Assembly (NCBI RefSeq): GCF_037201965.1 | Contig: NZ_CP147518.1 | Location: forward strand, 6,007,001-6,071,000 | Reading direction: 5' to 3' | Origin: Spirosoma sp. SC4-14 | GTDB taxonomy: Bacteria > Bacteroidota > Bacteroidia > Cytophagales > Spirosomataceae | Length of the DNA: 64,000 nucleotides | Shown here: positions 1-64,000 of the stretch, piece after piece | How positions within the stretch are numbered: the stretch's first letter is position 1 | Layout: the number at the start of each line of letters is the position of its first letter | Notes under the pieces: model-generated | Databases searched by the model: none | Seen by the model: the letters and a program-made list of their open reading frames with translations, nothing else | Told to the model about the DNA's origin: nothing | Position numbers and translations under genes: made by a program

Positions 1-426
1 GATACCTGCGACGAAATCTGGCACGCAGGCGATGTAGGCGCGCTAACGGTTGCCGAGCAACTTCAGGCTTTTCGTCCATTGCGGGTTGTATGCGGAAATA
101 TCGATACCGAAACGCGGGAGCTTCCTTCCCATCTCCGTTTTACACTGGAAGATCTGGACATCTGGATCACGCATATTGGCGGAACACCGCCCAAATACAA
201 TCCTATTGTTCGACCTAACCTCCAGCTTAACCCGCCCGATCTGTTCGTTTGCGGTCATTCGCACATTCTTAAAGTTGTACGTGACCCTAAACGGAAGAAC
301 CTGCTATTCATAAACCCCGGTGCGGCAGGCAAAACTGGCTTTCATCAGATGCGCACGGCCATTCGGTTTACGCTCGATGCCGGACGCATTCTGGATATGC
401 AGGTAATTGAACTGGGAAAGAAATAA
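1..426 (+). CDS. Metallophosphoesterase, YfcE/MJ0936 family (5' end missing)
   Basis: The reading frame is open from base 1, so the start lies outside the window; the stop is at 424-426. The 141 visible residues carry the second half of the calcineurin-like phosphoesterase fold: HAGDVG near the left edge, GNID, a THIGG strand, the metal-binding CGHSH motif and a final INPGA segment. This spacing fits the small YfcE/MJ0936 phosphodiesterases (usually 160-180 residues), so only the N-terminal DxH strand should be missing. Such enzymes are cytoplasmic and metal-dependent and hydrolyse phosphodiester model substrates; the natural substrate is unknown. It converges on ftsH and shares a hairpin terminator with it. 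Confidence 0.85.
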   Translation, partial: DTCDEIWHAGDVGALTVAEQLQAFRPLRVVCGNIDTETRELPSHLRFTLEDLDIWITHIGGTPPKYNPIVRPNLQLNPPDLFVCGHSHILKVVRDPKRKNLLFINPGAAGKTGFHQMRTAIRFTLDAGRILDMQVIELGKK

Positions 427-462
427 CTTAATCCGTCCTGTCTTAAAAGCCTGCCAATAAAC

Positions 463-499
463 AAAAAAAGGGCCTTCATGCTAAATGAAGGCCCTTTTT
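463..499. terminator. Bidirectional hairpin terminator between phosphoesterase gene and ftsH
   Basis: A perfect 10-bp stem (470-479 with 485-494) with a 5-nt loop is flanked by an A-run on the left and a T-run on the right, so it can act as an intrinsic terminator on both strands. It lies between two convergent stop codons. Confidence 0.85.
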
Positions 500-510
500 G
501 GAAATTATTT

Positions 511-2541
511 TTATAAAGGCAGCGACTCGGGTTCGGTTTCGGCAGGTTTCGATTCCTTACCAACCTCTTCTTTCAACGCTTCGGCAACACCTTTGTTTTT
601 ATACGCCTGATAAACCGTTTCACGTTCAAACGGACGCTTGCCAATCAACCGCACCAGATCGTTCTGATAAAGAATTTCTTTTTCAAGTAATTCTTTCGCA
701 ATAACCTCCAGTGCTTCTCGCTTATCGGTCAGCAGATCTTTGGTCCGCGTATAAGCAATGTCTACAATCTTACGAACTTCTTCGTCGATATGCTTGGCCG
801 TTTCTTCTGAATACGGTTTATTAAATGCATAATCCGATTGCTTCGAATCGTAGAACGAAACATTGCCGATCTTATCGTTCATACCATACATGGTTACCAT
901 GCTATAGGCCAGTTTCGTAATACGTTCAAGATCGCTCAACGCACCGGTTGAAACCTTACCGAAAATAATATCTTCGGCAGCCCGACCGCCCAAAGCCATG
1001 CACATCTCGTCCATCAGTTGTTCTGTGCGGTAGAGATACTGCTCACGGGGCAGATACTGAGCATAACCCAGTGCAGCCACCCCACGCGGCACAATCGTCA
1101 CCTTAACGAGCGGATCGGCATGTTCGAGGAACCAGCCCGCTACAGCGTGACCTGCTTCGTGGTAGGCTACGATTTCTTTCTCTTCGGGCGAAATCAGCTT
1201 GTTTTTCTTTTCCAGACCACCAATCACGCGATCCATCGCATCCTGGAAATCTTTCATATCAACTGCTTCCTTATCGCTACGGGCAGCAATCAGAGCGGCC
1301 TCATTACATACGTTTGCGATTTCAGCGCCGGCAAATCCAGGTGTCTGTGCGGCTAATTCTTTCGGATCGACATCAGCCGCCAGTTTAATTGGCTTCAGGT
1401 GAACCCGGAAAATTGCTTCACGACCAACAATGTCTGGTTTATCGATACTGATCTGACGGTCGAAACGGCCCGGACGCTGCAAAGCAGAATCAAGTACATC
1501 AGGACGGTTTGTTGCGGCCAGGATAATGATCCCTGAATCGGTAGCGAAACCATCCATTTCAACCAGCAGCGAGTTCAGTGTATTTTCGCGTTCGTCGTTG
1601 GCACCCGGCATCGAGCCACGCCCCCGCGAACGACCCACAGCATCGATCTCATCAATGAAGATGATACAGGGTGCTTTTTCTTTTGCCTGCTTAAACAGAT
1701 CACGTACACGGGCAGCTCCCACACCAACAAACATCTCTACAAAATCGGAACCCGACAGCGAGAAAAATGGCACGCCAGCTTCGCCCGCTACGGCTTTTGC
1801 CAGCAGGGTTTTACCCGTACCCGGAGGGCCAATCAGCAAAGCTCCTTTCGGAATTTTAGCACCCAGCTTTGTAAACTTGGTCGGGTTTTTCAGGTAATCG
1901 ACGATTTCCTTGATTTCCTCTTTGGCTTCATCCAGCCCTGCCACATCGTTGAAGGTGATCTTCACCTTATTGTCGGCATCAAACAGAGCGGCCTTCGATT
2001 TGCCAATGTTAAAGATCTGTCCACCAGGCCCTCCAGCTCCCGACATACGGCCAAGGAGGAAGTACATGGCCAGAATCATAACAATCAGGAAACCCCAGGT
2101 ACTGATAATACTACCAAAGTCGCTTCGGGTCTCGAAGCGAAAATCAATTTTTTCGTTGTCGGGCAGACCTTGCTGCAACTGGTCGAGGTCTTTTTTAAAC
2201 GATTCGCCCGAAGCAACCTGAAACTGAAAATGAGGCCCATGATTAGTACCGAAATAGGGCTTATCGGCAAAGAGGCTACGGTATTTAGGGCTTTGCGCTG
2301 CTTGCTGGGTAAGCGTTACCTCTGCAATTTTATCATTGACGACGACTACATCAGCCACTTCATGGTCTTTTACCATCCGCTCAAAACGCTTTTGTGAAAT
2401 TTCGTGCGTTGAAGAGCTTTTGTTAAAAAAGGTAATTCCCAGAATGGCGGCAATCAGTAGCGCGACAATCCACCCCTGAAAGTTGGGTTTTCGTGGACCT
2501 CCTCGTGGTACTAGCGGATTTCTATTGTTGTTTTCTGACAT
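511..2541 (-). CDS. ftsH: ATP-dependent zinc metalloprotease FtsH
   Basis: Membrane-bound AAA+ protease that extracts and degrades misfolded membrane proteins and selected cytoplasmic regulators. The 676-residue protein has an N-terminal membrane segment (about 24-40), a periplasmic domain, and a second membrane segment (about 146-164). The AAA module follows: Walker A GPPGTGKT at 238-245, Walker B IIFIDEID at 293-300, and the second region of homology with RPGRFDR near 356-362. The M41 protease domain has the zinc motif HEAGH at 461-465. Length and order are normal for the family. The start follows a 125-bp gap after rsfS on the same strand, so the two may share a transcript. The acidic C-terminal tail is typical and disposable. 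Confidence 0.97.
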
Positions 2542-2666
2542 TTCCTCAGGCTGTACATAACGGATTTCATGAGTAACACCAATTCGTAAAGTTATGTTTC
2601 TGTTACGAAATGGTTCGGATAGACGGCTTGTCTATTCAATAAACGGTCGAAATTGTCTGGTTTTGC

Positions 2667-3062
2667 TCAGTTAGCTGTTTCGAGCACGCTTTCGTCGATA
2701 TGCTGAATTTCGGCATCGCCCCAAAGCTGTTCCAGATCGTAGAACGACCGTCGGTCTTTTTTAAATACGTGGGCAACCACGTCCACATAATCTAATAAAA
2801 TCCACTCCCGATTTGTTTTACCTTCTCTATGCCACGGGTCCTGATGGCTCGCTTTGTACACTTCTTCTTCAATAGAAGTCGAAATAGCATCAATTTGTGT
2901 ATCAGACGTACCGGAACAAAGAACGAAGAAATCGCAAATGGCATTTTTAACATTACGCAGGTCCATAACAACAATATCCTGCGCTTTTTTTTCCAGCATT
3001 CCCCGCACTACAAAATCGCGGATCTGCTCGGCTGAAAATTCACTGCTTTTGTTAATTCTCAT
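2667..3062 (-). CDS. rsfS: Ribosomal silencing factor RsfS (DUF143/Iojap family)
   Basis: RsfS binds ribosomal protein uL14 and blocks joining of the ribosomal subunits when nutrients are short. The 131-residue protein shows the whole Iojap/DUF143 domain: a KKAQDIVVMDLR strand, the CDFFVLCSGTSDTQ core, the W-H-REG segment and the terminal LLDYVDVVAHVF strand with the tyrosine-rich tail FYDLEQLWGDA. The length is typical (105-135). It starts 113 bp from the divergent birA start and is followed by ftsH on the same strand, an arrangement I recall from other Bacteroidetes. Confidence 0.94.
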   Translation of the reverse strand: MRINKSSEFSAEQIRDFVVRGMLEKKAQDIVVMDLRNVKNAICDFFVLCSGTSDTQIDAISTSIEEEVYKASHQDPWHREGKTNREWILLDYVDVVAHVFKKDRRSFYDLEQLWGDAEIQHIDESVLETAN

Positions 3063-3175
3063 GCTTTCGGTTTAACATTGCACGATAAGCCAACCAGCGG
3101 GTACTTATAGAAACGGATAGTATAAGTATCCAGAGCACCATTCATTGACTTCCTACTACTAAACTATACAATATT

Positions 3176-3943
3176 TTGTACAAAATCTATCCCAAAACTC
3201 TTTTTATTGGGCAAATAGTTAAATATCTGCCAAGCTGTCAGTCTACAAACGACGAAGCATCGACTTTGATTGCCGAGGGCGACCCAACCGAAGGCACTCT
3301 TGTCGTAACTGACAATCAAACGGCTGGCCGAGGGCAGCGAGGGAACGTTTGGGAAGCTAAATCGGCCCAAAATTTAACTTTTTCGCTGATTTTAAAGCCC
3401 TCTTTCCTATCGGCTACAGAGCAGTTCTGGCTTAACATGGCTATTTCGCTCGGTATCTATGACACCTTGTCATCCCTTATCGGATCAGATCTGCGCATTA
3501 AGTGGCCTAACGATATATACGTAGGAAACAGAAAGTTGGGTGGAATCCTGATCGAAAATATCCTGCATGGCTACAGCATAGCCTGGTCAGTAGCAGGAAT
3601 CGGCCTTAACATTAATCAAACCGAATTTACTTATCCAACGGCCACATCATTGCAGCAGGAAGCTCCACTCCCCGAAAATTATGATCTGCCGGGCATTTTG
3701 AGCTCGCTAAGCGAAAAAATAGAAGCCCGTTACTTACAGTTACGCGCCAATCAACGCGAAAACGTAAAGGTCAATTATCTCCAAACGCTGTACCGGTATC
3801 AGCAAGAGGCTACTTTTGAAAGCAATGGAGAAACGTTTCGGGGCTCAATTGCGGGTGTCGACGCGCTGGGCCGATTGGCAATTGCAGTTGGAGGAGAGTT
3901 GCGGTATTTTGGGTTTAAGGAAGTAAGCTTTGTTAATGATTGA
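3176..3943 (+). CDS. birA: Biotin--[acetyl-CoA-carboxylase] ligase, TTG start
   Basis: Attaches biotin to the carboxyl carrier protein of acetyl-CoA carboxylase through biotinyl-5'-AMP. The 255-residue protein has only the catalytic and short C-terminal domains, with no N-terminal DNA-binding winged helix, so it is a ligase and not a repressor. Visible motifs are STNDEA (about 22-27), the biotin/AMP loop GRGQRGNVWEA, and KWPNDIYVGNRKLGGILIE with the catalytic lysine. The start is a TTG at 3176: an in-frame stop lies at 3146 with no ATG between, and the resulting N-terminus (MYKIYPKTLFIG) matches what I know of Bacteroidetes BirA. The stop codon forms part of the first unit of the octamer satellite that follows. 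Confidence 0.92.
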   Translation: MYKIYPKTLFIGQIVKYLPSCQSTNDEASTLIAEGDPTEGTLVVTDNQTAGRGQRGNVWEAKSAQNLTFSLILKPSFLSATEQFWLNMAISLGIYDTLSSLIGSDLRIKWPNDIYVGNRKLGGILIENILHGYSIAWSVAGIGLNINQTEFTYPTATSLQQEAPLPENYDLPGILSSLSEKIEARYLQLRANQRENVKVNYLQTLYRYQQEATFESNGETFRGSIAGVDALGRLAIAVGGELRYFGFKEVSFVND

Positions 3944-4101
3944 ATTGTTGAATGATTGAATTGTTGAATGATTGAATGATTGAATTGTTGAATGATTGAA
4001 TTGTTGAATGATTGAATTGTTGAATGATTGAATTGTTGAATTGTTGAATTGTTGAATGTAACCATCAATTCAATCATTCAACAATTCAATCATTCAATCA
4101 T
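3941..4101. repeat. Octamer satellite with inverted copy forming a hairpin
   Basis: From 3941 to 4060 there are 15 consecutive 8-bp units with no gap, alternating mostly between TGAATTGT and TGAATGAT (last unit TGAATGTA). After an 8-nt spacer, about four units appear in inverted orientation (roughly 4068-4101). The array can therefore fold back on itself. It fills the whole space between the convergent birA and pafA stop codons and overlaps the birA stop. It probably ends transcription in both directions, but there is no U-tract. Confidence 0.9.
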
Positions 4102-5763
4102 CTATTTCACCAGCGCTTCTTCAACAGGATTGCCAATGCACCCGTTTGGCTCCAGAAGGCTGAGCAAAGCCGTAATGGTTGGTGCAATGTCATGAATGTG
4201 CGTCCGGCGCAGGGTTTGTCCCGGTTTAACGCCCCAGCCATAGAGCAGGAAAGGCACGTGTGTGTCGTAGGAATAGGTAGTGCCATGTGTAGTTCCTTTC
4301 GAGCGGCCTTCGATCCAGCCGGGGGGTTGCATTACATAAAAATCGCCACTCCGATTCGGATGATATACATTGCGGAACAGGTTTTCCTGGAGCGTAGGCA
4401 TGGCTTCGGCCCCCAGATTATGCAAATTGACCACGTTGACCACTCCACGCTGTTTCAACAATGTAGCCCGCAGTAATTCATACACATCCTGAATCGCAAT
4501 TTTCTTTTCCGTCAGTAGCGAATGATTCAGATATATCTGCTGATTGATGTAGGATAGCATCCATTGGCCTGGACCATAGGCTTTCTCAAGCGTCGATTTC
4601 ACCAGCTCGCCAACTTCGCCATAGCTTTTCACACCCGCCGGAATTTTGTATTGCTGCAAAAAACCTGGCGCATCGACCACGCCATGATCAGCCGACAAAA
4701 ATGCGGTCCACTGCCCTTTGCCAACGTTGGCATCCAGATAGGTAAAAATATCGGATAGCTGACGGTCGAGCCGGATGTAGTTGTCTTCGGTTTCGATGGC
4801 ATGTGTGCCAAAAGCATGGCCTATATAATCGGGCGACGAAAAGCTGACACAAAGCATATCCGTTACGTCGTGTTGTCCTAGCTTTTCTCCTTTCAGAGCC
4901 GCCAGCGCAAATTCTTTTGTAATCTGGTCGCCATAAGGGCTGGTCCGCAGGGGTTCGTATTTCGAACCACCAGCCTGAATAGCAAAGCTATGTGGGAAAA
5001 CCGATTTTGTTTCGCCAGCCATGACCGATTCATACGGTTCATCGTCGGGGGTGCTTTCGGTATACTGGTTCATTGCCAGCGTTGGCTCCCACTTTTGCGT
5101 AATAAACTGTTCGGGCAGTTTGCGAGCATTGAACGCCTGTACCCATTGGGGCAATTCGTTCAGATAGAATGTGCTACTGATAAAATTACCGTCTTTCGAA
5201 TCGAACCAGTAAGCCGCATCGGCAGCATGGCCAGCGGGCATGATGGCTCCCCGGTCTTTTAGGGCAATGCCTACTACCTTGGAGCGGCCGTCGGTGGCTA
5301 GTTTCAACTGATCGCCAATAGTTGTTACCAACAGGTTTTGGGGCGACATTTTACCGGCTGTACCGGTATTACCAACAGTACTAACAGACGTATCTTCGGC
5401 ACAATACATCAGCCGGCCGATATTCCGTTCATAAAAATCATTGCCAACAATACCATTCAAAGCAGGTGCCGAGCCCGTATAGATGGCAGCATGACCAGGG
5501 CCGGTATACGTAGCGGCATAGTGGTAGTGGTTGTTTCGGGCATTGAAGCCCCCATCCATCATACGCCGAAAACCGCCGGTGCCAAACTTGCTATAATACC
5601 GGTATAAATAATCGTAGCGCATCTGGTCAATAACAATGCCGACAACGAGCTTTGGCCGGGAAACCGCCTGAGAAGCCACTGGCGTACCCGATGTTTTTTT
5701 AGGTTGTGCAAACGTTGTTGTCACAAACAACGACGCCAATAAAATGGGAGAATATAGACGCAT
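4102..5763 (-). CDS. pafA: PafA-type periplasmic alkaline phosphatase
   Basis: Phosphate-irrepressible, calcium-stimulated phosphomonoesterase of the alkaline phosphatase superfamily, exported to release phosphate from organic phosphates. The 553-residue protein begins with a signal peptide ending near TFAQ (residue 20). The metal ligand is in VIDQMRYDY (D46); the nucleophilic threonine is in TYTGPGH (T87, by comparison with PafA); NDF carries the active-site asparagine (about N108). A KDR motif (LKDRGA) corresponds to the Lys/Arg pair typical of PafA, and zinc ligands are seen in SPDYIGH, SADHG and the late TTHGT histidine. The Lys-x-Arg pair favours monoesterase over diesterase (NPP) activity. 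Convergent with birA across the satellite. Confidence 0.88.
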   Translation of the reverse strand: MRLYSPILLASLFVTTTFAQPKKTSGTPVASQAVSRPKLVVGIVIDQMRYDYLYRYYSKFGTGGFRRMMDGGFNARNNHYHYAATYTGPGHAAIYTGSAPALNGIVGNDFYERNIGRLMYCAEDTSVSTVGNTGTAGKMSPQNLLVTTIGDQLKLATDGRSKVVGIALKDRGAIMPAGHAADAAYWFDSKDGNFISSTFYLNELPQWVQAFNARKLPEQFITQKWEPTLAMNQYTESTPDDEPYESVMAGETKSVFPHSFAIQAGGSKYEPLRTSPYGDQITKEFALAALKGEKLGQHDVTDMLCVSFSSPDYIGHAFGTHAIETEDNYIRLDRQLSDIFTYLDANVGKGQWTAFLSADHGVVDAPGFLQQYKIPAGVKSYGEVGELVKSTLEKAYGPGQWMLSYINQQIYLNHSLLTEKKIAIQDVYELLRATLLKQRGVVNVVNLHNLGAEAMPTLQENLFRNVYHPNRSGDFYVMQPPGWIEGRSKGTTHGTTYSYDTHVPFLLYGWGVKPGQTLRRTHIHDIAPTITALLSLLEPNGCIGNPVEEALVK

Positions 5764-5795
5764 GAAACCTATTGAGTTGGTTGGAGTACCTTTTG

Positions 5796-5803
5796 CAAAG
5801 GTA
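5796..5803 (-). promoter_or_regulatory. Candidate -7 promoter box for pafA
   Basis: Read on the minus strand, this is TACCTTTG, an exact match to the Bacteroidetes -7 consensus TAnnTTTG, 33 bp upstream of the pafA start. I see no clear TTTG element at -33, so this rests on one box. Confidence 0.45.
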
Positions 5804-5979
5804 CAAACAAATTGCCGGGCCGATACTTCCGCAGCATAAAGCCTTTATGAATACTGGCTGGCTTCACAATCCGACTATCAGATCATAAAACAAGACAGAC
5901 AACACATCCTAAATTCCATAACATTATGGCGTCTAATCAGTTGATTGGTATGCGACTAAATTGAGTGTTCTTTGCAATC

Positions 5980-6753
5980 ATGATTCAGATTGATACACCC
6001 GTAACGTTCTGGTTAACAGCACTGATTTTCTTCATAGCCATTTTTGGGCGATATGTTCTTTTTTCGCTGGTATTCTGGTGGCTGTTCAACTTATCAATGA
6101 AAGAGCAGTTTGCCCATCGAGCCGTTCAGACCCGCCCCCGCAAACCAGGTCAGCATTGGCGGGAGATTGGATGGTCGTTAATTACCTCGCTGATTTTTAC
6201 GGCTATTGCGCTCGGACTCATCGCAGCCTATCAGGGTGGCTATACACAGATTTATACCAACCGGCACGATTACCCGGTCATCTGGTATCCGATCAGTATT
6301 TTAGTAGTTCTCTTTATTCACGAAACGTATTATTACTGGCTGCACCGCTGGATGCACCGACCGGGCGTATATCGGCGGGTACATAAAACCCACCACGAAA
6401 GTATTACTACATCGCCCTGGACAGCATTTTCGTTTCATCCGATCGAAAGTACCTTACAGGCGATTGTGATTCCAGCTCTCACGTTCGTGTTGCCCTTACA
6501 CCTGTCGGCAGTTGGTATTTTGTTACTGATCATGACGGTTTCCAGCGCCATCAATCACCTGAATACCGAAATCTATCCTCGTAATTTCGATCAGCATTGG
6601 CTGGGTCGCTGGCTAATTGGCGCTACCCATCATGGCCTGCATCATTCGCAGTTCCGGTTCAACTACGGTCTTTATTTTACTTTCTGGGATAAATGGATGA
6701 AAACCGAAAGCCCTGACTTCCATCAGGTATTTAAGGACAAAACAGCCTCCTAG
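5980..6753 (+). CDS. Sterol desaturase / fatty acid hydroxylase family protein
   Basis: Integral-membrane di-iron oxygenase of the fatty acid hydroxylase superfamily, which hydroxylates or desaturates lipids. It has about four to five hydrophobic segments and the histidine clusters that bind iron: HETYYYWLHRWMH, then HKTHHES about 20 residues later, and HHGLHHSQ near the C-terminus. The open frame reaches back to a GTG at 5965, but the ATG at 5980 gives a cleaner N-terminus (MIQIDTP), 257 residues in all, normal for the family. The substrate cannot be read from the sequence; sphingolipid, carotenoid or fatty-acid hydroxylation are all possible in this phylum. The stop codon lies in the palindromic repeat that follows. 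Confidence 0.85.
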   Translation: MIQIDTPVTFWLTALIFFIAIFGRYVLFSLVFWWLFNLSMKEQFAHRAVQTRPRKPGQHWREIGWSLITSLIFTAIALGLIAAYQGGYTQIYTNRHDYPVIWYPISILVVLFIHETYYYWLHRWMHRPGVYRRVHKTHHESITTSPWTAFSFHPIESTLQAIVIPALTFVLPLHLSAVGILLLIMTVSSAINHLNTEIYPRNFDQHWLGRWLIGATHHGLHHSQFRFNYGLYFTFWDKWMKTESPDFHQVFKDKTAS

Positions 6754-6861
6754 CCCCCAAAGGGGAAGTGCTGCCGCTTAGTTTCGGACCGCCGATGCGG
6801 CTGTCGCACCTTAATAAGCAGCTAAAGGAAAGCGGCAGCACTTCCCCCTTTGGGGGCTAGG
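6749..6861. repeat. GC-rich intergenic palindrome, copy 1 of a dispersed family
   Basis: Arms of about 30 bp (6749-6778 and 6831-6861) are inverted copies differing by one inserted G, around a 52-nt centre. The right end reads CTTTGGGGGCTAGGGGGCTTTT, a pattern seen again near 16163 and 20791. It spans the gap between the convergent hydroxylase and polyprenyl synthase genes and overlaps the first stop codon. A role as a two-way terminator is likely. Confidence 0.8.
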
Positions 6862-6867
6862 GGGCTT

Positions 6868-7842
6868 TTACTTACTCCGCTCAATGGTATATTGCACCAA
6901 CTGATGAAGCGAGTTACGGTAGGTTGATTCGGGGAATGTGTCGAGTATGCGTTGTGCTTCGCCCACATACTTGTTCATGGCTTCGGTTGCATACTGAATA
7001 CCGCCCGAGCCTTTCACGAATGAGATAACTTCATCCACTTTTTTGGGATTCTCACTATTATTTTTGATAATGTTAATGATCTGGCGTTTTTCGAAAAAAC
7101 CGGCTTTGTTAAGCGCATAGATGAGCGGCAACGTCATCTTTTTCTCCTTAATATCGATCCCCAGCGGTTTTCCAACTTCAGCTGTTCCGTAGTCGAACAA
7201 ATCGTCTTTAATTTGAAAGGCAATGCCAACTTTTTCGCCGAACAAGCGGGCCTTTTCGATAATATCCGTAGCAACACCCGCCGAACGTGCCCCTACGGCG
7301 CAACAGGCGGCAATGAGTGATGCTGTTTTCTGCCGGATAATTTCATAATAGACATCTTCCGTAATATCGAGCCGACGCGCCTTATAAAGTTGTAGCAGTT
7401 CGCCTTCACTGATTTCCCGTACAGCTTTCGAAACAATCTGAAGTAAATCGAAATCGCCGTTATCGACCGATAGCAGCAACCCCCGCGAGAGCAGGTAATC
7501 GCCAACCAGCACCGCTACTTTGTTTTTCCAGAGCGCATTTACTGAAAAAAAACCGCGACGGTAATTCGAATCATCGACCACATCGTCGTGTACAAGAGTA
7601 GCCGTGTGCAGCAACTCAATGAGCGAAGCGCCCCGATACGTCGCTTCGGTGATTTGCCCACATACGCCAGCAGTGAGAAAAACGAACATGGGTCGGAGTT
7701 GCTTACCTTTCCGCTTCACGATGTAGTTCATGATTTGGTCCAGCAGCATAACGTCGCTTTTCATCTGGCCCCGGAATTTCTGCTCGAACAACGCCATTTC
7801 GGCAGCAATTGGGGCTTGAATATCAGCAACAGAAAGAGGCAT
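6868..7842 (-). CDS. Polyprenyl synthetase (trans-isoprenyl diphosphate synthase)
   Basis: Chain-elongating prenyltransferase that adds isopentenyl units to an allylic diphosphate, most likely to make the menaquinone side chain. Visible are the first aspartate-rich motif in LVHDDVVDDSNYRRG, the GDYLLSRG helix, the KTASLIAACC segment, and the second aspartate-rich motif FQIKDDLFDY, followed by GKPLGIDIKEKKMTLPLIYAL. I place the start at the ATG at 7842, giving 324 residues beginning MPLSVADIQAPIAAEM. A TTG seven codons upstream (7863) is open but less like the family N-terminus. Product chain length cannot be judged safely. Confidence 0.92.
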   Translation of the reverse strand: MPLSVADIQAPIAAEMALFEQKFRGQMKSDVMLLDQIMNYIVKRKGKQLRPMFVFLTAGVCGQITEATYRGASLIELLHTATLVHDDVVDDSNYRRGFFSVNALWKNKVAVLVGDYLLSRGLLLSVDNGDFDLLQIVSKAVREISEGELLQLYKARRLDITEDVYYEIIRQKTASLIAACCAVGARSAGVATDIIEKARLFGEKVGIAFQIKDDLFDYGTAEVGKPLGIDIKEKKMTLPLIYALNKAGFFEKRQIINIIKNNSENPKKVDEVISFVKGSGGIQYATEAMNKYVGEAQRILDTFPESTYRNSLHQLVQYTIERSK

Positions 7843-8085
7843 ATTGAAGTCGACAGTAGTCAATAGATAGCCGGTTGTATTCGTTTAGTAGTCAGCGCGG
7901 GCTTTTTCATGTGCTAATGCTACAATTGAACCTCGACAGGCTAAATTTTTGGCAAGTATAGCAAGGAAAGTGCAGACGCCGAAAAAGCCGCTCATAAAAC
8001 CCTAAAGGTTTACAACCGGTTTCGTTTTGTTTATTACGTAAAAACTGTCAACTTACCCCGTATCTACCTCAACAATCAATACTCT

Positions 8086-9081
8086 ATGATCAACAATCCA
8101 GTCCCACCGCTTCCTCATCCTACCTCCGTTCTACCCGAAATACATCCCTCCCGCGCTCTGGTTCTGGGTGGTGGGTCATTAAAGGGAGCTTTTCAGGCCG
8201 GAGCTGTCATGGCACTTTTCGAATCAGGTTTTGTTCCAGATCAGCTTTACGGTATTTCGGTAGGTAGTTTAAATGCCACCTTCATTGCCAATGAGTCGGC
8301 CCGCCAGTTTGCAGAAAATGGCAAAATTGACTGGGAAAAAGTGGGAAAACAGTTGATTGAATTCTGGATTCGGAACATTACCAAACCCGACGATGTAGCC
8401 GTGATTCGGTCGCGGTTTCGTTTAGGCTATAATACCATTATTCGTCGGTTCGACGGTTTGCTCGACAATACTCCACTAAAAAACCTGATCCAGAGCCATG
8501 TCGACCTGGAAACGATTCGCAAGGGTCCGCTGAAAATTAAGGTAGGTGCCGTCGATATTATCGAGGGCGATATGCGCTATGCCGATGAACAGGACCCTAA
8601 TTTTCTGGAGTACGTTTATGCTAGTAGCTCATTGCCGTTTCTGATGCCAGCCATACAGATTGGTGGCGACCATCGGCGGGCTTTTCTGGACGGTGGTCTG
8701 CGAGAAGTGGCTCCGCTTCGGGTTGCCATTGAAGATGGTGCTACCGAAATTACCTGCATTGCCTGCCATGCCCGAAAAATATACAACGAGAAATTCAACT
8801 ACCGCAACCTGCTGAACCTGATGGACCGGGTAAAGGATATTACAGTTAATCAACTGGTCAATAACGACATTGCCTGGGCCGAACGCTTTGCCGAACGCGA
8901 ACGTCTGCACGGCCGGAATCTTACCCTGAACATCATACGGCCCACCGAGCCGCTTTACCTGAACCTCATGAAATTTACATCTGAGGACATCGGCCGATTA
9001 ATCGTAATGGGCTATCAGGCCGGAACCGACGCGTTAAAAAAACAAAGCACCAAGCCTAATCCCGACGGTTCGGCTCATTGA
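8086..9081 (+). CDS. Patatin-like phospholipase
   Basis: Serine lipid acyl hydrolase of the patatin family. The 331-residue protein shows the oxyanion-hole glycine loop LGGGSLKGAF (about 27-36), the nucleophile elbow GISVG with Ser58, and the dyad aspartate in FLDGGLRE (about residue 205). There is no signal peptide or membrane segment, so it probably acts in the cytoplasm or at the inner membrane face. Its stop overlaps that of the convergent glycerophosphodiesterase gene in the shared heptamer TCATTGA, leaving no room for a terminator. The two products could act in sequence on phospholipids (deacylation, then glycerophosphodiester cleavage), which is inference from position. Confidence 0.9.
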   Translation: MINNPVPPLPHPTSVLPEIHPSRALVLGGGSLKGAFQAGAVMALFESGFVPDQLYGISVGSLNATFIANESARQFAENGKIDWEKVGKQLIEFWIRNITKPDDVAVIRSRFRLGYNTIIRRFDGLLDNTPLKNLIQSHVDLETIRKGPLKIKVGAVDIIEGDMRYADEQDPNFLEYVYASSSLPFLMPAIQIGGDHRRAFLDGGLREVAPLRVAIEDGATEITCIACHARKIYNEKFNYRNLLNLMDRVKDITVNQLVNNDIAWAERFAERERLHGRNLTLNIIRPTEPLYLNLMKFTSEDIGRLIVMGYQAGTDALKKQSTKPNPDGSAH

Positions 9082-9944
9082 AACAAGTTAGCCACCTCCT
9101 GCGGTCGATCCGTTGTCAGAATATCGCCCCCCTGCCGAAAACGCTCCCGATAGCCAGAGGCAGCTTCGGAAATAGGTTGTTCATCTAACTGACCAGTACC
9201 ATAGGTGCCAATGGCGCAGGGGATTCCGAGTTTATGAAGACGCTCATAGAACGAGACCGATTGTAGCTTTTGGGGTGTTAAGGCAATCAGGCGCGATTTG
9301 GGCAGTGCGTCACGTTCGAATCGGTCCAGATCAGCTTCACTGTTGACACCCACAGCCAGCCAGAGAGCCGGGTACAGATTCCGCATCCGTTGCGCTTCTG
9401 CCAGCGAGTAGCAGATTACAAATACTGAGTGCTGGGCTTTATACTTCTCCACTTCCTTCATGGCAAGTGCCGGATCAGTTCCAGGCTTAACATCCAGTGA
9501 TAATACATATCGGTTCTGATTCCAGGCCAATACCTCGCCAAACGTAGGTAAATGCTGATCGGTCTGTTGCCCATCTAAGGTTTTCAGTCGCACCTTTTTC
9601 AGGTCGGCAAGTGTCCATTCACTTACGGCTCCTTTGGCATCCGATTCGCGATCCAGCGTCGGGTCATGCAGCATCACAAACTGGCCATCATGCGTTGTCC
9701 GAACGTCCATCTCCAGAATAGCATTGGGCAGCGCGTTTGCCGTTTTCGTAAAGGTCTCTATCGAATTTTCGGTATCCTCTGCTCCTGGTCCTCCCCGATG
9801 CGCCAGAATAAGCGGCTGTTTACGATTAGGGCGATATTGCAGGAAGATATCCAGTGTTTTGCTATCGTGGAACCGATTTATGGATTGAGCAAAAACAGGC
9901 ATCGACAACAATGCCATTGACCAGAGTAGAAAAGCGATTTTCAT
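9075..9944 (-). CDS. Secreted glycerophosphodiester phosphodiesterase
   Basis: Hydrolyses glycerophosphodiesters to glycerol-3-phosphate and an alcohol. The 289-residue protein has a signal peptide ending at about VFAQ (residue 20). The GDPD TIM-barrel catalytic residues are all present: HR at 49-50 in LAHRGGPGAEDTENS, the metal pair in EMD (E78, D80), and His93 in MLHDPTLDR. The GDPD insertion and the late LTTDRPQEV segment are also normal. The export signal indicates a periplasmic scavenger. It overlaps the convergent patatin gene by 7 bp and lies just downstream of a secreted metallo-beta-lactamase-fold gene on the same strand (39-bp gap), so the two may be cotranscribed. Confidence 0.92.
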   Translation of the reverse strand: MKIAFLLWSMALLSMPVFAQSINRFHDSKTLDIFLQYRPNRKQPLILAHRGGPGAEDTENSIETFTKTANALPNAILEMDVRTTHDGQFVMLHDPTLDRESDAKGAVSEWTLADLKKVRLKTLDGQQTDQHLPTFGEVLAWNQNRYVLSLDVKPGTDPALAMKEVEKYKAQHSVFVICYSLAEAQRMRNLYPALWLAVGVNSEADLDRFERDALPKSRLIALTPQKLQSVSFYERLHKLGIPCAIGTYGTGQLDEQPISEAASGYRERFRQGGDILTTDRPQEVANLFQ

Positions 9945-9983
9945 AACTAATGAGGTAGGTTGTATTCGTTAATAATCCTGTTT

Positions 9984-11234
9984 TTATTTTGCCTGATAGG
10001 GCCCAAAAATTGCCTTTATAGCCAATGATTCCGTATTATCGTCCAAAATTAAAACGCGATAGGTATGTCCGCCGGGATTTACTCGTATCACAACGTGGCC
10101 CGATGTACTTCTCAGACGGGGCAAAAAGTTGCTGATAGCTGCTTTTGTTTCGTCCAGTAAATTGGTCACAAATACGTCGCGCTGACCCGTATAAAGCTGT
10201 TCTGAGAAAAGGCGTTCAAGTACAGCCTGGTCGGCATGTGAAGTTGCCCAGGCCGGAATCACAAACACCCGTGGCTGCAAGCTGGCCAGCAACGCGCCAT
10301 TTTCGGAATCTTTATACCCATGATGATTCAGAAGCTGAACGTCTACTGGGCCAACCATCTGCGCAAGCGGTGTTTCAACATCATGCCAGGCGGGTTCCCC
10401 AAATTGCAATATGCCCGGTATATCGCCCCCCGAAAAGTAGTCGAACGGTCCGTAACGAATCTGGAGCGCTATGCTACACATATTCTCGTTTGGGTATTGG
10501 TTCACGGCCAGCGATTTCAGATCAGGAAACAAGTGTCGGTTCGGCTTGCCATCGCCCGTCCAGACTTCGCCATTTACTGCCAGATTACGCACTTCGAACA
10601 GGTTTTGGTAGTGGTTAGGTTGCTTCAGCAAGACAATCTGATTAGCACGTCCAGCCTCAAACCGCTCGACATGAAGCCCATTCTTCTGATGTTGGCCCCG
10701 TAGAAACTTGCGATAATTAACTACCATTGAATCACCATCAAATGGACGTGGATAGCTGTAGTCGGGCCAGCCCCGGTCCAGAATCGTATGGATAGGTATG
10801 TATTCGGCCACTTCCGTAATACCGGTCAGCACATAGCCATCGGCCGATCTGCTAGTTATATGCAATGGCGACCCCATATGGTCGTCGTGGAAGTGGGTAA
10901 TAATTGCATAATCGATTGCCGGACTTTTCTGAAAACTCAGCACATTCCGAATATAGCGGGCAATCCACTCTCCAGCTCTGCGCTGGTTGTTTGGCTTAAT
11001 GGGCAGATTCCGTGGCTTATTTGTCCGCCAGTCAATCGGATCAATCGACCCCGCATCGATCAGGAGGGTTGTGCCATCAGGCAAAACCGCAAACGTAGCG
11101 TTTCCCTGTCCAGTATTGATATGATGAATATCGAGCTGTCCCGGTTGCCAGCCAGGAAGCGGTTGACCTATTTGCTGCGAATTGGCCTGACTGGTTGCCC
11201 CGATTAGCAGGAATAAACCTAATAACAAGCGCAT
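9984..11234 (-). CDS. Secreted metallo-beta-lactamase-fold hydrolase (ComEC-C-like)
   Basis: The 416-residue protein begins with a signal peptide (cleavage near NSQ, about residue 20) and has a metallo-beta-lactamase core: LLIDAGS (58-63), the zinc motif HFHDDH (114-119), and a later LLNHHGYKDS segment. The pattern resembles the hydrolase domain found at the C-terminus of the DNA-uptake protein ComEC and in free-standing secreted relatives. Export suggests a nuclease or phosphodiesterase in the periplasm or outside the cell, but the substrate is not evident. It is separated from the upstream TonB receptor gene by a strong terminator and followed closely by the GDPD gene. Confidence 0.8.
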   Translation of the reverse strand: MRLLLGLFLLIGATSQANSQQIGQPLPGWQPGQLDIHHINTGQGNATFAVLPDGTTLLIDAGSIDPIDWRTNKPRNLPIKPNNQRRAGEWIARYIRNVLSFQKSPAIDYAIITHFHDDHMGSPLHITSRSADGYVLTGITEVAEYIPIHTILDRGWPDYSYPRPFDGDSMVVNYRKFLRGQHQKNGLHVERFEAGRANQIVLLKQPNHYQNLFEVRNLAVNGEVWTGDGKPNRHLFPDLKSLAVNQYPNENMCSIALQIRYGPFDYFSGGDIPGILQFGEPAWHDVETPLAQMVGPVDVQLLNHHGYKDSENGALLASLQPRVFVIPAWATSHADQAVLERLFSEQLYTGQRDVFVTNLLDETKAAISNFLPRLRSTSGHVVIRVNPGGHTYRVLILDDNTESLAIKAIFGPYQAK

Positions 11235-11257
11235 CTTAAGATCGATTAGTTATGAAT

Positions 11258-11294
11258 AAAAATCCCCCGACAGATTACTCTGCGGGGGATTTTT
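11258..11294 (-). terminator. Terminator after the Oar-like receptor gene
   Basis: A 12-bp perfect stem (11258-11269 with 11283-11294) containing CCCCCG, with a further CAGA/TCTG pairing at the top and A/T tails on either side. It lies just past the receptor stop codon and before the start of the next minus-strand gene. Confidence 0.8.
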
Positions 11295-11315
11295 CTATGC
11301 AATCAACAAACTAGC

Positions 11316-14300
11316 TTAGAAGTAGTAACGAACGCCAAGCTGAGCCTGCCAAACGTTATCAACCGTAATGCTCTTAGTAAAAGCATCTTTCAGCAGCACT
11401 CTTTGGCCATCAATCGACTGGGTACCTAAACGATAGGTTGGCACACCCGCAGCGCTAAGACTTGCCAGGGCAAGCGGCTGAGTGGTGGTAGTGGTATAAC
11501 CTACACCCCACTTGTTGTTCAGCAGGTTACCTACGTTCAGGATGTCGGCACGGAACTGGAGCGTATGCCTGGTTCCTTTCGCACCAACTTTCAGGTAGAA
11601 CTCCTGAATGGCCGTGAAGTCGAAACGGAGCAGGTCAGGAGAAAATAAACCATTCCGTTCTACATACTGACCACGACGGCTCTTCAGGTAATCGTTTCCG
11701 TTGATGTAAGCATCAAAAGCAGCCTGCTGCTGTTCGGGCGAGAAGGTTGTCGAGCCAGATGTAAACGAAGCAAAGTTCAACTCAGATGCGCTCTTAGGAA
11801 TGTAGATCAGGTCATTCGTAGTCTGACCATCGCCGTTCAGGTCACCGCCAACAACCAGCGAGGTTTTGTAACCGGTGGTGTATTGAGCGCCCAGCGTGAA
11901 GGTAGTAGCTCCACCAAAATTACCGCCATAGTTCAACCGGTAGTTCAGGTAACCGATCACACGGTGACGCAGGTCATTATCACCGTAAGCCATTGTCAGA
12001 TAGTTCTGCCCCTGTACGGTAGGTACGTTAGCCACAACCGTGCTACCCACTGATTGCAGGTCTCTGGCTAGTCCGTAGGTATACGCCAGCATTCCACCGA
12101 AGCCATGCACAGCTGGTTTTTCCAGTTTCGCCGTGATCGTGTAGGCATTACCTACTGTCGAGTTTTTCAGGACGAAGGCGTTGGTAATTGCCGTATTATA
12201 GAAACGAGCTGGGTTAACAGCCGAACCGCTCAACCCTGAAGCCGGGAAACGGTTACGTGTATCAGGTCCGCTCAGCGTACGATCTGGGGCTTTCAGGTTA
12301 GCATCGATATAGCGCAGCCCCTGAAGCGTTTTGTTATAAATGAATTCGACCGTTCCGATCATACCCCATGGCAGTTTCTGGTCAATAGCAATGTCGGTTT
12401 TCCAAACCAGCGGATATTTCAGGTTCTGGTCGGTAGCGTTGATCACGTAAGGGGGCAGATTCTCGATCTTTACGTTATTCGGGTCAGGCCGTACACTGGC
12501 AGGCAACTGGCTAGGATCGGTAACAAACGGATAAGCCGTCGTATTGGTTACGTTGATAACAGCCGTGTTTACCCCGTTGTTACCCAACTGGTTCGACACA
12601 AGTACTTCAGGAATACGCGATACGAAGAAACCACTACCACCGCGAATCTGCGTCTTTTTATCTCCTTTAACATCCCAGTTAAAACCAACACGAGGAGACA
12701 CTAACAGGCGGGTCTTTGGGAAAGCACCGGTGCTGATTTTATAATCAGCGTTGTTTTCATCTTTGAAATTTAAGCCCGCTACAATTGGGTTATTGAAATC
12801 CTTGGCGGTCGAGTTGCTATAGGCAAAGATGTCGGCACGAAGACCTGCTGTTAGCTTGAAATTCGGATTCACCTGGAACTCATCCTGTACATAGGCGCTA
12901 TAGGTACTTCTGTGCAGCGTTTGCAGCGGCTCTGCACCACCTGGCAGCAATGAATAACGCAGGTTATAACGAGCTACTGGAACCGGCGACGTCGTAGCAG
13001 TTGGATTAGCCAGATAAGCCAGTGCAGCTGTCTTGAAATCAGCAATCGAGTTGTAAACATATACACCGTTCGAAGCTGGGAAGAATACGTTGTTCGACGT
13101 AAACTTCTCATAAGCCAGACCGAATGTCAGCGTATGGTTACCAGCAAAGTAGCTGAAGTTATTCGTAATATTCAGGGTCGAATAGTTCAGCTTGTTGTTT
13201 GGCGTAAACGGATCGAAACCAATTGAAGTATAGGTCGTGGGGTCCTCTTTCGACTTAAGAATATCGATCGTTGGGAAAAGCCCCGTTTTGTAAGTACGGT
13301 CTTCGTTCTGATAATTGTAGGTAGCAACCAGTTTATTGGCAAATTTACCATTGAAGGTCGAGTTCAATTCAGCCGCCACCGACCGGGTGTTATCAGCAAT
13401 AATGTAGCCTGAATTTTCAGGAGAGATAGCAAGACTAGAATTGGTACGGTTACCATTACCAGCCGTGTTACTACTATTACTGTTACTGATGATCTGGCCA
13501 GACTGCGAATTGTGGTGTGAATAACGTATCGATAATTTATTATTATCGTTGATGTTATAGTCCAGACGAAGCAGCCCTTTGGTGCTTTTCACTTCGTTAT
13601 TGAAGTTATCATACTGCCCCAGTGAGCGACTAAAGTTCGTTTGCATAAACTGGTCGAGGTCCTGCATATCGGCCAGCGTTACGCGCGACACGTTACCCGA
13701 TGTACCCGTTCCCCGGTCAATAACCCAATCCAGCGCAGGTTGGCTGCTTTTGTATTGTTCAACGTTAGCGAAGAAGAACAGTTTATTTTTGATGATCGGA
13801 CCACCAATTCGGAAACCCTGTGTTTTCTGATCAATCGTAATGGGAGGCAGATCTCTGCCGTCGGCTTTTTTACCAACCAGTCCGTTATTACGAAACAGAT
13901 AATAAACCGATCCCGAAAAATCGTTCGTTCCAGAGCGGGTTACGGCGTTGATACCAGCACCCGAAAACCCGGTCTGGCGTACGTCGAACGGAGCAACGTT
14001 CAACTGAATTTCGTCCAGAGCATCCAGCGAAACGGCTGTTGTACCCGTACGGCCACCGGCCATTGCCGATGACCCTAAACCGAATCCGTTGTTGAACACC
14101 GAACCATCGATGGTGATGTTGTTAAAACGGCTGTCCTGACCACCGAACGACTGACCATTACCATAGGCGTTATACTTGGTAATATCGTTCATCGTACGGC
14201 CCAGTGTTGGAACCGTGTTAATCATATCGCGGCCGTATGATGAAGCGGCCCCCGAACGCTCCGAGCTAAAGATATCGTTCCGCGTACCCGACACAACAAC

Positions 14301-14678
14301 TTCTGACAGTTGAGCGCTGGCGTCTGTTAAAGTAAAATTTACGTCGGCAGCGGTACCCAGGTTCGTGAATACACCTTCTTTCACTTGGTCTTTGAAGCCC
14401 ACAAATGTAGTAGTCACTCTGAAAGGACCACCTACCCGAACGCCAGGCAGTGTGTAACGTCCCGAAGCATTCGTCGTCGTTCCGTAGCGGCTACCCGATG
14501 GTTCGTGGATGGCCACAACAGTAGCACCAGGTAGTGGTGCCCCTTTGTCATCGGTCACCAATCCATTAATAACTGCGGTCGTAACCTGCGCCAGTGCTCC
14601 GCTCCCACCGAGTACGGACAGTAGCATACTGCTGACTAGCACAAAAGCCGCCCTAAAATGCAGTAATCGTTTTGACAT
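11316..14678 (-). CDS. Oar-like TonB-dependent receptor with N-terminal carboxypeptidase-regulatory-like domain
   Basis: Outer-membrane beta-barrel protein of 1120 residues. A signal peptide ([12 protein letters not shown]... ending near GALAQ) is followed by a beta-sandwich CarboxypepD_reg-like domain ([18 protein letters not shown] to about residue 100). A plug domain follows, with [10 protein letters not shown] and the conserved [21 protein letters not shown] region, and then a long barrel ending in QLGVRYYF with a terminal aromatic residue. The order matches the Oar family (adhesion and outer-membrane organisation in Myxococcus) rather than SusC, and no SusD partner is adjacent. The open frame extends to 14717, but ATG 14678 opens directly into the signal peptide. 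Substrate unknown. Confidence 0.9.
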
Positions 14679-15006
14679 AAAAGTGATAGATTTGGTTTGT
14701 AGTTTTGAGCAACTCATCTAGTTAGATAGGTAGTCAATTTAAAGACAAAGATGCTACAATTTATCAGTTGTCAAAACAGGGCGTCTTAAAAAAGTACCAC
14801 TTATTTAAAAACTATAGATATTATTCTACGAATAGCCATATTTTACATTACCAGTGTTCTATAAAACTCTGTTAAGATATTGTTATGCACCGAGTTCCGT
14901 TTAAATAAGAATTACCTCGACAAATGCTTTTTTAGTACCTATACTCCGAATAATAAACAATACGTGTTAGTATCAAACCGGTTTTCCATCTTAGTTTTGT
15001 CACGTT
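14679..15006. other. Divergent intergenic region between receptor gene and selD
   Basis: This 328-bp stretch is AT-rich and holds the promoters of two divergent genes. I see no ORF, hairpin of note or RNA gene. The only recognisable element is the -7-like box for selD at its right end; on the minus strand CATCTTTG near 14748 is one base off the same consensus and could serve the receptor. Confidence 0.5.
14992..14999 (+). promoter_or_regulatory. Candidate -7 promoter box for selD
   Basis: TAGTTTTG matches the Bacteroidetes -7 consensus TAnnTTTG. It ends 7 bp before the selD ATG, which would make the transcript almost leaderless. No convincing -33 element. Confidence 0.35.
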
Positions 15007-16059
15007 ATGACATCAACCGACATTTCACCTGTTAAACTCACTCAATATAGCCATGGAGCAGGCTGTGGATGCAAGATTTCCCCAAAAATCCTGGATCGTA
15101 TCCTCCACAACAACCAAACTTCGGCTCAGCCTGCCTACCCAAACCTGCTCGTTGGAAACGACTCGCGCGACGATGCCGCCGTGCTGGATATGGGCAATGG
15201 AGAAGCTATTATCAGTACTACCGACTTCTTTATGCCTATTGTCGACGATGCGTTCGATTTTGGGCGTATTGCCTCCGCCAATGCCATTAGCGATGTGTAT
15301 GCCATGGGCGGAGAGCCTATTATGGCCATTGCTATTTTAGGCTGGCCGCTGGATAAACTCCCGCCCGAAGTAGCAGGTCAGGTTCTGGAAGGCTCACGGG
15401 CCGTTTGCCGTGAAGCCGGTATTCCGCTGGCGGGTGGCCATAGCATCGATTCGCCAGAGCCTATTTTTGGGCTGGCCGTTACGGGCCGGGTTCGCATCGA
15501 CCACCTGAAACAAAACAACACAGCAACTCAGGGCTGTAAACTCTACCTCACTAAACCCCTCGGAGTTGGCATTCTGACTACGGCGCAGAAAAAAGGGATT
15601 CTAAAACCAGAACATGCCGATCTGGCTCCGACTCAAATGGGTAAATTGAATAGCTTTGGAGCCATTTTGGGAAGGCTGCCTTACGTAAAAGCGCTCACCG
15701 ACGTAACGGGATTTGGTTTGCTGGGCCACCTTACCGAAATGACGGAGGGTTCTCAATTGAGCGCCGTTATTACGTTCGACGATGTCCCTAAAATTCCGGT
15801 TGTTGAAGACTATCTGGCTCAGAAAAGCTTTCCGGGAGGCACTGTTCGCAACTGGGATAGCTACGGACATAAGATTAGCGAACTCACCGAAACGCAACGG
15901 TATATCCTGGCCGATCCACAAACATCCGGCGGCTTACTCATTGCCGTTGACCCGAATAGCACCACCGAATTTGAGCGGGTAGCGCAGGAAAATGGTCTTT
16001 CACTCCGTCCGTTCGGGGAACTGATTGAACAACGGGAAAAAGTTATTTACGTTAATTAA
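15007..16059 (+). CDS. selD: Selenide, water dikinase
   Basis: Makes selenophosphate from selenide and ATP, the selenium donor for selenocysteine, for selenouridine in tRNA, or for some molybdenum hydroxylases. At 350 residues it is close in length to the Escherichia coli enzyme (347). The N-terminus has the active-site signature [11 protein letters not shown] with Cys20 and Lys23 in the positions of E. coli Cys17 and Lys20, so the catalytic residue is cysteine, not selenocysteine. [27 protein letters not shown] and TSGGLLIA motifs complete the AIRS-type fold. No selA, selB, tRNA-Sec or mnmH is in the window, so the downstream use of selenium cannot be told. Confidence 0.96.
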
Positions 16060-16155
16060 AACGCGAAACCAGACCACCTTTATTATAAATGTTCATGCTG
16101 GCACAAGCACGCCAGCGGGCAACCGTCCCAAGGCATGAATATCCAGTATCTAAAC

Positions 16156-16180
16156 GCCCCCCTTTGGGGTTGGGGGCTTT
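16156..16180 (+). repeat. GC-rich palindrome, copy 2, likely terminator after selD
   Basis: A 6-bp GC stem (16156-16161 with 16172-16177) followed by TTTT. Its right part, CTTTGGGGTTGGGGGCTTTT, matches the ends of the elements at 6749-6861 and 20709-20807. It ends 7 bp before the ATG of the next gene. Confidence 0.7.
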
Positions 16181-16187
16181 TATTCAG

Positions 16188-16964
16188 ATGAAATTATTCT
16201 TCCGCCAGACGGGTGAAACCGGTCCGGCAATCGTGATTTTGCATGGTGTTTTCGGCTCGTCGGACAATTGGCTAACCATCAGTAAAACCATTGCAGCTAA
16301 GGGCTACCGCGTTTTTGCCCTCGATCAGCGTAACCATGGCCAGTCGCCCCGCGCCGACGAACACGACTATCAGGTCATGGCATCGGACCTTCGCGAGTTT
16401 TTGATCGATCAGCAACTCGACAAACCCATCTTGGTTGGACATTCGATGGGAGGCAAAGCCGTGATGCAATATGCCATGCTTTATCCCGGCACATTCTACA
16501 AACTGGTAGTTGTCGATATTGCGCCTAAGTTCTACCCGGTTCATCATGCCGAACTTGTGCGCGGCCTGAAAGCCATCGATCTGGCCAGCCTTAAAAGCCG
16601 TAACGACGCCGATGCTGTTCTGAGTCAGTACGAACCCATTCCCACAGTCCGGCAATTTCTGCTTAAAAATCTCTATCGAAACGAGCAGGGGCAATTTGCC
16701 TGGCGACTCAATCTGCCTGTTATCGAACGGGAACTTCACGGCATAGGCGAAGAACTTACCAATCCACAAATCGTAAGTGATCCTACTCTGTTTATCCGTG
16801 GCAGCGAATCGCCTTATATTCTGGACGACGATATTCCGACCATTAAGCGTATCTTCCCAAATGCCCAAATTGCTGTAATTCAGGGAGCTGGTCACTGGGT
16901 ACAGGCCGAAAAACCGGTGGAGTTTGTAGATGCCTTACTAACCTTTATAGGGCATGGTTTATAG
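16188..16964 (+). CDS. Alpha/beta hydrolase (YbfF-like esterase)
   Basis: Cytoplasmic serine esterase of the alpha/beta hydrolase fold, 258 residues from ATG 16188. The oxyanion region is LHGVFGSSDNW, the nucleophile elbow is VGHSMGGKA (Ser near residue 83), and the catalytic histidine lies in QGAGHWVQAEKP. The DQRNHGQSPR segment is characteristic of the YbfF group, which cleaves short acyl esters in vitro; the real substrate is unknown. The open frame extends upstream to 16089, but that part translates the palindromic repeat, so I reject it. Followed by methyltransferase and hydrolase genes in the same direction. Confidence 0.88.
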   Translation: MKLFFRQTGETGPAIVILHGVFGSSDNWLTISKTIAAKGYRVFALDQRNHGQSPRADEHDYQVMASDLREFLIDQQLDKPILVGHSMGGKAVMQYAMLYPGTFYKLVVVDIAPKFYPVHHAELVRGLKAIDLASLKSRNDADAVLSQYEPIPTVRQFLLKNLYRNEQGQFAWRLNLPVIERELHGIGEELTNPQIVSDPTLFIRGSESPYILDDDIPTIKRIFPNAQIAVIQGAGHWVQAEKPVEFVDALLTFIGHGL

Positions 16965-17065
16965 CGTACAGTTTATGGTTGCGCTGCACTAAGAAGGCAG
17001 TATACTTACAGGATAAGTAACCATAAACCGAAAACAATAAACTAAAAACCATAAACCGTACTCTC

Positions 17066-17767
17066 ATGCCGACGCTTTATTTGATACCGACACTGCTGGC
17101 CGACGATACTGCCGAACAGGTGTTACCGCCAACAATTCGGGACGTAATCGACAAAACGGATGCTTTTTTTGTCGAAAATCTCCGCACAGCCCGTCGTTTT
17201 ATTAGTGGGCTGAAAACCAGCCGTATTATTGCCGAAACTACGTTTTTTGAACTAAATAAAGATACGCCACCAGCCGACACCCGAAAACAAATCCAGGAAC
17301 TCATGGAGCGCAAACGCAATGCGGGTGTACTCTCAGAAGCAGGCTGCCCCGGTGTAGCTGATCCGGGTTCGGTTGTTGTAGGGATGGCCCATGCACTAGG
17401 TTGGCGGGTAGAGCCTCTGGTTGGCCCATCATCGATTCTGCTGGCACTTATGGCGTCGGGCATGAGTGGGCAGTCATTTGTGTTTCATGGCTATTTGCCC
17501 ATTGAAAAACAAGACCGCATTCGGGCAATTCGGCATCTGGAAAAAGAAGCTCAACAGCGACAGCAGACACAGATTTTCATGGAAACCCCTTACCGGAACG
17601 ATGCCCTTTTTGCCGACATTGTGGCCAGTTGTCAGGCCAATACGCGCCTTTGTGTAGCCTGCAATCTAACCGCTCCTGACGCTTTTGTACGTACGCAAAC
17701 CATTCGGGAATGGAAAACACAAGTTCCAGATTTGCGTAAAAAACCAACGGTGTTTTTACTTTTGTAA
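17066..17767 (+). CDS. SAM-dependent methyltransferase of the tetrapyrrole methylase (RsmI-like) family
   Basis: The 233-residue protein shows the tetrapyrrole-methylase fold shared by RsmI, which methylates 16S rRNA C1402, and by cobalamin-pathway enzymes. Family signatures include an N-terminal YLIPTLLADD, VENLRTARRFIS, the GVLSEAGCPGVADPG loop, and LVGPSSILLALMASGMSGQ followed by FHGYLP. It is shorter than classical RsmI (about 280) and lacks the RsmI C-terminal extension; a group of such short proteins is common in Bacteroidetes and is annotated only as SAM-dependent methyltransferase. Target therefore uncertain; rRNA is the leading guess. Its start follows a stretch with three degenerate copies of ATAAACCG that also pairs with the end of the hydrolase gene. 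Confidence 0.8.
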   Translation: MPTLYLIPTLLADDTAEQVLPPTIRDVIDKTDAFFVENLRTARRFISGLKTSRIIAETTFFELNKDTPPADTRKQIQELMERKRNAGVLSEAGCPGVADPGSVVVGMAHALGWRVEPLVGPSSILLALMASGMSGQSFVFHGYLPIEKQDRIRAIRHLEKEAQQRQQTQIFMETPYRNDALFADIVASCQANTRLCVACNLTAPDAFVRTQTIREWKTQVPDLRKKPTVFLLL

Positions 17768-17814
17768 CAACAACGCGGCCGGGCTAACGTTTCCGTAGTC
17801 TGGCCGTTTTACAT

Positions 17815-18462
17815 ATGATTCAAGCCTTCGAGTTTTCTCCATTTCACGAAAATACGTACGTCATTGCCGATGATACGACCCGCGAAGCCGTTATTATTGA
17901 CCCTGGCTGTTACGAACAAGCCGAAAAAGAAGCCCTGGGCCGATTCGTTACAGATCATAACCTGTCGGTAAAATATCTCTTGCTCACTCATGCGCACCTT
18001 GACCACGTATTTGGAGTAGCCTATGTCAAACGCAAATTTGGCGTAAAAGCCTACCTGCACGAACTGGATATGGTTATTTACAATGATGTGCCTACCCGTT
18101 GTGCACTCTATGGTTTACGCGGTTATGAACCGGCCGAGATCGATGCTTATTTAAAAGAAGGCGACAAATTTTCATTTGGCAACATAACGCTGGATGTCGT
18201 TTTTGTACCGGGGCATGCACCGGGTCACGTGGCCTTTATCAATCATGCTGATCGCTATATTATTGGTGGCGATGTACTGTTCCGGGGTAGTGTGGGCCGT
18301 ACAGATTTCCCATATTGCAATCATGCCGACCTCGTCAACAGCATACGAACTGAATTTTACACGCTCCCCGACGATTATGTTGTGTATCCAGGCCATATGG
18401 AACCGACAACCATCGGCCACGAAAAACGGACAAACCCATTTGTAAAAGAAGTTACTGGTTAA
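17815..18462 (+). CDS. MBL-fold hydrolase, glyoxalase II-like
   Basis: Cytoplasmic metallo-beta-lactamase-fold hydrolase of 215 residues. The binuclear metal site is clear: THAHLDH at 58-64, VPGHAPGH in the middle, the bridging aspartate in IIGGDVLF, and the last histidine in VYPGHMEPTT. The size and the GSVGRTDFP motif match the short YcbL-type glyoxalase II proteins, which hydrolyse S-D-lactoylglutathione-like thioesters but lack the long substrate-binding C-terminus of GloB. The last three codons and stop form the left arm of a perfect 23-bp inverted repeat. Confidence 0.87.
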   Translation: MIQAFEFSPFHENTYVIADDTTREAVIIDPGCYEQAEKEALGRFVTDHNLSVKYLLLTHAHLDHVFGVAYVKRKFGVKAYLHELDMVIYNDVPTRCALYGLRGYEPAEIDAYLKEGDKFSFGNITLDVVFVPGHAPGHVAFINHADRYIIGGDVLFRGSVGRTDFPYCNHADLVNSIRTEFYTLPDDYVVYPGHMEPTTIGHEKRTNPFVKEVTG

Positions 18463-18533
18463 GAGTGAAGAGTGTAAAGTGTAAAATAAAAGGACAATGT
18501 AGCTATTTTTCACTCTTCACTCTTAACCAGTAA
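18452..18533. repeat. Perfect 23-bp inverted repeat spanning a stop codon
   Basis: Left arm 18452-18474 and right arm 18511-18533 are exact reverse complements around a 36-nt spacer. The left arm includes the last codons and TAA of the MBL-fold hydrolase. It lies 10 bp before the pssA ATG on the same strand, so it may terminate transcription or control entry into pssA. Confidence 0.85.
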
Positions 18534-18542
18534 GCTCAAATT

Positions 18543-19244
18543 ATGAACGCTCTTCTCAAACATCTCCCCAATGCCATGACCTGCGGCAACCTGTTGTGTG
18601 GTTGTGTTGGTTTAGTTATGGCTATGCGCGGGCATCTGGATACAGCAGCCTGGCTCATTGGGTTGGCGGCAGTGCTCGACTTTGGCGATGGCTTCGTAGC
18701 CCGGTTGGTTAAGGTGTCGGGGCCTTTCGGTAAAGAGTTGGATTCGCTGGCCGATGTGGTTACGTTTGGCGTACTACCCGCCACAATTGTTTTCCAACTG
18801 TGCTGGTTTCAGCAACTGGGCCCTATTTCCTACGCAGCATTCCTGATTGCAGTTTTGTCGGCACTACGGCTGGCTAATTTCAATATCGATACGCGCCAGT
18901 CTGAATCATTTATTGGACTACCTGTGCCTGCTAATGCTATGCTGATTGCGGCTTTTCCGCTGATGAGTCGTTACCAACCTCAATACGATACCATCTGGCA
19001 AAACGATGTTGCTATGGGTATGATGATCGCTTTTTCATTTATGCTCGTTTCGGAGGTTCCGCTTTTTGCGCTCAAATTCAAATCGTTCGGTTGGGCCGAA
19101 AATCGCATTAAATTCAGTTTTTTGATCGCGTCCGTCTTACTCTTGTTATTTTTGCAGTTCGCAGCCATTCCGTTAATCATTCTACTGTATATAGTTGTCT
19201 CATTATTTTCTAAAGAGCGAAAGAGTGAAACTGGGCCGCTTTAG
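18543..19244 (+). CDS. pssA: CDP-diacylglycerol--serine O-phosphatidyltransferase
   Basis: Integral-membrane enzyme that transfers the phosphatidyl group from CDP-diacylglycerol to serine, the first step to phosphatidylethanolamine. The CDP-alcohol phosphotransferase signature is complete at residues 46-71: DxxDGxxAR, then x8-G-x3-D-x3-D (DFGDGFVAR ... GKELDSLAD). About six to seven hydrophobic helices follow. The 233-residue size and the N-terminal KHLPNAMTCGNL favour phosphatidylserine synthase of the Bacillus type over PgsA. No phosphatidylserine decarboxylase is nearby. Its last codons form one arm of a 19-bp inverted repeat. Confidence 0.9.
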   Translation: MNALLKHLPNAMTCGNLLCGCVGLVMAMRGHLDTAAWLIGLAAVLDFGDGFVARLVKVSGPFGKELDSLADVVTFGVLPATIVFQLCWFQQLGPISYAAFLIAVLSALRLANFNIDTRQSESFIGLPVPANAMLIAAFPLMSRYQPQYDTIWQNDVAMGMMIAFSFMLVSEVPLFALKFKSFGWAENRIKFSFLIASVLLLLFLQFAAIPLIILLYIVVSLFSKERKSETGPL

Positions 19245-19287
19245 TGCAGGGTGGTCTGTGCTGTCCGATTTCACTCTTTCGCTCTTT
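19212..19287. repeat. 19-bp perfect inverted repeat with one arm inside pssA
   Basis: Left arm 19212-19230 is coding (residues SKERKSE of pssA); right arm 19269-19287 is its exact reverse complement in the intergenic space before purS. The arm sequence AAAGAGCGAAAGAGTGAAA recurs in near-identical form at 38802-38820 just upstream of the TPR lipoprotein gene. Confidence 0.8.
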
Positions 19288-19309
19288 TACTTTTTCACTC
19301 TTTCAAATC

Positions 19310-19561
19310 ATGAAATACATCGCCGAAATTAACATCATGACCCGTTCGGAAATCCTCGACCCACAAGGGAAGGCCGTTAAACTGGGGCTACATAACCTTC
19401 ATATGGATACGATCGATAACGTCCGGATCGGTAAGCATATTCGTCTGGAAGTAGAATCTGACAGCCAGGAACAGGCTCACGAAACGGTTGATTCAGCCTG
19501 CCGCCAGCTCCTGGCCAATCTGATCATGGAAGAATATTCATTCGAACTGCGGCCAGCCTGA
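19310..19561 (+). CDS. purS: Phosphoribosylformylglycinamidine synthase subunit PurS
   Basis: Small subunit of the three-part FGAM synthase (PurS-PurL-PurQ) of purine synthesis; it bridges PurL and PurQ for ammonia transfer. The 83-residue protein starts at ATG 19310 (MKYIAEINIM) and shows the PurS pattern: a first strand, the DPQGKAVKLGLHNL segment, VRIGKHIRLEVE and the terminal CRQLLANLIMEEYSFEL. The open frame goes back to 19244, but that part reads through the palindrome and is rejected. purL and purQ are not in the window, so the genes are scattered. Confidence 0.93.
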   Translation: MKYIAEINIMTRSEILDPQGKAVKLGLHNLHMDTIDNVRIGKHIRLEVESDSQEQAHETVDSACRQLLANLIMEEYSFELRPA

Positions 19562-19672
19562 TTAATCAGTTTGGCCAGCCGGAAAAGAACGCTTGCCCAA
19601 CCGGCTAAGCCCTTAACTACTCAGACAGGCAGCAAGCAGTTTTTCTGACACAATAGTTACCCCAAAAAGTAC

Positions 19673-19680
19673 TATTTTTG
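19673..19680 (+). promoter_or_regulatory. Candidate -7 promoter box for fabH
   Basis: TATTTTTG matches TAnnTTTG and ends 22 bp before the fabH ATG, a normal distance for a short leader. No clear -33 element. Confidence 0.4.
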
Positions 19681-19702
19681 TCAGCCATTTTGCCATCTCC
19701 GA

Positions 19703-20710
19703 ATGAACACCGTCTATTCAAGCATAAAAGGGTTAGGTTTTTACGTACCGGATACTATTGTTACCAACGATGACCTGACCCAATATATGGATACGTCCGA
19801 CGCCTGGATTCAGGAACGGACAGGTATCAAACAACGTCGTTTCTTTACGTATGGCAAAGAAACCAATGCCAGCATGGCAGCAGCAGCATCAAGGCAGGCA
19901 CTCGATCGCGCTGGTCTTGTTCCTAAAGATGTTGAGCTGATCGTTTACGCCACGTTGTCGCCCGACTACTACTTTCCGGGGTCGGCTTTTCTAATGCAGC
20001 GCGAGCTGGAACTGGAAGGCATAGCTGTTATCGACATCCGGCAGCAATGTTCAGGATTCGTTTACGGCCTGTCGATTGCCGACCAGTTCATTAAAACTGG
20101 TATGTATAAAACCGTGCTGGTTGTAGGCTCCGAAATTCAGTCGACTTTGATGGATAAAACCACCGAAGGCCGCAATGTGGCCGTTATTTTCGGCGACGGG
20201 GCGGGGGCGGCTGTTGTTCAGGCAACTACAGATCCCGAACACCGCATTTTATCGACTCACCTGCATGCCGACGGCCGCTATGCCGAAGAGCTTTACCTGA
20301 AAGATCCGGGCAGCAGCCGCCCCGATCATTTCATTACGGCCGATACAGCAACAGCGGGAGGCAGTAGCGTGGTTATGAACGGCAATGCCGTTTTTAAACA
20401 TGCTGTAGTACGGTTTATGGAAGTGATCAACGAAGGATTGACCGCCAATGGTTATCAGGCCACCGATCTGAGCCTGTTGGTTCCACATCAGGCCAATATT
20501 CGCATTTCGGGCTACATTCAGCAACAAATGAACCTACCCGATGAGAAAGTATTTAACAACATCCAGAAGTATGGCAATACCACGGCAGCTTCTATACCCA
20601 TTGCCCTAACCGAAGCGTATGAGCAGGGGCGCATTCAATCGGGCGATCTGGTTTGCCTGGCTGCATTTGGCAGTGGCTTCACCTGGGCCTCAGCTCTGAT
20701 AAAGTGGTAA
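19703..20710 (+). CDS. fabH: 3-oxoacyl-ACP synthase III (beta-ketoacyl-ACP synthase III)
   Basis: Condenses acetyl-CoA (or a branched starter) with malonyl-ACP to start fatty-acid synthesis. The 335-residue protein has the family opening SDAWIQERTGIKQRR, the active cysteine in RQQCSGFVYG (C116), the histidine in VPHQANIRI (about 262) and the asparagine in KYGNTTAASIP (about 291): a complete Cys-His-Asn triad. Bacteroidetes often have two or more FabH paralogues, so this could be one with a preferred starter. It is alone, with no plsX, rpmF or acpP beside it. The stop codon forms the edge of the palindrome at 20709-20807. Confidence 0.92.
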   Translation: MNTVYSSIKGLGFYVPDTIVTNDDLTQYMDTSDAWIQERTGIKQRRFFTYGKETNASMAAAASRQALDRAGLVPKDVELIVYATLSPDYYFPGSAFLMQRELELEGIAVIDIRQQCSGFVYGLSIADQFIKTGMYKTVLVVGSEIQSTLMDKTTEGRNVAVIFGDGAGAAVVQATTDPEHRILSTHLHADGRYAEELYLKDPGSSRPDHFITADTATAGGSSVVMNGNAVFKHAVVRFMEVINEGLTANGYQATDLSLLVPHQANIRISGYIQQQMNLPDEKVFNNIQKYGNTTAASIPIALTEAYEQGRIQSGDLVCLAAFGSGFTWASALIKW

Positions 20711-20807
20711 GCCCCCAACCCCCAAAAGGAGAGTACTATTACTTTTATGGAACAGCTAAATACTGCCCGATAGACGCGTCAGCAAGCCCCTCTGGGGTTG
20801 GGGGCTT
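20709..20807. repeat. GC-rich palindrome, copy 3, between convergent genes
   Basis: Perfect 14-bp arms (20709-20722 and 20794-20807, AAGCCCCCAACCCC and its complement) flank 71 nt. The right end CTCTGGGGTTGGGGGCTTTT is closely related to the elements ending at 16180 and 6868. It fills the space between the fabH stop and the stop of the CoA-binding gene. Confidence 0.8.
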
Positions 20808-20808
20808 T

Positions 20809-21180
20809 TCAATACGTCCCAATCGACAGCATCACCAGCGTACAGCCTTCGACAGGCTCAATACCTTCGGCCCGTAATTGCTCTTCGAATTCAGGATTTT
20901 CGGTTCCGGGATTAAAAATGACCCGTCGGGGTTTCAGGCTTTTAATATAGGCGTATAAACCCGGCTGATTCTGAGGACCAACATACATCGTTACCGTGTC
21001 GACATCTGTTAAAGCAGGTTGACCGGTATGAATAGGTTGACCGTTTATTTGCCCAGGTCTCAACCCAACCAACTCTATAGCATGCCCGTATCGTACTAAA
21101 CTATGTGCGGCCCGATTGGCATAGCGAGAGGGGTTTTCTGTCGCACCGATTATTACTGTTTTTTTTGCTTCCTTATTCAT
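20809..21180 (-). CDS. CoA-binding protein (YccU/CoA_binding_2 family)
   Basis: The 123-residue protein is a single Rossmann-like CoA-binding domain of the YccU type: KKTVIIGATENPSRYANRAA at the N-terminus, VGLRPGQINGQPIHTG, then VTMYVGPQNQPGLYAYI and a final IFNPGTENPEFEEQL and VEGCTLVML. These small cytoplasmic proteins share a fold with the CoA-binding part of succinyl-CoA synthetase; their role is not established. It converges on fabH, which is suggestive only because both bind CoA species. The length is typical. Confidence 0.87.
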   Translation of the reverse strand: MNKEAKKTVIIGATENPSRYANRAAHSLVRYGHAIELVGLRPGQINGQPIHTGQPALTDVDTVTMYVGPQNQPGLYAYIKSLKPRRVIFNPGTENPEFEEQLRAEGIEPVEGCTLVMLSIGTY

Positions 21181-21488
21181 TTACTTCAGCCTTGAACCAT
21201 TCATAAACACCGATTCATTTCTTACTATAAAACCGTTCTACAGCAGAGGTAGTTCATGATACCCCCCCGCCTGTCAGGGTATTCTCTACGAAAATTGCAT
21301 ACTATAAATCCTTCTATTCTATTCCAGTAAGTAAGTTTTATAAGTCTATGCTGGAAATCCTTGACTATCAGTTTTTTTAATCTAGATTTACCAACTATTT
21401 TGCCATTCCTTTGTTAAGGAATAGTTAAACAAACGCAACCCCTACATATAGCTATTTTCTAAAAACAGGCACATAACAACCACTGGCA
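21181..21488. other. Gene-free divergent region
   Basis: This 308-bp AT-rich region separates the divergent CoA-binding and HNH genes. I see no ORF, repeat, palindrome or convincing promoter box in it. Confidence 0.5.
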
Positions 21489-22085
21489 ATGAGTGAGAAG
21501 AAGAATCAAAGTTTCTGGAATGAGAAGTGGGTGCCCATTGTGTTCGAAGGTATTGAGAACCCACCCCGTTATGAAGTATCTAATTATGGCAGGCTTCGCA
21601 GTTTTCAGGCAAGCGCTAAACCCGACGTCTCCGACAAGGGTACCGGTAATATTATTAAAGGATCTGTAATTCAGGGATATCGATCGTTAAATATCCGTTC
21701 GGCCGGTAAAACGCTCAACCGATATGTTCACAAACTAGTTGCCGAACATTTTGTAGATCGTGGCCACCCCGATCGGACATACGTGATCCATATTGACCAT
21801 GACAAGCAAAATAACTATTACAACAACCTGCGGTGGGTCACAAAAAATGAAATGATTGAGCACAACCGGAATAACCCGAACCTTAAAAATCGTGTCATTC
21901 CCCGCTCAACCCGCAATTACAAACTCACCGAAAGCAAGGTTAAGATCATCAAAAAACTGCTCCGAAATGATAAAAATCGCCTGAAAATGATTGCCAAGCA
22001 GTTCGGAATAACCCACACTCAGCTAAACCGCATCAGATCGGGTGAAAACTGGAAACACGTAACCATTGAAGACGATCCGCGTTAG
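21489..22085 (+). CDS. Free-standing NUMOD4/HNH endonuclease-like protein with C-terminal HTH
   Basis: The 198-residue protein has three parts. An N-terminal NUMOD4-like module (about 12-40) contains WVPIVFEGIENPPRYEVSNYG. An HNH_3-type nuclease module (about 70-125) contains VHKLVAEHFV, VIHIDHDKQNN and LRWVTKNEMIEHN; the catalytic-type histidine in HIDHDK and the paired asparagines are kept. A C-terminal helix-turn-helix (about 142-190) reads LTESKVKIIKKLL ... IAKQFGITHTQLNRIRSGENWKHV. This build is known from intron homing endonucleases and from phage or chromosomal stand-alone copies. No intron or intein is visible around it. It could be a nuclease or a regulator derived from one. A good terminator follows. 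Confidence 0.82.
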   Translation: MSEKKNQSFWNEKWVPIVFEGIENPPRYEVSNYGRLRSFQASAKPDVSDKGTGNIIKGSVIQGYRSLNIRSAGKTLNRYVHKLVAEHFVDRGHPDRTYVIHIDHDKQNNYYNNLRWVTKNEMIEHNRNNPNLKNRVIPRSTRNYKLTESKVKIIKKLLRNDKNRLKMIAKQFGITHTQLNRIRSGENWKHVTIEDDPR

Positions 22086-22135
22086 AATACCGCTGGATTA
22101 GCGTTTATTTTGAGTGATGTTTGAGATTATGAGTA

Positions 22136-22172
22136 GCAGCCAGTCGGGTCTCCTGACTGGCTGCCTTTTTTT
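22136..22172 (+). terminator. Intrinsic terminator after the HNH gene
   Basis: A perfect 10-bp GC-rich stem (22136-22145 with 22155-22164, GCAGCCAGTC arms) with a 9-nt loop, then CTTTTTTT. It is the clearest U-tract terminator in the middle of the window. Confidence 0.88.
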
Positions 22173-22374
22173 AGCTAGTCAACCAGTACTGAAGAACGAA
22201 ACGATTTTGGCTTTCGCATCAGGTAATCAATAGCCGAAATTTTCTTTTCGAACCCATAGTAGCACAAACGACATCAACTACTCAATTTTTTCCAATCGTG
22301 ATTCCTGCCTCCGGCCCTAATCCGGGCGCTTCCCTAGAGTTTATTATAAAAAAAATACGCTAAATTTATTCGTA

Positions 22375-22503
22375 TTAACGATAAGTTTTACAGGAAAGTG
22401 GTTGTAGATAGCTCCTGCTGAATCCGTAAAAATGGTAGTAACATCCGTAATCTGTATACCAGTCAATGCCCTTGTAAACTAGACCTTTGTCTAGACACTT
22501 CAT
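22375..22503 (-). pseudogene. 42-codon ORF related to the small ORF at 30332-30547 (WYTDYG family)
   Basis: A complete but very short minus-strand frame begins at ATG 22503 and ends at TAA 22375. It encodes DKGLVYKGIDWYTDYGCYYHF, which lines up without gaps with the product of the ORF at 30332-30547 (DKGL, then WYTDYG, then YY). At DNA level AGACCTTTGTC and CCGTAATCTGTATACC are identical and 36 bp apart in both. The flanking parts differ, so this is probably a truncated duplicate; a functional micro-protein cannot be excluded. It lies in the 440-bp space between the HNH gene and the xdhC remnant, which otherwise shows only the terminator. Confidence 0.5.
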
Positions 22504-22526
22504 CTTCTGGCCACGATCTGTTGAGC

Positions 22527-22955
22527 ATGAAAGAGATTAAACGCATATTGACTGCTTATGAACAGATCGACCTCCGGAAACGCAAGGTCGCGCTGGCAAC
22601 GGAGGTGTATGTTCAGGGATCAGCCTACCGACGACCCGGCGCACGCATACTGGTGAGTGACGACGGCCGCTGTGAAGATGCCATCAGTGACGGGTGTCTG
22701 GAAGGCGATGCGCTACGCAAAGCCCGACGGGTGATGCTCGATGGTAAACCAGTAATTGTGCGTTATGATACCATAGACCCGACCGATCCAACGAATCCAA
22801 TTGCCTTATTGCAGGCACCTTTCAACGAAATCGCCCTGTCTATCCTGAGCGAAATCAACGCCTTTTTTAGCCAGCACTCGGGCGGCTTTCTGAGCAACAG
22901 ACCGGGGCCTATTCATGAGCGTAGTTCGGATCGACCCGAACGGGTTTTAGTATAA
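22527..22955 (+). pseudogene. Truncated XdhC/CoxI family protein (probable xdhC remnant)
   Basis: XdhC-type proteins insert sulfurated molybdenum cofactor into molybdenum hydroxylases and are usually about 350-390 residues, with an N-terminal XdhC_CoxI domain and a C-terminal Rossmann domain. This frame has 142 residues from ATG 22527 (a TTG at 22521 is also open). The first part is clearly XdhC: VALATEVYVQGSAYRRPGAR, DAISDGCLEGDA and VIVRYDT. Then the sequence passes directly to DPTDPTNPIALLQ, skipping the glycine/cysteine loop (GxGLGCNG type) I expect after RYDT, and the rest is unlike the family. The Rossmann domain is absent. It precedes iorA by 51 bp, so it once belonged to this operon. 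Either a decayed gene or a minimal variant. Confidence 0.72.
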
Positions 22956-23006
22956 CTGGCCGTTGTCTGTAGGCCAGCTAACCGTTTATTGTAAATCCTT
23001 AAATTC

Positions 23007-23498
23007 TTGAACAAATTGGCAAAATTCAGCTTAAAAATCAACGGAAAAATCAGGCAGGTGGATGTCGACCCAACTACGCCCATGCTTTGGGTCCTACGCG
23101 ACCATCTGGACCTGCCAGGCACTAAATACGGCTGTGGGATTGCCCAGTGCGGAGCCTGCACGGTACATCTGGACGGCACGGCGGTTCGTTCCTGCCAGTT
23201 GCCGGTTTCGGTGGTTGGCAAGCAAGCCATCACCACCATTGAAGGGCTATCGGCCAAAGGCGATCATCCCGTCCAGAAAGCCTGGCTAGAACACGATGTA
23301 GCCCAATGTGGCTACTGTCAGGCGGGTCAGATCATGAGTGCGGCTTCGCTGCTAAAAACCAATCCGAACCCCGGCGATGCGGATATAGATCTGGCCATGA
23401 GTGGCAACATTTGCCGGTGTGGTACGTATCTGCGCATCAGGGACGCCATCAAATCGGCGGCCAAGGAAACAACAAACACCCCAGCCACTCATAAATAA
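23007..23498 (+). CDS. iorA: Isoquinoline 1-oxidoreductase-type alpha subunit (2Fe-2S)
   Basis: Small iron-sulfur subunit that passes electrons from the molybdenum subunit IorB. The 163-residue frame has both [2Fe-2S] clusters of the family: a plant-ferredoxin-type site [14 protein letters not shown] with a later C in RSCQLP, and an alpha-helical site CGYCQAG ... NICRCGTY. No ATG opens the frame; TTG codons at 23007 and 23016 are available, and the second gives [11 protein letters not shown], closest to the usual family start. It is followed 10 bp later by iorB, so the two are cotranscribed. IorA itself has no export signal and would travel with its Tat-type partner. Confidence 0.92.
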
Positions 23499-23508
23499 CT
23501 CCCTGACC

Positions 23509-25767
23509 ATGGAAAATACGAAAATGACCTACAATCGGCGTGCCTTTCTGAAAGCTTCGTTGCTTTCGGGGGGTGGCATGATGCTCAGTGTGAGCTGGCT
23601 GTCGAACGTTAAGGCAGCTGATAAACTACAGGCACTGAACCTGCCTGCGCAAGCGAGCCAGCTCAATGCCTACATTCAAATCACCGCCGACAACGCCGTT
23701 AAACTCATCTGCCCCAATCCCGAATTTGGCCAGAACGTGATGACGTCCCTGCCGATGATCATTGCCGAAGAACTAGACGTCGACTGGAAAAACGTGGTCG
23801 TTGAAATGGGGCCACATGACAATACCAAATTAGGTCCTCAGTTTACCGGTGGCAGTAACTCGGTTCGCATGTACTGGAAACCCCTCCGCGAAGCCGGAGC
23901 AGCCGCCCGGCAGATGTTGCGGGAAGCAGCCGCCCAAACCTGGAATGTGCCCGCCGAAGAAGTAACAACCCAGGCAGGAGTACTACAGCATGCAAGCGGA
24001 AAATCGGCCAGCTATGGCGAAATGGCCAGCAAAGCGGCTACGCTCACCGTGCCTAAAGGCATGAAGCTAAAAGCCCCGAAGGATTTTTCAATTGTCAGAA
24101 CGTCGAAAAAAAATGTGGAAGGCCAGAAAATAGTGACGGGCAAACCTCTGTTCGGGCTTGACTACCGCACCGACGGCATGCTGATTGCCATGATTCAGCA
24201 TCCACCGGCCTTTGGCATGAAACTGAAGTCGTTCGATGCCTCACAAGCCCTCAAAATGCCGGGTATCAAAGAGGTATTCAGCCTGAATCTGTACCCAGAC
24301 GATTTTGAGCAGGGCGGCTTCGATACCCGCACCTTCAACCAATTGCTGGTGGTGGTGGGCAAGAGCACCTGGGAGGTGATGAATGCCCGTAAGAAACTGA
24401 AAGTTCAGTGGGAGCCTGCTGGCGATACCAAGGATATGATGATGGGCAGGGGTGGCAAACGGGAAGTTACGGTGCCGGGTCGGCTGGAAACGACCAGCAC
24501 CCAACTCGAACAGATGCAGGAACTAGCTAAAAAGCCAGCCCAGCAATTACGAAAAGACGGCGACCCGGAAATGGCGTTCAAAAATGCGGCTCAGATTATC
24601 GAGCGCACCTACAATGCACCTTTTTTAGCGCACAATACGATGGAGCCGATGAATTTCTTCGCCCATGTGACGGAGGAGAAAGCGGTAGTAGCCGGACCAT
24701 TGCAGGCGCCGGGTTGGTCTGAACCCACGCTGGCGAAACTATTGAACCTGCCAGCCGACAAGATTGAGATTCAGATGACACGGATGGGTGGCGGCTTCGG
24801 GCGTCGGGCGTATTGTCAATATATGTATGAAGCGGCTCTGATTTCCAAACAGGTTAAAGCACCTGTCAAACTGATCTACACCCGCGAAGATGACATGACC
24901 TATGGTATCTACCGGCCTATGTACACCGCTACGTATCGGGCGGCTCTGGATGCCAACAAGAACCTGATCGGTTTTCACGTAAAAGGAGGTGGCATTCCGG
25001 AACATGCCATTCATGCCAACCGTTTCCCGGCCGGTGCGGTCGATAACTATCTGGCCGAAGGCTGGGAAATTCCATCCAACATTACCATTGGTGCTTTCCG
25101 CGCCCCACGCTCCAACTTCAACGCTGCCGCCGAACAATCGTTTCTGGATGAAGTAGCCGAAGCCATAGGCAAAGACCCCATCGAGTTCAGGCTGGAGCTT
25201 CTGAAACGGGCCAAAGAAAATCCGGTGGGCAAAAACAACGAGTATGACGCCGACCGGTATGCGGGTGTACTCACCCTGGTGCGCGACAAATCGAACTGGA
25301 ATAAGGTCGGAAACGAGAAATACCACCGGGGCGTAGCGGCCTATTTCTGTCATAACTCATATGCGGCTCATGTGGTGGATATGGTAAGTCGGGATGGAGA
25401 GCCGTATGTTGAACGGGTATTCAGTGCGATGGACTGCGGCATTGTCGTAAATCCTGATGCAGCCAAAAACATGGTGCAGGGAGCCGTAGTCGATGGCATC
25501 GGGAATGCGCTCTACGGTGCCCTGACGCACAAAAACGGCGCTGCCGAACAAAGTAACTTTCATAATTACCGTATCATTCGGCATAACGAAGCGCCCAAAC
25601 AGATCGAGGTTTATTTTGTCGAAAACGACTTCGACCCAACTGGCTTAGGCGAACCGCCTTTCCCACCGGTGTTTGGGGCAGTAGCCAATGCATTGTATAA
25701 GACCACGGGCAAGCGTTTTTACGACCAGCCCTTTAAATCTGAGCTGGACAAGCCGGTTCAGGGTTAA
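23509..25767 (+). CDS. iorB: Isoquinoline 1-oxidoreductase-type beta subunit (molybdopterin-binding)
   Basis: Large molybdenum-binding subunit of the xanthine dehydrogenase/aldehyde oxidase superfamily. From ATG 23509 the protein has 752 residues and begins with a Tat-like leader (NRRAFLKASLLSGGGMMLSVSWL), so the complex is probably periplasmic or membrane-attached. The body shows the IorB layout: a first domain with CPNPEFGQNVMTSLPMI, GGSNSVR, the hinge near HNTMEPMN, the molybdopterin loop MGGGFGRRAY and the late FSAMDCGIVVNPD and GLGEPPFPP segments; the last includes the conserved active-site glutamate. Substrate in Bacteroidetes unknown; aldehydes or N-heterocycles are the family range. 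Gene order xdhC remnant-iorA-iorB-MFS suggests a small catabolic cluster. Confidence 0.92.
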   Translation: MENTKMTYNRRAFLKASLLSGGGMMLSVSWLSNVKAADKLQALNLPAQASQLNAYIQITADNAVKLICPNPEFGQNVMTSLPMIIAEELDVDWKNVVVEMGPHDNTKLGPQFTGGSNSVRMYWKPLREAGAAARQMLREAAAQTWNVPAEEVTTQAGVLQHASGKSASYGEMASKAATLTVPKGMKLKAPKDFSIVRTSKKNVEGQKIVTGKPLFGLDYRTDGMLIAMIQHPPAFGMKLKSFDASQALKMPGIKEVFSLNLYPDDFEQGGFDTRTFNQLLVVVGKSTWEVMNARKKLKVQWEPAGDTKDMMMGRGGKREVTVPGRLETTSTQLEQMQELAKKPAQQLRKDGDPEMAFKNAAQIIERTYNAPFLAHNTMEPMNFFAHVTEEKAVVAGPLQAPGWSEPTLAKLLNLPADKIEIQMTRMGGGFGRRAYCQYMYEAALISKQVKAPVKLIYTREDDMTYGIYRPMYTATYRAALDANKNLIGFHVKGGGIPEHAIHANRFPAGAVDNYLAEGWEIPSNITIGAFRAPRSNFNAAAEQSFLDEVAEAIGKDPIEFRLELLKRAKENPVGKNNEYDADRYAGVLTLVRDKSNWNKVGNEKYHRGVAAYFCHNSYAAHVVDMVSRDGEPYVERVFSAMDCGIVVNPDAAKNMVQGAVVDGIGNALYGALTHKNGAAEQSNFHNYRIIRHNEAPKQIEVYFVENDFDPTGLGEPPFPPVFGAVANALYKTTGKRFYDQPFKSELDKPVQG

Positions 25768-25934
25768 TGAGCTTCGCTAAATAGTTTTGTCAGGATCTAA
25801 GAAATGGGCAGACCTATTGGGTAGCAAATTGATTGGTGATTAAGGCCAAAATCAGGTATGTTTACCAACAAGGCCACTCGTTTATTCCGGTAGTCTGACT
25901 GGTAAATTTCCCTCTTTTATGCCTTATCACCCTT

Positions 25935-27128
25935 ATGGAAGGAACAAAATCGACAGCCTATATCTCAAAAGCCCGTTCGGCTACCCAGTTAATTTTTTTG
26001 GTTTGTGGCCTGGGTATGGCCAGTTGGGCACCCATGATTCCTCTGGCCAAAGATCGTTTAGCGCTAAACGATGCTAATCTGGGTTTACTGCTGCTGCTGG
26101 TAGGAGGTGGTGCCATGCTGATGATGCCTACCTCAGGGTGGCTGGTAGGTCGCTTTGGTAGCCGCGTTGTTATGGCAGGTGCCGGGCTGATCATGGCTTT
26201 TGTTCTCCCCCTACTGCTTATTCTTTCCTCTCCGGCGGCTATGGCCGTAGCCTTGTTTGTATTCGGTTCCAGCATCGGTACAATTGACGTGGCCATGAAT
26301 GCACATGGTGTTCAGGTGCAGAACCTCTACGGAAAACCTATTATGTCGTCGCTGCATGGACTGTTCAGCGTGGGGGGCCTGTTCGGCTCGCTTGGGCTAG
26401 GTTTTTTGATTAAACTGGGGCTTAATCCCGTCTACGCCATTGTTAGTATTGCCACGCTGATGATCATTATTACCCTGACGCAGTACCCGTTCTTATTTCC
26501 TCTGGAGGTCGAGCAACGGGCCATTGCCCGGTTCTCGGCCCCGCATGAGCAGCCAACGGCGGATAAACAACGGTTTGGCTGGCTGCATGGCAGAGTCTTG
26601 TTTCTGGGTATGATGTGTTTTGCTGTTTTTCTGGCCGAGGGTGCCATTCTTGACTGGAGTGCGATCTTTCTGCGCGACATCAAAGGAATCACACCGGAGT
26701 TTGCGGGAGCAGGCTACGCGGCTTTTTCGATTGCTATGGCTACAATGCGATTGACTGGAGACAAACTGGTGGCCCGTCTGAACGGCAAAACGGTGGTGGT
26801 AGGTGGGAGCCTGCTGGGCGCAGTTGGCCTGAGTATAGCTGTCCTGAGCCCCTGGGTAGCGGGTGCTATGGCTGGCTTTGTGCTGCTGGGGCTCGGAGCG
26901 GCCAATATAGTCCCTGTCTTTTTCAGTGCAGCCGGCAGGCTGCCCGGCATTGCGCCGACCGTGAGTATACCGGCCATAACAACCATTGGGTATACGGGCC
27001 TGCTGGCAGGCCCGGCCTTACTGGGCTTTATCGCCCAGCAGTTTTCCCTAAGTATCGCTTTAGGGTTTCTGGCTCTGGTATTGCTACTGGTAGCGTTAAG
27101 CTATAGCCTGAAAGGGCAAGCCAATTAA
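25935..27128 (+). CDS. MFS transporter, YbjJ-like
   Basis: A 397-residue protein with about 12 hydrophobic segments and no charged loops of note, typical of a major facilitator. The first half contains the loop SGWLVGRFGSRVVM, equivalent to the motif A region, and IGTIDVAMNAHGVQVQ with GKPIMSSLHGLFSVGGLFG. These segments mark the YbjJ-like group. The direction of transport and the substrate are unknown. It starts 167 bp after iorB in the same direction and may carry the substrate or product of IorAB, which is inference only. It converges on the M13 peptidase gene across a hairpin. Confidence 0.87.
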   Translation: MEGTKSTAYISKARSATQLIFLVCGLGMASWAPMIPLAKDRLALNDANLGLLLLLVGGGAMLMMPTSGWLVGRFGSRVVMAGAGLIMAFVLPLLLILSSPAAMAVALFVFGSSIGTIDVAMNAHGVQVQNLYGKPIMSSLHGLFSVGGLFGSLGLGFLIKLGLNPVYAIVSIATLMIIITLTQYPFLFPLEVEQRAIARFSAPHEQPTADKQRFGWLHGRVLFLGMMCFAVFLAEGAILDWSAIFLRDIKGITPEFAGAGYAAFSIAMATMRLTGDKLVARLNGKTVVVGGSLLGAVGLSIAVLSPWVAGAMAGFVLLGLGAANIVPVFFSAAGRLPGIAPTVSIPAITTIGYTGLLAGPALLGFIAQQFSLSIALGFLALVLLLVALSYSLKGQAN

Positions 27129-27186
27129 CAAGTAATTTTCTGGTTATCAGCGCCGACGAGTTGCTTGAAGTAATCGTTTTGGTCGA

Positions 27187-27223
27187 TGCCCGGAATCATA
27201 CCTACCGTGATCAATTCCGGGCA
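27187..27223. terminator. Hairpin between convergent MFS and M13 genes
   Basis: Perfect 10-bp arms (27187-27196 and 27214-27223, TGCCCGGAAT and its complement) with a 17-nt loop, immediately before the stop codon of the minus-strand peptidase gene. There is no T-run, so termination efficiency is uncertain. Confidence 0.6.
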
Positions 27224-27230
27224 CCAGACC

Positions 27231-29264
27231 TTACCAAACAGTTATTCTGTCTTTTTCGGGTTTATACATTTTATCCCCAGGTTGTACATTAAAGGCATTA
27301 TAAAAAGGCGTGAAGTTCATCAGCGGTCCATTTACGCGCCATTTGGCCGGTGAGTGCGGATTGGTGTTTACATACATGCCCATATACGCATCCCTGGTTT
27401 TTACGCGCCAGATCCGGGCTATTGAAATGAAAAACCGTTGGTCGGGCGTAAAACCGTCCAATTTTTGATCGTTGTTGCCAGGTGTGGCTCGTCCCTGTTC
27501 GGTCAGTTTAAAGGCATCATAGGCAATGGCAACTCCAGCAATATCGGCGGTGTTTTCGCCCACGGTTAAGGCTCCTTTTACGTGCACCGAATCCAGCACC
27601 GTAAACCGATTGTATTGGTCAATCACCTGCTGGGTTTTCGCTCTGAATTTGGCGTAGTCCGTTTTGGTCCACCAGTTGGTTACGTTACCATATTTATCGA
27701 ATTGTGCGCCCTGATCGTCGAACGAATGCGTAATTTCGTGACCAATCACCATACCGATGCCACCATAGTTCAATGCATCGTCGGCATTTACGTCGAAATA
27801 GGGCGGCTGTAAAATTCCGGCCGGAAAAACAATTTCATTGAGTGGAGGATTGTTATATGCCGTTACCGTGGGCGGGGTCGTGTGCCATTCCGTTCGGTCG
27901 ACGGGCTTTCCTACTTTAGCGAGGCTATTGCGGTAATCATTTTTAGCTGTCGCCAGCCGGTTTTCAAAATAAGCGTCTCGTTTGATGGACACCTGCGAGT
28001 AGTCGCGCCATTTATCGGGATAACCAATTTTCTGCGAAAAAGCGTAGAGTTTTTCCTTCGCCTTTGCTTTGGTAGAATCGCTCATCCAGTCCAGGCGGTT
28101 GATGCGGGCTTCAAAGGCTTTTTTGAGGTTATCGACCAGCACAGCCATCCGTTTTCTGGCCGATTCCGGAAAATATTTTTTCACATACAGTTGGGCCAGG
28201 GCATCGCCAAGCGACCGATCGACCGCCTGCGTCATTTCTTCGGCACGTGTTTGCTTAACCGCCTGGCCAGTCAGAATTTTAGCGTAGGCAAACGAGGCAT
28301 CTACAAATGGCTGACTTAAGAAATTGGCATAGTTGGTTAATGCATGGGCTTTTAAATAAACTTTCCAATCCTGAATAGGGACCGATGTCAACAACGCATT
28401 CAGTTTGTCATAATAAGCCGGTTGGGCTACATTGACCGAATCAACTGTTACCCCTAAATCGCTCAATAACGTTGTCCAGCGTAGGGTAGGCTGTTTTTGG
28501 GCAAGATCGGCAACGGCCAGTTTATTATAGTTCGCCTTCACATCCCGGCGTTCGATATTCGTTTTATGAGCGGTGGCCAGTTGCTTTTCAATGTCATAGG
28601 CAATTTCTGCGTTTCTCCCGGCAGTCGATGCCTCCGTACCAATCAATTCAAACAGGCGGGTGAGGTAGGTTCGGTAGGCTTTTTGAATGACGAGGGTCGA
28701 CGAATCGGTTTTAACATAATACCCCCGTTCTGGCAGCCCGATTCCGGTCTGGCTAAACTGGGCAATATTGACCGTACTCTTTCGGTTATCGGGTCCTACA
28801 TAAAAACCAATGATGGAACCATTCCCTGCTTTTTGTTCGTCGGTTACCAGCTTCAGCAACGAAGGCACATCGGTTACGGCATCGATGCGGGCGAGCAGCG
28901 GCTTAATGGGTTCATAACCGCGTTTGTTAATAGCGAGGGTGTCCATGCCGGAAGCGTAAAAATCGCCCACCTGTTGTTCAATACTCCCTGCCGGGTTCTT
29001 ACCGATCGAAACGCTGTCCAGAATTCCCTGCAACCGTATGCGTTGCGGATAATTCATAAAGGAATAAGCCCCCACGCCCGTTTGGCTGGGCGGTATGCGG
29101 ACGGTATCGTTCCAGATGCCGTTTGCGTAGGCAAAGAAATCATCTCCTGGCTTTTTAGAAGCGTCGATTCCCGTTATGACTACCCGTTTGGCATTTGGCA
29201 TAGAAACTCGCGTACAGGCTCCTGTCACGAACAGGGCCAGCGAGAAATAGATGAGTTGTTTCAT
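27231..29264 (-). CDS. M13 family zinc metallopeptidase (PepO/neprilysin-like) lipoprotein
   Basis: Endopeptidase that trims oligopeptides. The 677-residue protein starts with a lipoprotein signal peptide with lipobox VTGAC (lipidated Cys17), so it sits at a membrane, probably in the periplasm or on the cell surface. The N-terminal M13 domain begins with KKPGDDFFAYANGIW. The zinc site is IGHEITHSFDDQGAQFD (HExxH near residue 508), with the third ligand and catalytic aspartate in ENTADIAGV. The protein ends with the invariant MYKPEKDRITVW-type tail in which the C-terminal tryptophan is typical. Length is standard. A -7-like box lies 50 bp upstream. Confidence 0.94.
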   Translation of the reverse strand: MKQLIYFSLALFVTGACTRVSMPNAKRVVITGIDASKKPGDDFFAYANGIWNDTVRIPPSQTGVGAYSFMNYPQRIRLQGILDSVSIGKNPAGSIEQQVGDFYASGMDTLAINKRGYEPIKPLLARIDAVTDVPSLLKLVTDEQKAGNGSIIGFYVGPDNRKSTVNIAQFSQTGIGLPERGYYVKTDSSTLVIQKAYRTYLTRLFELIGTEASTAGRNAEIAYDIEKQLATAHKTNIERRDVKANYNKLAVADLAQKQPTLRWTTLLSDLGVTVDSVNVAQPAYYDKLNALLTSVPIQDWKVYLKAHALTNYANFLSQPFVDASFAYAKILTGQAVKQTRAEEMTQAVDRSLGDALAQLYVKKYFPESARKRMAVLVDNLKKAFEARINRLDWMSDSTKAKAKEKLYAFSQKIGYPDKWRDYSQVSIKRDAYFENRLATAKNDYRNSLAKVGKPVDRTEWHTTPPTVTAYNNPPLNEIVFPAGILQPPYFDVNADDALNYGGIGMVIGHEITHSFDDQGAQFDKYGNVTNWWTKTDYAKFRAKTQQVIDQYNRFTVLDSVHVKGALTVGENTADIAGVAIAYDAFKLTEQGRATPGNNDQKLDGFTPDQRFFISIARIWRVKTRDAYMGMYVNTNPHSPAKWRVNGPLMNFTPFYNAFNVQPGDKMYKPEKDRITVW

Positions 29265-29313
29265 GGTTTGTATAGATACCGATCAGTGTACGCTGGCGAA
29301 TTCAGCGTAAAAT

Positions 29314-29321
29314 CAAAAATA
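29314..29321 (-). promoter_or_regulatory. Candidate -7 promoter box for the M13 peptidase gene
   Basis: On the minus strand this reads TATTTTTG, a match to TAnnTTTG, about 50 bp upstream of the start codon. Confidence 0.35.
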
Positions 29322-29394
29322 ACCAGAGTTTCTATAATCTCACGAAACCTTTGGCAGAAATGCTACGCTCCGAATTTGGATATAAACCTACTTC

Positions 29395-30291
29395 TTAGTT
29401 CAGCATTCGATACTCATTGGGCGATTGGCCCACCCGTTGTTTAAACAGCCGAATAAAATGCTGGGGATATTTAAAACCCAGGTCATAGGCAACTTGACTA
29501 ACCGATTTACGCTGATCAAATATTTTTTCTTTGGCTAGATCAATCACCTTCGCCTGGATGTGTTCCTGCGCTGTTTTACCCGTTTCCTTCTTGATCAGGT
29601 CGCCAAAATAATTGGCCGACAAATTCAGTTCGCTGGCGCAGTAAGCTACTGAGGGAAGTCCAATCGTTTGTGGTTTATCACTTTGATAATACACATTCAA
29701 CAAATGCTCAAACCGCTCTAAAATTCCCTCATGCACATGGTTTCGGGTTATAAACTGGCGGTCATAAAAACGGACGCAATAGTTCAAAAACAGTTCGATT
29801 GTGGAAACAATCAATCGTTTGCTATGCCTGTCGATAGCGTGCTCCAGTTCATAATTAATTTTCTCAAACGAATCCATTACTATTCCGCGCTCCCGACCAG
29901 ACAGATGCAGAGCTTCGTAGGATTGGTAGCCAAAGAACGTATAGTCCTGAATATGTCGGCCCAGCGCCGTGCCATGAATCAAATCAGGGTGAAAAACCAG
30001 CACGTATCCTTTAGGTTGATAGGTTTCGCCATTACTATTTACACCGGCTACCTGACCTGGCGCCATAAAAACCAGGGTGCCTTCCTGATAATCATACGTA
30101 TGTCGCCCATACGCCAGATCACCGCACTTTACATCTTTTAAGAAGATAGCGTAAAAACCGAAATACATACGAGAACCCTGCCGGGGAGACGCTTTCGATA
30201 AATCAACGACACTAACCAGCGGGTGTAGTGTTTCATTGTTATTGAAATCGTTGTACTCGCTTATTGTCTCAAATCGGCGTAAAGTATCCAT
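29395..30291 (-). CDS. AraC family transcriptional regulator
   Basis: The 298-residue protein has an N-terminal cupin-like sensing part, with the beta-rich TLVFMAPGQVAGV and GYVLVFHPDLIHG segments, and a C-terminal double helix-turn-helix (about 200-298). The latter includes YFGDLIKKETGKTAQEHIQ and the conserved VSQVAYDLGFKYPQHFIRLFKQRVGQSPNEYR. It is the type often found in Bacteroidetes next to an oxidoreductase it controls. It reads away from the aldo/keto reductase gene at 30579, with a small ORF between them on the same strand as the regulator, so it probably controls the reductase. Confidence 0.9.
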   Translation of the reverse strand: MDTLRRFETISEYNDFNNNETLHPLVSVVDLSKASPRQGSRMYFGFYAIFLKDVKCGDLAYGRHTYDYQEGTLVFMAPGQVAGVNSNGETYQPKGYVLVFHPDLIHGTALGRHIQDYTFFGYQSYEALHLSGRERGIVMDSFEKINYELEHAIDRHSKRLIVSTIELFLNYCVRFYDRQFITRNHVHEGILERFEHLLNVYYQSDKPQTIGLPSVAYCASELNLSANYFGDLIKKETGKTAQEHIQAKVIDLAKEKIFDQRKSVSQVAYDLGFKYPQHFIRLFKQRVGQSPNEYRMLN

Positions 30292-30331
30292 AGTACGGTT
30301 AGTTATCTATTCCAAAATTACCGCTTTCCGC

Positions 30332-31565
<1,234 letters not shown>

Positions 31566-31663
31566 GGCCGAGACACTGGTGAGCGCAACCAGCGTATTTG
31601 CAAAGATTCGTTGGTTGCTCATAAACGAAATAACTTCTGAACTGGGTGTCGACTCTACAGTTT

Positions 31664-34600
31664 TTACCGATTCGTCGATTGCTTTGCCAGCTCGGTTTCC
31701 GTTTCTGCCTGCCCAGCCAGTGGCAACGACAGGAAGAATGACGTTCCAACTCCCTCCGTGGTTTCGAACCAGATAGACCCTCCGGCATGTTCGACACCTC
31801 TCTTGGCAATTGCCAGTCCAAGCCCCGATCCGCCCCGCTTCGTACTAAAATTGGGCAGAAACACTTTTTTACGAATCGCTTCAGGAATACCGGCTCCGTT
31901 GTCGTGAATCTCGATCTGCACATCGTCGTCGTTGGTGTACAGCCGTAAATTCAGTATGGGCTTTCGCTCGGGCGGAACCGACTGAATACCATTGATAATC
32001 AGATTGGTAATTGTACGTCCAATCAGTTGGCGATCGCCTTTTACCATTACGGGCCCAGGGGCAATCTGGCGCTGAAGAATTATTCGCTGATCGTCGGCAT
32101 ATAAATCGGCGGCTTTATTGATGACGCCAGTTACCTCAAAAATCTCATTTTTGGGCAAAGGCATTTTGGCAAAATCAGAAAACGAAGTAGCAATATCACT
32201 CAGGTTATCGATCTGGTCGAGCAACGAATCGAAAGTGCGCTGAATGACCCGACGCATAGCCGGATCGTTTGTGCTGGCAGCCCCTTCGGTTCCATTTACA
32301 TTTGGGAAAGTCCGCTGCAAATGCTGCAAGGTCAATTTCATGGGCGTCAGCGGATTTTTGATCTCGTGCGCAACCTGCTTGGCCATTTCGCGCCAGGCCG
32401 ACTGTTTCTCGTTCTGCGCCAATGCCTGCTTACTTTCTTCCAGCTTCACAAGCATTCGGTTATACTCCCGAATCAACAACCCAATTTCATCATCAGAACG
32501 CCACGGCAACGGTTCATTAGGTTGGTCGAGATTTGTTTTCCGTATCTTCTGGGTCAGTAGTTTCAGCGGCTTGGTCAGCACATTGGAAGCGAAATACGAC
32601 AGGATCAGAAAGAACAAAAACAGACCGGTGAAGATGCTGAGTGCCGATGAAATGACTTCAATAATTTGCCGGTCAAGTTCAGGCCGGGCATAAAAATAAG
32701 GAATACTTAAAACACCCAGCAGGCGACCATCGTATGATTTGATACCAGCATACGCTGTTCGATATTGCTTACTGCCCAGCGACTCATTTAACAAAATCTG
32801 ATTTTCCTTATCCTCAACAATGTGGATAAAAGCCTCTGGATTGATGTATTTAGAGAGATGCCCGCTTTCGTATATCAGCGGTCGCGTAGATGTGCTAAGT
32901 AACCCATTCTTATCGAACAGGCTAATGTCAACACTGGCATCGCGTGCGATCTTGCGCAATTCTTCCTCCATCGACGCTTTACTACGTCGTCCCTGCTGGT
33001 ATTCGTCCAGATAATTTTCAAAGTTGGAAGCAATGTTACGCGTGTTATTAATGTAGCTATTCTCCTGATTAGCAATATAGTTAGAACTAATTACGCTCAG
33101 AATAATCACAATAACCAGAAGCAGCGGCAAAAAGAACGCCACATTCAGCAGAATCTGAATACGGGTTGAATAGTTGATACTAAACTGGGAAAACCCGTAA
33201 TACACGGCATATATGATAATAACAATCAGTACGGTCAGTACCAGTAGTAGATATAAAAAAGAAAAGTTCGAAAATATATTCTGGAACGGATATTCGGCCG
33301 ACGAAACCACCACGATACGCCCATCCTGACCGCGCTGCCCTACGTGCTGATAGCCATTGGCAATGAGGCCGGTTGTGTATAGTGCTGGATTTGCCAGGAG
33401 AGCGGGCGGCATCTTTCGGTCATAATTATAACTACCCGCACTGTATAAAATTCGGCGCAGCGAGGTGTCGCCAGCGGCTGGTCTACCCAGAATAGCATAG
33501 CTATATTCCTGTGTATCGGAACTATGCATAAATTTTGTATCGACAAGCAGTTCAGGATAAACACTTTTCGGACGCTCATTGCGCAATCGAAGATCCAGCA
33601 CAACATAACCCAGGGTGTCGGCAAGGGTCGATGTGGCACCCAGCTTATCATGCAGAATCGGCACAAAACAAACGTATTGTTTAATAAACTGATTGCCAAC
33701 CTCATTAATAAAATTAACCCCCAAATACTGAGTTTTGTACTCAGGCCGACCATAGCGGGCTTTCAGACTGGCTAATGAGTTGGCATTCGGGCCAATATCA
33801 AGCGATTGCCCGTTTGCCAGAAATGCCAATACGTCGATATCGTATTTATCAAAATATTTGTCCAGATGAACGCTTTTGATCCGTTGCTGAATGCGCTCCC
33901 GAACCAGCAGCGTATCTCGGCGCAGGAGTCGGGCAATATCGGCATCGTTTCGAATTGATTCCTGCGCTTTGCTGAGTAAGAATTCACCAAATTCGTCATT
34001 CTCTGCCAGCAACTGCGATGCAAACTCCCGCTCATGAACCAGTTGCTTCTTTATTTCCTGATTATAAACCACATAGGCGGTAGTAACGGCGCAAATGAAA
34101 GCCGCCAGAAATAAATACACCGACGTTTTATAACGAAATGTGTAGAGAGCCCGCACAAAACGGCCCAGGTAAACAAACAGAAAATATAACCCATTCAGGA
34201 GCAGAATTGGGTCGAGTACCCAGTCGATTGCATAAAAAATCAGGAAAGCAACCAAAGTACCGGCCAAAATCCAGAGCGATCCTTCTGTTCGGACACGGTT
34301 AAAGCGCAGAAAAACGCTTGCCAGCAGATGAATCAGCAAAAAGTAAATCGACGAAATAGTAACGAAGACGATCAGGCAAACGATCTTCAGTAATGAAAAC
34401 CGGATATTCAGCGTAATATCGAGCGTAAATTGCGACTTCTCATAGATGTTGTTCAACTCGTCATAACAGCATGCAAAGACCAGATAGCTCAGAACAACAC
34501 ACACTACAGACAAGAGTTTTTTGGCGGGCGACGGTAAATAAATTAACCGGCGGTAGCTATGCGACCGATAATAGGTACTAACCCAATAATAGGCCAGAAT

Positions 34601-35512
34601 AAGGATAACGATCGCATTCAGCAGCAAATCGCCCAACGACGGAACCAGCACCGATGACGCATAGAAGCGCGAGTTGAATAAGTCGGATTCGATAAACAAA
34701 AACGGCACGCCGAAATACAACATTAGTGCCCGCAACAGCACCAGATAGGCCGCTAACCAGATAAAGCCCCGCTCAAACTGCCGACGTCGTTTTAGTTTGA
34801 TCAGGGTCAGCAGGACAAATAACCCCAGAAAGATTACGCCTAATGTAGCCAGAATAACCGTGTTTACGGGAGTCGACTGATTGCGGTAGGTATTGACTTT
34901 AGGGGGTATAACTGAAAACAAATACACCGGCGTATTGTCGTAGATAGCCTGGTAAACAGTTGTCCGATCATTGACAATCGCTTCGGGATCGATAGCAAAC
35001 AGGCTCGAATTATAACCCGACTGGAGATAGGTATTATTATTTTGATAGTGTCTGTAAATATTGATCAGCGAAAACACATCCAGCGAATCTACTCCACGGC
35101 GAATTCGACGGTGACTAACAATATATTTTCCCTGCTCAAAGTCGACCAGTGTCGGATAAGTTACGGCCGCAATACGCGAATAGCTCGGAATAAAGCGATA
35201 ATCAGACCAAAACACTAATTGAGGAGCTTCGGGCTGCCCAATCTGTTTACGAAAAATAAAGTAAGGATATCGGGTTGGCTGGCTCATACCAGCAAACGTT
35301 GTATCGGAAGATTTCTGTAGCTTTTCGGAAACACGATTCAGTTCGTCAGTACTGACACGTATTTCGTCCTTTACACGCTGCTGCACAGCCGTCATGTATT
35401 GCTCGTCGGTGGCTCCGGGGGCATTTTCCTCCAGAAACCAATAGCACAATACAGAAAGCACTGCGGCCAGTACAGCTAATCCTAAAAAAATATGGTGGTC
35501 AATTCGCTTCAC
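31664..35512 (-). CDS. Large membrane histidine kinase with HAMP domain (NtrY-like)
   Basis: Sensor kinase of 1282 residues, unusually long. After one N-terminal membrane helix (10-26) and an extracytoplasmic part of about 180 residues comes a block of about seven membrane helices (roughly 215-480). A second extracytoplasmic region, two more helices near 750-810, another loop and a final helix lead into a HAMP domain (about 965-1030). The H-box is AHEIKNPLTPMKL with the phosphorylated His near 1048; the N-box is NLIINGIQSVP; DNGAGIPE and GGSGLGLAIAKRG are the G boxes. No response regulator is adjacent, so the partner is unknown. Similar orphan NtrY-like kinases occur across Bacteroidetes. Its start is 135 bp from the IscA-like gene upstream on the same strand. 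Confidence 0.9.
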   Translation of the reverse strand: MKRIDHHIFLGLAVLAAVLSVLCYWFLEENAPGATDEQYMTAVQQRVKDEIRVSTDELNRVSEKLQKSSDTTFAGMSQPTRYPYFIFRKQIGQPEAPQLVFWSDYRFIPSYSRIAAVTYPTLVDFEQGKYIVSHRRIRRGVDSLDVFSLINIYRHYQNNNTYLQSGYNSSLFAIDPEAIVNDRTTVYQAIYDNTPVYLFSVIPPKVNTYRNQSTPVNTVILATLGVIFLGLFVLLTLIKLKRRRQFERGFIWLAAYLVLLRALMLYFGVPFLFIESDLFNSRFYASSVLVPSLGDLLLNAIVILILAYYWVSTYYRSHSYRRLIYLPSPAKKLLSVVCVVLSYLVFACCYDELNNIYEKSQFTLDITLNIRFSLLKIVCLIVFVTISSIYFLLIHLLASVFLRFNRVRTEGSLWILAGTLVAFLIFYAIDWVLDPILLLNGLYFLFVYLGRFVRALYTFRYKTSVYLFLAAFICAVTTAYVVYNQEIKKQLVHEREFASQLLAENDEFGEFLLSKAQESIRNDADIARLLRRDTLLVRERIQQRIKSVHLDKYFDKYDIDVLAFLANGQSLDIGPNANSLASLKARYGRPEYKTQYLGVNFINEVGNQFIKQYVCFVPILHDKLGATSTLADTLGYVVLDLRLRNERPKSVYPELLVDTKFMHSSDTQEYSYAILGRPAAGDTSLRRILYSAGSYNYDRKMPPALLANPALYTTGLIANGYQHVGQRGQDGRIVVVSSAEYPFQNIFSNFSFLYLLLVLTVLIVIIIYAVYYGFSQFSINYSTRIQILLNVAFFLPLLLVIVIILSVISSNYIANQENSYINNTRNIASNFENYLDEYQQGRRSKASMEEELRKIARDASVDISLFDKNGLLSTSTRPLIYESGHLSKYINPEAFIHIVEDKENQILLNESLGSKQYRTAYAGIKSYDGRLLGVLSIPYFYARPELDRQIIEVISSALSIFTGLFLFFLILSYFASNVLTKPLKLLTQKIRKTNLDQPNEPLPWRSDDEIGLLIREYNRMLVKLEESKQALAQNEKQSAWREMAKQVAHEIKNPLTPMKLTLQHLQRTFPNVNGTEGAASTNDPAMRRVIQRTFDSLLDQIDNLSDIATSFSDFAKMPLPKNEIFEVTGVINKAADLYADDQRIILQRQIAPGPVMVKGDRQLIGRTITNLIINGIQSVPPERKPILNLRLYTNDDDVQIEIHDNGAGIPEAIRKKVFLPNFSTKRGGSGLGLAIAKRGVEHAGGSIWFETTEGVGTSFFLSLPLAGQAETETELAKQSTNR

Positions 35513-35646
35513 GGTCCCGGCAAGGGTTTGGTCTAAACCGACCTAAAATCATGCCAATTTTGTTGGGCAAGTACCAATGAGTAGTGTTTACCCTCCGATA
35601 AACTACAAAACCTACAGGTTCGATAGCAAACAGCATCCTGCTTTAT

Positions 35647-35955
35647 CTAGCGCAGACCCGTTGCTGACGGTTGTTCTTTTTCTACCGTGAAACCACCTGG
35701 TTCATAACCAATTTCGGCACCTAATACATATAACAAATGCCTCCGATCAATAATGATCCGAACGCCTTCTACGTTATACACTTCGTCGGCAGAACCGGGG
35801 ACATCGAACCCCAGCAACCACGATGCGCCACAACCTCCTCCCCGAATACCGACCCTGAGGCCGTATTCGTCTGGAATTTTATTGGCCCGCATGGTGTCCA
35901 TTAGTTGTTGCCGCGCTTCGGGCCGAACAAGAACAGGATTCTCAAGTGCCAACAT
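35647..35955 (-). CDS. HesB/IscA family protein lacking the C-terminal CxC
   Basis: The 102-residue protein has the IscA/HesB fold: VLVRPEARQQL, YGLRVGIRGGGCGAS with the first conserved cysteine, and the GVRIIIDRRHLLYVLGAEIGYE segment. Standard A-type Fe-S carriers end with a CGCG motif about 60 residues later that supplies the other two ligands. Here the equivalent stretch reads GGFTVEKEQP and contains no cysteine. It may therefore bind a cluster in another way or have a different job. No isc or suf genes are nearby. It precedes the histidine kinase gene on the same strand. Confidence 0.85.
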   Translation of the reverse strand: MLALENPVLVRPEARQQLMDTMRANKIPDEYGLRVGIRGGGCGASWLLGFDVPGSADEVYNVEGVRIIIDRRHLLYVLGAEIGYEPGGFTVEKEQPSATGLR

Positions 35956-36088
35956 AAACTGATAAATACGTTTGTGTATACCCTTTTTCTGAAGAAGCTG
36001 GCCAAACCAGAACAGCGTTTACCAACAGAATACTGTATACTCTTTTGTCAAAGTTATTCATTTTTATTCAAACAACGTTTTCCCTTAT

Positions 36089-36613
36089 ATGGAGTTGCTG
36101 AGTGATTTTTTGAAGTTGATCGTACCGGCAGGTCTGGTTCTTTATGGCATGTACCTAACCGTTAAGTTATTACTGGAACGGGAGGCCGACCGCCATCGCT
36201 TCGACATTAAAACCCGTTATACCGAAACGGTAGTTCCGATTCGGCTACAGGCATACGAACGTATGGTGCTCTTTCTGGAGCGTATCAGTCCAAACAATTT
36301 ATTAGTCCGGCTGGGCGGTACGGCAAGTACATCGCTGGAATTTCAACAACGGCTCCTGCAGGAAATCCGGGATGAGTATAATCATAACCTATCGCAGCAA
36401 GTCTACATGAGCCAGGCTGTGTGGGATCAGATTCAGGGAGCCATGAACGATGTGACTACGCTTATCAACCGGGCCGCTGGCGATACTCAACCCGATGCCT
36501 CTGCTCTTGATCTGTCGAAACGTATTTTCGAACGAATTATCGAAAAAGATCGGCTCCCTACTGCCGACGCGCTAAAAGCGGTCAAGGAAGAGATTCAAAC
36601 GATGTTTATGTAG
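36089..36613 (+). CDS. Conserved hypothetical membrane-anchored protein
   Basis: The 174-residue protein has a single N-terminal membrane helix (LIVPAGLVLYGMYLTVKLLL, about 9-28) and then a cytoplasmic, mostly helical domain. The domain opens with RHRFDIKTRYTETVVPIRLQ and continues through YERMVLFLERISPNNLLVRL and EIRDEYNHNLSQQVYMS. I know this pattern as a Bacteroidetes-wide family of unknown function; I cannot name a role. It is alone: the neighbours read the other way. The following 242 bp contain no gene I can support. Confidence 0.8.
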   Translation: MELLSDFLKLIVPAGLVLYGMYLTVKLLLEREADRHRFDIKTRYTETVVPIRLQAYERMVLFLERISPNNLLVRLGGTASTSLEFQQRLLQEIRDEYNHNLSQQVYMSQAVWDQIQGAMNDVTTLINRAAGDTQPDASALDLSKRIFERIIEKDRLPTADALKAVKEEIQTMFM

Positions 36614-36855
36614 GGGCTTAACAAATCTTTCAAAATCTTACACCATTCGTCAGTCGCTGTTCAGGGCTTTTCCATAAAATGCCAACGGCATGACAGGGTT
36701 GTAGAAGCAGGCTTATCAGGTTCTTACTGCCAAAATGCTACGGCGCTACGCGGTTAGAAAGTTTTATAAAAAAGCCCTCAATCCTTGTTGAAATGTCCTG
36801 GTCAATTCTTTGATATGCTTTACCGGCAGGTAGTACGTTTACCCATCTAAATTGC

Positions 36856-37701
36856 TCACACAAACACCTCCGCCGAGAGTGCCATTGCCACCTGAAAAGC
36901 GGCCATATCAAGCTGTAGGTCAACGTTTTCGGCTATAAGCGTTTCAATAATTGATTCGGTAGGCAAATTTCCGGTCAAATTGTCGGCTGCCATTGGGCAC
37001 CCTCCGAAACCACGTAAAGCACCATCAATACGCCGAACACCTGCCCGTACAGCCGCCCGTACTTTAGCATTAGCCTCAGCGGGCAGGGCGTGTAAATGCG
37101 CCCCGAATTCGATTGACGGAAAATTGGCAAGCAAGTGTTTAAACAACGTTTCGATGCTTTCGGGCGTCGACGACCCAATGGTGTCAGATGGTGCAATCAG
37201 TTGAATCTCCATAGCCCTGAGCTGGTCGGTAAAGGCGCTGACCAGTTCAGGACTGTAGGGATCGCCATACGGATTTCCGAATCCCATCGACAGGTATACG
37301 ACCAGTTGTTTACCTGTCCGAACACAAAGGTTCTGAATCTGACTTACCTCCTCAAATGCCTGAACGATAGACTTGTTGGTGTTGCGCTGTTGAAACGTTT
37401 CGGATACCGAAAGCGGAAATCCAATATACGGAATAGTATCAAATTCGGCGGCCTGTTCGGCACCCCGTACATTGGCAACGATGGCCAATAGTTTTGTTTT
37501 CGTAGCCGACAGATCGAGCCCGGCTAATACGTCGGCCGTATCGCGCAGTTGCGGAATGGCTTTGGGCGACACAAAACTACCGAAGTCGAGCGTATCGAAA
37601 CCAACCCGCAGCAACGCATTGAGGTAGCGAATTTTCAGATCCGTTGGCACAAAATGGCCTAGCCCCTGCATGGCGTCGCGCGGGCATTCTACCAGCTTCA
37701 T
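36856..37701 (-). CDS. Hydroxymethylglutaryl-CoA lyase
   Basis: Cleaves HMG-CoA to acetyl-CoA and acetoacetate in leucine breakdown. The 281-residue TIM-barrel protein starts at ATG 37699-37701 (MKLVECPRDAMQG), where the PRD motif carries the catalytic arginine and aspartate. The metal ligands are in GAHLHA, and the flexible loop cysteine is in GALRGFGGCPMA, matching the GGCP signature. APSDTIGSSTPESI is also standard. The start overlaps the stop of the TMEM220 gene as TAATG, so translation is coupled. The rest of the leucine pathway (MCC, GCD) is not nearby, so use of a related substrate cannot be excluded. Confidence 0.92.
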   Translation of the reverse strand: MKLVECPRDAMQGLGHFVPTDLKIRYLNALLRVGFDTLDFGSFVSPKAIPQLRDTADVLAGLDLSATKTKLLAIVANVRGAEQAAEFDTIPYIGFPLSVSETFQQRNTNKSIVQAFEEVSQIQNLCVRTGKQLVVYLSMGFGNPYGDPYSPELVSAFTDQLRAMEIQLIAPSDTIGSSTPESIETLFKHLLANFPSIEFGAHLHALPAEANAKVRAAVRAGVRRIDGALRGFGGCPMAADNLTGNLPTESIIETLIAENVDLQLDMAAFQVAMALSAEVFV

Positions 37702-38057
37702 TAGCGCGAAAGGGGTTGATTCGGTCGCGACAGAACGGCCAGAAATATCATTATAATAGCACAAATGGCCAGTCCACCTGCTTCGCGCGCCATTTCGATA
37801 TTCATGCTCCGCATACCCACTTCACTAAACAAAAACCCTTCGAACACGGGCGGCCACTGATAAATAGCGGCAATGACATACATAATCGCCATTATGGCCA
37901 GAAACCACCAGCGAGCCAGCCCGGCATAGGTCATAAAACAGGCAATGGCTGCCAGCGCATAGATAGGTATCCAAACCTCGGGGTCCGGATCGTTATACTG
38001 AACAGCAGCAAACAACAAAAACAGGAGCCCGAAAACAATAGAAAGTATTTTACGCAT
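37701..38057 (-). CDS. Transmembrane 220 family protein
   Basis: A 118-residue membrane protein with four hydrophobic helices. The signature FAAVQYNDPDPEVWIPIYAL and the late MAREAGGLAIC match the TMEM220 family, found from bacteria to vertebrates and without a known function. Its stop codon shares a base with the start of the HMG-CoA lyase gene (TAATG), so the two are one transcriptional and translational unit. A 20-bp gap separates it from the preceding TPR gene. Confidence 0.87.
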   Translation of the reverse strand: MRKILSIVFGLLFLLFAAVQYNDPDPEVWIPIYALAAIACFMTYAGLARWWFLAIMAIMYVIAAIYQWPPVFEGFLFSEVGMRSMNIEMAREAGGLAICAIIMIFLAVLSRPNQPLSR

Positions 38058-38077
38058 GGGTTAAATCGAAATAGCAC

Positions 38078-38797
38078 TCATTTACAATATTCGGCAACAG
38101 CATTAGCGGCATCAGCATACCCCAGGTTTTGAGCCTGTTTCAGACTTAGGCAGGCGCTTTCGCGCTGGTTCTGCAAAATTTGAGCAATCCCTAATCCATA
38201 AAATGCCTTCCCAAATTTAGGATCGGCCTGTACGGCCTGCTGAAAGTCGGCAGTAGCTCCAGCGAGGTCTTTCTGCTGAAATCGCAGATTGCCCCGATTA
38301 TACAAAGCCAGCGCATTCCTGGAATCTAACGTAATTGCCTGCGAAAAATCGTTAAGAGCAGGCTGAATTTGTCCCTGAGCGGCCAGCAACTGCCCTCGGT
38401 TCAGAAAAATTTCGGAACGTATGCTCCGGCCGGTGTCGGGTGCCAGCCGAATAGCATCTGAATAGTCTTTCAGCGCTCCCGTCAGATCATTCTCAGCAAC
38501 TTTTAGTAAAGCCCGGTTGTAGTATGGCCGGTAAAAACCAGGTTCCAGCTTGATGGCCTGATCATAATCCAGCGTCGCATTAGCATATTCTTTCAATTCA
38601 AAATAAGCTACTCCACGCGAATTAAAGGCTTCCACATTATCGGCATCAGCTTCAATGGCCTGATTCAAAACCTGAATAGCCTCCCGAAATTTCCCCTGCT
38701 TTAAATAATCCCGTCCCTGTTGCAGGTTTTTATCAGCGGACGTACAGGCAGTGAAAATCAACAAAATAACACAAATACTATAGTATGAACGCATCAT
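38078..38797 (-). CDS. TPR-repeat lipoprotein
   Basis: From the ATG pair at 38794-38797 the protein has about 239 residues. It starts with a lipoprotein signal peptide (MRSYYSICVILLIFTAC) and is built of about six tetratricopeptide repeats, for example AFNSRGVAYFELKEYANATL and ALYNRGNLRFQQKDLAGATA. It is therefore a membrane-tethered periplasmic scaffold; partners are unknown. The open frame extends to 39016 but that part crosses intergenic repeats and is rejected. It probably heads an operon with the TMEM220 and HMG-CoA lyase genes (20-bp gap). The leader contains an AAAGAGCGAATGAGTGAAA repeat also seen at pssA. Confidence 0.88.
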   Translation of the reverse strand: MMRSYYSICVILLIFTACTSADKNLQQGRDYLKQGKFREAIQVLNQAIEADADNVEAFNSRGVAYFELKEYANATLDYDQAIKLEPGFYRPYYNRALLKVAENDLTGALKDYSDAIRLAPDTGRSIRSEIFLNRGQLLAAQGQIQPALNDFSQAITLDSRNALALYNRGNLRFQQKDLAGATADFQQAVQADPKFGKAFYGLGIAQILQNQRESACLSLKQAQNLGYADAANAVAEYCK

Positions 38798-38850
38798 TTT
38801 TAAAGAGCGAATGAGTGAAAGAGCAAAAGAGTACCGCAAATGATTTTTCA

Positions 38851-38858
38851 CAAAGGTA
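38851..38858 (-). promoter_or_regulatory. Candidate -7 promoter box for the TPR-TMEM220-HMG-CoA lyase operon
   Basis: On the minus strand this reads TACCTTTG, an exact match to TAnnTTTG, 54 bp upstream of the TPR gene start. Confidence 0.45.
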
Positions 38859-38921
38859 CGGGCGAAATTTGGTCGTTTGTCTAACATTTGCTTAACTTTG
38901 CATCGGCAAATCGGTGCTACC

Positions 38922-38974
38922 AGCTCCTGCTGAATCCCCCAGGTCTTGACCGAAGCAAGGGTAGGTGGTTGTAG
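38922..38974. repeat. Intergenic repeat sharing two blocks with 22398-22425
   Basis: The 16-mer AGCTCCTGCTGAATCC (38922-38937) and the 10-mer GTGGTTGTAG (38965-38974) both recur near 22398-22425, but in the opposite order. On the minus strand the first block ends a short frame with GFSRSW then stop, and the 22 kb copy also encodes GFSRS. It sits in the divergent space between the TPR and galK genes (38798-39093), which holds no other gene. Confidence 0.5.
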
Positions 38975-39093
38975 CGGTGAGACATTGGTTTGCCATTTTT
39001 TGTTTCCGTACATCACGAATTGTAGTTTCGCGGAATCAACTAGTATGTTTAGCGGATTTCCTTTAGCTGGCCGCTAAATTCTTGACTGCCTAC

Positions 39094-40275
39094 ATGGACC
39101 TGCTCAGCCAACTTACGGCGTCGTTTGCCGACGCATTTCATACCGAATCAACCGCCAGCGAGCCACTTCTGATTTGTTCTCCCGGCCGCGTAAATCTTAT
39201 TGGCGAGCATACCGACTATAACGAAGGCTTCGTTCTGCCAGCCGCTATCGATAAAGCCATTTATTTGGCCGTAAGTCCACGCACCGATAATGAACTGCAT
39301 TTTGTGGCCTACGATCTGAATAAATCGTTTCAGGGCTCATTGAACGACCTGTCGCCAACACATACCTGGGCCGACTATCTGCTGGGGGTTGTTGCTCAGT
39401 TCATACTGGCAGGTCAGCAGATTAGCGGATTCAATTGCCTCTTTACGGGTACCATTCCGATGGGCTCGGGGCTGTCGTCGTCGGCAGCGCTCGAAAATGG
39501 CGTTGGTTTTGCTCTCAACGAAATGTTTCAGCTAGGGCTCGACCGAATTACCATGCTGAAACTATCGCAACGGGCCGAAAACGAATTCGTTGGGGCCAAG
39601 GTTGGCATTATGGATATGTTTGCCAGCATGATGGGCCGGGCCGATCATGTTATCAAACTCGATTGTCGTTCGCTCGAATATGCTTACGCTCCGCTGCAAA
39701 TGGATGGCATCAGCATTGTCCTTTGCGATTCGCGGGTGAAGCACTCACTTGTTTCGTCGGAATACAATACACGCCGGGCCGAATGTGAAGCAGGGGTCCG
39801 CTTTCTGAAAGCGTTCTATCCAGAAGTCAACAGCCTGCGCGATGTTACCATGACCATGCTCGACACGCATTTGAAGCATACGCAGCCGCTCATCTATCGT
39901 CGGTGTGCTTATGTCGTTCAGGAAAATCAACGATTGCTCGATGGGGTTGCAGCTCTGGAAACAGGCAATATCAGCGCGTTTGGTCAACTGATGTATGGGT
40001 CGCACGAAGGGCTAAGCCAATGGTATGAAGTAAGCTGTCCGGAACTGGATATTTTGGTCGAAATAGCCCGTCAGCATCCCGGCGTACTAGGAGCCCGAAT
40101 GATGGGTGGCGGGTTTGGTGGCTGCACCATAAACTTAGTTCAGGAAGACCATCTGGACGATTTCAGGCAACTGATTATCAAACAATATAAAGCCCAAACG
40201 GGGAAAGATACGTACCTTCACGTCTGCAAAATTCAAAATGGTACGAACCTGGTCAGCAAGTCAGTAAGTCGGTAA
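39094..40275 (+). CDS. galK: Galactokinase
   Basis: Phosphorylates galactose to galactose-1-phosphate with ATP, the first step of the Leloir pathway; GHMP kinase family. The 393-residue protein starts at ATG 39094 (a TTG at 39082 is also open). Signatures are GRVNLIGEHTDYNEGFVLP (galactokinase motif), the ATP loop PMGSGLSSSAALE, and GARMMGGGFGGCTINLV near the C-terminus. KVGIMDMFASMMG holds the catalytic-base aspartate region. galT and galE are not adjacent. A transaldolase gene follows 61 bp later. Confidence 0.95.
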   Translation: MDLLSQLTASFADAFHTESTASEPLLICSPGRVNLIGEHTDYNEGFVLPAAIDKAIYLAVSPRTDNELHFVAYDLNKSFQGSLNDLSPTHTWADYLLGVVAQFILAGQQISGFNCLFTGTIPMGSGLSSSAALENGVGFALNEMFQLGLDRITMLKLSQRAENEFVGAKVGIMDMFASMMGRADHVIKLDCRSLEYAYAPLQMDGISIVLCDSRVKHSLVSSEYNTRRAECEAGVRFLKAFYPEVNSLRDVTMTMLDTHLKHTQPLIYRRCAYVVQENQRLLDGVAALETGNISAFGQLMYGSHEGLSQWYEVSCPELDILVEIARQHPGVLGARMMGGGFGGCTINLVQEDHLDDFRQLIIKQYKAQTGKDTYLHVCKIQNGTNLVSKSVSR

Positions 40276-40336
40276 GATTTGTTGCTTTACCATCTCACTG
40301 ACTTACCGCCATACGACTTTTTAATTCTGTTTAACT

Positions 40337-40996
40337 ATGAAATTTTTTATTGACACGGCCAATCTGGCCGACATTCGCGAAGCCCAGGCAATGGGAATTC
40401 TCGACGGCGTCACGACTAACCCATCGCTGATGGCCAAAGAAGGTATCACCGGCAAAGACAACGTGATGCGCCACTACAAACAAATCTGCGAAATCGTGGA
40501 AGGAGATGTAAGCGCAGAAGTTATCTCGGTTAACTACGAAGAGATGATCAAAGAAGGCGACGAACTGGCCGAAATCGACGAGAACATCGTGGTGAAAGTT
40601 CCAATGACCGCCGACGGTGTAAAAGCCATCAAATATTTCTCTGAAAAAGGCATTCGTACCAACTGTACGCTTATTTTCTCGGCAGGTCAGGCCCTACTGG
40701 CGGCTAAAGCAGGGGCTTCGTTTGTGTCGCCATTTGTTGGTCGGTTAGACGATATTTCGACCGATGGTATGGCCCTGATCGAACAAATCGTAACTATTTT
40801 CACAAACTACGGTTTCACTACCGAAGTGCTGGCAGCCTCTGTTCGTCACCCAATGCACGTTATCCAGTGCGCTGAAATTGGTGCCGATGTAATGACAGCC
40901 CCATTGAGCGTTATTAAAGCCTTACTGAATCACCCACTTACCGACAGCGGTCTGGCTAAATTCCTGGCCGACCATGCGAAAGCGTCTGCACAATAA
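40337..40996 (+). CDS. Transaldolase / fructose-6-phosphate aldolase family protein
   Basis: Small (219-residue) class I aldolase of the TalC/FSA type. Visible features are [29 protein letters not shown], the Schiff-base lysine in [38 protein letters not shown] and the late SVRHPMHV. The family splits into transaldolase (pentose phosphate pathway) and fructose-6-phosphate aldolase, and sequence by eye does not decide; most Bacteroidetes copies are annotated as transaldolase. It follows galK in the same direction. Confidence 0.93.
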
Positions 40997-41005
40997 TTCG
41001 TTCTT

Positions 41006-41053
41006 GATTTACGCTATACGGTATGATTTCGCTCGTATCGTATAGCGTAAATC
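41006..41053. repeat. 14-bp perfect inverted repeat after the transaldolase gene
   Basis: Arms 41006-41019 and 41040-41053 (GATTTACGCTATAC and its complement) around a 20-nt spacer. It lies 22 bp upstream of the ftsE start on the same strand and lacks a U-tract. Confidence 0.75.
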
Positions 41054-41074
41054 TGACAACCGTAAACCGATACT

Positions 41075-41755
41075 ATGTTTTCTACCGAACCTGTTCTTAG
41101 CCTCGATCATGCGGACATCTATCAGGGAACCAAGCTGATTCTGGGCGATGTGTCGTTTCAAATCAATAAAGGCGATTTTGCCTACCTAATCGGGCGAACA
41201 GGCAGTGGTAAAACTTCTCTACTAAAAACATTATATGCCGATTTATGGCTTCAGAATGGCAAAGGGTTTGTTGCGGGCTATTCGCTCGATAAACTAAAAC
41301 CCCGCGACGTTCCGTTTCTGCGCCGTAAGATAGGCATCGTGTTTCAGGACTTTCAGCTATTTTTTGATCGGTCGGTCGAAGAAAACCTGCGCTTTGTTCT
41401 CCGGGCTACCGGCTGGACGAAAAAAGTAGATATGAACAACCGCATTGCCGATGTGCTGATGCAGGTTGGTCTGGGTACGGCCCAGAAAAAAATGCCCCAT
41501 CAGCTTTCGGGGGGCGAACAGCAACGGGTGGTTATTGCACGGGCCATGCTCAACGAACCGCTGGTGCTCATTGCCGACGAGCCCACGGGTAACCTCGACC
41601 CTGCCGTTGCGGATCAGATCATGAAAGTTTTTCAGGCCATTAACAATGCAGGAACGGCTGTGCTAATGGCAACTCATAACTACGACCTGCTGAACAAATA
41701 TCCTGCCCGCGTTCTGCGCTGCCAGGATGGGCAGGTGATTGAACTAAAAGGTTAA
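41075..41755 (+). CDS. ftsE: Cell division ATP-binding protein FtsE-like ABC ATPase
   Basis: ATPase that with the membrane protein FtsX controls peptidoglycan hydrolases at the division site. The 226-residue protein has Walker A GRTGSGKT (40-47), the Q-loop in FQDFQLFFD, the signature LSGGEQQR (144-151), Walker B LIADEP, NLDP and the switch histidine in ATHNYD. It is close to FtsE/LolD-type ATPases; the [20 protein letters not shown] stretch is FtsE-like. No ftsX or permease gene is beside it, so LolD or another MacB-type ATPase is possible. Confidence 0.82.
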
Positions 41756-41807
41756 TCTTTCCTCCGTTTTCTGCAGTATTTCTTTCTCCCGATAAAGTTG
41801 CTCCTGT

Positions 41808-42701
41808 TCAGTTGGCAAGCTTATCGAGTTTGCTCTTATATTCCCGGATATAGTCGCGGGGCGACATTCCTATTGTCTTTCGGAAAACCCGATTGAAATT
41901 AGTAGGGCTATTGAAACCGGTAGAATAGGCAATAGTCGAAATCCCGTCATGATTGCTATTGATAATTTTCTTACAGGCTTCGCTAATACGAATTTCGTTT
42001 AGAAACGTATTGTATGTTTTCCGGGTGTGCTTCTTGAAATATTTACAAAAAGCATGTGGAGTGATATGGGCTATTTCGGCTATTTTATTCAGCGTGATAT
42101 TTTCGGCATAGTGCTCCAGCGTATACTGAAACACTTCATTCATACGAATACCTTCAGAGTCAGAAAAATAGCTATTCGACAAACCAGAATCCAACGATTT
42201 CCAGCCACGCACCTGCTTAGCGAAGTAGTCAAACAATTTAATAAATGTCAGCAGTCGATCGAGGCTATTTTTGCTTTTTAGTTTTGTTAATATCCGACCA
42301 ACATAGGTGGAATATTCTGCTGGCAATTGCAGGCCATTTTTAGTAGTGTTTAAGAAGCTACTAATCGAATCCATTTCGGGAAGGCCAAAAAATTGTTTTG
42401 GCAGTCGCTCCTGATCGAAATAGACATGAATAGCATGGGCACTCATTTCGGCAAGATCGTTAAAATAGGAAGGGTCCGACTTAAAAATGTGGGGTTGATA
42501 TGCGCCCAGAATATATACGTCGCCGGGCTTAAACGCCTGGCTATAGTTTCCGGCTATAAGTGTTCCCTCTCCCCGCAGAATGATCGTAACCTGTAATTGT
42601 TTATGCCGATGAAAGTAATTATAAAAATGAGGCAGGATGTCTTCGTCCACAACTACCGAATCCTGCTTTGGAACCGGGGGAATAAATTCCAGCACTTTCA
42701 T
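41808..42701 (-). CDS. AraC family regulator with cupin sensing domain
   Basis: The 297-residue protein (ATG 42701; TTG 42707 is open) has an N-terminal cupin with HFYNYFHRHKQLQVTIILRGEG and KPGDVYILGAYQPHIF, and a C-terminal pair of helix-turn-helix motifs containing LNKIAEIAHITPHAFCKYFK and ISTIAYSTGFNSPTNFNRVF followed by MSPRDYIREY. Such regulators respond to small molecules, often sugars. It is divergent from the proline dehydrogenase gene and the intergenic space holds two palindromes, so it may control that gene; it is convergent with ftsE. Confidence 0.92.
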   Translation of the reverse strand: MKVLEFIPPVPKQDSVVVDEDILPHFYNYFHRHKQLQVTIILRGEGTLIAGNYSQAFKPGDVYILGAYQPHIFKSDPSYFNDLAEMSAHAIHVYFDQERLPKQFFGLPEMDSISSFLNTTKNGLQLPAEYSTYVGRILTKLKSKNSLDRLLTFIKLFDYFAKQVRGWKSLDSGLSNSYFSDSEGIRMNEVFQYTLEHYAENITLNKIAEIAHITPHAFCKYFKKHTRKTYNTFLNEIRISEACKKIINSNHDGISTIAYSTGFNSPTNFNRVFRKTIGMSPRDYIREYKSKLDKLAN

Positions 42702-43115
42702 GAACAAGGCGATAGCTATTATTTTTCTAAAACGAAATTACACTATTCAAAGTCAAGTACAGCAATATCTAAACTGTTCATTGATTTGTACTTAGTATGC
42801 TAAACTCGTTGTTGCAAGATAACAGGATGCGTATTATAGCGTAAACCAAATTAAGAGAAAATTAAAAACTATTATAGCAATTTATTGATAAAAAAAATAT
42901 AACTTAAGTATTAATACTTATCACTACTCAATAAACCTAAAAAGCGCATAATGGTTTTTACTATACTTACCTAAAGTAAGTTCAGGTGTTCGGGTATGTA
43001 CTCAATACAAAAATCAATTACCAATCTGAGTAGTATGCAATAATTATCCAAGTATAATCGAAAATTGCCAGACAGATTATTGCGTTTATTCTAACTGTAG
43101 ATTTGAAAAAAAAGC
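42702..43115. promoter_or_regulatory. AT-rich divergent regulatory region with two palindromes
   Basis: This 414-bp gene-free region separates the divergent AraC and proline dehydrogenase genes. It contains a perfect 16-bp palindrome TAAGTATTAATACTTA at 42905-42920 and a shorter inverted repeat ACTTAC-ctaaa-GTAAGT at 42965-42981. Both are plausible protein-binding sites; nothing shows which protein binds. Confidence 0.5.
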
Positions 43116-44330
43116 ATGGATTTAAAAGCTAAAATCTCATTTAACGATACTGAGCAGGCTTTTATTTATAAGTCAGATTCTCAGTTAAAAAAAACACATC
43201 GGCTTTTTCAGCTAATGAATCAGGGCTGGCTGGTTAAAATAGGCACGAATGCTGCGCTGCTGGCTATCAAATGGCATCTCCCAATAAAAGGCTTGCTCCG
43301 GTCAACTATCTTCGACCAGTTCGTAGGCGGTGAGACCCTGGACGAAACAATTGCCATTAGCAATAAGCTGAAGCAATTCGCTATTGATGTCATCCTTGAT
43401 TACGGTGCCGAAGGTAAAGAAAGCGAGGGTGCTTTCGATAACGCAAAAAATGAATTCATACGAGTAATCAATCATGCTGCCCGTCAGGAGAATATTCCCC
43501 TAATCGGTATTAAACTGACGGCCCTGGCCCGGTTTGCCTTATTAGAAAAATTAAATCTGCTGGTAACCTTCGGGCAAGATCAGGTCAGTATCGACATCAG
43601 CTCGACCAGCCCAAATGAACAGCAGGAATGGGCACGTGTTGTTCAGCGAGTTGTAGCCATTTGTGAACTGGCGGCCCAAAAAAACGTAGGTATCCTGATT
43701 GATGCCGAAGAATCCTGGATTCAGAATACGATTGATGCCCTAACCATGCAGGTTATGCAACAATATAACTCCCAGAAAGCAGTTGTTTTCAACACCATTC
43801 AGCTTTACCGACACGATCGACTTGAGTTTCTGAAACGCAGCTATGCAATCGCTCTGAAAAACAGGTTTTTGCTGGGTGCTAAGATCGTTCGTGGCGCTTA
43901 CATGGAAAAAGAACGCAATCGGGCAGCGTTGCTTCAGGAAGTTTCTCCCATTCAACCCAACAAACCGGCCAGCGACCGCGATTTCAATGCGGCCATCGCA
44001 TATAGTATCCAGCATATCGACCGTATTTCGCTCATTATTGCTTCGCATAACGAGTATAGCGCCCAGCTGGCCGTTCAACTGATGGAAGAAGCCAATCTGC
44101 CCTACAATCACCCTCACATTCAGTTTTCTCAATTGTATGGCATGAGCGACAACATTACGTTCAACCTCGCTAAACTAGGTTGCCACGCAAGCAAGTACCT
44201 CCCCTATGGCCCAATCGACGATGTTATCCCCTACCTGATGCGCAGAGCACAGGAAAACAGCTCCGTTGCTGGCCAGACCAGCAGGGAGCTGTTTTTAATT
44301 GAACAGGAAATAAAGCGCAGAGGAATTTAA
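43116..44330 (+). CDS. Proline dehydrogenase
   Basis: Flavoenzyme that oxidises proline to 1-pyrroline-5-carboxylate, passing electrons to quinone. The 404-residue protein is a monofunctional PRODH (not PutA) with the beta/alpha barrel signatures LDYGAEGKE, GIKLTALARF, VGILIDAEESWIQ, VFNTIQLYRHDRLEFL, the FAD-binding LGAKIVRGAYMEKER, IASHNEYSAQL and the substrate-site motif YLPYGPIDDVIPYLMRRAQEN. It has no signal peptide. The P5C dehydrogenase gene is not in the window. It is divergent from an AraC regulator across a palindrome-rich region. Confidence 0.93.
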   Translation: MDLKAKISFNDTEQAFIYKSDSQLKKTHRLFQLMNQGWLVKIGTNAALLAIKWHLPIKGLLRSTIFDQFVGGETLDETIAISNKLKQFAIDVILDYGAEGKESEGAFDNAKNEFIRVINHAARQENIPLIGIKLTALARFALLEKLNLLVTFGQDQVSIDISSTSPNEQQEWARVVQRVVAICELAAQKNVGILIDAEESWIQNTIDALTMQVMQQYNSQKAVVFNTIQLYRHDRLEFLKRSYAIALKNRFLLGAKIVRGAYMEKERNRAALLQEVSPIQPNKPASDRDFNAAIAYSIQHIDRISLIIASHNEYSAQLAVQLMEEANLPYNHPHIQFSQLYGMSDNITFNLAKLGCHASKYLPYGPIDDVIPYLMRRAQENSSVAGQTSRELFLIEQEIKRRGI

Positions 44331-44396
44331 AAAAGTTTTCAGAGACTCCGCCTAAAAGCATACCACCGATCATCGTAGCGCACAGAAAACTGTGAA

Positions 44397-45977
44397 CTAA
44401 TACTTTGCTGGCTGATTCGGTTTTGGGGTTGATTTTTTGATGAACTCGCGCAGGTCGTCGTTGGCTTTTACGAGGTCTTCCTGACGCAGGTACATCATGT
44501 GACCGCTGCGATAGCCTTTCCAGCCCATGCGATCTTTCAGTTTCCCACTAGGGTCCATCTGCCACATATTATACTGAGCGCCGAAATAATCGCAGGCGCC
44601 ATCGTAATAACCCGACTGGACCAGTAAGTGCAGATAAGGATTCTGGGCCATGGCCTGCCGTAAGTTTTCGCCCGTATGGTCGGCGTTGGCCCCGCTGCGA
44701 TCCCACGGATGTACGGGACCAAACATATAATATTTCAGGTCGGTTTTGTAGTTCAGGAATTCACGGAAATAGTAGTTGATTGGGGCGGCAAATGAGTGCA
44801 GCCACGACGTAAGCTCCGGCGAATAATCGGGACGCTCACCTGCATCTTCACGATCGATACCCAGATAGCGCGAATCCAGACGCCCAATGGTATAGCCTTT
44901 GTCGCGCAGTAGTTCTTTCCAGAAAAACGACGTCGGAATCATCAGGTTATGCTCCAGCACGACTTTTTCCGACAAGCCCGAATAACGGGCTACTTTGGTA
45001 GCAATATCCTTCCGCTTTTGTGGATCGATAAACCCTCCTCGGGCCAGTGCCGGAATAAACTCGTTAATCGTAAATTGCTCGACCTCAGGCAACATAGCGG
45101 TCAGGTCTTTTTGCTGAAGGTCGGACGGCAACCGTTTGTGAAACCAGGCCGTAGCGGCATAGTATGGCAACAGATTAGCCGCCCCGACTGGCCCTTCCCG
45201 ATTGATACCCAGATCGGTAGGCGATACTAAAATTACACCATTGAGGTACATCCAGCTAGCATTCTGTAACTCCAGCGCCAGCCCCGACACGCGCGTGGTG
45301 CCATAGCTTTCGCCAATCAGGTATTTAGGCGACGGCCAGCGATTCTTGCGGGTTACGAACACATTGAGCCACTCGGCCAGGTATTTAATATCGGAATTCA
45401 CGCCAAAGAACTTTGCCCTCGGAACATCTTTATTAGCCATCCGCGAATAGCCCGTATTGACCGGATCGATATACACAATGTCGGCAACGTCGAGCAGCGA
45501 ATTTGGGTTGTCTTTCACCGTATACGGTTGCAGGGGATATCCTTCGCTGTCGATATTGAGCAGTTTAGGTCCCGTATACGCCAGGTGCATCCAGACCGAA
45601 GCCGTTCCAGGCCCACCATTGAACGAAATCACCAATGGGCGAGCCGTGCGGTCTTTCACATCCGAGCGCTCGTAATAGGTATAAAATACCCCGGCAATAG
45701 GCTTACCATTTTCGTCCCAAACTGGCTGAGTGCCAACTGTTGCCGTAAAAGGCACCCGCTGTCCTTTGATCGTAATTGTATGGGTTGTGGTTACGGTCGA
45801 ATCCATCGGCAAGGTCAGGTCGCCGGGCGCAGGTTTGGCCGAAGCACTGGCGGCTGGTCGAGGGGCTGAACCTTCGGCTGGAGTGGCTGCAGCAGTGCGT
45901 TGCCCGCGTTGTCCCTGGGCAAACGACAATGAGCCCGAGGTTAAAGCAATAAGTAATAGAACAGCAAGGCGTTTCAT
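44397..45977 (-). CDS. S10 family serine carboxypeptidase, secreted (copy 2 of tandem pair)
   Basis: Serine carboxypeptidase-like enzyme of 526 residues with a signal peptide (cleavage near SFAQ, residue 21) and an Ala/Pro-rich linker (22-55). The oxyanion motif is SFNGGPG (118-124), the nucleophile is Ser224 in GESYG, the catalytic Asp is in SGYYDGACD (459 or 463) and His492 is in SGHMMYL. It is very similar over its whole length to the next gene, from which it differs mainly by the linker. Bacterial S10 proteins of this type act in the periplasm on peptides or related esters. The two genes and the SusC/SusD block read the same way. Confidence 0.9.
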   Translation of the reverse strand: MKRLAVLLLIALTSGSLSFAQGQRGQRTAAATPAEGSAPRPAASASAKPAPGDLTLPMDSTVTTTHTITIKGQRVPFTATVGTQPVWDENGKPIAGVFYTYYERSDVKDRTARPLVISFNGGPGTASVWMHLAYTGPKLLNIDSEGYPLQPYTVKDNPNSLLDVADIVYIDPVNTGYSRMANKDVPRAKFFGVNSDIKYLAEWLNVFVTRKNRWPSPKYLIGESYGTTRVSGLALELQNASWMYLNGVILVSPTDLGINREGPVGAANLLPYYAATAWFHKRLPSDLQQKDLTAMLPEVEQFTINEFIPALARGGFIDPQKRKDIATKVARYSGLSEKVVLEHNLMIPTSFFWKELLRDKGYTIGRLDSRYLGIDREDAGERPDYSPELTSWLHSFAAPINYYFREFLNYKTDLKYYMFGPVHPWDRSGANADHTGENLRQAMAQNPYLHLLVQSGYYDGACDYFGAQYNMWQMDPSGKLKDRMGWKGYRSGHMMYLRQEDLVKANDDLREFIKKSTPKPNQPAKY

Positions 45978-46015
45978 GTATTGTTTCGTGGTTTGAAATA
46001 AATTTTCGGTTTATA

Positions 46016-46067
46016 GTTTTCAGGGCTCTGCCTGTCTATAGCCCAACTTCTGCAGAGCACTGAAAAC
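46016..46067. repeat. Inverted repeat between the two S10 genes
   Basis: Arms 46016-46031 and 46052-46067 pair in 15 of 16 positions (GTTTTCAGGGCTCTGC type). It lies directly after the stop of the upstream S10 gene and could terminate or process the shared transcript. Confidence 0.6.
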
Positions 46068-46075
46068 GCTAAAAA

Positions 46076-47563
46076 CTAGTACTTCGCCGGTTGATCGGGC
46101 TTGGGCAGCGATTTCTGGATAAAAGCACGAATATCGTCGGTCGATGTAGCCAGGTCTTCATCGCGGAGATACATCATATGCCCACCACGGTAGCCTTTCC
46201 AATCCAGACGGTTTTTCAGTTTACCACTCGGGTCGATGTGCCACAGGTTGAATTTGGCATTGAAATAATCCGTAGCCCCATCGAAATAGCCCGACTGAAT
46301 CATCACGTGCAGATATGGATTCTGGGCCATGGCCTGCCGCAGGTTTTCACCTGTCTGATCCCGGTTAGCACCTTCACGATCCCAGGGACGGGTTTGGCCC
46401 GCAATGTAATATTTCAGATCGGTCTTGTAGTTCAAATGCTCACGCAGATAATAATTGATGGCAGGTGTAAAGGAATGCTGCCACGACGTGTACTCGGCGG
46501 CATAATCGGGACGTTCGCCTGCTGTTTGCCGGTCGATACCCAGATAGCGCGAGTCCAGACGCCCAATCTGATATCCTTTGTCGCGTAGTAATTCTTTCCA
46601 GTAGAAAGTGGCCGGAATCATCAGGTTATGCTCCAGCACGACTTTTTCCGACAAGCCCGAATAGCGCGATACTTTACTAGCCAACTGTTTTTTCTTATCG
46701 GCCTCCAGGAAACCACCTTTTACCAGGGCCGGGGTCAGCTCGTCCATGGTAAACTGCTCAACCTCAGGCAACATAGCGGTCAGGTCTTTTTGTTGAAGCT
46801 CAGTAGGCAGTTTCTTATGATACCAGGCTGTGGCCGCATAGTATGGCAACAGATTAGCCGCTTCAATTGGCCCACCCCGTTCAATTCCCAGATCGGTTGG
46901 CGACACCAGAATAACGCCGTTGAGGTACATCCAGTCGGCATTCTGTAGGGCTAAAGCCAGTCCCGATACGCGCGTGGTGCCATAACTCTCCCCGATCAGG
47001 TATTTGGGCGACGGCCAGCGATTTTTGCGGGTTACGAATACATTGAGCCATTCGGCCAGGTACTTGATATCGGCATTGACGCCAAAGAACTTCGATTTGG
47101 GAATTGAGTCGTTGACCGCCCGCGAAAAGCCCGTATTGACCGGTTCAACATACACAATATCAGCCACATCCAGAATCGAATACGGATTATCTTTAACGCC
47201 ATAGGGCTGGAGCGGATACCCTTCGCTATCGATAATTACGCGCTTGGGGCCCGTGTAACCAATGTGCATCCAGCACGATGCAGCGCCGGGACCACCGTTA
47301 AACGAAATAACCAACGGCCGGGTTGTGCGATCGGTCACGTCAGAGCGCTCGTAATACACATAGAAAAGAGTGGCAATGGGTTTACCATTTTCGTCGTAAA
47401 CTGGCTGATTGCCAGCTGTAGCATTGTAGGGAACGGCTTTCCCTTTAATCGTAACCTGATCTTTAGTCGTTATATCGCCATCCAGTTTTAACCTGAGATT
47501 TTGAGCACTCAAACGAGTTAGCGTAACAAGGCAAATCAGAAACAGAGTAATCGTTTGTTTCAT
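46076..47563 (-). CDS. S10 family serine carboxypeptidase, secreted (copy 1 of tandem pair)
   Basis: Tandem paralogue of the following gene, 495 residues. Signal peptide to about LSAQ (residue 21), then directly the peptidase domain: SFNGGPGAASCWMH (NGGPG near 89-93), Ser193 in GESYG, Asp in SGYFDGATD and His in GGHMMYL. It lacks the Ala/Pro linker found in the paralogue, and the two are almost superposable from the VTIKG strand onward. It starts 48 bp after the TPR/metallopeptidase gene, so cotranscription with the SusC/SusD block is likely. Confidence 0.9.
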   Translation of the reverse strand: MKQTITLFLICLVTLTRLSAQNLRLKLDGDITTKDQVTIKGKAVPYNATAGNQPVYDENGKPIATLFYVYYERSDVTDRTTRPLVISFNGGPGAASCWMHIGYTGPKRVIIDSEGYPLQPYGVKDNPYSILDVADIVYVEPVNTGFSRAVNDSIPKSKFFGVNADIKYLAEWLNVFVTRKNRWPSPKYLIGESYGTTRVSGLALALQNADWMYLNGVILVSPTDLGIERGGPIEAANLLPYYAATAWYHKKLPTELQQKDLTAMLPEVEQFTMDELTPALVKGGFLEADKKKQLASKVSRYSGLSEKVVLEHNLMIPATFYWKELLRDKGYQIGRLDSRYLGIDRQTAGERPDYAAEYTSWQHSFTPAINYYLREHLNYKTDLKYYIAGQTRPWDREGANRDQTGENLRQAMAQNPYLHVMIQSGYFDGATDYFNAKFNLWHIDPSGKLKNRLDWKGYRGGHMMYLRDEDLATSTDDIRAFIQKSLPKPDQPAKY

Positions 47564-47611
47564 AAAGTGGTTTACTTATCAACCAGAGAAATTTGTCTAT
47601 CTATTCGCAGT

Positions 47612-50512
47612 TTATAATCCCGACACTTCGCCAGGTTTAATTTCAAGCTGATTGGCACTGGCCAGCAGCCCTTTTAGCTCGGCCTCGTTTTGGTTTTGTT
47701 TATATAAATTAGCCAGGCCAATATAGCTATCCAGATTGTAAGGACTATAAGCCAGCGATTTTTTGAATAACGAAACCGCTTCGCCCAACCGTCCGGCTCC
47801 TGCGCTCAACACACCTGCCGACTGCATTGCCGACGACATATAGAGTAGTGTTCCCTGCGTAGGCAAACTTTTGTAGAGGTTTTCGGCATCGGCCATTCGA
47901 TTCGAACCAGCCAGCAATCGCACCAGACGCTGCTTATACATACCATCCAGGTCAGCCTTTTCGACCACAACTTTGTCGAGAAAATACGTCAGCGAATCCT
48001 GCTTCCCTACTTTAGCATACCCTTCGGCAATCCGAAGGTCGAAATCGGTACGTGGATTTTTACCGGCTTCCAGAATGCGTTGCACTTCTTTCATGGTCGT
48101 AATAGCCTCCTGATAACGCCCAATGGCCAGTAGCGCATCGGCATACATACCCCGCAATTCATAATTCTGCGGCCGTTGCCGGACCAGTTTTGTCAGGGCA
48201 TCAATCTGATTGGCATATCCTAACATGGCCCGGCGAGCCAGTGCAAAGGCTTTTGCGTCGTCGCGCCGGTCGCGCAGATAGGTCGACACGTCGGCTCCGG
48301 TAGCAGCGTAGTGTTCGGCAGCTTTGATCGCTTCGCTAATCTGACCATTCTGAAAATACATAGTCTGCAACTGAATGGCATCGTAGGCGCGGGTCTGGTA
48401 ATCTTTTTCCAGTGCCAGTGCTTTTTGCAGCCAGGCGGCCTGTGTTTTTACAAGCTCAGCCGACTGCCCGTCTGGTCCTGCTTTATCTTCTTCCCATTTA
48501 GCATAGGCAACATAAATTGGTGCATAATTCGGATCAATCGCTTCAGCGGCTTTTATGTAGCTCAATGCTTTGTCGAAATCCTTTTGCTGCTGCTTTAACC
48601 GGGCATAAGCCAGATAGGCAGGCAGGTATTTTTTATCATACACCAATGCCGTATCGAGGTATCGGCCAGCCTTTCCCGGATCGGTACGGATCACTTTGTT
48701 ACTCAGGTTGATATATACCTGCGCCCAGTTTGAAGCCATCACCGCATGATCGCCGTTCAGATAGGCCCGCTCTTTCTTCACCAGCGCATCCAGAAATTTA
48801 TACATTTCGGGGTCTTTACTTTTCAGCTCAGCCGTGATATTCATCGATTTAAAATCGAGCGGATGCACTTTTACCCGTTCGAAATAAGCTGGATAGGTTT
48901 GCGCAAAATACTCCGATTCGTTGTTCTGCGAGTAGTAGTCCAGCGTCCGGTGGTTCTTCATGGCATCATAATATCGCTCCCGAATCTGCCGATTTTCGGC
49001 ATCGGTCAAAACCCGACCGTGAAACAGGTGGACATATTCGTGCAGCACCACGTTCCGCTCTTCATAGGCTCCCCGCTCTACGTATTCAATATCGGCGGCC
49101 CCGCTCCCAACCCCCCGAATATCCATCCACTGGCGGTTGTCGAACGTGGTTGTGTACCGAAACGAAGGCGAGCGCATCGTTAGAGCCAGATCGATGTGGA
49201 GTGGCGAAACGGCAAACGAATTACCCTGTTTGGACAGAAACGGAAAATACACCACGCTGGTGTACATCTGATTCCAGACCATTGCCTTCGCCATATCGCC
49301 GGGAAAATAACTTAGGTCGGGAAATACGTCGGCAAAATGTTCGGGATCATTGATTTTCGTCGTGCGGAGTACGTTGGTGATGGAATCATAGGTCATCAGG
49401 TACGGAATCCGCTTCGATTTGATAACGGCCGCCAGTCCGTTATGCGCAGGTCCGTAATGTTTTTTCCTGTTCAGGATAGCGACGAATGCCTGCTGGGCCG
49501 AGTCGAGATTAGCGGTGCGGTTGGGGGTGTCGAAATCGCTGTAATAGAGCGAACCCCGGTGCATAGCAGGCAGTACCGACGCCGGATAGTCGTTTTCCAG
49601 CTTACGCGTAACGGCAACTGCTTCGGTCAGTTTTTTAGCATGAAATAACTTATCGGCTTCTTTTAATTTTTCGCGGATTTCTTTTTCGTCTTTATCTGCA
49701 TAGTCGGCGTAGGTCAGGTTGGTATGCCCATTGCCCCAATGCCAGTGTGTCTGAAAATGCAGCGGATTAATATCCAGCGCCAGTTGCCATTGAGCAGCCA
49801 TATCGTTGAGCTGTGTGGCATCAATCCGTCGCCAAATGGCGTAGCCGTAGCTAAACCGGGCATCGGCATTGAACGGATCGAGCGAAAGCGATTTTTCCAG
49901 CGGGGCTTCGGCCTGTTCGGGGTGTTGATCCCAGAAAAACACATTGGCTTCGAGCAAATAAGCTCCAGCCTGCTTCGGGTTTTTCTGCTGAAGTTTTTTC
50001 GAAACAGCCAGTGCCTCAGAATATTTTTTCTGGAGCAGCAAGGCCCGCCCTAACACCAGCGATGTTGCTTCGTCGTTTGGGTTGCTGGCAAGTAATGCTT
50101 TACACTGCTTTTCGGCCGTTGCCAGGTCCCAGGCTTCAATAGCCAGCACGGCCTTCAGTCGTTTGGCCCAGGCACTGGTTTTGTCGGTAGCCAGCGCCAG
50201 CTTCACATCTTTTTCGGCCTGTTTAAAGTCATTGATCAGCCAATGATACTCGGCCCACAAAACAGCCTTTTCCGAAGGGCTGAGGCCTTTCGCGGTGTTG
50301 ATGGCATCGGTTGCCTCCGACCAAAGGCCAAGATCGAGCATCTGTTTGATGAGCGCGGCCTGCCCTTTTGTTGCCTGTTTCAACTGATTGCGAATCTCCG
50401 AACGCGCTGTTTCCAGATTAGCCTTAGCCAACTGTGTGTCATTGACCAATTGAGCCATCGACGTGCTTACTATGCACAGGAGAAGAATTGGGAGTAAATA
50501 CTGTTTTACCAT
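47612..50512 (-). CDS. Secreted TPR protein with HExxH metallopeptidase-like domain
   Basis: A 966-residue exported protein (ATG 50512; signal peptide MVKQYLLPILLLCIVSTSMAQ). N- and C-terminal parts are long arrays of tetratricopeptide repeats (for example AYLLEANVFFWDQHPEQAEA and AYLAYARLKQQQKDFDKALS). Between them, at about residue 490, is a zinc site VVLHEYVHLFHG, with a glutamate-containing NESEYFAQTYPAY about 45 residues later that could give the third ligand, as in lethal-factor-like (ATLF) gluzincins. The assignment of peptidase activity is inference. It lies between susD and the S10 genes on one strand and probably works on the same substrate. Confidence 0.78.
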   Translation of the reverse strand: MVKQYLLPILLLCIVSTSMAQLVNDTQLAKANLETARSEIRNQLKQATKGQAALIKQMLDLGLWSEATDAINTAKGLSPSEKAVLWAEYHWLINDFKQAEKDVKLALATDKTSAWAKRLKAVLAIEAWDLATAEKQCKALLASNPNDEATSLVLGRALLLQKKYSEALAVSKKLQQKNPKQAGAYLLEANVFFWDQHPEQAEAPLEKSLSLDPFNADARFSYGYAIWRRIDATQLNDMAAQWQLALDINPLHFQTHWHWGNGHTNLTYADYADKDEKEIREKLKEADKLFHAKKLTEAVAVTRKLENDYPASVLPAMHRGSLYYSDFDTPNRTANLDSAQQAFVAILNRKKHYGPAHNGLAAVIKSKRIPYLMTYDSITNVLRTTKINDPEHFADVFPDLSYFPGDMAKAMVWNQMYTSVVYFPFLSKQGNSFAVSPLHIDLALTMRSPSFRYTTTFDNRQWMDIRGVGSGAADIEYVERGAYEERNVVLHEYVHLFHGRVLTDAENRQIRERYYDAMKNHRTLDYYSQNNESEYFAQTYPAYFERVKVHPLDFKSMNITAELKSKDPEMYKFLDALVKKERAYLNGDHAVMASNWAQVYINLSNKVIRTDPGKAGRYLDTALVYDKKYLPAYLAYARLKQQQKDFDKALSYIKAAEAIDPNYAPIYVAYAKWEEDKAGPDGQSAELVKTQAAWLQKALALEKDYQTRAYDAIQLQTMYFQNGQISEAIKAAEHYAATGADVSTYLRDRRDDAKAFALARRAMLGYANQIDALTKLVRQRPQNYELRGMYADALLAIGRYQEAITTMKEVQRILEAGKNPRTDFDLRIAEGYAKVGKQDSLTYFLDKVVVEKADLDGMYKQRLVRLLAGSNRMADAENLYKSLPTQGTLLYMSSAMQSAGVLSAGAGRLGEAVSLFKKSLAYSPYNLDSYIGLANLYKQNQNEAELKGLLASANQLEIKPGEVSGL

Positions 50513-50541
50513 AACTACCAAAGGCATCCAGATGTAGGGGG

Positions 50542-50630
50542 TTAGTCCGGTGTTTGCTACCCGAAGTTAGGGATTATGTGGTCTTTTATCGATGAAGTGT
50601 AATTGACTTCGGCAGCAAACACCGGACTAA
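50542..50630. repeat. 17-bp perfect inverted repeat between susD and the TPR peptidase gene
   Basis: Arms 50542-50558 and 50614-50630 (TTAGTCCGGTGTTTGCT and complement), with a further CCGAAGT/ACTTCGG pairing just inside. It begins 9 bp after the susD stop, and may reduce transcription into the peptidase genes. Confidence 0.75.
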
Positions 50631-50638
50631 TCCAAATT

Positions 50639-52162
50639 TCATTTGCGCGTATCCCAGAATACCCGATCCAGCATCGAGCTTTTTTGCTTAGCGTTGGGGT
50701 TATTGCTGATTTCCGACTGGGCGTAGAATAACGAATGCGGCACTTCGTCATAGATCGCAAAGGGCGTTTTCAGTGGGGTCAGTGCCGGGAAACCCGTCCG
50801 GCGGTAATCCGTCCAGGGCTCCATCAGCACCGCATGGTTCGCTACGTATTTCTCGTTGATGATCTGCTCCAGCATTTCGGTCTGCGTTCCTTTCAGCGTG
50901 CCATTAGCAGCCAGATAGGTGTTTATATCAGCCGTAGCAATGCCCGCATCACTCATCGACGCTTTAATACCCGCTTCAAAAAAGCTTTGCGCATTGCCCG
51001 GCGCGCCGTACATCAGAGCAGCCTCGGCCCGAATAAAATTGTATTCGGCAAAGGTGAGCAGACGGGCAGGTCCGTTTCCGGCATAGGTAATGGCTCCATC
51101 TTTCAGGCTACCGTCGGTATTGATTAAGGCGGTGTTTGGCGATGATGGCGTGCCGTAGATGTATCGATAATTGCGCGAATACGCCGACGACGGATCAGGA
51201 TCGAGAGCGCTGGCTCCCTTATAACTTGCCGGACTCGAATTGAATGGAAACGGAACAAAATAAGCTGACCGACGCGGATCGCTTTTCGAATTCATCAGAT
51301 TGACAATGAATCGGTTCGGAAAAAACTGGTTCTTGAACTGGCCGTTCTCCATGCTATAGAGCGGATTCTGGCGCTGCGATTCCGACAGAAAAGCCATCTG
51401 AAAATTATCGGATGTGCTTTCCATAAACTTCGCTCCACTGTTAATCAGCGCCGTAATCTGCTGGGAAGTATAGGCCGGATCTTTAGCCGAATAATGCAGA
51501 AATAGCCGCAGTTTGAGCGTATTGGCAAACTTAATCCACTGCGCCTGCGAAGCCGCCCAGCTAGAGCCTGCATAGATGGTGGTGTTTGTGTTGGGCGACA
51601 AGGCCGACGTAGTGGCACTAACATCTTTAATCCCCTCATCGAGCAGCCGGATCAGATCCGCATAGATCGCTTCATCGTCGTCGAACTTAGGGTAGAAGTT
51701 GGCACTGTGGCGGCTGGCTTCCGTATATGGCACATCGCCCCAGGCATCAACAACCGTCTGATAAACAAATGCTTTCAAAATTTTCCCCACACCGGCATAG
51801 TGCGGACTACCAACCTCCGTAGCCTGCGTGGTCATCAGTTCCAGATCGCTCAGAATCGTGGCAAAGATGGTTACCCACTGGTTGTTCACATCGGAATTGT
51901 TGATGTTATAGCGTTCATATTCTTTAAATGTGGCAAACCCCGTATTTGGTCCCTGACCACTGAATTGCTGAATCAGCAACGTTGAGTAACGCAGCAAATC
52001 GCTGGCGCCCATGTAGCCAATGTTTACGGTTACCGACGGTAGCAACTGCGATACCTGTACACTCTTGATATTGTTGGGATCGTTGTTTACATCCAGATAC
52101 GTTTCACAGGAAGTAAGGGCCAGCCCCGTTGCCAGAATACTTGTATAGAGTAATTTCTTCAT
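50639..52162 (-). CDS. SusD/RagB family nutrient-binding lipoprotein (SusD-like 2 type)
   Basis: Surface lipoprotein that caps the SusC barrel and binds the nutrient. From ATG 52162 there are 507 residues, beginning with a lipoprotein signal peptide (MKKLLYTSILATGLALTSC; lipidated Cys19) and CETYLDVNNDPNN, typical of the SusD-like 2 group. Helical TPR-like segments include YAGVGKILKAFVYQTVVDAWGDVPY and the late FAEYNFIRAEAALMYG, with a final EPWTDYRRTGFP region. The frame is open to 52267 but that overlaps susC. The gap to susC is only 31 bp, so they form one operon. SusD-like 2 proteins often sit next to peptidase genes, as here. Confidence 0.92.
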   Translation of the reverse strand: MKKLLYTSILATGLALTSCETYLDVNNDPNNIKSVQVSQLLPSVTVNIGYMGASDLLRYSTLLIQQFSGQGPNTGFATFKEYERYNINNSDVNNQWVTIFATILSDLELMTTQATEVGSPHYAGVGKILKAFVYQTVVDAWGDVPYTEASRHSANFYPKFDDDEAIYADLIRLLDEGIKDVSATTSALSPNTNTTIYAGSSWAASQAQWIKFANTLKLRLFLHYSAKDPAYTSQQITALINSGAKFMESTSDNFQMAFLSESQRQNPLYSMENGQFKNQFFPNRFIVNLMNSKSDPRRSAYFVPFPFNSSPASYKGASALDPDPSSAYSRNYRYIYGTPSSPNTALINTDGSLKDGAITYAGNGPARLLTFAEYNFIRAEAALMYGAPGNAQSFFEAGIKASMSDAGIATADINTYLAANGTLKGTQTEMLEQIINEKYVANHAVLMEPWTDYRRTGFPALTPLKTPFAIYDEVPHSLFYAQSEISNNPNAKQKSSMLDRVFWDTRK

Positions 52163-52193
52163 GATGTCCGTTAGTTTTTGGGTAGATCGCCGG

Positions 52194-55100
52194 TTAAAAC
52201 GTAGCTCGTAAACTTCCACCAATGGTGCGGGCGGTTGGCGTAATACCAAATTCCAGGCCACGGGCATTGCTCACGCCCAACAGGTTTTGTTCAGGATCGA
52301 GATCGGGATAGTTTGGCGCGTAGATGAACAGGTTACGCCCATACACCGACAGTTGCAGTGCCTTTATGAATTTTCCTTTACCCAACAGCGTACTCGGGAA
52401 TCGGTAGCTCAGGTTGGCCTCGCGTAGTTTCAGGTACGTCGCATCGAGCACATATCCTTCCCAGGCCACATACTTGCCCTGAAGGCTGAAATACTGCTGT
52501 GCCGTAACGCCAATGTTATTCTTTGTACCATCATCCAGCACGCCATCAAAAACATACGGTTTGTTGGGCGTTCCGTCGGCATTGAAACGTGGATACTTAG
52601 CCGTTTCGGCCGATACACCATTGATCCGCAGGTCGCCAATCGTCCGCGAAAGTTGATCGCCCTTGTATTTGAAATCGAACAGAAACGACAGGCTAAAATT
52701 GCCATAGTTGAATGTATTGCTGAAACCCATCGTGAACTTCGGATTCGGATTGCCCACAGCCTGTACGTTGGTTGTCACTTTCGGAAGGCCGTTACTGCCG
52801 ATAATCATACGCCCCTGGTTATCGCGCTGGTAAGCATTTGACCAGATCTGACCATAAGGCTGCCCCGGCACCAACTGAATATTGGGCGATGTAAATCCAC
52901 CAATCGAGATATTCGATACGCCCGGTGCCAGTTCTTCAACAATGGATTTGAAACTGGTGAAGTTGATCGAGCTTTCCCAACTGAACTTCTCCTTTTCGAT
53001 GATATTACCCGTAATCAGCAATTCAACCCCTTTCGTTGAAAGTTTACCCGCGTTGGTCACCAGACTCGTAAAGCCGGAAGTAGAAGGGACAGGCACCGAG
53101 AAAATCAGGTTGCGGCTATCGCGCCGATAGACCGACCCATCAATGCTCAGGCGTCCATTGAAAAGAGCCAGCTCAGCGCCCAGTTCAATTTCACGGGTGA
53201 ATTCGGGCGTCAGGTTCGGGTTACCGGTTCCGTTGTTGTAGGTATAACCAGCCAGGCCGTTGAACGGGAAATTAACGGCCGTGGAACCCAGCCCATCACC
53301 CGCGCTGGCTTTACCGTAGTACGTGTTAATTACGTATGGGCTTGCTCCTTTCCCCACCTCGCCAATGTTAGCCCGGATCTTGGCCGACGACAACACTTTC
53401 GATTTAATAGCAGGAAAGGCCTCGGTAGGAACAAAACTGACTGCAACGGCCGGATAGAAAATCGACTGCTTACCTGGTGCCAGCGTCGATGCGAAATCAT
53501 TACGCGCCTTTGCATTCACCGAAAGCCAGGTTTTATAGTCGAGCACAATATCGCCAAAGAAACCCACTGTCCGTTGCCGCGTAATGCCCGACGAGGGGTT
53601 AAAGGTCAGGAAGTTTTTGACATTGTCGAACCCAGCCACCACAATGCCCAGGCCAATATCCTGAATGTAGCTGTTGTAGTTGGCAATGATTTCATTCCCT
53701 ACCGTAGCCATCAGGTGCAGATCGTTGGTTAGCTTCCGATTTGCTGTTACGGTCAGATAGGAATTCAGATTGCGGGTCATTTCCGAGCGATCGAGCACAC
53801 CACCCGCACCAGCCGACGATGTGTTGGCATTGCTCCGCACGCCCTTGTCGTCGAATCCTTTCGTGGCATAGGTAAACACGTCGGTACCAATCTTCAGGTC
53901 GGCCTGAAGCCAGTCCAGAATATCGTATTTCAGATTGATGTTTCCGAAGAAACGGTTCACTTCCTGATGGTTTTTGATATGATTGATCGACCAGTACGGC
54001 TGATCTTCGGCCGCAAACCAAAGCTGATTGCCAGCCGCATCTTCATAAGGCATATTCGTTAAATCGTAGCTCCGTGGCGTATAAATTCCCCGCCAGAGTG
54101 GATTAGAGCCCTGATTACCTGACTGCGTACGATCCGAAATATTGTTGGTATAGGTAAACGCCGTTGCGATTCTAAACTTAGCAGTCAACTGGGTTCCGGC
54201 ATTTACGCTCAGGTTATTCCGGTTTAGTTTGTTGTTGGGCACCAGTCCCGTTTCGTGCGAATAACCATACGAGACGCGGTAGTCATACTTTTCGTTGCCG
54301 CCCGAAAAACTCAGGTCGTTCTGCGATGAGATAGAATTCTGAAGAATATCCCGAATGTTGTTCGGATAGGCTTGCAGAGTTTCCTGCTGACCAAACCAGT
54401 TTGTAACGGTTTGGCCCTGAATCAGTGGTCCCCACGATCCGGCTACATTGTTGATGTAGTTGCCATTACTACCCTGCGCATACTGATTCTGAAATTCGGG
54501 AAATCGGCTGATTGTCCCCACGGCGGTGTTTGTCGAGAACGAGATTTGTTTGTTGGTTCCTTTCTTTCCTTTTTTTGTCGTAATCAGAATTGCTCCCGAT
54601 GCCGCCCGCGAACCATACAAAACAGTTGCAGCCGCCCCTTTCAACACATTGATGCTTTCAATATCCTGCGGGTTGATGTCCGAAATGCGGCTGGAGTTCA
54701 CAACACCCGTATTGACCGAGTTACCTCCGTTTGAAGCACTACTGCCATTGCTGTTATCGAGCGGAATTCCGTTGACAACATAGAGCGGCTGGTTGCTCCC
54801 CGTGAACGTCGAAAACCCACGAATAGTCACATTCGAACCAGCAAAGCCACCACCCGCTCCCGTTACCTGAACCCCGGCAACTTTACCCGCCAGCGAGTTG
54901 GTCAGATCTGTAGTGGGTGCCTTACTGATTTGTTCTGCTTTTACTTCACTGACACCATAGCCCAGCGTTTTGCGATCGCGGGCAATCCCAAACGATGTGA
55001 CAACAACTTCGCTCAATTGCTGCGCATCGGTTTCCAGCGCAATTGTCAGGTTCGCTCGGCCGTTGAGTTTGACCTCCTGCGTAATGTAGCCAATGTAGCT

Positions 55101-55370
55101 GATGACCAGTATTGCATCTTCGGGCACACGAATTCTGAACCTACCATTCGCATCGGTAACCGTACCCACATTGGTGCTGCCCTTTAACAGGACAGAAGCG
55201 CCCGGCAGCGCGGTACCATCATCTTTTAAGGTTACAGTACCACTCACGTCAATATCGGCCAGTCCCGACAAAAAGAGGGGCCGGGCCAATCCGCGGCTAC
55301 TGGTCAGCAGACCAATCACCGCTACAAATACAGCCAGATAACCTCGCATTAGAGTTAGAGATTGTTTCAT
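52194..55370 (-). CDS. SusC/RagA family TonB-linked outer membrane protein
   Basis: Outer-membrane TonB-dependent transporter of 1058 residues. A signal peptide is followed by a CarboxypepD_reg-like beta domain (about 42-115: VSGTVTLKDDGTALPGASV), a TonB box-like LSEVVVTSFG, and the SusC plug with SLAGKVAGVQV, SNVTIRGFSTF and PLYVVNGIPLDN. The motif DIESINVLKGAAATVLYGSRAASGAI is diagnostic of SusC/RagA. The barrel ends in GGSLRATF with terminal phenylalanine. It is paired with the SusD gene 31 bp downstream. With no glycoside hydrolases but three or more peptidase-like genes in line, peptides are the likely cargo. Confidence 0.95.
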   Translation of the reverse strand: MKQSLTLMRGYLAVFVAVIGLLTSSRGLARPLFLSGLADIDVSGTVTLKDDGTALPGASVLLKGSTNVGTVTDANGRFRIRVPEDAILVISYIGYITQEVKLNGRANLTIALETDAQQLSEVVVTSFGIARDRKTLGYGVSEVKAEQISKAPTTDLTNSLAGKVAGVQVTGAGGGFAGSNVTIRGFSTFTGSNQPLYVVNGIPLDNSNGSSASNGGNSVNTGVVNSSRISDINPQDIESINVLKGAAATVLYGSRAASGAILITTKKGKKGTNKQISFSTNTAVGTISRFPEFQNQYAQGSNGNYINNVAGSWGPLIQGQTVTNWFGQQETLQAYPNNIRDILQNSISSQNDLSFSGGNEKYDYRVSYGYSHETGLVPNNKLNRNNLSVNAGTQLTAKFRIATAFTYTNNISDRTQSGNQGSNPLWRGIYTPRSYDLTNMPYEDAAGNQLWFAAEDQPYWSINHIKNHQEVNRFFGNINLKYDILDWLQADLKIGTDVFTYATKGFDDKGVRSNANTSSAGAGGVLDRSEMTRNLNSYLTVTANRKLTNDLHLMATVGNEIIANYNSYIQDIGLGIVVAGFDNVKNFLTFNPSSGITRQRTVGFFGDIVLDYKTWLSVNAKARNDFASTLAPGKQSIFYPAVAVSFVPTEAFPAIKSKVLSSAKIRANIGEVGKGASPYVINTYYGKASAGDGLGSTAVNFPFNGLAGYTYNNGTGNPNLTPEFTREIELGAELALFNGRLSIDGSVYRRDSRNLIFSVPVPSTSGFTSLVTNAGKLSTKGVELLITGNIIEKEKFSWESSINFTSFKSIVEELAPGVSNISIGGFTSPNIQLVPGQPYGQIWSNAYQRDNQGRMIIGSNGLPKVTTNVQAVGNPNPKFTMGFSNTFNYGNFSLSFLFDFKYKGDQLSRTIGDLRINGVSAETAKYPRFNADGTPNKPYVFDGVLDDGTKNNIGVTAQQYFSLQGKYVAWEGYVLDATYLKLREANLSYRFPSTLLGKGKFIKALQLSVYGRNLFIYAPNYPDLDPEQNLLGVSNARGLEFGITPTARTIGGSLRATF

Positions 55371-55893
55371 ACAGGTAGGCGTAATTTATGATTGAGTAAA
55401 TTGTTGGAGAAGAGGATAGTGAGGCAAATACATATATCTATTTTACTGATAATCAATTGTTTAGTTTTCAATAAATTCTATAGATTAAGAAGTCAATTTA
55501 AACGTAGACATGATCCATGAGCACGTTCAACGGCGCTGTAGTGCGGTCATTTATTCATACTAGCGCATAAAGGCGGGATAGTGACGTTTGTGGACCTGTG
55601 CATGGCCGAATCAGAAGCCTTTTAAAGGCCACTTACACAGTTTCCAAACTCATCGTTCTTCGGTAAAGTAAATAAAAAGAGTAGATACGTTTTGGGTCCG
55701 AAAACGGGATAGAAGCAATTCGACTAATATTTATTTAGTAAAGGATAATTTTTGTTAAATGCCATATTAAAATCCGTAAAATTCTAAAACTGTAAAATAT
55801 AAACGGCACATCATGCCAAAATTCATTATTTTATCCAATACAACCTAACCAAAAACAATTACTACTGATAATCAACGATATAACATAAATAAT
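55371..55893. other. Long intergenic region upstream of susC
   Basis: About 520 bp without a supportable gene. It is AT-rich, should contain the susC promoter, and shows no ORF, no RNA structure and no repeat I recognise apart from the terminator at its right end. No sigma/anti-sigma gene pair precedes susC, so control is not by the usual ECF system. Confidence 0.5.
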
Positions 55894-55936
55894 AAACTCC
55901 AGTTATCAATTCGCTGTTGATTGATAACTGGAGTTT
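55894..55936 (-). terminator. Terminator after the PBCV-domain gene
   Basis: A perfect 17-bp stem (55894-55910 with 55920-55936; AAACTCCAGTTATCAAT arm) with a 9-nt loop, 59 bp past the stop of the minus-strand gene. Short A/T runs flank it. Confidence 0.8.
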
Positions 55937-55994
55937 TACATCCTAATAAAGATACGCAACTACTTTTCTTGGCGCGCCTAACTGCTTGGCCGGA

Positions 55995-56627
55995 TTAGTT
56001 TTTCACGCTGCTCAGATAGGTCTTGTTGCCGTTTTTGTTAATGTAGTACTTGCCGCCCCGGGGGCCAACATAAACAGTTGCTCCACCTGGTCCTTTGGTC
56101 GTTTTATCGACCGGCGCCTTATAATCGGCGGGGGTAGCTTTTTCTTCTTTGGGCATTTTGGCCACTTTTTCAACGGGCTCTTTTTTCGCAGGCTTACTTA
56201 TTTTATCATCTTTCAGGCCAGCTACGGCGTCTTTTTCCTTCTCTGCTTTTTTAGCAGCTTTCTTAGCAGCCTTCGCCGTTTCATCAGTTCCGTTCATGGC
56301 TGCTTTATCAGCCTCTTTGGTAGCTTTTTTAGCGTCTTTTTCCGCTTTTTTTGCTGCCTTTTCTTCGGGTGTCATTGCGGCTCTGGCTGCGTCTTTAGCG
56401 GCTTTTTTCTCGGCTTTAGCCGCATCTTTGGCCGCCTTTTCCTGGGGCGTCATAGCCGCTTCCTTTGCGGCTTTTTTCTCGGCTCTGGCCGCTTTTTGAG
56501 CCGCTTTGTCGGCATCAGAAAGTTCTTTCTTCGCTTTGCTTTTGCTCGGCTTATCGTCCTGAGCAACCCCCTGGAAAGCAACCAACAGACTGAGCATAAG
56601 ACCCAGCACGGCAAACGTCTTTTTCAT
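55995..56627 (-). CDS. Secreted Lys/Ala-rich protein with PBCV-specific basic adaptor domain
   Basis: The 210-residue protein has a signal peptide (MKKTFAVLGLMLSLLVAFQG, cleavage near VAQ). A long low-complexity helix-forming region of Lys, Ala and Glu follows, with two imperfect repeats starting MTPQEKAAKDAAK and MTPEEKAAKKAEK. The C-terminus is a short domain of about 35 residues with VYVGPRGGKYYINKNGNKTYL, which matches the PBCV-specific basic adaptor domain named from chlorella viruses. This domain caps many bacterial secreted proteins; its function is unsettled. The highly charged helix suggests binding to nucleic acid, cell wall or polyanions, which is inference. Codon bias toward AAA/GCC makes the opposite strand open, but that is a shadow. 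Confidence 0.85.
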   Translation of the reverse strand: MKKTFAVLGLMLSLLVAFQGVAQDDKPSKSKAKKELSDADKAAQKAARAEKKAAKEAAMTPQEKAAKDAAKAEKKAAKDAARAAMTPEEKAAKKAEKDAKKATKEADKAAMNGTDETAKAAKKAAKKAEKEKDAVAGLKDDKISKPAKKEPVEKVAKMPKEEKATPADYKAPVDKTTKGPGGATVYVGPRGGKYYINKNGNKTYLSSVKN

Positions 56628-56845
56628 GGTAACCATATTAACTTTGTGAAATTACTTATTTGGTTGAAGCCTTAAGACGAGAAGTGACTCACAAAATCAC
56701 GTATTGAACGACGGAAAAGACTTAATTTTTTGTTAAATTTGGTATAGAGTAGGTTACCTGTTCGCCAGCGGCTAGCAGAACCTTTTCTTTTACCCCGAGC
56801 GTCTCTGTATTTTGTGGACGTTTGCCATATGCCAGTATTTATATA

Positions 56846-58975
56846 ATGACCAGCGCTGCCCCTATCCGCTCCCAGAATCCTGCCGACTACCTTAAACGCT
56901 ATTATGGCTATGATCGCTTCCGGCCCATGCAGGAAGAGATTATTAAGTCGGTGCTGAGTAGCCGCGATACGCTGGTGCTAATGCCTACTGGTGGTGGAAA
57001 ATCGGTTTGTTTTCAGATTCCGGCCCTTATGCTGCCGGGCATAACGGTGGTTGTTTCTCCACTGATTGCCCTCATGAAAGATCAGGTTGGTGCTCTGCAC
57101 ATGAACGGAATTTCAGCAGCCTATTATAACAGTACCCAAACCAGCCGCGAGCAACGTAACATTGAAGACGACTGTTTGAGTGGGAAACTCAAACTGCTTT
57201 ATATCTCCCCGGAAAAACTCCTTACCGAATCTTTTTTTGGCTTCCTGAAGCGAATAAATGTCTCACTCTTTGCCATCGACGAAGCGCACTGTATCTCATC
57301 GTGGGGGCACGACTTCCGCCCCGAATACACGCAGTTGCATGTGCTAAAGGAAACATTTCCGCATATACCAACCATTGCCCTCACCGCTACCGCCGACAAA
57401 CTGACCCGGCAAGATATTGCCCTGCGACTCGGCATGAACGATCCGGCGGTGTTTGTGGCGTCTTTTAATCGCACCAACCTAAGCTTGCAGGTACTGCCAG
57501 GGCAAAATCGTATTCAGCAGATTTTTCGGCTGCTTCAGCAGAAACCCGATACGTCCGGCATTATTTACTGCCTGAGCCGCAAATCGACCGAATCGCTGGC
57601 TACCAAATTGCAGGAAAAAGGATTCAATGCTGCTTTTTACCATGCCGGTATGGACCCCGCCGAACGCTCACGCGTGCAGGAGGCTTTTCTGCGCGACGAT
57701 ATTCGGATTATGTGTGCAACCATCGCTTTTGGAATGGGGATCGATAAGTCGAACGTCAGGTGGGTGATTCATTATAATATGCCCAAAAATATCGAGGGCT
57801 TCTATCAGGAAATTGGGCGGGCGGGGCGCGATGGAGCCGCGGCTCAAACCGTACTGTTCTATAGTTTTGCCGATGTGGCCACTTATAAGGAGATGCTGGC
57901 CGAAAACAGTCCGGCTAACCTTGGCTTGCAACTCGCCAAACTGGAGCGTATGCAACAATACGCCGATGCGCATACCTGCCGACGGCAAATTCTGCTCTCC
58001 TACTTCTCAGAAGAACTCCCCGAACCATGTGGTAACTGCGATGTTTGCCGCGACCCTCGTGTTACGTTCGATGGCACAATTCTGGCCCAGAAAGCCCTCT
58101 CGGCGATGGTCCGTGCGGGTGAGCGTGTTCCAATGAACCTGCTCATCGACATCCTGCGGGGATCGCGCAGTCAGCAGGTTTTGCAGGGCGGTTACGATCA
58201 GATTAAAACCTACGGCGCCGGTCGGGATATTCGGTTCGAAGACTGGCGAAGCTACCTGCATCAGTTAATTAATATTGGCGTTATTGAGGTTGCCTATGAC
58301 CAGCATTATGCACTACGCCGGGGCATTCTGGCCGATCAGGTGTTGTATGGTGGTCGTAAAATCGATCTGGTTCGGCCCGATGATGCGCCTAAACCCGTAG
58401 TTGAAAAAACGAAGACAAAGACCGAAACCAACCGCGACGAACTTTTCGAACGGTTGCGGGTACTACGGAAGGAACTTGCCGATGAACAGAATGTACCACC
58501 CTACGTTATTTTTACGGATACGACGCTGGAAGATATGGCCCGGCAACGACCAACCACACCCGACGCCTTGCGGAATGTGAGCGGAGTAGGCGAACGCAAG
58601 CTACACCTGTTTGGCAAACGTTTCCTGGCCGAAATTGTCGACTATGTCCGTGGGCGCATTCAGGCTGGCGAAAAACCTAAAGGTTCTACGCAACTGATCA
58701 CCCTGGAATTGTATAATAATGGTCTGTCAATCGACGAAATCGCGGCAGAGCGCAAACTCACGGCGGGCTCAATTGCAGGTCATTTAGTTCAGTTGGCAAA
58801 AGCCGGATACAGCATCGATCTGGAGTCACTTATCAGTCCAGACGAACGGCTGGAGATTGAACAGGCCATAGCCATTGTTGGCCTGGAAGAAGGTCGTTTG
58901 AAGCCCCTTTTCGATTATCTGAACGGCCGCTACGATTACAGCAAACTAACGTTAGTTGCAGGTATGTTAGAATGA
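56846..58975 (+). CDS. recQ: ATP-dependent DNA helicase RecQ
   Basis: 3'-5' DNA helicase for recombination repair. From ATG 56846 the protein has 709 residues (a TTG at 56822 is open but unneeded). Domains in order: RecQ motif 0 region YGYDRFRPMQEEI, Walker A MPTGGGKS (46-53), DEAH box at 145-148 in DEAHCISSWGHDFR, helicase C with GRAGRDG, a zinc site with four cysteines (C at about 379, then CGNCDVC), the RQC winged helix, an HRDC domain (about 535-610, ending SGVGERKLHLFG), and a C-terminal helix-turn-helix extension (LELYNNGLSIDEIAAER). Full domain set and length fit RecQ1-type proteins of Bacteroidetes. Confidence 0.96.
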   Translation: MTSAAPIRSQNPADYLKRYYGYDRFRPMQEEIIKSVLSSRDTLVLMPTGGGKSVCFQIPALMLPGITVVVSPLIALMKDQVGALHMNGISAAYYNSTQTSREQRNIEDDCLSGKLKLLYISPEKLLTESFFGFLKRINVSLFAIDEAHCISSWGHDFRPEYTQLHVLKETFPHIPTIALTATADKLTRQDIALRLGMNDPAVFVASFNRTNLSLQVLPGQNRIQQIFRLLQQKPDTSGIIYCLSRKSTESLATKLQEKGFNAAFYHAGMDPAERSRVQEAFLRDDIRIMCATIAFGMGIDKSNVRWVIHYNMPKNIEGFYQEIGRAGRDGAAAQTVLFYSFADVATYKEMLAENSPANLGLQLAKLERMQQYADAHTCRRQILLSYFSEELPEPCGNCDVCRDPRVTFDGTILAQKALSAMVRAGERVPMNLLIDILRGSRSQQVLQGGYDQIKTYGAGRDIRFEDWRSYLHQLINIGVIEVAYDQHYALRRGILADQVLYGGRKIDLVRPDDAPKPVVEKTKTKTETNRDELFERLRVLRKELADEQNVPPYVIFTDTTLEDMARQRPTTPDALRNVSGVGERKLHLFGKRFLAEIVDYVRGRIQAGEKPKGSTQLITLELYNNGLSIDEIAAERKLTAGSIAGHLVQLAKAGYSIDLESLISPDERLEIEQAIAIVGLEEGRLKPLFDYLNGRYDYSKLTLVAGMLE

Positions 58976-59072
58976 TAAAATCCTAATTTTAGCGATACCG
59001 TTGGATAATTCTTAGATCCCACATTTGGCGTATACCAATTTACCAGCTATATTCGTATTGTATTTCTGATTG

Positions 59073-59098
59073 AACCCGCACTTCGGTACGGGTTTTTT
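59073..59098 (+). terminator. Terminator after recQ
   Basis: A 6-bp stem AACCCG/CGGGTT with a 10-nt loop (59073-59094) and then a run of six T. It argues that the next gene starts downstream of it rather than at the TTG at 59070. Confidence 0.7.
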
Positions 59099-59159
59099 CG
59101 TCTTATGTTTCACAACAAATACCGTTATTTTGATTAAAGAAGTAGGTATCTCATTGCTC

Positions 59160-60215
59160 ATGGCCGCGCTTAAACCGGCCGTCGTGCCTCCTCATTTTAT
59201 GGCCGACACGAGCCGATCACTTCCGTCGTCAAACGGATTGGACAACCCCTCCTTACTAGTCGTCGACTCCTCCAAACGCGTGTTTCCTATCTATTTTTGC
59301 GGAGAGGAAGTTCCAGTTCACGAACCCCGTGTATCGCGCCGTTGGTTGCAAACGCTTCGAACCTATGGGGCTCAGGAAGAATGCCTGTTCGATCTCCGTG
59401 GTCGGGCTGCTACATTCTTTCCAATTATCGACCCAATTCTTCGGAAGTATAAAATTCCGCGTGATTTCCGATTTATGCCGCTGGCCGAAAGCGCGCTGGT
59501 CAACGATTGTGTGTCGCACAAAGGTGCTTCTGGCTATTGGCAATTAATGCCCGAAACGGCCCGTGAGCTTGGACTGAAAGTGAATAAACAAGTCGACGAG
59601 CGGCTTGACCTCGAAAAAGCGACAATTGCCGTTTGTCGGTATCTTCACCAGCTCTATGGCCAGTTAGGCTCCTGGACACTGGTGGCTGCTGCCTACAATG
59701 GAGGAATCACCCACATCCAGAATAAAATGGTACAGCAGGGGCACTCGAACTATTATCGCCTGCGGCTACACCGCGAAACGAGCCATTATCTGTTTCGAAT
59801 TCTGGCCTACAAAGAGCTGCTGAGTAACCCTCGCCAATATGCGCTGCTGCTTCGTAGCTCAACTATTGAGCAGTTAGTGAAACCACTGCCCAGTTGGAGC
59901 AAACCACTGGCTCTTCCCAAGAAAATAAAAGACGCGCCAACTGTTGAGCTTGTCGATGCCGATTATGCCGATCCAACCTGGGGCCCTCGCCCCAATAAAT
60001 CGCTGACGCAAACACCAAGTGATACGCAGCAGTTTATTGCTACAGCCAAAAAAGCATCAACACTACCGGGCACTGATCTGGAAAAACAAAACAAAGGCCT
60101 GCCTATTAAAAACCTGATGATGAGCCTTATGGTTCTGCGTTTCCGTCGCCCACGTATGCTGGACTGGAAAAAAGGCGAAGGAATTCGTCCATTACATCAC
60201 TGGGACTGGCTCTAA
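59160..60215 (+). CDS. GH23 lytic transglycosylase (MltD-like), first of three
   Basis: Cleaves the glycan strands of peptidoglycan to anhydromuropeptides. I take ATG 59160, giving 351 residues; a TTG at 59130 would add ten residues that look slightly more like a leader, and no clear signal peptide is visible in either case. An N-terminal signature PIYFCGEEVPVHEP is shared with the next two genes. The SLT domain has the catalytic glutamate in LAESALVND (Glu110 here), then GASGYWQLMPETARELG, and AAAYNGGITHIQNKM. Unlike its two neighbours it has no C-terminal beta domain: the last 100 residues are low in recognised motifs. No LysM repeat. Confidence 0.85.
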   Translation: MAALKPAVVPPHFMADTSRSLPSSNGLDNPSLLVVDSSKRVFPIYFCGEEVPVHEPRVSRRWLQTLRTYGAQEECLFDLRGRAATFFPIIDPILRKYKIPRDFRFMPLAESALVNDCVSHKGASGYWQLMPETARELGLKVNKQVDERLDLEKATIAVCRYLHQLYGQLGSWTLVAAAYNGGITHIQNKMVQQGHSNYYRLRLHRETSHYLFRILAYKELLSNPRQYALLLRSSTIEQLVKPLPSWSKPLALPKKIKDAPTVELVDADYADPTWGPRPNKSLTQTPSDTQQFIATAKKASTLPGTDLEKQNKGLPIKNLMMSLMVLRFRRPRMLDWKKGEGIRPLHHWDWL

Positions 60216-60224
60216 GCCTGCTTT

Positions 60225-60286
60225 TTATCCTATAGAGAAGCGCCGTTCGGATACGATTATCTGAACGGCGCTTCTCTATAGGATAA
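60225..60286. repeat. 24-bp perfect inverted repeat between transglycosylase genes 1 and 2
   Basis: Arms 60225-60248 and 60263-60286 are exact reverse complements over 24 bp with a 14-nt loop. It begins 9 bp after the stop of the first transglycosylase gene. Strong hairpin, but with little U-tract. Confidence 0.85.
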
Positions 60287-60378
60287 GAACTGATAAAATA
60301 ATAGAACTATACTGTTACTATAGAGAAAAATAATAGTCAAAATAGTAGAACTATGAGATCTATGTACTCACCGTACTG

Positions 60379-61608
60379 ATGCAATTTTTTGTTTCATTAT
60401 TCCTGCTGGTTAGTTTTGGCGCATCGGCTTTTGAGACTAATGCAGGTTCGCTACCCTCAACAACTAACCAGCAGGCTATTACAACTTCGACTATCTCTTT
60501 TTTGCCGAAGTTAAATCCCCTCTTGCCACCCGTATACTTTTGTGGCGAATCGGTTCCGCTCCATGAAGAAGCGGTAGCTCGGCGGTTAATAGCAGCTCTG
60601 GTTACGAACACCAACCGTGCGCAGGCGCTGTACCGTATTCGTCAGCGGGCTGCGTCTTTTTTCCCGATTATCGAGCCCATTCTGGAACGGCATCGCATAC
60701 CGGCCGATTTCAAATACTTACCCCTGGTCGAAAGTGCCCTAACCAGTTTTGCCGTTTCGCCAAAAGGAGCTGTTGGCTACTGGCAATTCATGCCCGCTAC
60801 GGCTCAGGAACTGGGGCTCTCCATTCGTCCTGGCCACGATGAGCGCCAGAATCTGGTTAAATCGACCGAAGCGGCCTGTCGGTATTTAAATTTTCTCTAC
60901 GACAGACTCGGCTCCTGGACACTGGCCGCAGCAGCCTATAACAACGGCATTGGCGCACTCCTGGGCAACATTCGACGTCAGCAAAAACGAGATTACTACT
61001 ACCTGCGCCTAAATGCCGAAACCGGTAAGTATCTGTATCGGATTCTGGCATTTAAAGAATTGCTTTCCAACTATCAAAGCTATGAGAGTATTCTTTCCGA
61101 GCAAACAATGGCTTATCTGAGTCAACCGCTTAAGGCTGGCTCAAACAACGATGATGAAGTGTTAATTCCCGAAATTATTCTGGATGAAGTGACTCAATCA
61201 GCCGTAAGTACGCCCACTCATGAATCGTTACTGACAACCGAAAATCGAACTGAAGATATTCCGTTGCCCAATGCTGCCGACGTATTCCGGGGTGGTATCA
61301 AAGCACAACTAACAGAATTTGCAGGGCTTCAACGCGGACAGGTCTGGGTTTTTCACCTCACCCGTGGTGGCCTGGCCGCCAATAAGGATGTTGAAGAGGG
61401 CGATGTTCTCTACGCTGTTGTAGAAGATATTGATACCAAAACTGGCAAACTATACCTAAGAGCCGACAAACTTTATTCGGCCAGCGACCGCCAAACCTAT
61501 TCTCTTTCTTTAGCCGCAGTTGATGCCTCAACCGGACGTATTGGCATAAAGCTCCCCGACGTCGATCAGCTTAAATCGGGCTGGATTCTCACCTGGAAAG
61601 CGTTGTAG
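60379..61608 (+). CDS. GH23 lytic transglycosylase with C-terminal beta-rich domain, second of three
   Basis: The 409-residue protein has a signal peptide (MQFFVSLFLLVSFGASAF), the shared VYFCGESVPLHEE signature (about 52-64), and an SLT domain with catalytic Glu118 in LVESALTSF, then GAVGYWQFMPATAQELG and AAAYNNGIGALL. A linker leads into a C-terminal domain (about 305-409) with VFRGGIKAQLTEF, VEEGDVLYAVVEDI and SLAAVDASTGRIGIKLP. This domain is also in the third gene; its strand pattern recalls the C-terminal part of conjugative transposon TraM proteins, which is only a resemblance by eye. No LysM repeat. Confidence 0.87.
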   Translation: MQFFVSLFLLVSFGASAFETNAGSLPSTTNQQAITTSTISFLPKLNPLLPPVYFCGESVPLHEEAVARRLIAALVTNTNRAQALYRIRQRAASFFPIIEPILERHRIPADFKYLPLVESALTSFAVSPKGAVGYWQFMPATAQELGLSIRPGHDERQNLVKSTEAACRYLNFLYDRLGSWTLAAAAYNNGIGALLGNIRRQQKRDYYYLRLNAETGKYLYRILAFKELLSNYQSYESILSEQTMAYLSQPLKAGSNNDDEVLIPEIILDEVTQSAVSTPTHESLLTTENRTEDIPLPNAADVFRGGIKAQLTEFAGLQRGQVWVFHLTRGGLAANKDVEEGDVLYAVVEDIDTKTGKLYLRADKLYSASDRQTYSLSLAAVDASTGRIGIKLPDVDQLKSGWILTWKAL

Positions 61609-61755
61609 GGTTTCAGTTTATGGTATTCGGTTTACGATTGTGGTAGAGCTACGCTACCTGTCTCCGTAAGACGCTGAGATAGCGTAACCTAATTTTTCTG
61701 AACTAAACCTTATGGCACCATTGTTGTCTATCGGTTAAATCATTACCCGATTAGG

Positions 61756-62991
61756 TTGAGATCTGCCACTCCATTAGCTATTTTACTGATTAGCACCGGC
61801 TTATTTACAGTGCCGGTAGCGTATGCCCAGAAAAATCCAGCCGCTGGCAAATCGAAACCCGCTCGGTTTGCCGTTGCCAAACCTCGGCTCGCTCCCACAC
61901 CGGCCCATCTGCATTTCTGTGGCGAAATTGTACCGACCGAACAGGGGGATGTCTCCGCTAAACTGGCTCTTGCCCTGGCCAATAGTTCGGGCTACAGCAG
62001 TCATTTGAATGGGCTAAAAACCCGTTCGGCTCCTTACTTTGCCGTTGTTGAGCCGATTCTGAGCAAACACGGTATTCCGAACGATTTCAAATACCTGCCT
62101 CTAATCGAAAGCGCATGGCAGTCTAACGCCGTTTCGTCGGCTGGGGCCGTTGGCTACTGGCAGTTTATGGACGAAACAGCTCGCGACATGGGTCTTTCGA
62201 TTGCGCCCGGCAACGACGAACGAACCGATCTTCGCAAATCGACCGAAGCGGCCTGTAAATACATCCGTTTTTTGTATAACAAGCTTGGTTCCTGGACGCT
62301 CGTTGCCGCAGCCTATAATGGAGGAGTTGGTATGGTGCAGCGCAAAATTAGCCGCGTTGGCCACCACAACTATTACTCCATGACCATGAATCCCGAAACA
62401 GGTTATTATCTGTACCGGATTCTGGCCATGAAAGAACTGTTCACGAATCCGATGTATGGGCTGGGATCGGCAGCTTTGATGGCTTCGGGGGCCGCCTATG
62501 AACAGGAACGCGAGCAGGCCCGACGGTCAGGCTGGCTTCAGGACGAAGAACCAGAACCTACCGGCGTACCGGTTGAATCATTATCAGAACCTACGAGCGC
62601 CAATGCCCGCCGGGAAGTCGTCATCATGGATAGTGTTCTGGAAGAACTGCTAAAAAAACAGGCGCTTTCACCAATGGTTTATATTGGCGATTTGTCGGCT
62701 AAGCTGGTTCGGGCAGGCCAGTTAAAGGTTGGCCAGAGCTGGACGTTTGCCCTTACTGAAGATGTTCAGATTGGGGAAGATGACCTGAAAAAAGGCGATG
62801 CGTTGTATGCCGTAATCGACGACATCGATGCCCAGGGCAATGTGTTTTTCCGGGCAACGAAAGTGATTTCTTCAGACACGCAGACTGCCATCTCTCTTAC
62901 CCTTATTAGTATGAACCCAGCTACGGGTCTGGCAGGCATTCCTAAGCCCAAAGCTATCAAGCCAGGCTGGGTGGTGCAGTGGAAGTTGTAG
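61756..62991 (+). CDS. GH23 lytic transglycosylase with C-terminal beta-rich domain, third of three, TTG start
   Basis: The 411-residue protein opens with TTG at 61756; no in-frame ATG lies upstream and the first 25 residues form a good signal peptide ending VAYAQ. The shared LHFCGEIVPTEQ signature (about 52-63) is followed by an SLT domain with catalytic Glu118 in LIESAWQSN, then GAVGYWQFMDETARDMG and AAAYNGGVGMVQRKI. The C-terminal domain (about 300-411) has YIGDLSAKLVRAG, LKKGDALYAVIDDI and LISMNPATGLAGIPKP, matching gene 2 in every block. The three genes arose by tandem duplication and probably have overlapping roles in wall turnover. Confidence 0.88.
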   Translation: MRSATPLAILLISTGLFTVPVAYAQKNPAAGKSKPARFAVAKPRLAPTPAHLHFCGEIVPTEQGDVSAKLALALANSSGYSSHLNGLKTRSAPYFAVVEPILSKHGIPNDFKYLPLIESAWQSNAVSSAGAVGYWQFMDETARDMGLSIAPGNDERTDLRKSTEAACKYIRFLYNKLGSWTLVAAAYNGGVGMVQRKISRVGHHNYYSMTMNPETGYYLYRILAMKELFTNPMYGLGSAALMASGAAYEQEREQARRSGWLQDEEPEPTGVPVESLSEPTSANARREVVIMDSVLEELLKKQALSPMVYIGDLSAKLVRAGQLKVGQSWTFALTEDVQIGEDDLKKGDALYAVIDDIDAQGNVFFRATKVISSDTQTAISLTLISMNPATGLAGIPKPKAIKPGWVVQWKL

Positions 62992-63054
62992 TGTCATTAG
63001 GCAATTGGTAAGGCACTAGCTCACGATCAATTAACCAATGACTAATCCACCAAT

Positions 63055-64000
63055 TTACCAGCCATCGGGCTCGGTGATGGGCACCGGTCCATACGTATCC
63101 CGGCAATCGCCAGGAGGTAAAATTTGGCTGGCAATAAAACTGGTAAGGGCTCCATAAAACGGAGCACTATAGTTCTGAGCACGCACTCGTTTCCTTGTAA
63201 TGGAGACCACTGCGAAATAGCCCCGCGCGATATCCGTCGGATCAGCCGTATTAATAACATTACCGGTGACAGGAGCCGGTAATGGGTCGAAAATACTGCC
63301 CGTACGGGCATTCTGCTGCTTATACAGTTCCCAGAATTGATAATTAGCCTGCGTAATACCATACTGCTGAACTTCAACCAGTTGTGGCCCAATAGCATAA
63401 ACCGGCAACTGCAACACAACTTGTCCCTGAAGAGCATTCCCATTAATGGCTTCGTCGCTATATACATTTACGGCATCGCTACTTACCTGAGTCCAGCACC
63501 GGTAATTACACAAATTAGGGTTCCCTAAACTGCACGGTACTCCTATTGATAAACGGGTAGTGTAGCCATAAGCACTCCAACGATAATAGTTTTTTGCATT
63601 AGCCGGATCATGGGTATTGACTGTATAGGCAAAAGCGTATGGAGTTGCCAGATTGCCTGTTTTCACCAGCATGGGCGAAATACTATCAATGACGGGTACA
63701 CCGGGCATTTGTTCGGCTTTCGTTACGTACCGTCGGCCATCGCTCAGGGTAACCGTCAGGTTATATGACCGCCCAATTTGCCCCCGAAATGTTGAATCTG
63801 TTGTTTGGTAGAGCCCCGATCCGATCGACCGACAACTGGTACGGTGACCGGTATCGTCGGCCAGACTCACTTCTGCGCCCTGCACATACTGATCGTTGGG
63901 GTTTTGCCCGTTGAGGCCGCTGTATTTACCGGTATAGGTCAGTTTTAGGGTATACGGTGGTGCTTCGTTGGTGATCTGTCCTTCAACAACCAGACGCGGT
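63055..64000 (-). CDS. DUF4249 domain protein (5' end beyond the window)
   Basis: The minus-strand frame ends at TAA 63055-63057 and is still open at base 64000, so the start and signal peptide lie outside. The visible part begins PRLVVEGQITNEAPPYTLKL, the usual opening of the mature DUF4249 beta domain, and continues with GLNGQNPNDQYVQGAEVSL, then GLYQTTDSTFRGQIGRSYNL and the late PPGDCRDTYG. DUF4249 proteins are Bacteroidetes lipoproteins often encoded next to TonB-dependent receptors; their function is unknown. A TonB receptor gene is likely just outside. A GTG at 63885 could be mistaken for the start. Confidence 0.88.
   Translation of the reverse strand, partial: PRLVVEGQITNEAPPYTLKLTYTGKYSGLNGQNPNDQYVQGAEVSLADDTGHRTSCRSIGSGLYQTTDSTFRGQIGRSYNLTVTLSDGRRYVTKAEQMPGVPVIDSISPMLVKTGNLATPYAFAYTVNTHDPANAKNYYRWSAYGYTTRLSIGVPCSLGNPNLCNYRCWTQVSSDAVNVYSDEAINGNALQGQVVLQLPVYAIGPQLVEVQQYGITQANYQFWELYKQQNARTGSIFDPLPAPVTGNVINTADPTDIARGYFAVVSITRKRVRAQNYSAPFYGALTSFIASQILPPGDCRDTYGPVPITEPDGW

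Follow-up and report, generated by a model that had tools for sequence, protein, structure and literature searches.

Two of three tandem lytic transglycosylases (LTs) on the chromosome of Spirosoma sp. SC4-14 carry a C-terminal domain (CTD) which, as predicted by a well-supported model, has the fold of the VirB10 outer-membrane-core barrel, and its homology to the TraM barrel is likewise well supported. We suggest, with a probability of roughly 0.55, that the CTD derives from VirB10 and serves in the periplasm to position the LT, either by docking or by self-assembly. Its source was probably a conjugation machine, from which it would have been domesticated for cell-wall upkeep in place of DNA transfer. 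No description of an LT with a VirB10/TraM domain was found in the literature searched.

Organization of the locus

In the window, the stretch of 64,000 nucleotides analysed here, three tandem LTs are encoded on the + strand at about 59130-62991, corresponding to open reading frames at 59070-60215, 60379-61608 and 61756-62991. The tandem arrangement and the FCGE-x-VP signature before the SLT domain, both pointed out in a preliminary description, were confirmed by these frames, by Pfam SLT matches in all three proteins (E 1e-19 to 2e-23) and by the signatures FCGEEVP, FCGESVP and FCGEIVP. The catalytic ES motif is present in 59/59 LT rows and E92 is invariant (40 sequences). The Cys of the signature was rejected as a functional residue; it varies among relatives (FAGE, FSGE, FCNE) and is therefore not essential.

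Gene 1 (59130..60215, + strand) encodes an MltD-type LT without the CTD. Its mechanical frame begins at 59070. Relatives conserve the stretch LIKEVGxSLLMAA, which is encoded 5′ of the ATG at 59160, and a TTG at about 59130 is therefore the more probable start. The SLT catalytic domain (PF01464) lies at 59466..59753 (Pfam), and the protein ends in a short tail, LRFRRPR...RPLHHWDWL (60135..60212), which is conserved in orthologues as LRFRR.R...(R/Q)P(L/I/V)..(W/M)(D/E)W(L/I/V)-end; no remnant CTD was seen 3′ of the gene in the three frames read. Gene 2 (60379..61608, + strand), with a signal peptide recognized by eye, contains the SLT domain at 60703..60999 (Pfam) and, by sequence and profile comparison, the VirB10/TraM-like CTD without antenna at 61282..61605. 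Gene 3 (61756..62991, + strand) begins with a putative signal peptide, also assigned by eye, MRSATPLAILLISTGLFTVPVAYAQ (61756..61830), followed by the SLT domain (62077..62373; Pfam and model), an interdomain linker of mostly low pLDDT (62464..62595; blocks of 43-63), a predicted helix extending to about 62658 and the CTD at 62665..62988, which models and profiles identify as an all-beta VirB10 core-complex barrel lacking the antenna.

The locus is chromosomal and lies between recQ on its upstream side and DUF4249 on its downstream side; the synteny with recQ is kept in relatives. A plasmid location of the present copies was rejected as no plasmid match was obtained, and a phage location was rejected as well, since none of five pattern matches in viral contigs was a relative. 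In BFVD, one VirB10 from a phage contig ranked second, and the matches were otherwise weak. There was no Rfam match to an RNA element in the locus.

The CTD is an addition in one LT subfamily

The full-length model of the gene 3 protein matched MltD of P. aeruginosa (8rhe) with Z 16.7 over 184 residues, 30% of them identical. The NCBIfam MltD equivalog cut-off of 508 bits was not reached by the products of genes 1-3 (82.2, 86.3 and 81.5 bits), and none of them showed a LysM match at E<=1. The preliminary description had placed the CTD in genes 2 and 3 in the position of the LysM repeats; the absence of LysM was borne out, but the replacement was not. As the same genome also encodes a LysM-bearing MltD (L117) and the nearest LTs of other genera mostly end after the SLT domain without any C-terminal domain, the CTD is an addition in one LT subfamily and not a LysM swap within MltD itself. 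A third LT with CTD, a paralogue of genes 2 and 3, is located elsewhere on the chromosome, and L123 represents the seventh SLT protein of the genome. The LT tree comprised 43 rows, after exclusion of 7 duplicates or fragments and of the 9 rows of a LysM outgroup; its backbone is weak. On this tree the CTD label requires 5 changes, and a single CTD origin (p-AU 0.055) could be neither established nor dismissed.

Sequence and fold of the CTD

The beta-rich domain that had been proposed to be common to genes 2 and 3 was confirmed: it comprises 108 amino acids, is 38% identical between the two proteins, is predicted to be all-beta and is absent from gene 1. Its closest family by sequence is TraM. 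PF12508 was matched by 32/55 CTDs at E<=1 (best 7.3e-5), more than any other family, although the gene 3 CTD with 14.3 bits lies below the gathering score of 25.1, compared to 150.9 bits for the true TraM of the same genome. Comparison of the CTD profile A1 with 30 TraM barrels by hhalign yielded a probability of 95.1 and a score of 46.2, whereas 100 column shuffles gave a mean of 11.4 and a maximum of 19.5 and the reversed profile 10.7. Upon removal of the antenna columns from TraM the score went up to 54.4 and the match extended through the last strand, in which GWVVQWK of gene 3 is the counterpart of TraM ...NYYVLLK. Probabilities across the CTD-TraM comparisons were 95.1-96.4, and the smaller comparison of profiles A3 and A4 scored lower (probability 84, P 7.6e-6). 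NCBIfam produced weak matches, with CydC listed for 21/55 members (best E 0.0027) and no support from the fold. Neither the CTD (best 1trl, E 0.33) nor TraM had a credible sequence relative in the PDB.

The AlphaFold model of the gene 3 CTD (pLDDT 93.1) is all-beta and free of helices. In Foldseek, the best 22 chains were all T4SS core complexes or VirB10 homologues, their identities being partly read from the entry titles only (top E 2.6e-3, probability 1.00). In the VIA comparison, the CTD matched the pKM101 core complex (3jqo) with Z 10.6 and 2.9 A over 101/108 residues, and the match to VirB10 was repeated with the full-length model of gene 3 (Z 11.1). The resemblance to TraM put forward in the preliminary description thus gained support from two sides, the profile comparison with its controls and, independently, the VirB10 fold; TraM is usually placed in the superfamily of the VirB10 core-complex barrel. 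A LysM-like or otherwise unrelated fold, which had been named as the outcome speaking against this proposal, did not appear and was rejected, as the structure searches gave VirB10.

The VirB10-type entries share no more than 11-19% sequence identity with the CTD, and the Foldseek E-values do not fall below 1e-3, which would fit a common small beta barrel shape reached by convergence without shared ancestry. We consider this highly improbable, as two independent lines, the TraM profile with shuffle controls and the VirB10 structure, agree on one superfamily, the match extends over the entire domain and takes in the last strand past the missing antenna, and the best 14 VIA entries are all of the T4SS core or VirB10 type (Z 10.6 to 6.6), after which Z falls to 3.7 for the next, unrelated entry. 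At the antenna site the CTDs possess 5-9 residues in 55/55 copies, compared to 54-71 amino acids in 17 TraMs; of 30 TraMs, 10 lacked one of the two text patterns used for this measure, and of the 20 measured, L054, L055 and L059 were left out of the range as the first pattern had matched too far upstream.

Distribution of the CTD

The CTD was found in 61/222 genomes of the family and in 19/61 genomes of a smaller sample, usually in two or three copies, also where TraM is absent. The preliminary description had suggested a placement of the enzymes at an envelope-spanning machine such as a secretion or gliding apparatus and had proposed co-occurrence with type IX secretion (T9SS) genes as a check. 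Envelope machines require gaps in the wall, and SprA, the T9SS translocon, is indeed present in 19/19 CTD genomes of the sample. However, the 42 genomes that lack the CTD all have SprA as well, giving 61/61 in total; the check therefore offers no contrast, and no T9SS association is seen. Furthermore, neither T9SS genes nor any other secretion or envelope-machine genes recur beside the LTs in the neighbourhoods of relatives. The proposed placement was therefore not supported, and docking at a T9SS or gliding machine appears quite unlikely.

The LTs might instead act as wall-openers of a Bacteroidota conjugation system, docked via the barrel in a TraM/TraN ring. According to PMC2653234, VirB1, the classical LT of T4SSs, interacts with VirB8-VirB11, and the CTD resembles TraM; moreover, the genome encodes TraM and, adjoining it on the second contig, its only TraN-type (PF13595) match. 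Nevertheless, TraM is absent from 9/19 CTD genomes and its co-occurrence with the CTD is not significant (10/19 versus 15/42 of the others, Fisher p 0.27). Inheritance of the CTD genes in the Spirosoma group is chromosomal, syntenic and independent of TraM, with two or three copies even where TraM is missing. An LT dedicated to a T4SS was rejected on the grounds of TraM co-occurrence and synteny, and a role in conjugation is accordingly very unlikely.

In three Spirosoma genomes (G667, G674 and G055) the CTD occurs alone as a small secreted protein consisting of signal peptide and CTD. These standalone CTDs have the distinctive stretch KTRCLDTGLLRLG in common and sit at the thrB locus, where Spirosoma sp. 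SC4-14 carries an LT+CTD paralogue, and they may go back to one loss event. Their dN/dS was 0.14 for G674 versus G055, dS being saturated in the pairs with G667. These copies speak for a non-enzymatic role of the domain. All long-frame copies read are LTs. The second outcome named beforehand as speaking against the proposal, an occurrence of the domain in wall-binding proteins only, is thus close to what was found, the enzyme-free copies of three genomes being the exception.

Proposed function

A peptidoglycan- or glycan-binding module that holds the LT on its substrate, as LysM does in MltD, is possible though rather unlikely. The CTD occupies the position of LysM in MltD relatives, nearly all copies are fused to wall-cutting enzymes, and the aromatics W26, F28 and W106 are conserved. 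On the other hand, the fold is that of VirB10 and not of LysM, and a LysM MltD already exists in the genome. Judging from the alignment, the aromatics look buried rather than forming a sugar platform, because they stand at alternating positions filled with V, L and L in TraM. Enzyme-free copies exist too, though standalone wall-binding proteins are also found. Much of the same evidence is compatible with a wall-binding role.

We favour docking or self-assembly. Genes 2 and 3 encode exported MltD-type LTs whose catalytic domain is connected through a flexible linker to the C-terminal barrel. This barrel is homologous to that of the VirB10/TraM core, minus the pair of antenna helices with which VirB10 spans the outer membrane. 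It would stay periplasmic and act as a protein-protein module, like its counterpart in the VirB10 ring, which packs against adjacent copies and against VirB9/VirB7. It may dock on an envelope partner or assemble with paralogues (genes 2 and 3 and the third chromosomal LT), and either would fix the site of wall cutting. Against this reading, no interaction partner was found. A broader version, in which the antenna-free barrel is a general periplasmic assembly domain whose LT-fused and enzyme-free copies form VirB10-like rings confining wall cutting, seems unlikely.

A VirB10 barrel fused to an apparent house-keeping wall enzyme and inherited chromosomally without conjugation genes indicates that a secretion-machine core can be reused piecemeal, with the CTD suggesting reuse of a conjugation-machine part to place or assemble envelope enzymes. 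As a soluble, antenna-free VirB10 barrel, the CTD should be easier to purify and permits a direct test of whether the barrel alone drives ring assembly. In Bacteroidota it offers a handle on the placement of lytic enzymes in the envelope.

Comparison with known systems

With MltD and other GH23 enzymes such as 8rhe, the three LTs share the SLT catalytic domain, the catalytic Glu and export, but LysM is replaced in this comparison by a VirB10-like barrel in genes 2 and 3 and by a short conserved tail in gene 1. VirB1*, which stems from VirB1 of Agrobacterium, is not known to be a VirB10 barrel. In the VirB1-type LTs of T4SSs an LT is likewise linked to VirB10-type proteins, although genes 1-3 are not encoded with a T4SS. 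For Agrobacterium, PMC2653234 describes VirB1* as a C-terminal portion of VirB1 that is set free and acts independently. TraM (PF12508) and the CTD have the pattern G-(D/T)-x-LY-(A/G), (T/D)G-x-x-G(I/L)-x-x-P and a final strand (K/R)xG(W/Y)xVxxK in common; unlike TraM, the CTD scores under the gathering threshold, misses the antenna and is present in TraM-less genomes. VirB10 barrels are known as parts of T4SSs, among others from PMC9371333. The CTD shares the barrel of the VirB10 C-terminal domain (TraF 3jqo, TrwE 7o3j, CagY, ComB10, DotG; Z 6.6-10.6, 93-101 residues aligned), whereas its proteins have neither the antenna helices nor a T4SS operon, and an LT domain takes the place of the N-terminal part of VirB10.

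Organization of the locus

Three tandem lytic transglycosylase (LT) genes, each with a Pfam SLT domain, are located on the plus strand of the window (approximately 59130-62991) within the 7.76 Mb chromosome, the second contig of this genome being 348 kb. They are flanked on one side by recQ (56822-58975, identified from its sequence), on the other by a DUF4249 gene of the opposite strand. The catalytic part corresponds to an ordinary MltD-type enzyme, and its active-site Glu is conserved. Plausible signal peptides were seen by eye in genes 2 and 3, whose final 108 residues, referred to as the C-terminal domain (CTD), are 38% identical and matched no Pfam family above the cut-off. Gene 1 (59070-60215) ends not in a CTD but in a short tail, LRFRRPR...RPLHHWDWL. 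Its orthologues (loci L080-L115), which are CTD-less, retain this terminal peptide as LRFRR(P/S/T)R...(R/Q)P(L/I/V)..(W/M)(D/E)W(L/I/V). Nearby, on the minus strand (55995-56636), a secreted-looking Lys/Ala/Glu-rich protein of 213 aa is encoded, which matched no Pfam family at E<=0.1.

The CTD is a VirB10/TraM-type barrel

The CTD had been likened to TraM (PF12508), a protein of Bacteroidota conjugative transposons. PF12508 was the sole, weak Pfam match of the isolated gene 3 CTD (E 0.095); when CTD relatives were scanned singly it was matched by 32 of 55 at E<=1 (best 7.3e-5), the second most-matched family by eight of 55. Profile comparison (hhalign) of 21 CTDs with 30 TraMs of the same family of bacteria, aligned over their barrel region, yielded a probability of 95.1% (score 46.2, P 3e-8), compared to a mean score of 11.4 and a maximum of 19.5 for 100 column-shuffled TraM alignments and 10.7 for the reversed alignment. 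A smaller comparison of 55 CTDs with six TraMs was weaker and agrees (probability 84, P 7.6e-6).

An AlphaFold2 model of the CTD built from 55 sequences is all beta (pLDDT 93.1, pTM 0.84). Searching the PDB with this model using Foldseek, the top 22 chains were all type IV secretion system (T4SS) core-complex or VirB10-homologue chains (TrwE, CagY, pKM101 TraF, X. citri, Dot/Icm, ComB10 and the F plasmid system), some of them named by entry title alone and their identity as VirB10 subunits being our reading. VIA-align superimposed 101 of 108 residues on 3jqo (Z 10.6, 2.9 A); its top 14 entries were all of T4SS core/VirB10 type (Z 10.6 to 6.6), the 15th following at Z 3.7. In the full-length gene 3 model (pLDDT 78.2), an MltD domain (8rhe, Z 16.7 over 184 residues) is followed by the VirB10 barrel (3jqo, Z 11.1), with a low-confidence linker and a helix between them. 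Thus, profile match and model match independently indicate one superfamily, and the proposed likeness to TraM was borne out by both sequence and predicted structure.

In VirB10, a two-helix "antenna" makes a ring for which an outer-membrane-spanning position has been proposed (PMC9371333). The antenna site comprises 54-71 residues in 17 TraMs and 5-9 residues in all 55 LT-borne CTDs. Removal of the antenna columns from the TraM alignment, a cut picked post hoc with the alignment already seen, raised the profile match from 46-48 to 54.4. The match then runs on through the last strand, pairing ...KPGWVVQWK of the CTD with ...KNNYYVLLK of TraM. The short antenna site and this continuous match therefore characterize the CTD as a complete VirB10/TraM barrel without the membrane-crossing part.

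Relation to other LTs and distribution

Of the seven SLT genes of this genome, six (all but L123) were read: the CTD is borne by genes 2 and 3 and a third paralogue, and is absent from gene 1, a short LT and a LysM MltD. In 23 genomes selected from the family (21 lacking a CTD match, and G007 and G029 having one), most of the closest LTs are, where the CTD is absent, short proteins that stop after SLT; LysM MltDs form a branch apart. The preliminary description had the CTD standing in place of LysM repeats; a non-LysM domain is supported by the Pfam results and the VirB10 fold, whereas replacement is at odds with CTD-less closest LTs that mostly end after SLT. A tree test of a single CTD origin in the LT subfamily gave a p-AU of 0.055.

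The CTD profile search detected the domain in 61 of 222 genomes and nine of 36 genera of the family, in seven of 194 genomes of the order (every one in this family) and, in a phylum-wide set, in two of 296 genomes, both from this genus. No match was obtained among 72,556 plasmids. Carriers include Spirosoma, Fibrisoma, Fibrella, Fibrivirga, Rudanella and Larkinella as well as MAGs. A record named Flavobacterium sp. SUN052 (L105) holds Rudanella-like genes 1-3 and is possibly mislabelled or contaminated. Summed from the table, 138 of 142 matches in the family fall in open frames of 384-483 aa, all those read being LTs, and four in short frames. Irregular copies were also observed. An in-frame stop at the CTD interrupts a CTD-bearing LT gene in Larkinella arboricola (L110; frames of 322 and then 91 aa) and in genome G043 (L019), and in G620 (L165), one of the four short-frame matches, the third paralogue is split into a 307-aa SLT frame and an overlapping frame with the CTD, by frameshift or sequencing error. 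A divergent LT in G643 (L163) has a partial CTD match with a different last strand; the other genomes of its genus (g31) gave no match.

The order recQ-gene 1-gene 2-gene 3 recurs across Spirosoma- and Rudanella-type loci, often with DUF4249 and photolyase-like genes downstream (neighbours other than DUF4249 were named by our reading of the sequences). The domain had been taken to suggest placement at a secretion or gliding machine. This was not supported, no secretion gene being recurrent around the LT loci compared. TraM occurred in 10 of the 19 genomes with the CTD and in 15 of 42 others (p 0.27). Co-occurrence with type IX secretion offered no contrast, as the translocon SprA was found in all 61 genomes of the sample, CTD carriers and others alike.

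Enzyme-free CTD proteins

Three of the four short-frame matches (G667, G674, G055) represent small proteins in which the CTD is preceded by a signal peptide (by eye), with no SLT near the gene. They are located at the thrB locus (thrB named from sequence), where our genome has its third LT+CTD paralogue (L003). In these three Spirosoma genomes (L164, L166 and L050; minus strand) the standalone protein replaces that paralogue beside thrB, and a stretch RCLDTGLLRLG..C is conserved in it. For G674 and G055, dN/dS was 0.14 (dS 1.12); in pairs involving G667, silent sites were saturated (dN 0.25-0.27). Occurrence in three genomes together with this dN/dS therefore argues that the CTD can be retained without the enzyme, although one loss event may lie behind all three cases.

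Proposed role of the CTD

In T4SSs, the C-terminal part of VirB10 forms a ring together with VirB9 and VirB7 (PMC9371333). The CTD of the LTs should stay periplasmic because the antenna is absent. The simplest reading is that the CTD would be a docking or assembly module setting where the wall is cut; the main rival explanation is a wall-binding module. A docking or assembly module may pair with copies of itself or with a common partner, which would fit both the number of copies per genome (two or three) and the existence of an enzyme-free form.

The LT half and the VirB10 barrel half are each already known. For their combination, the antenna loss, use outside T4SSs and the enzyme-free form, no description was found in the literature searched, which mostly excluded subscription papers.
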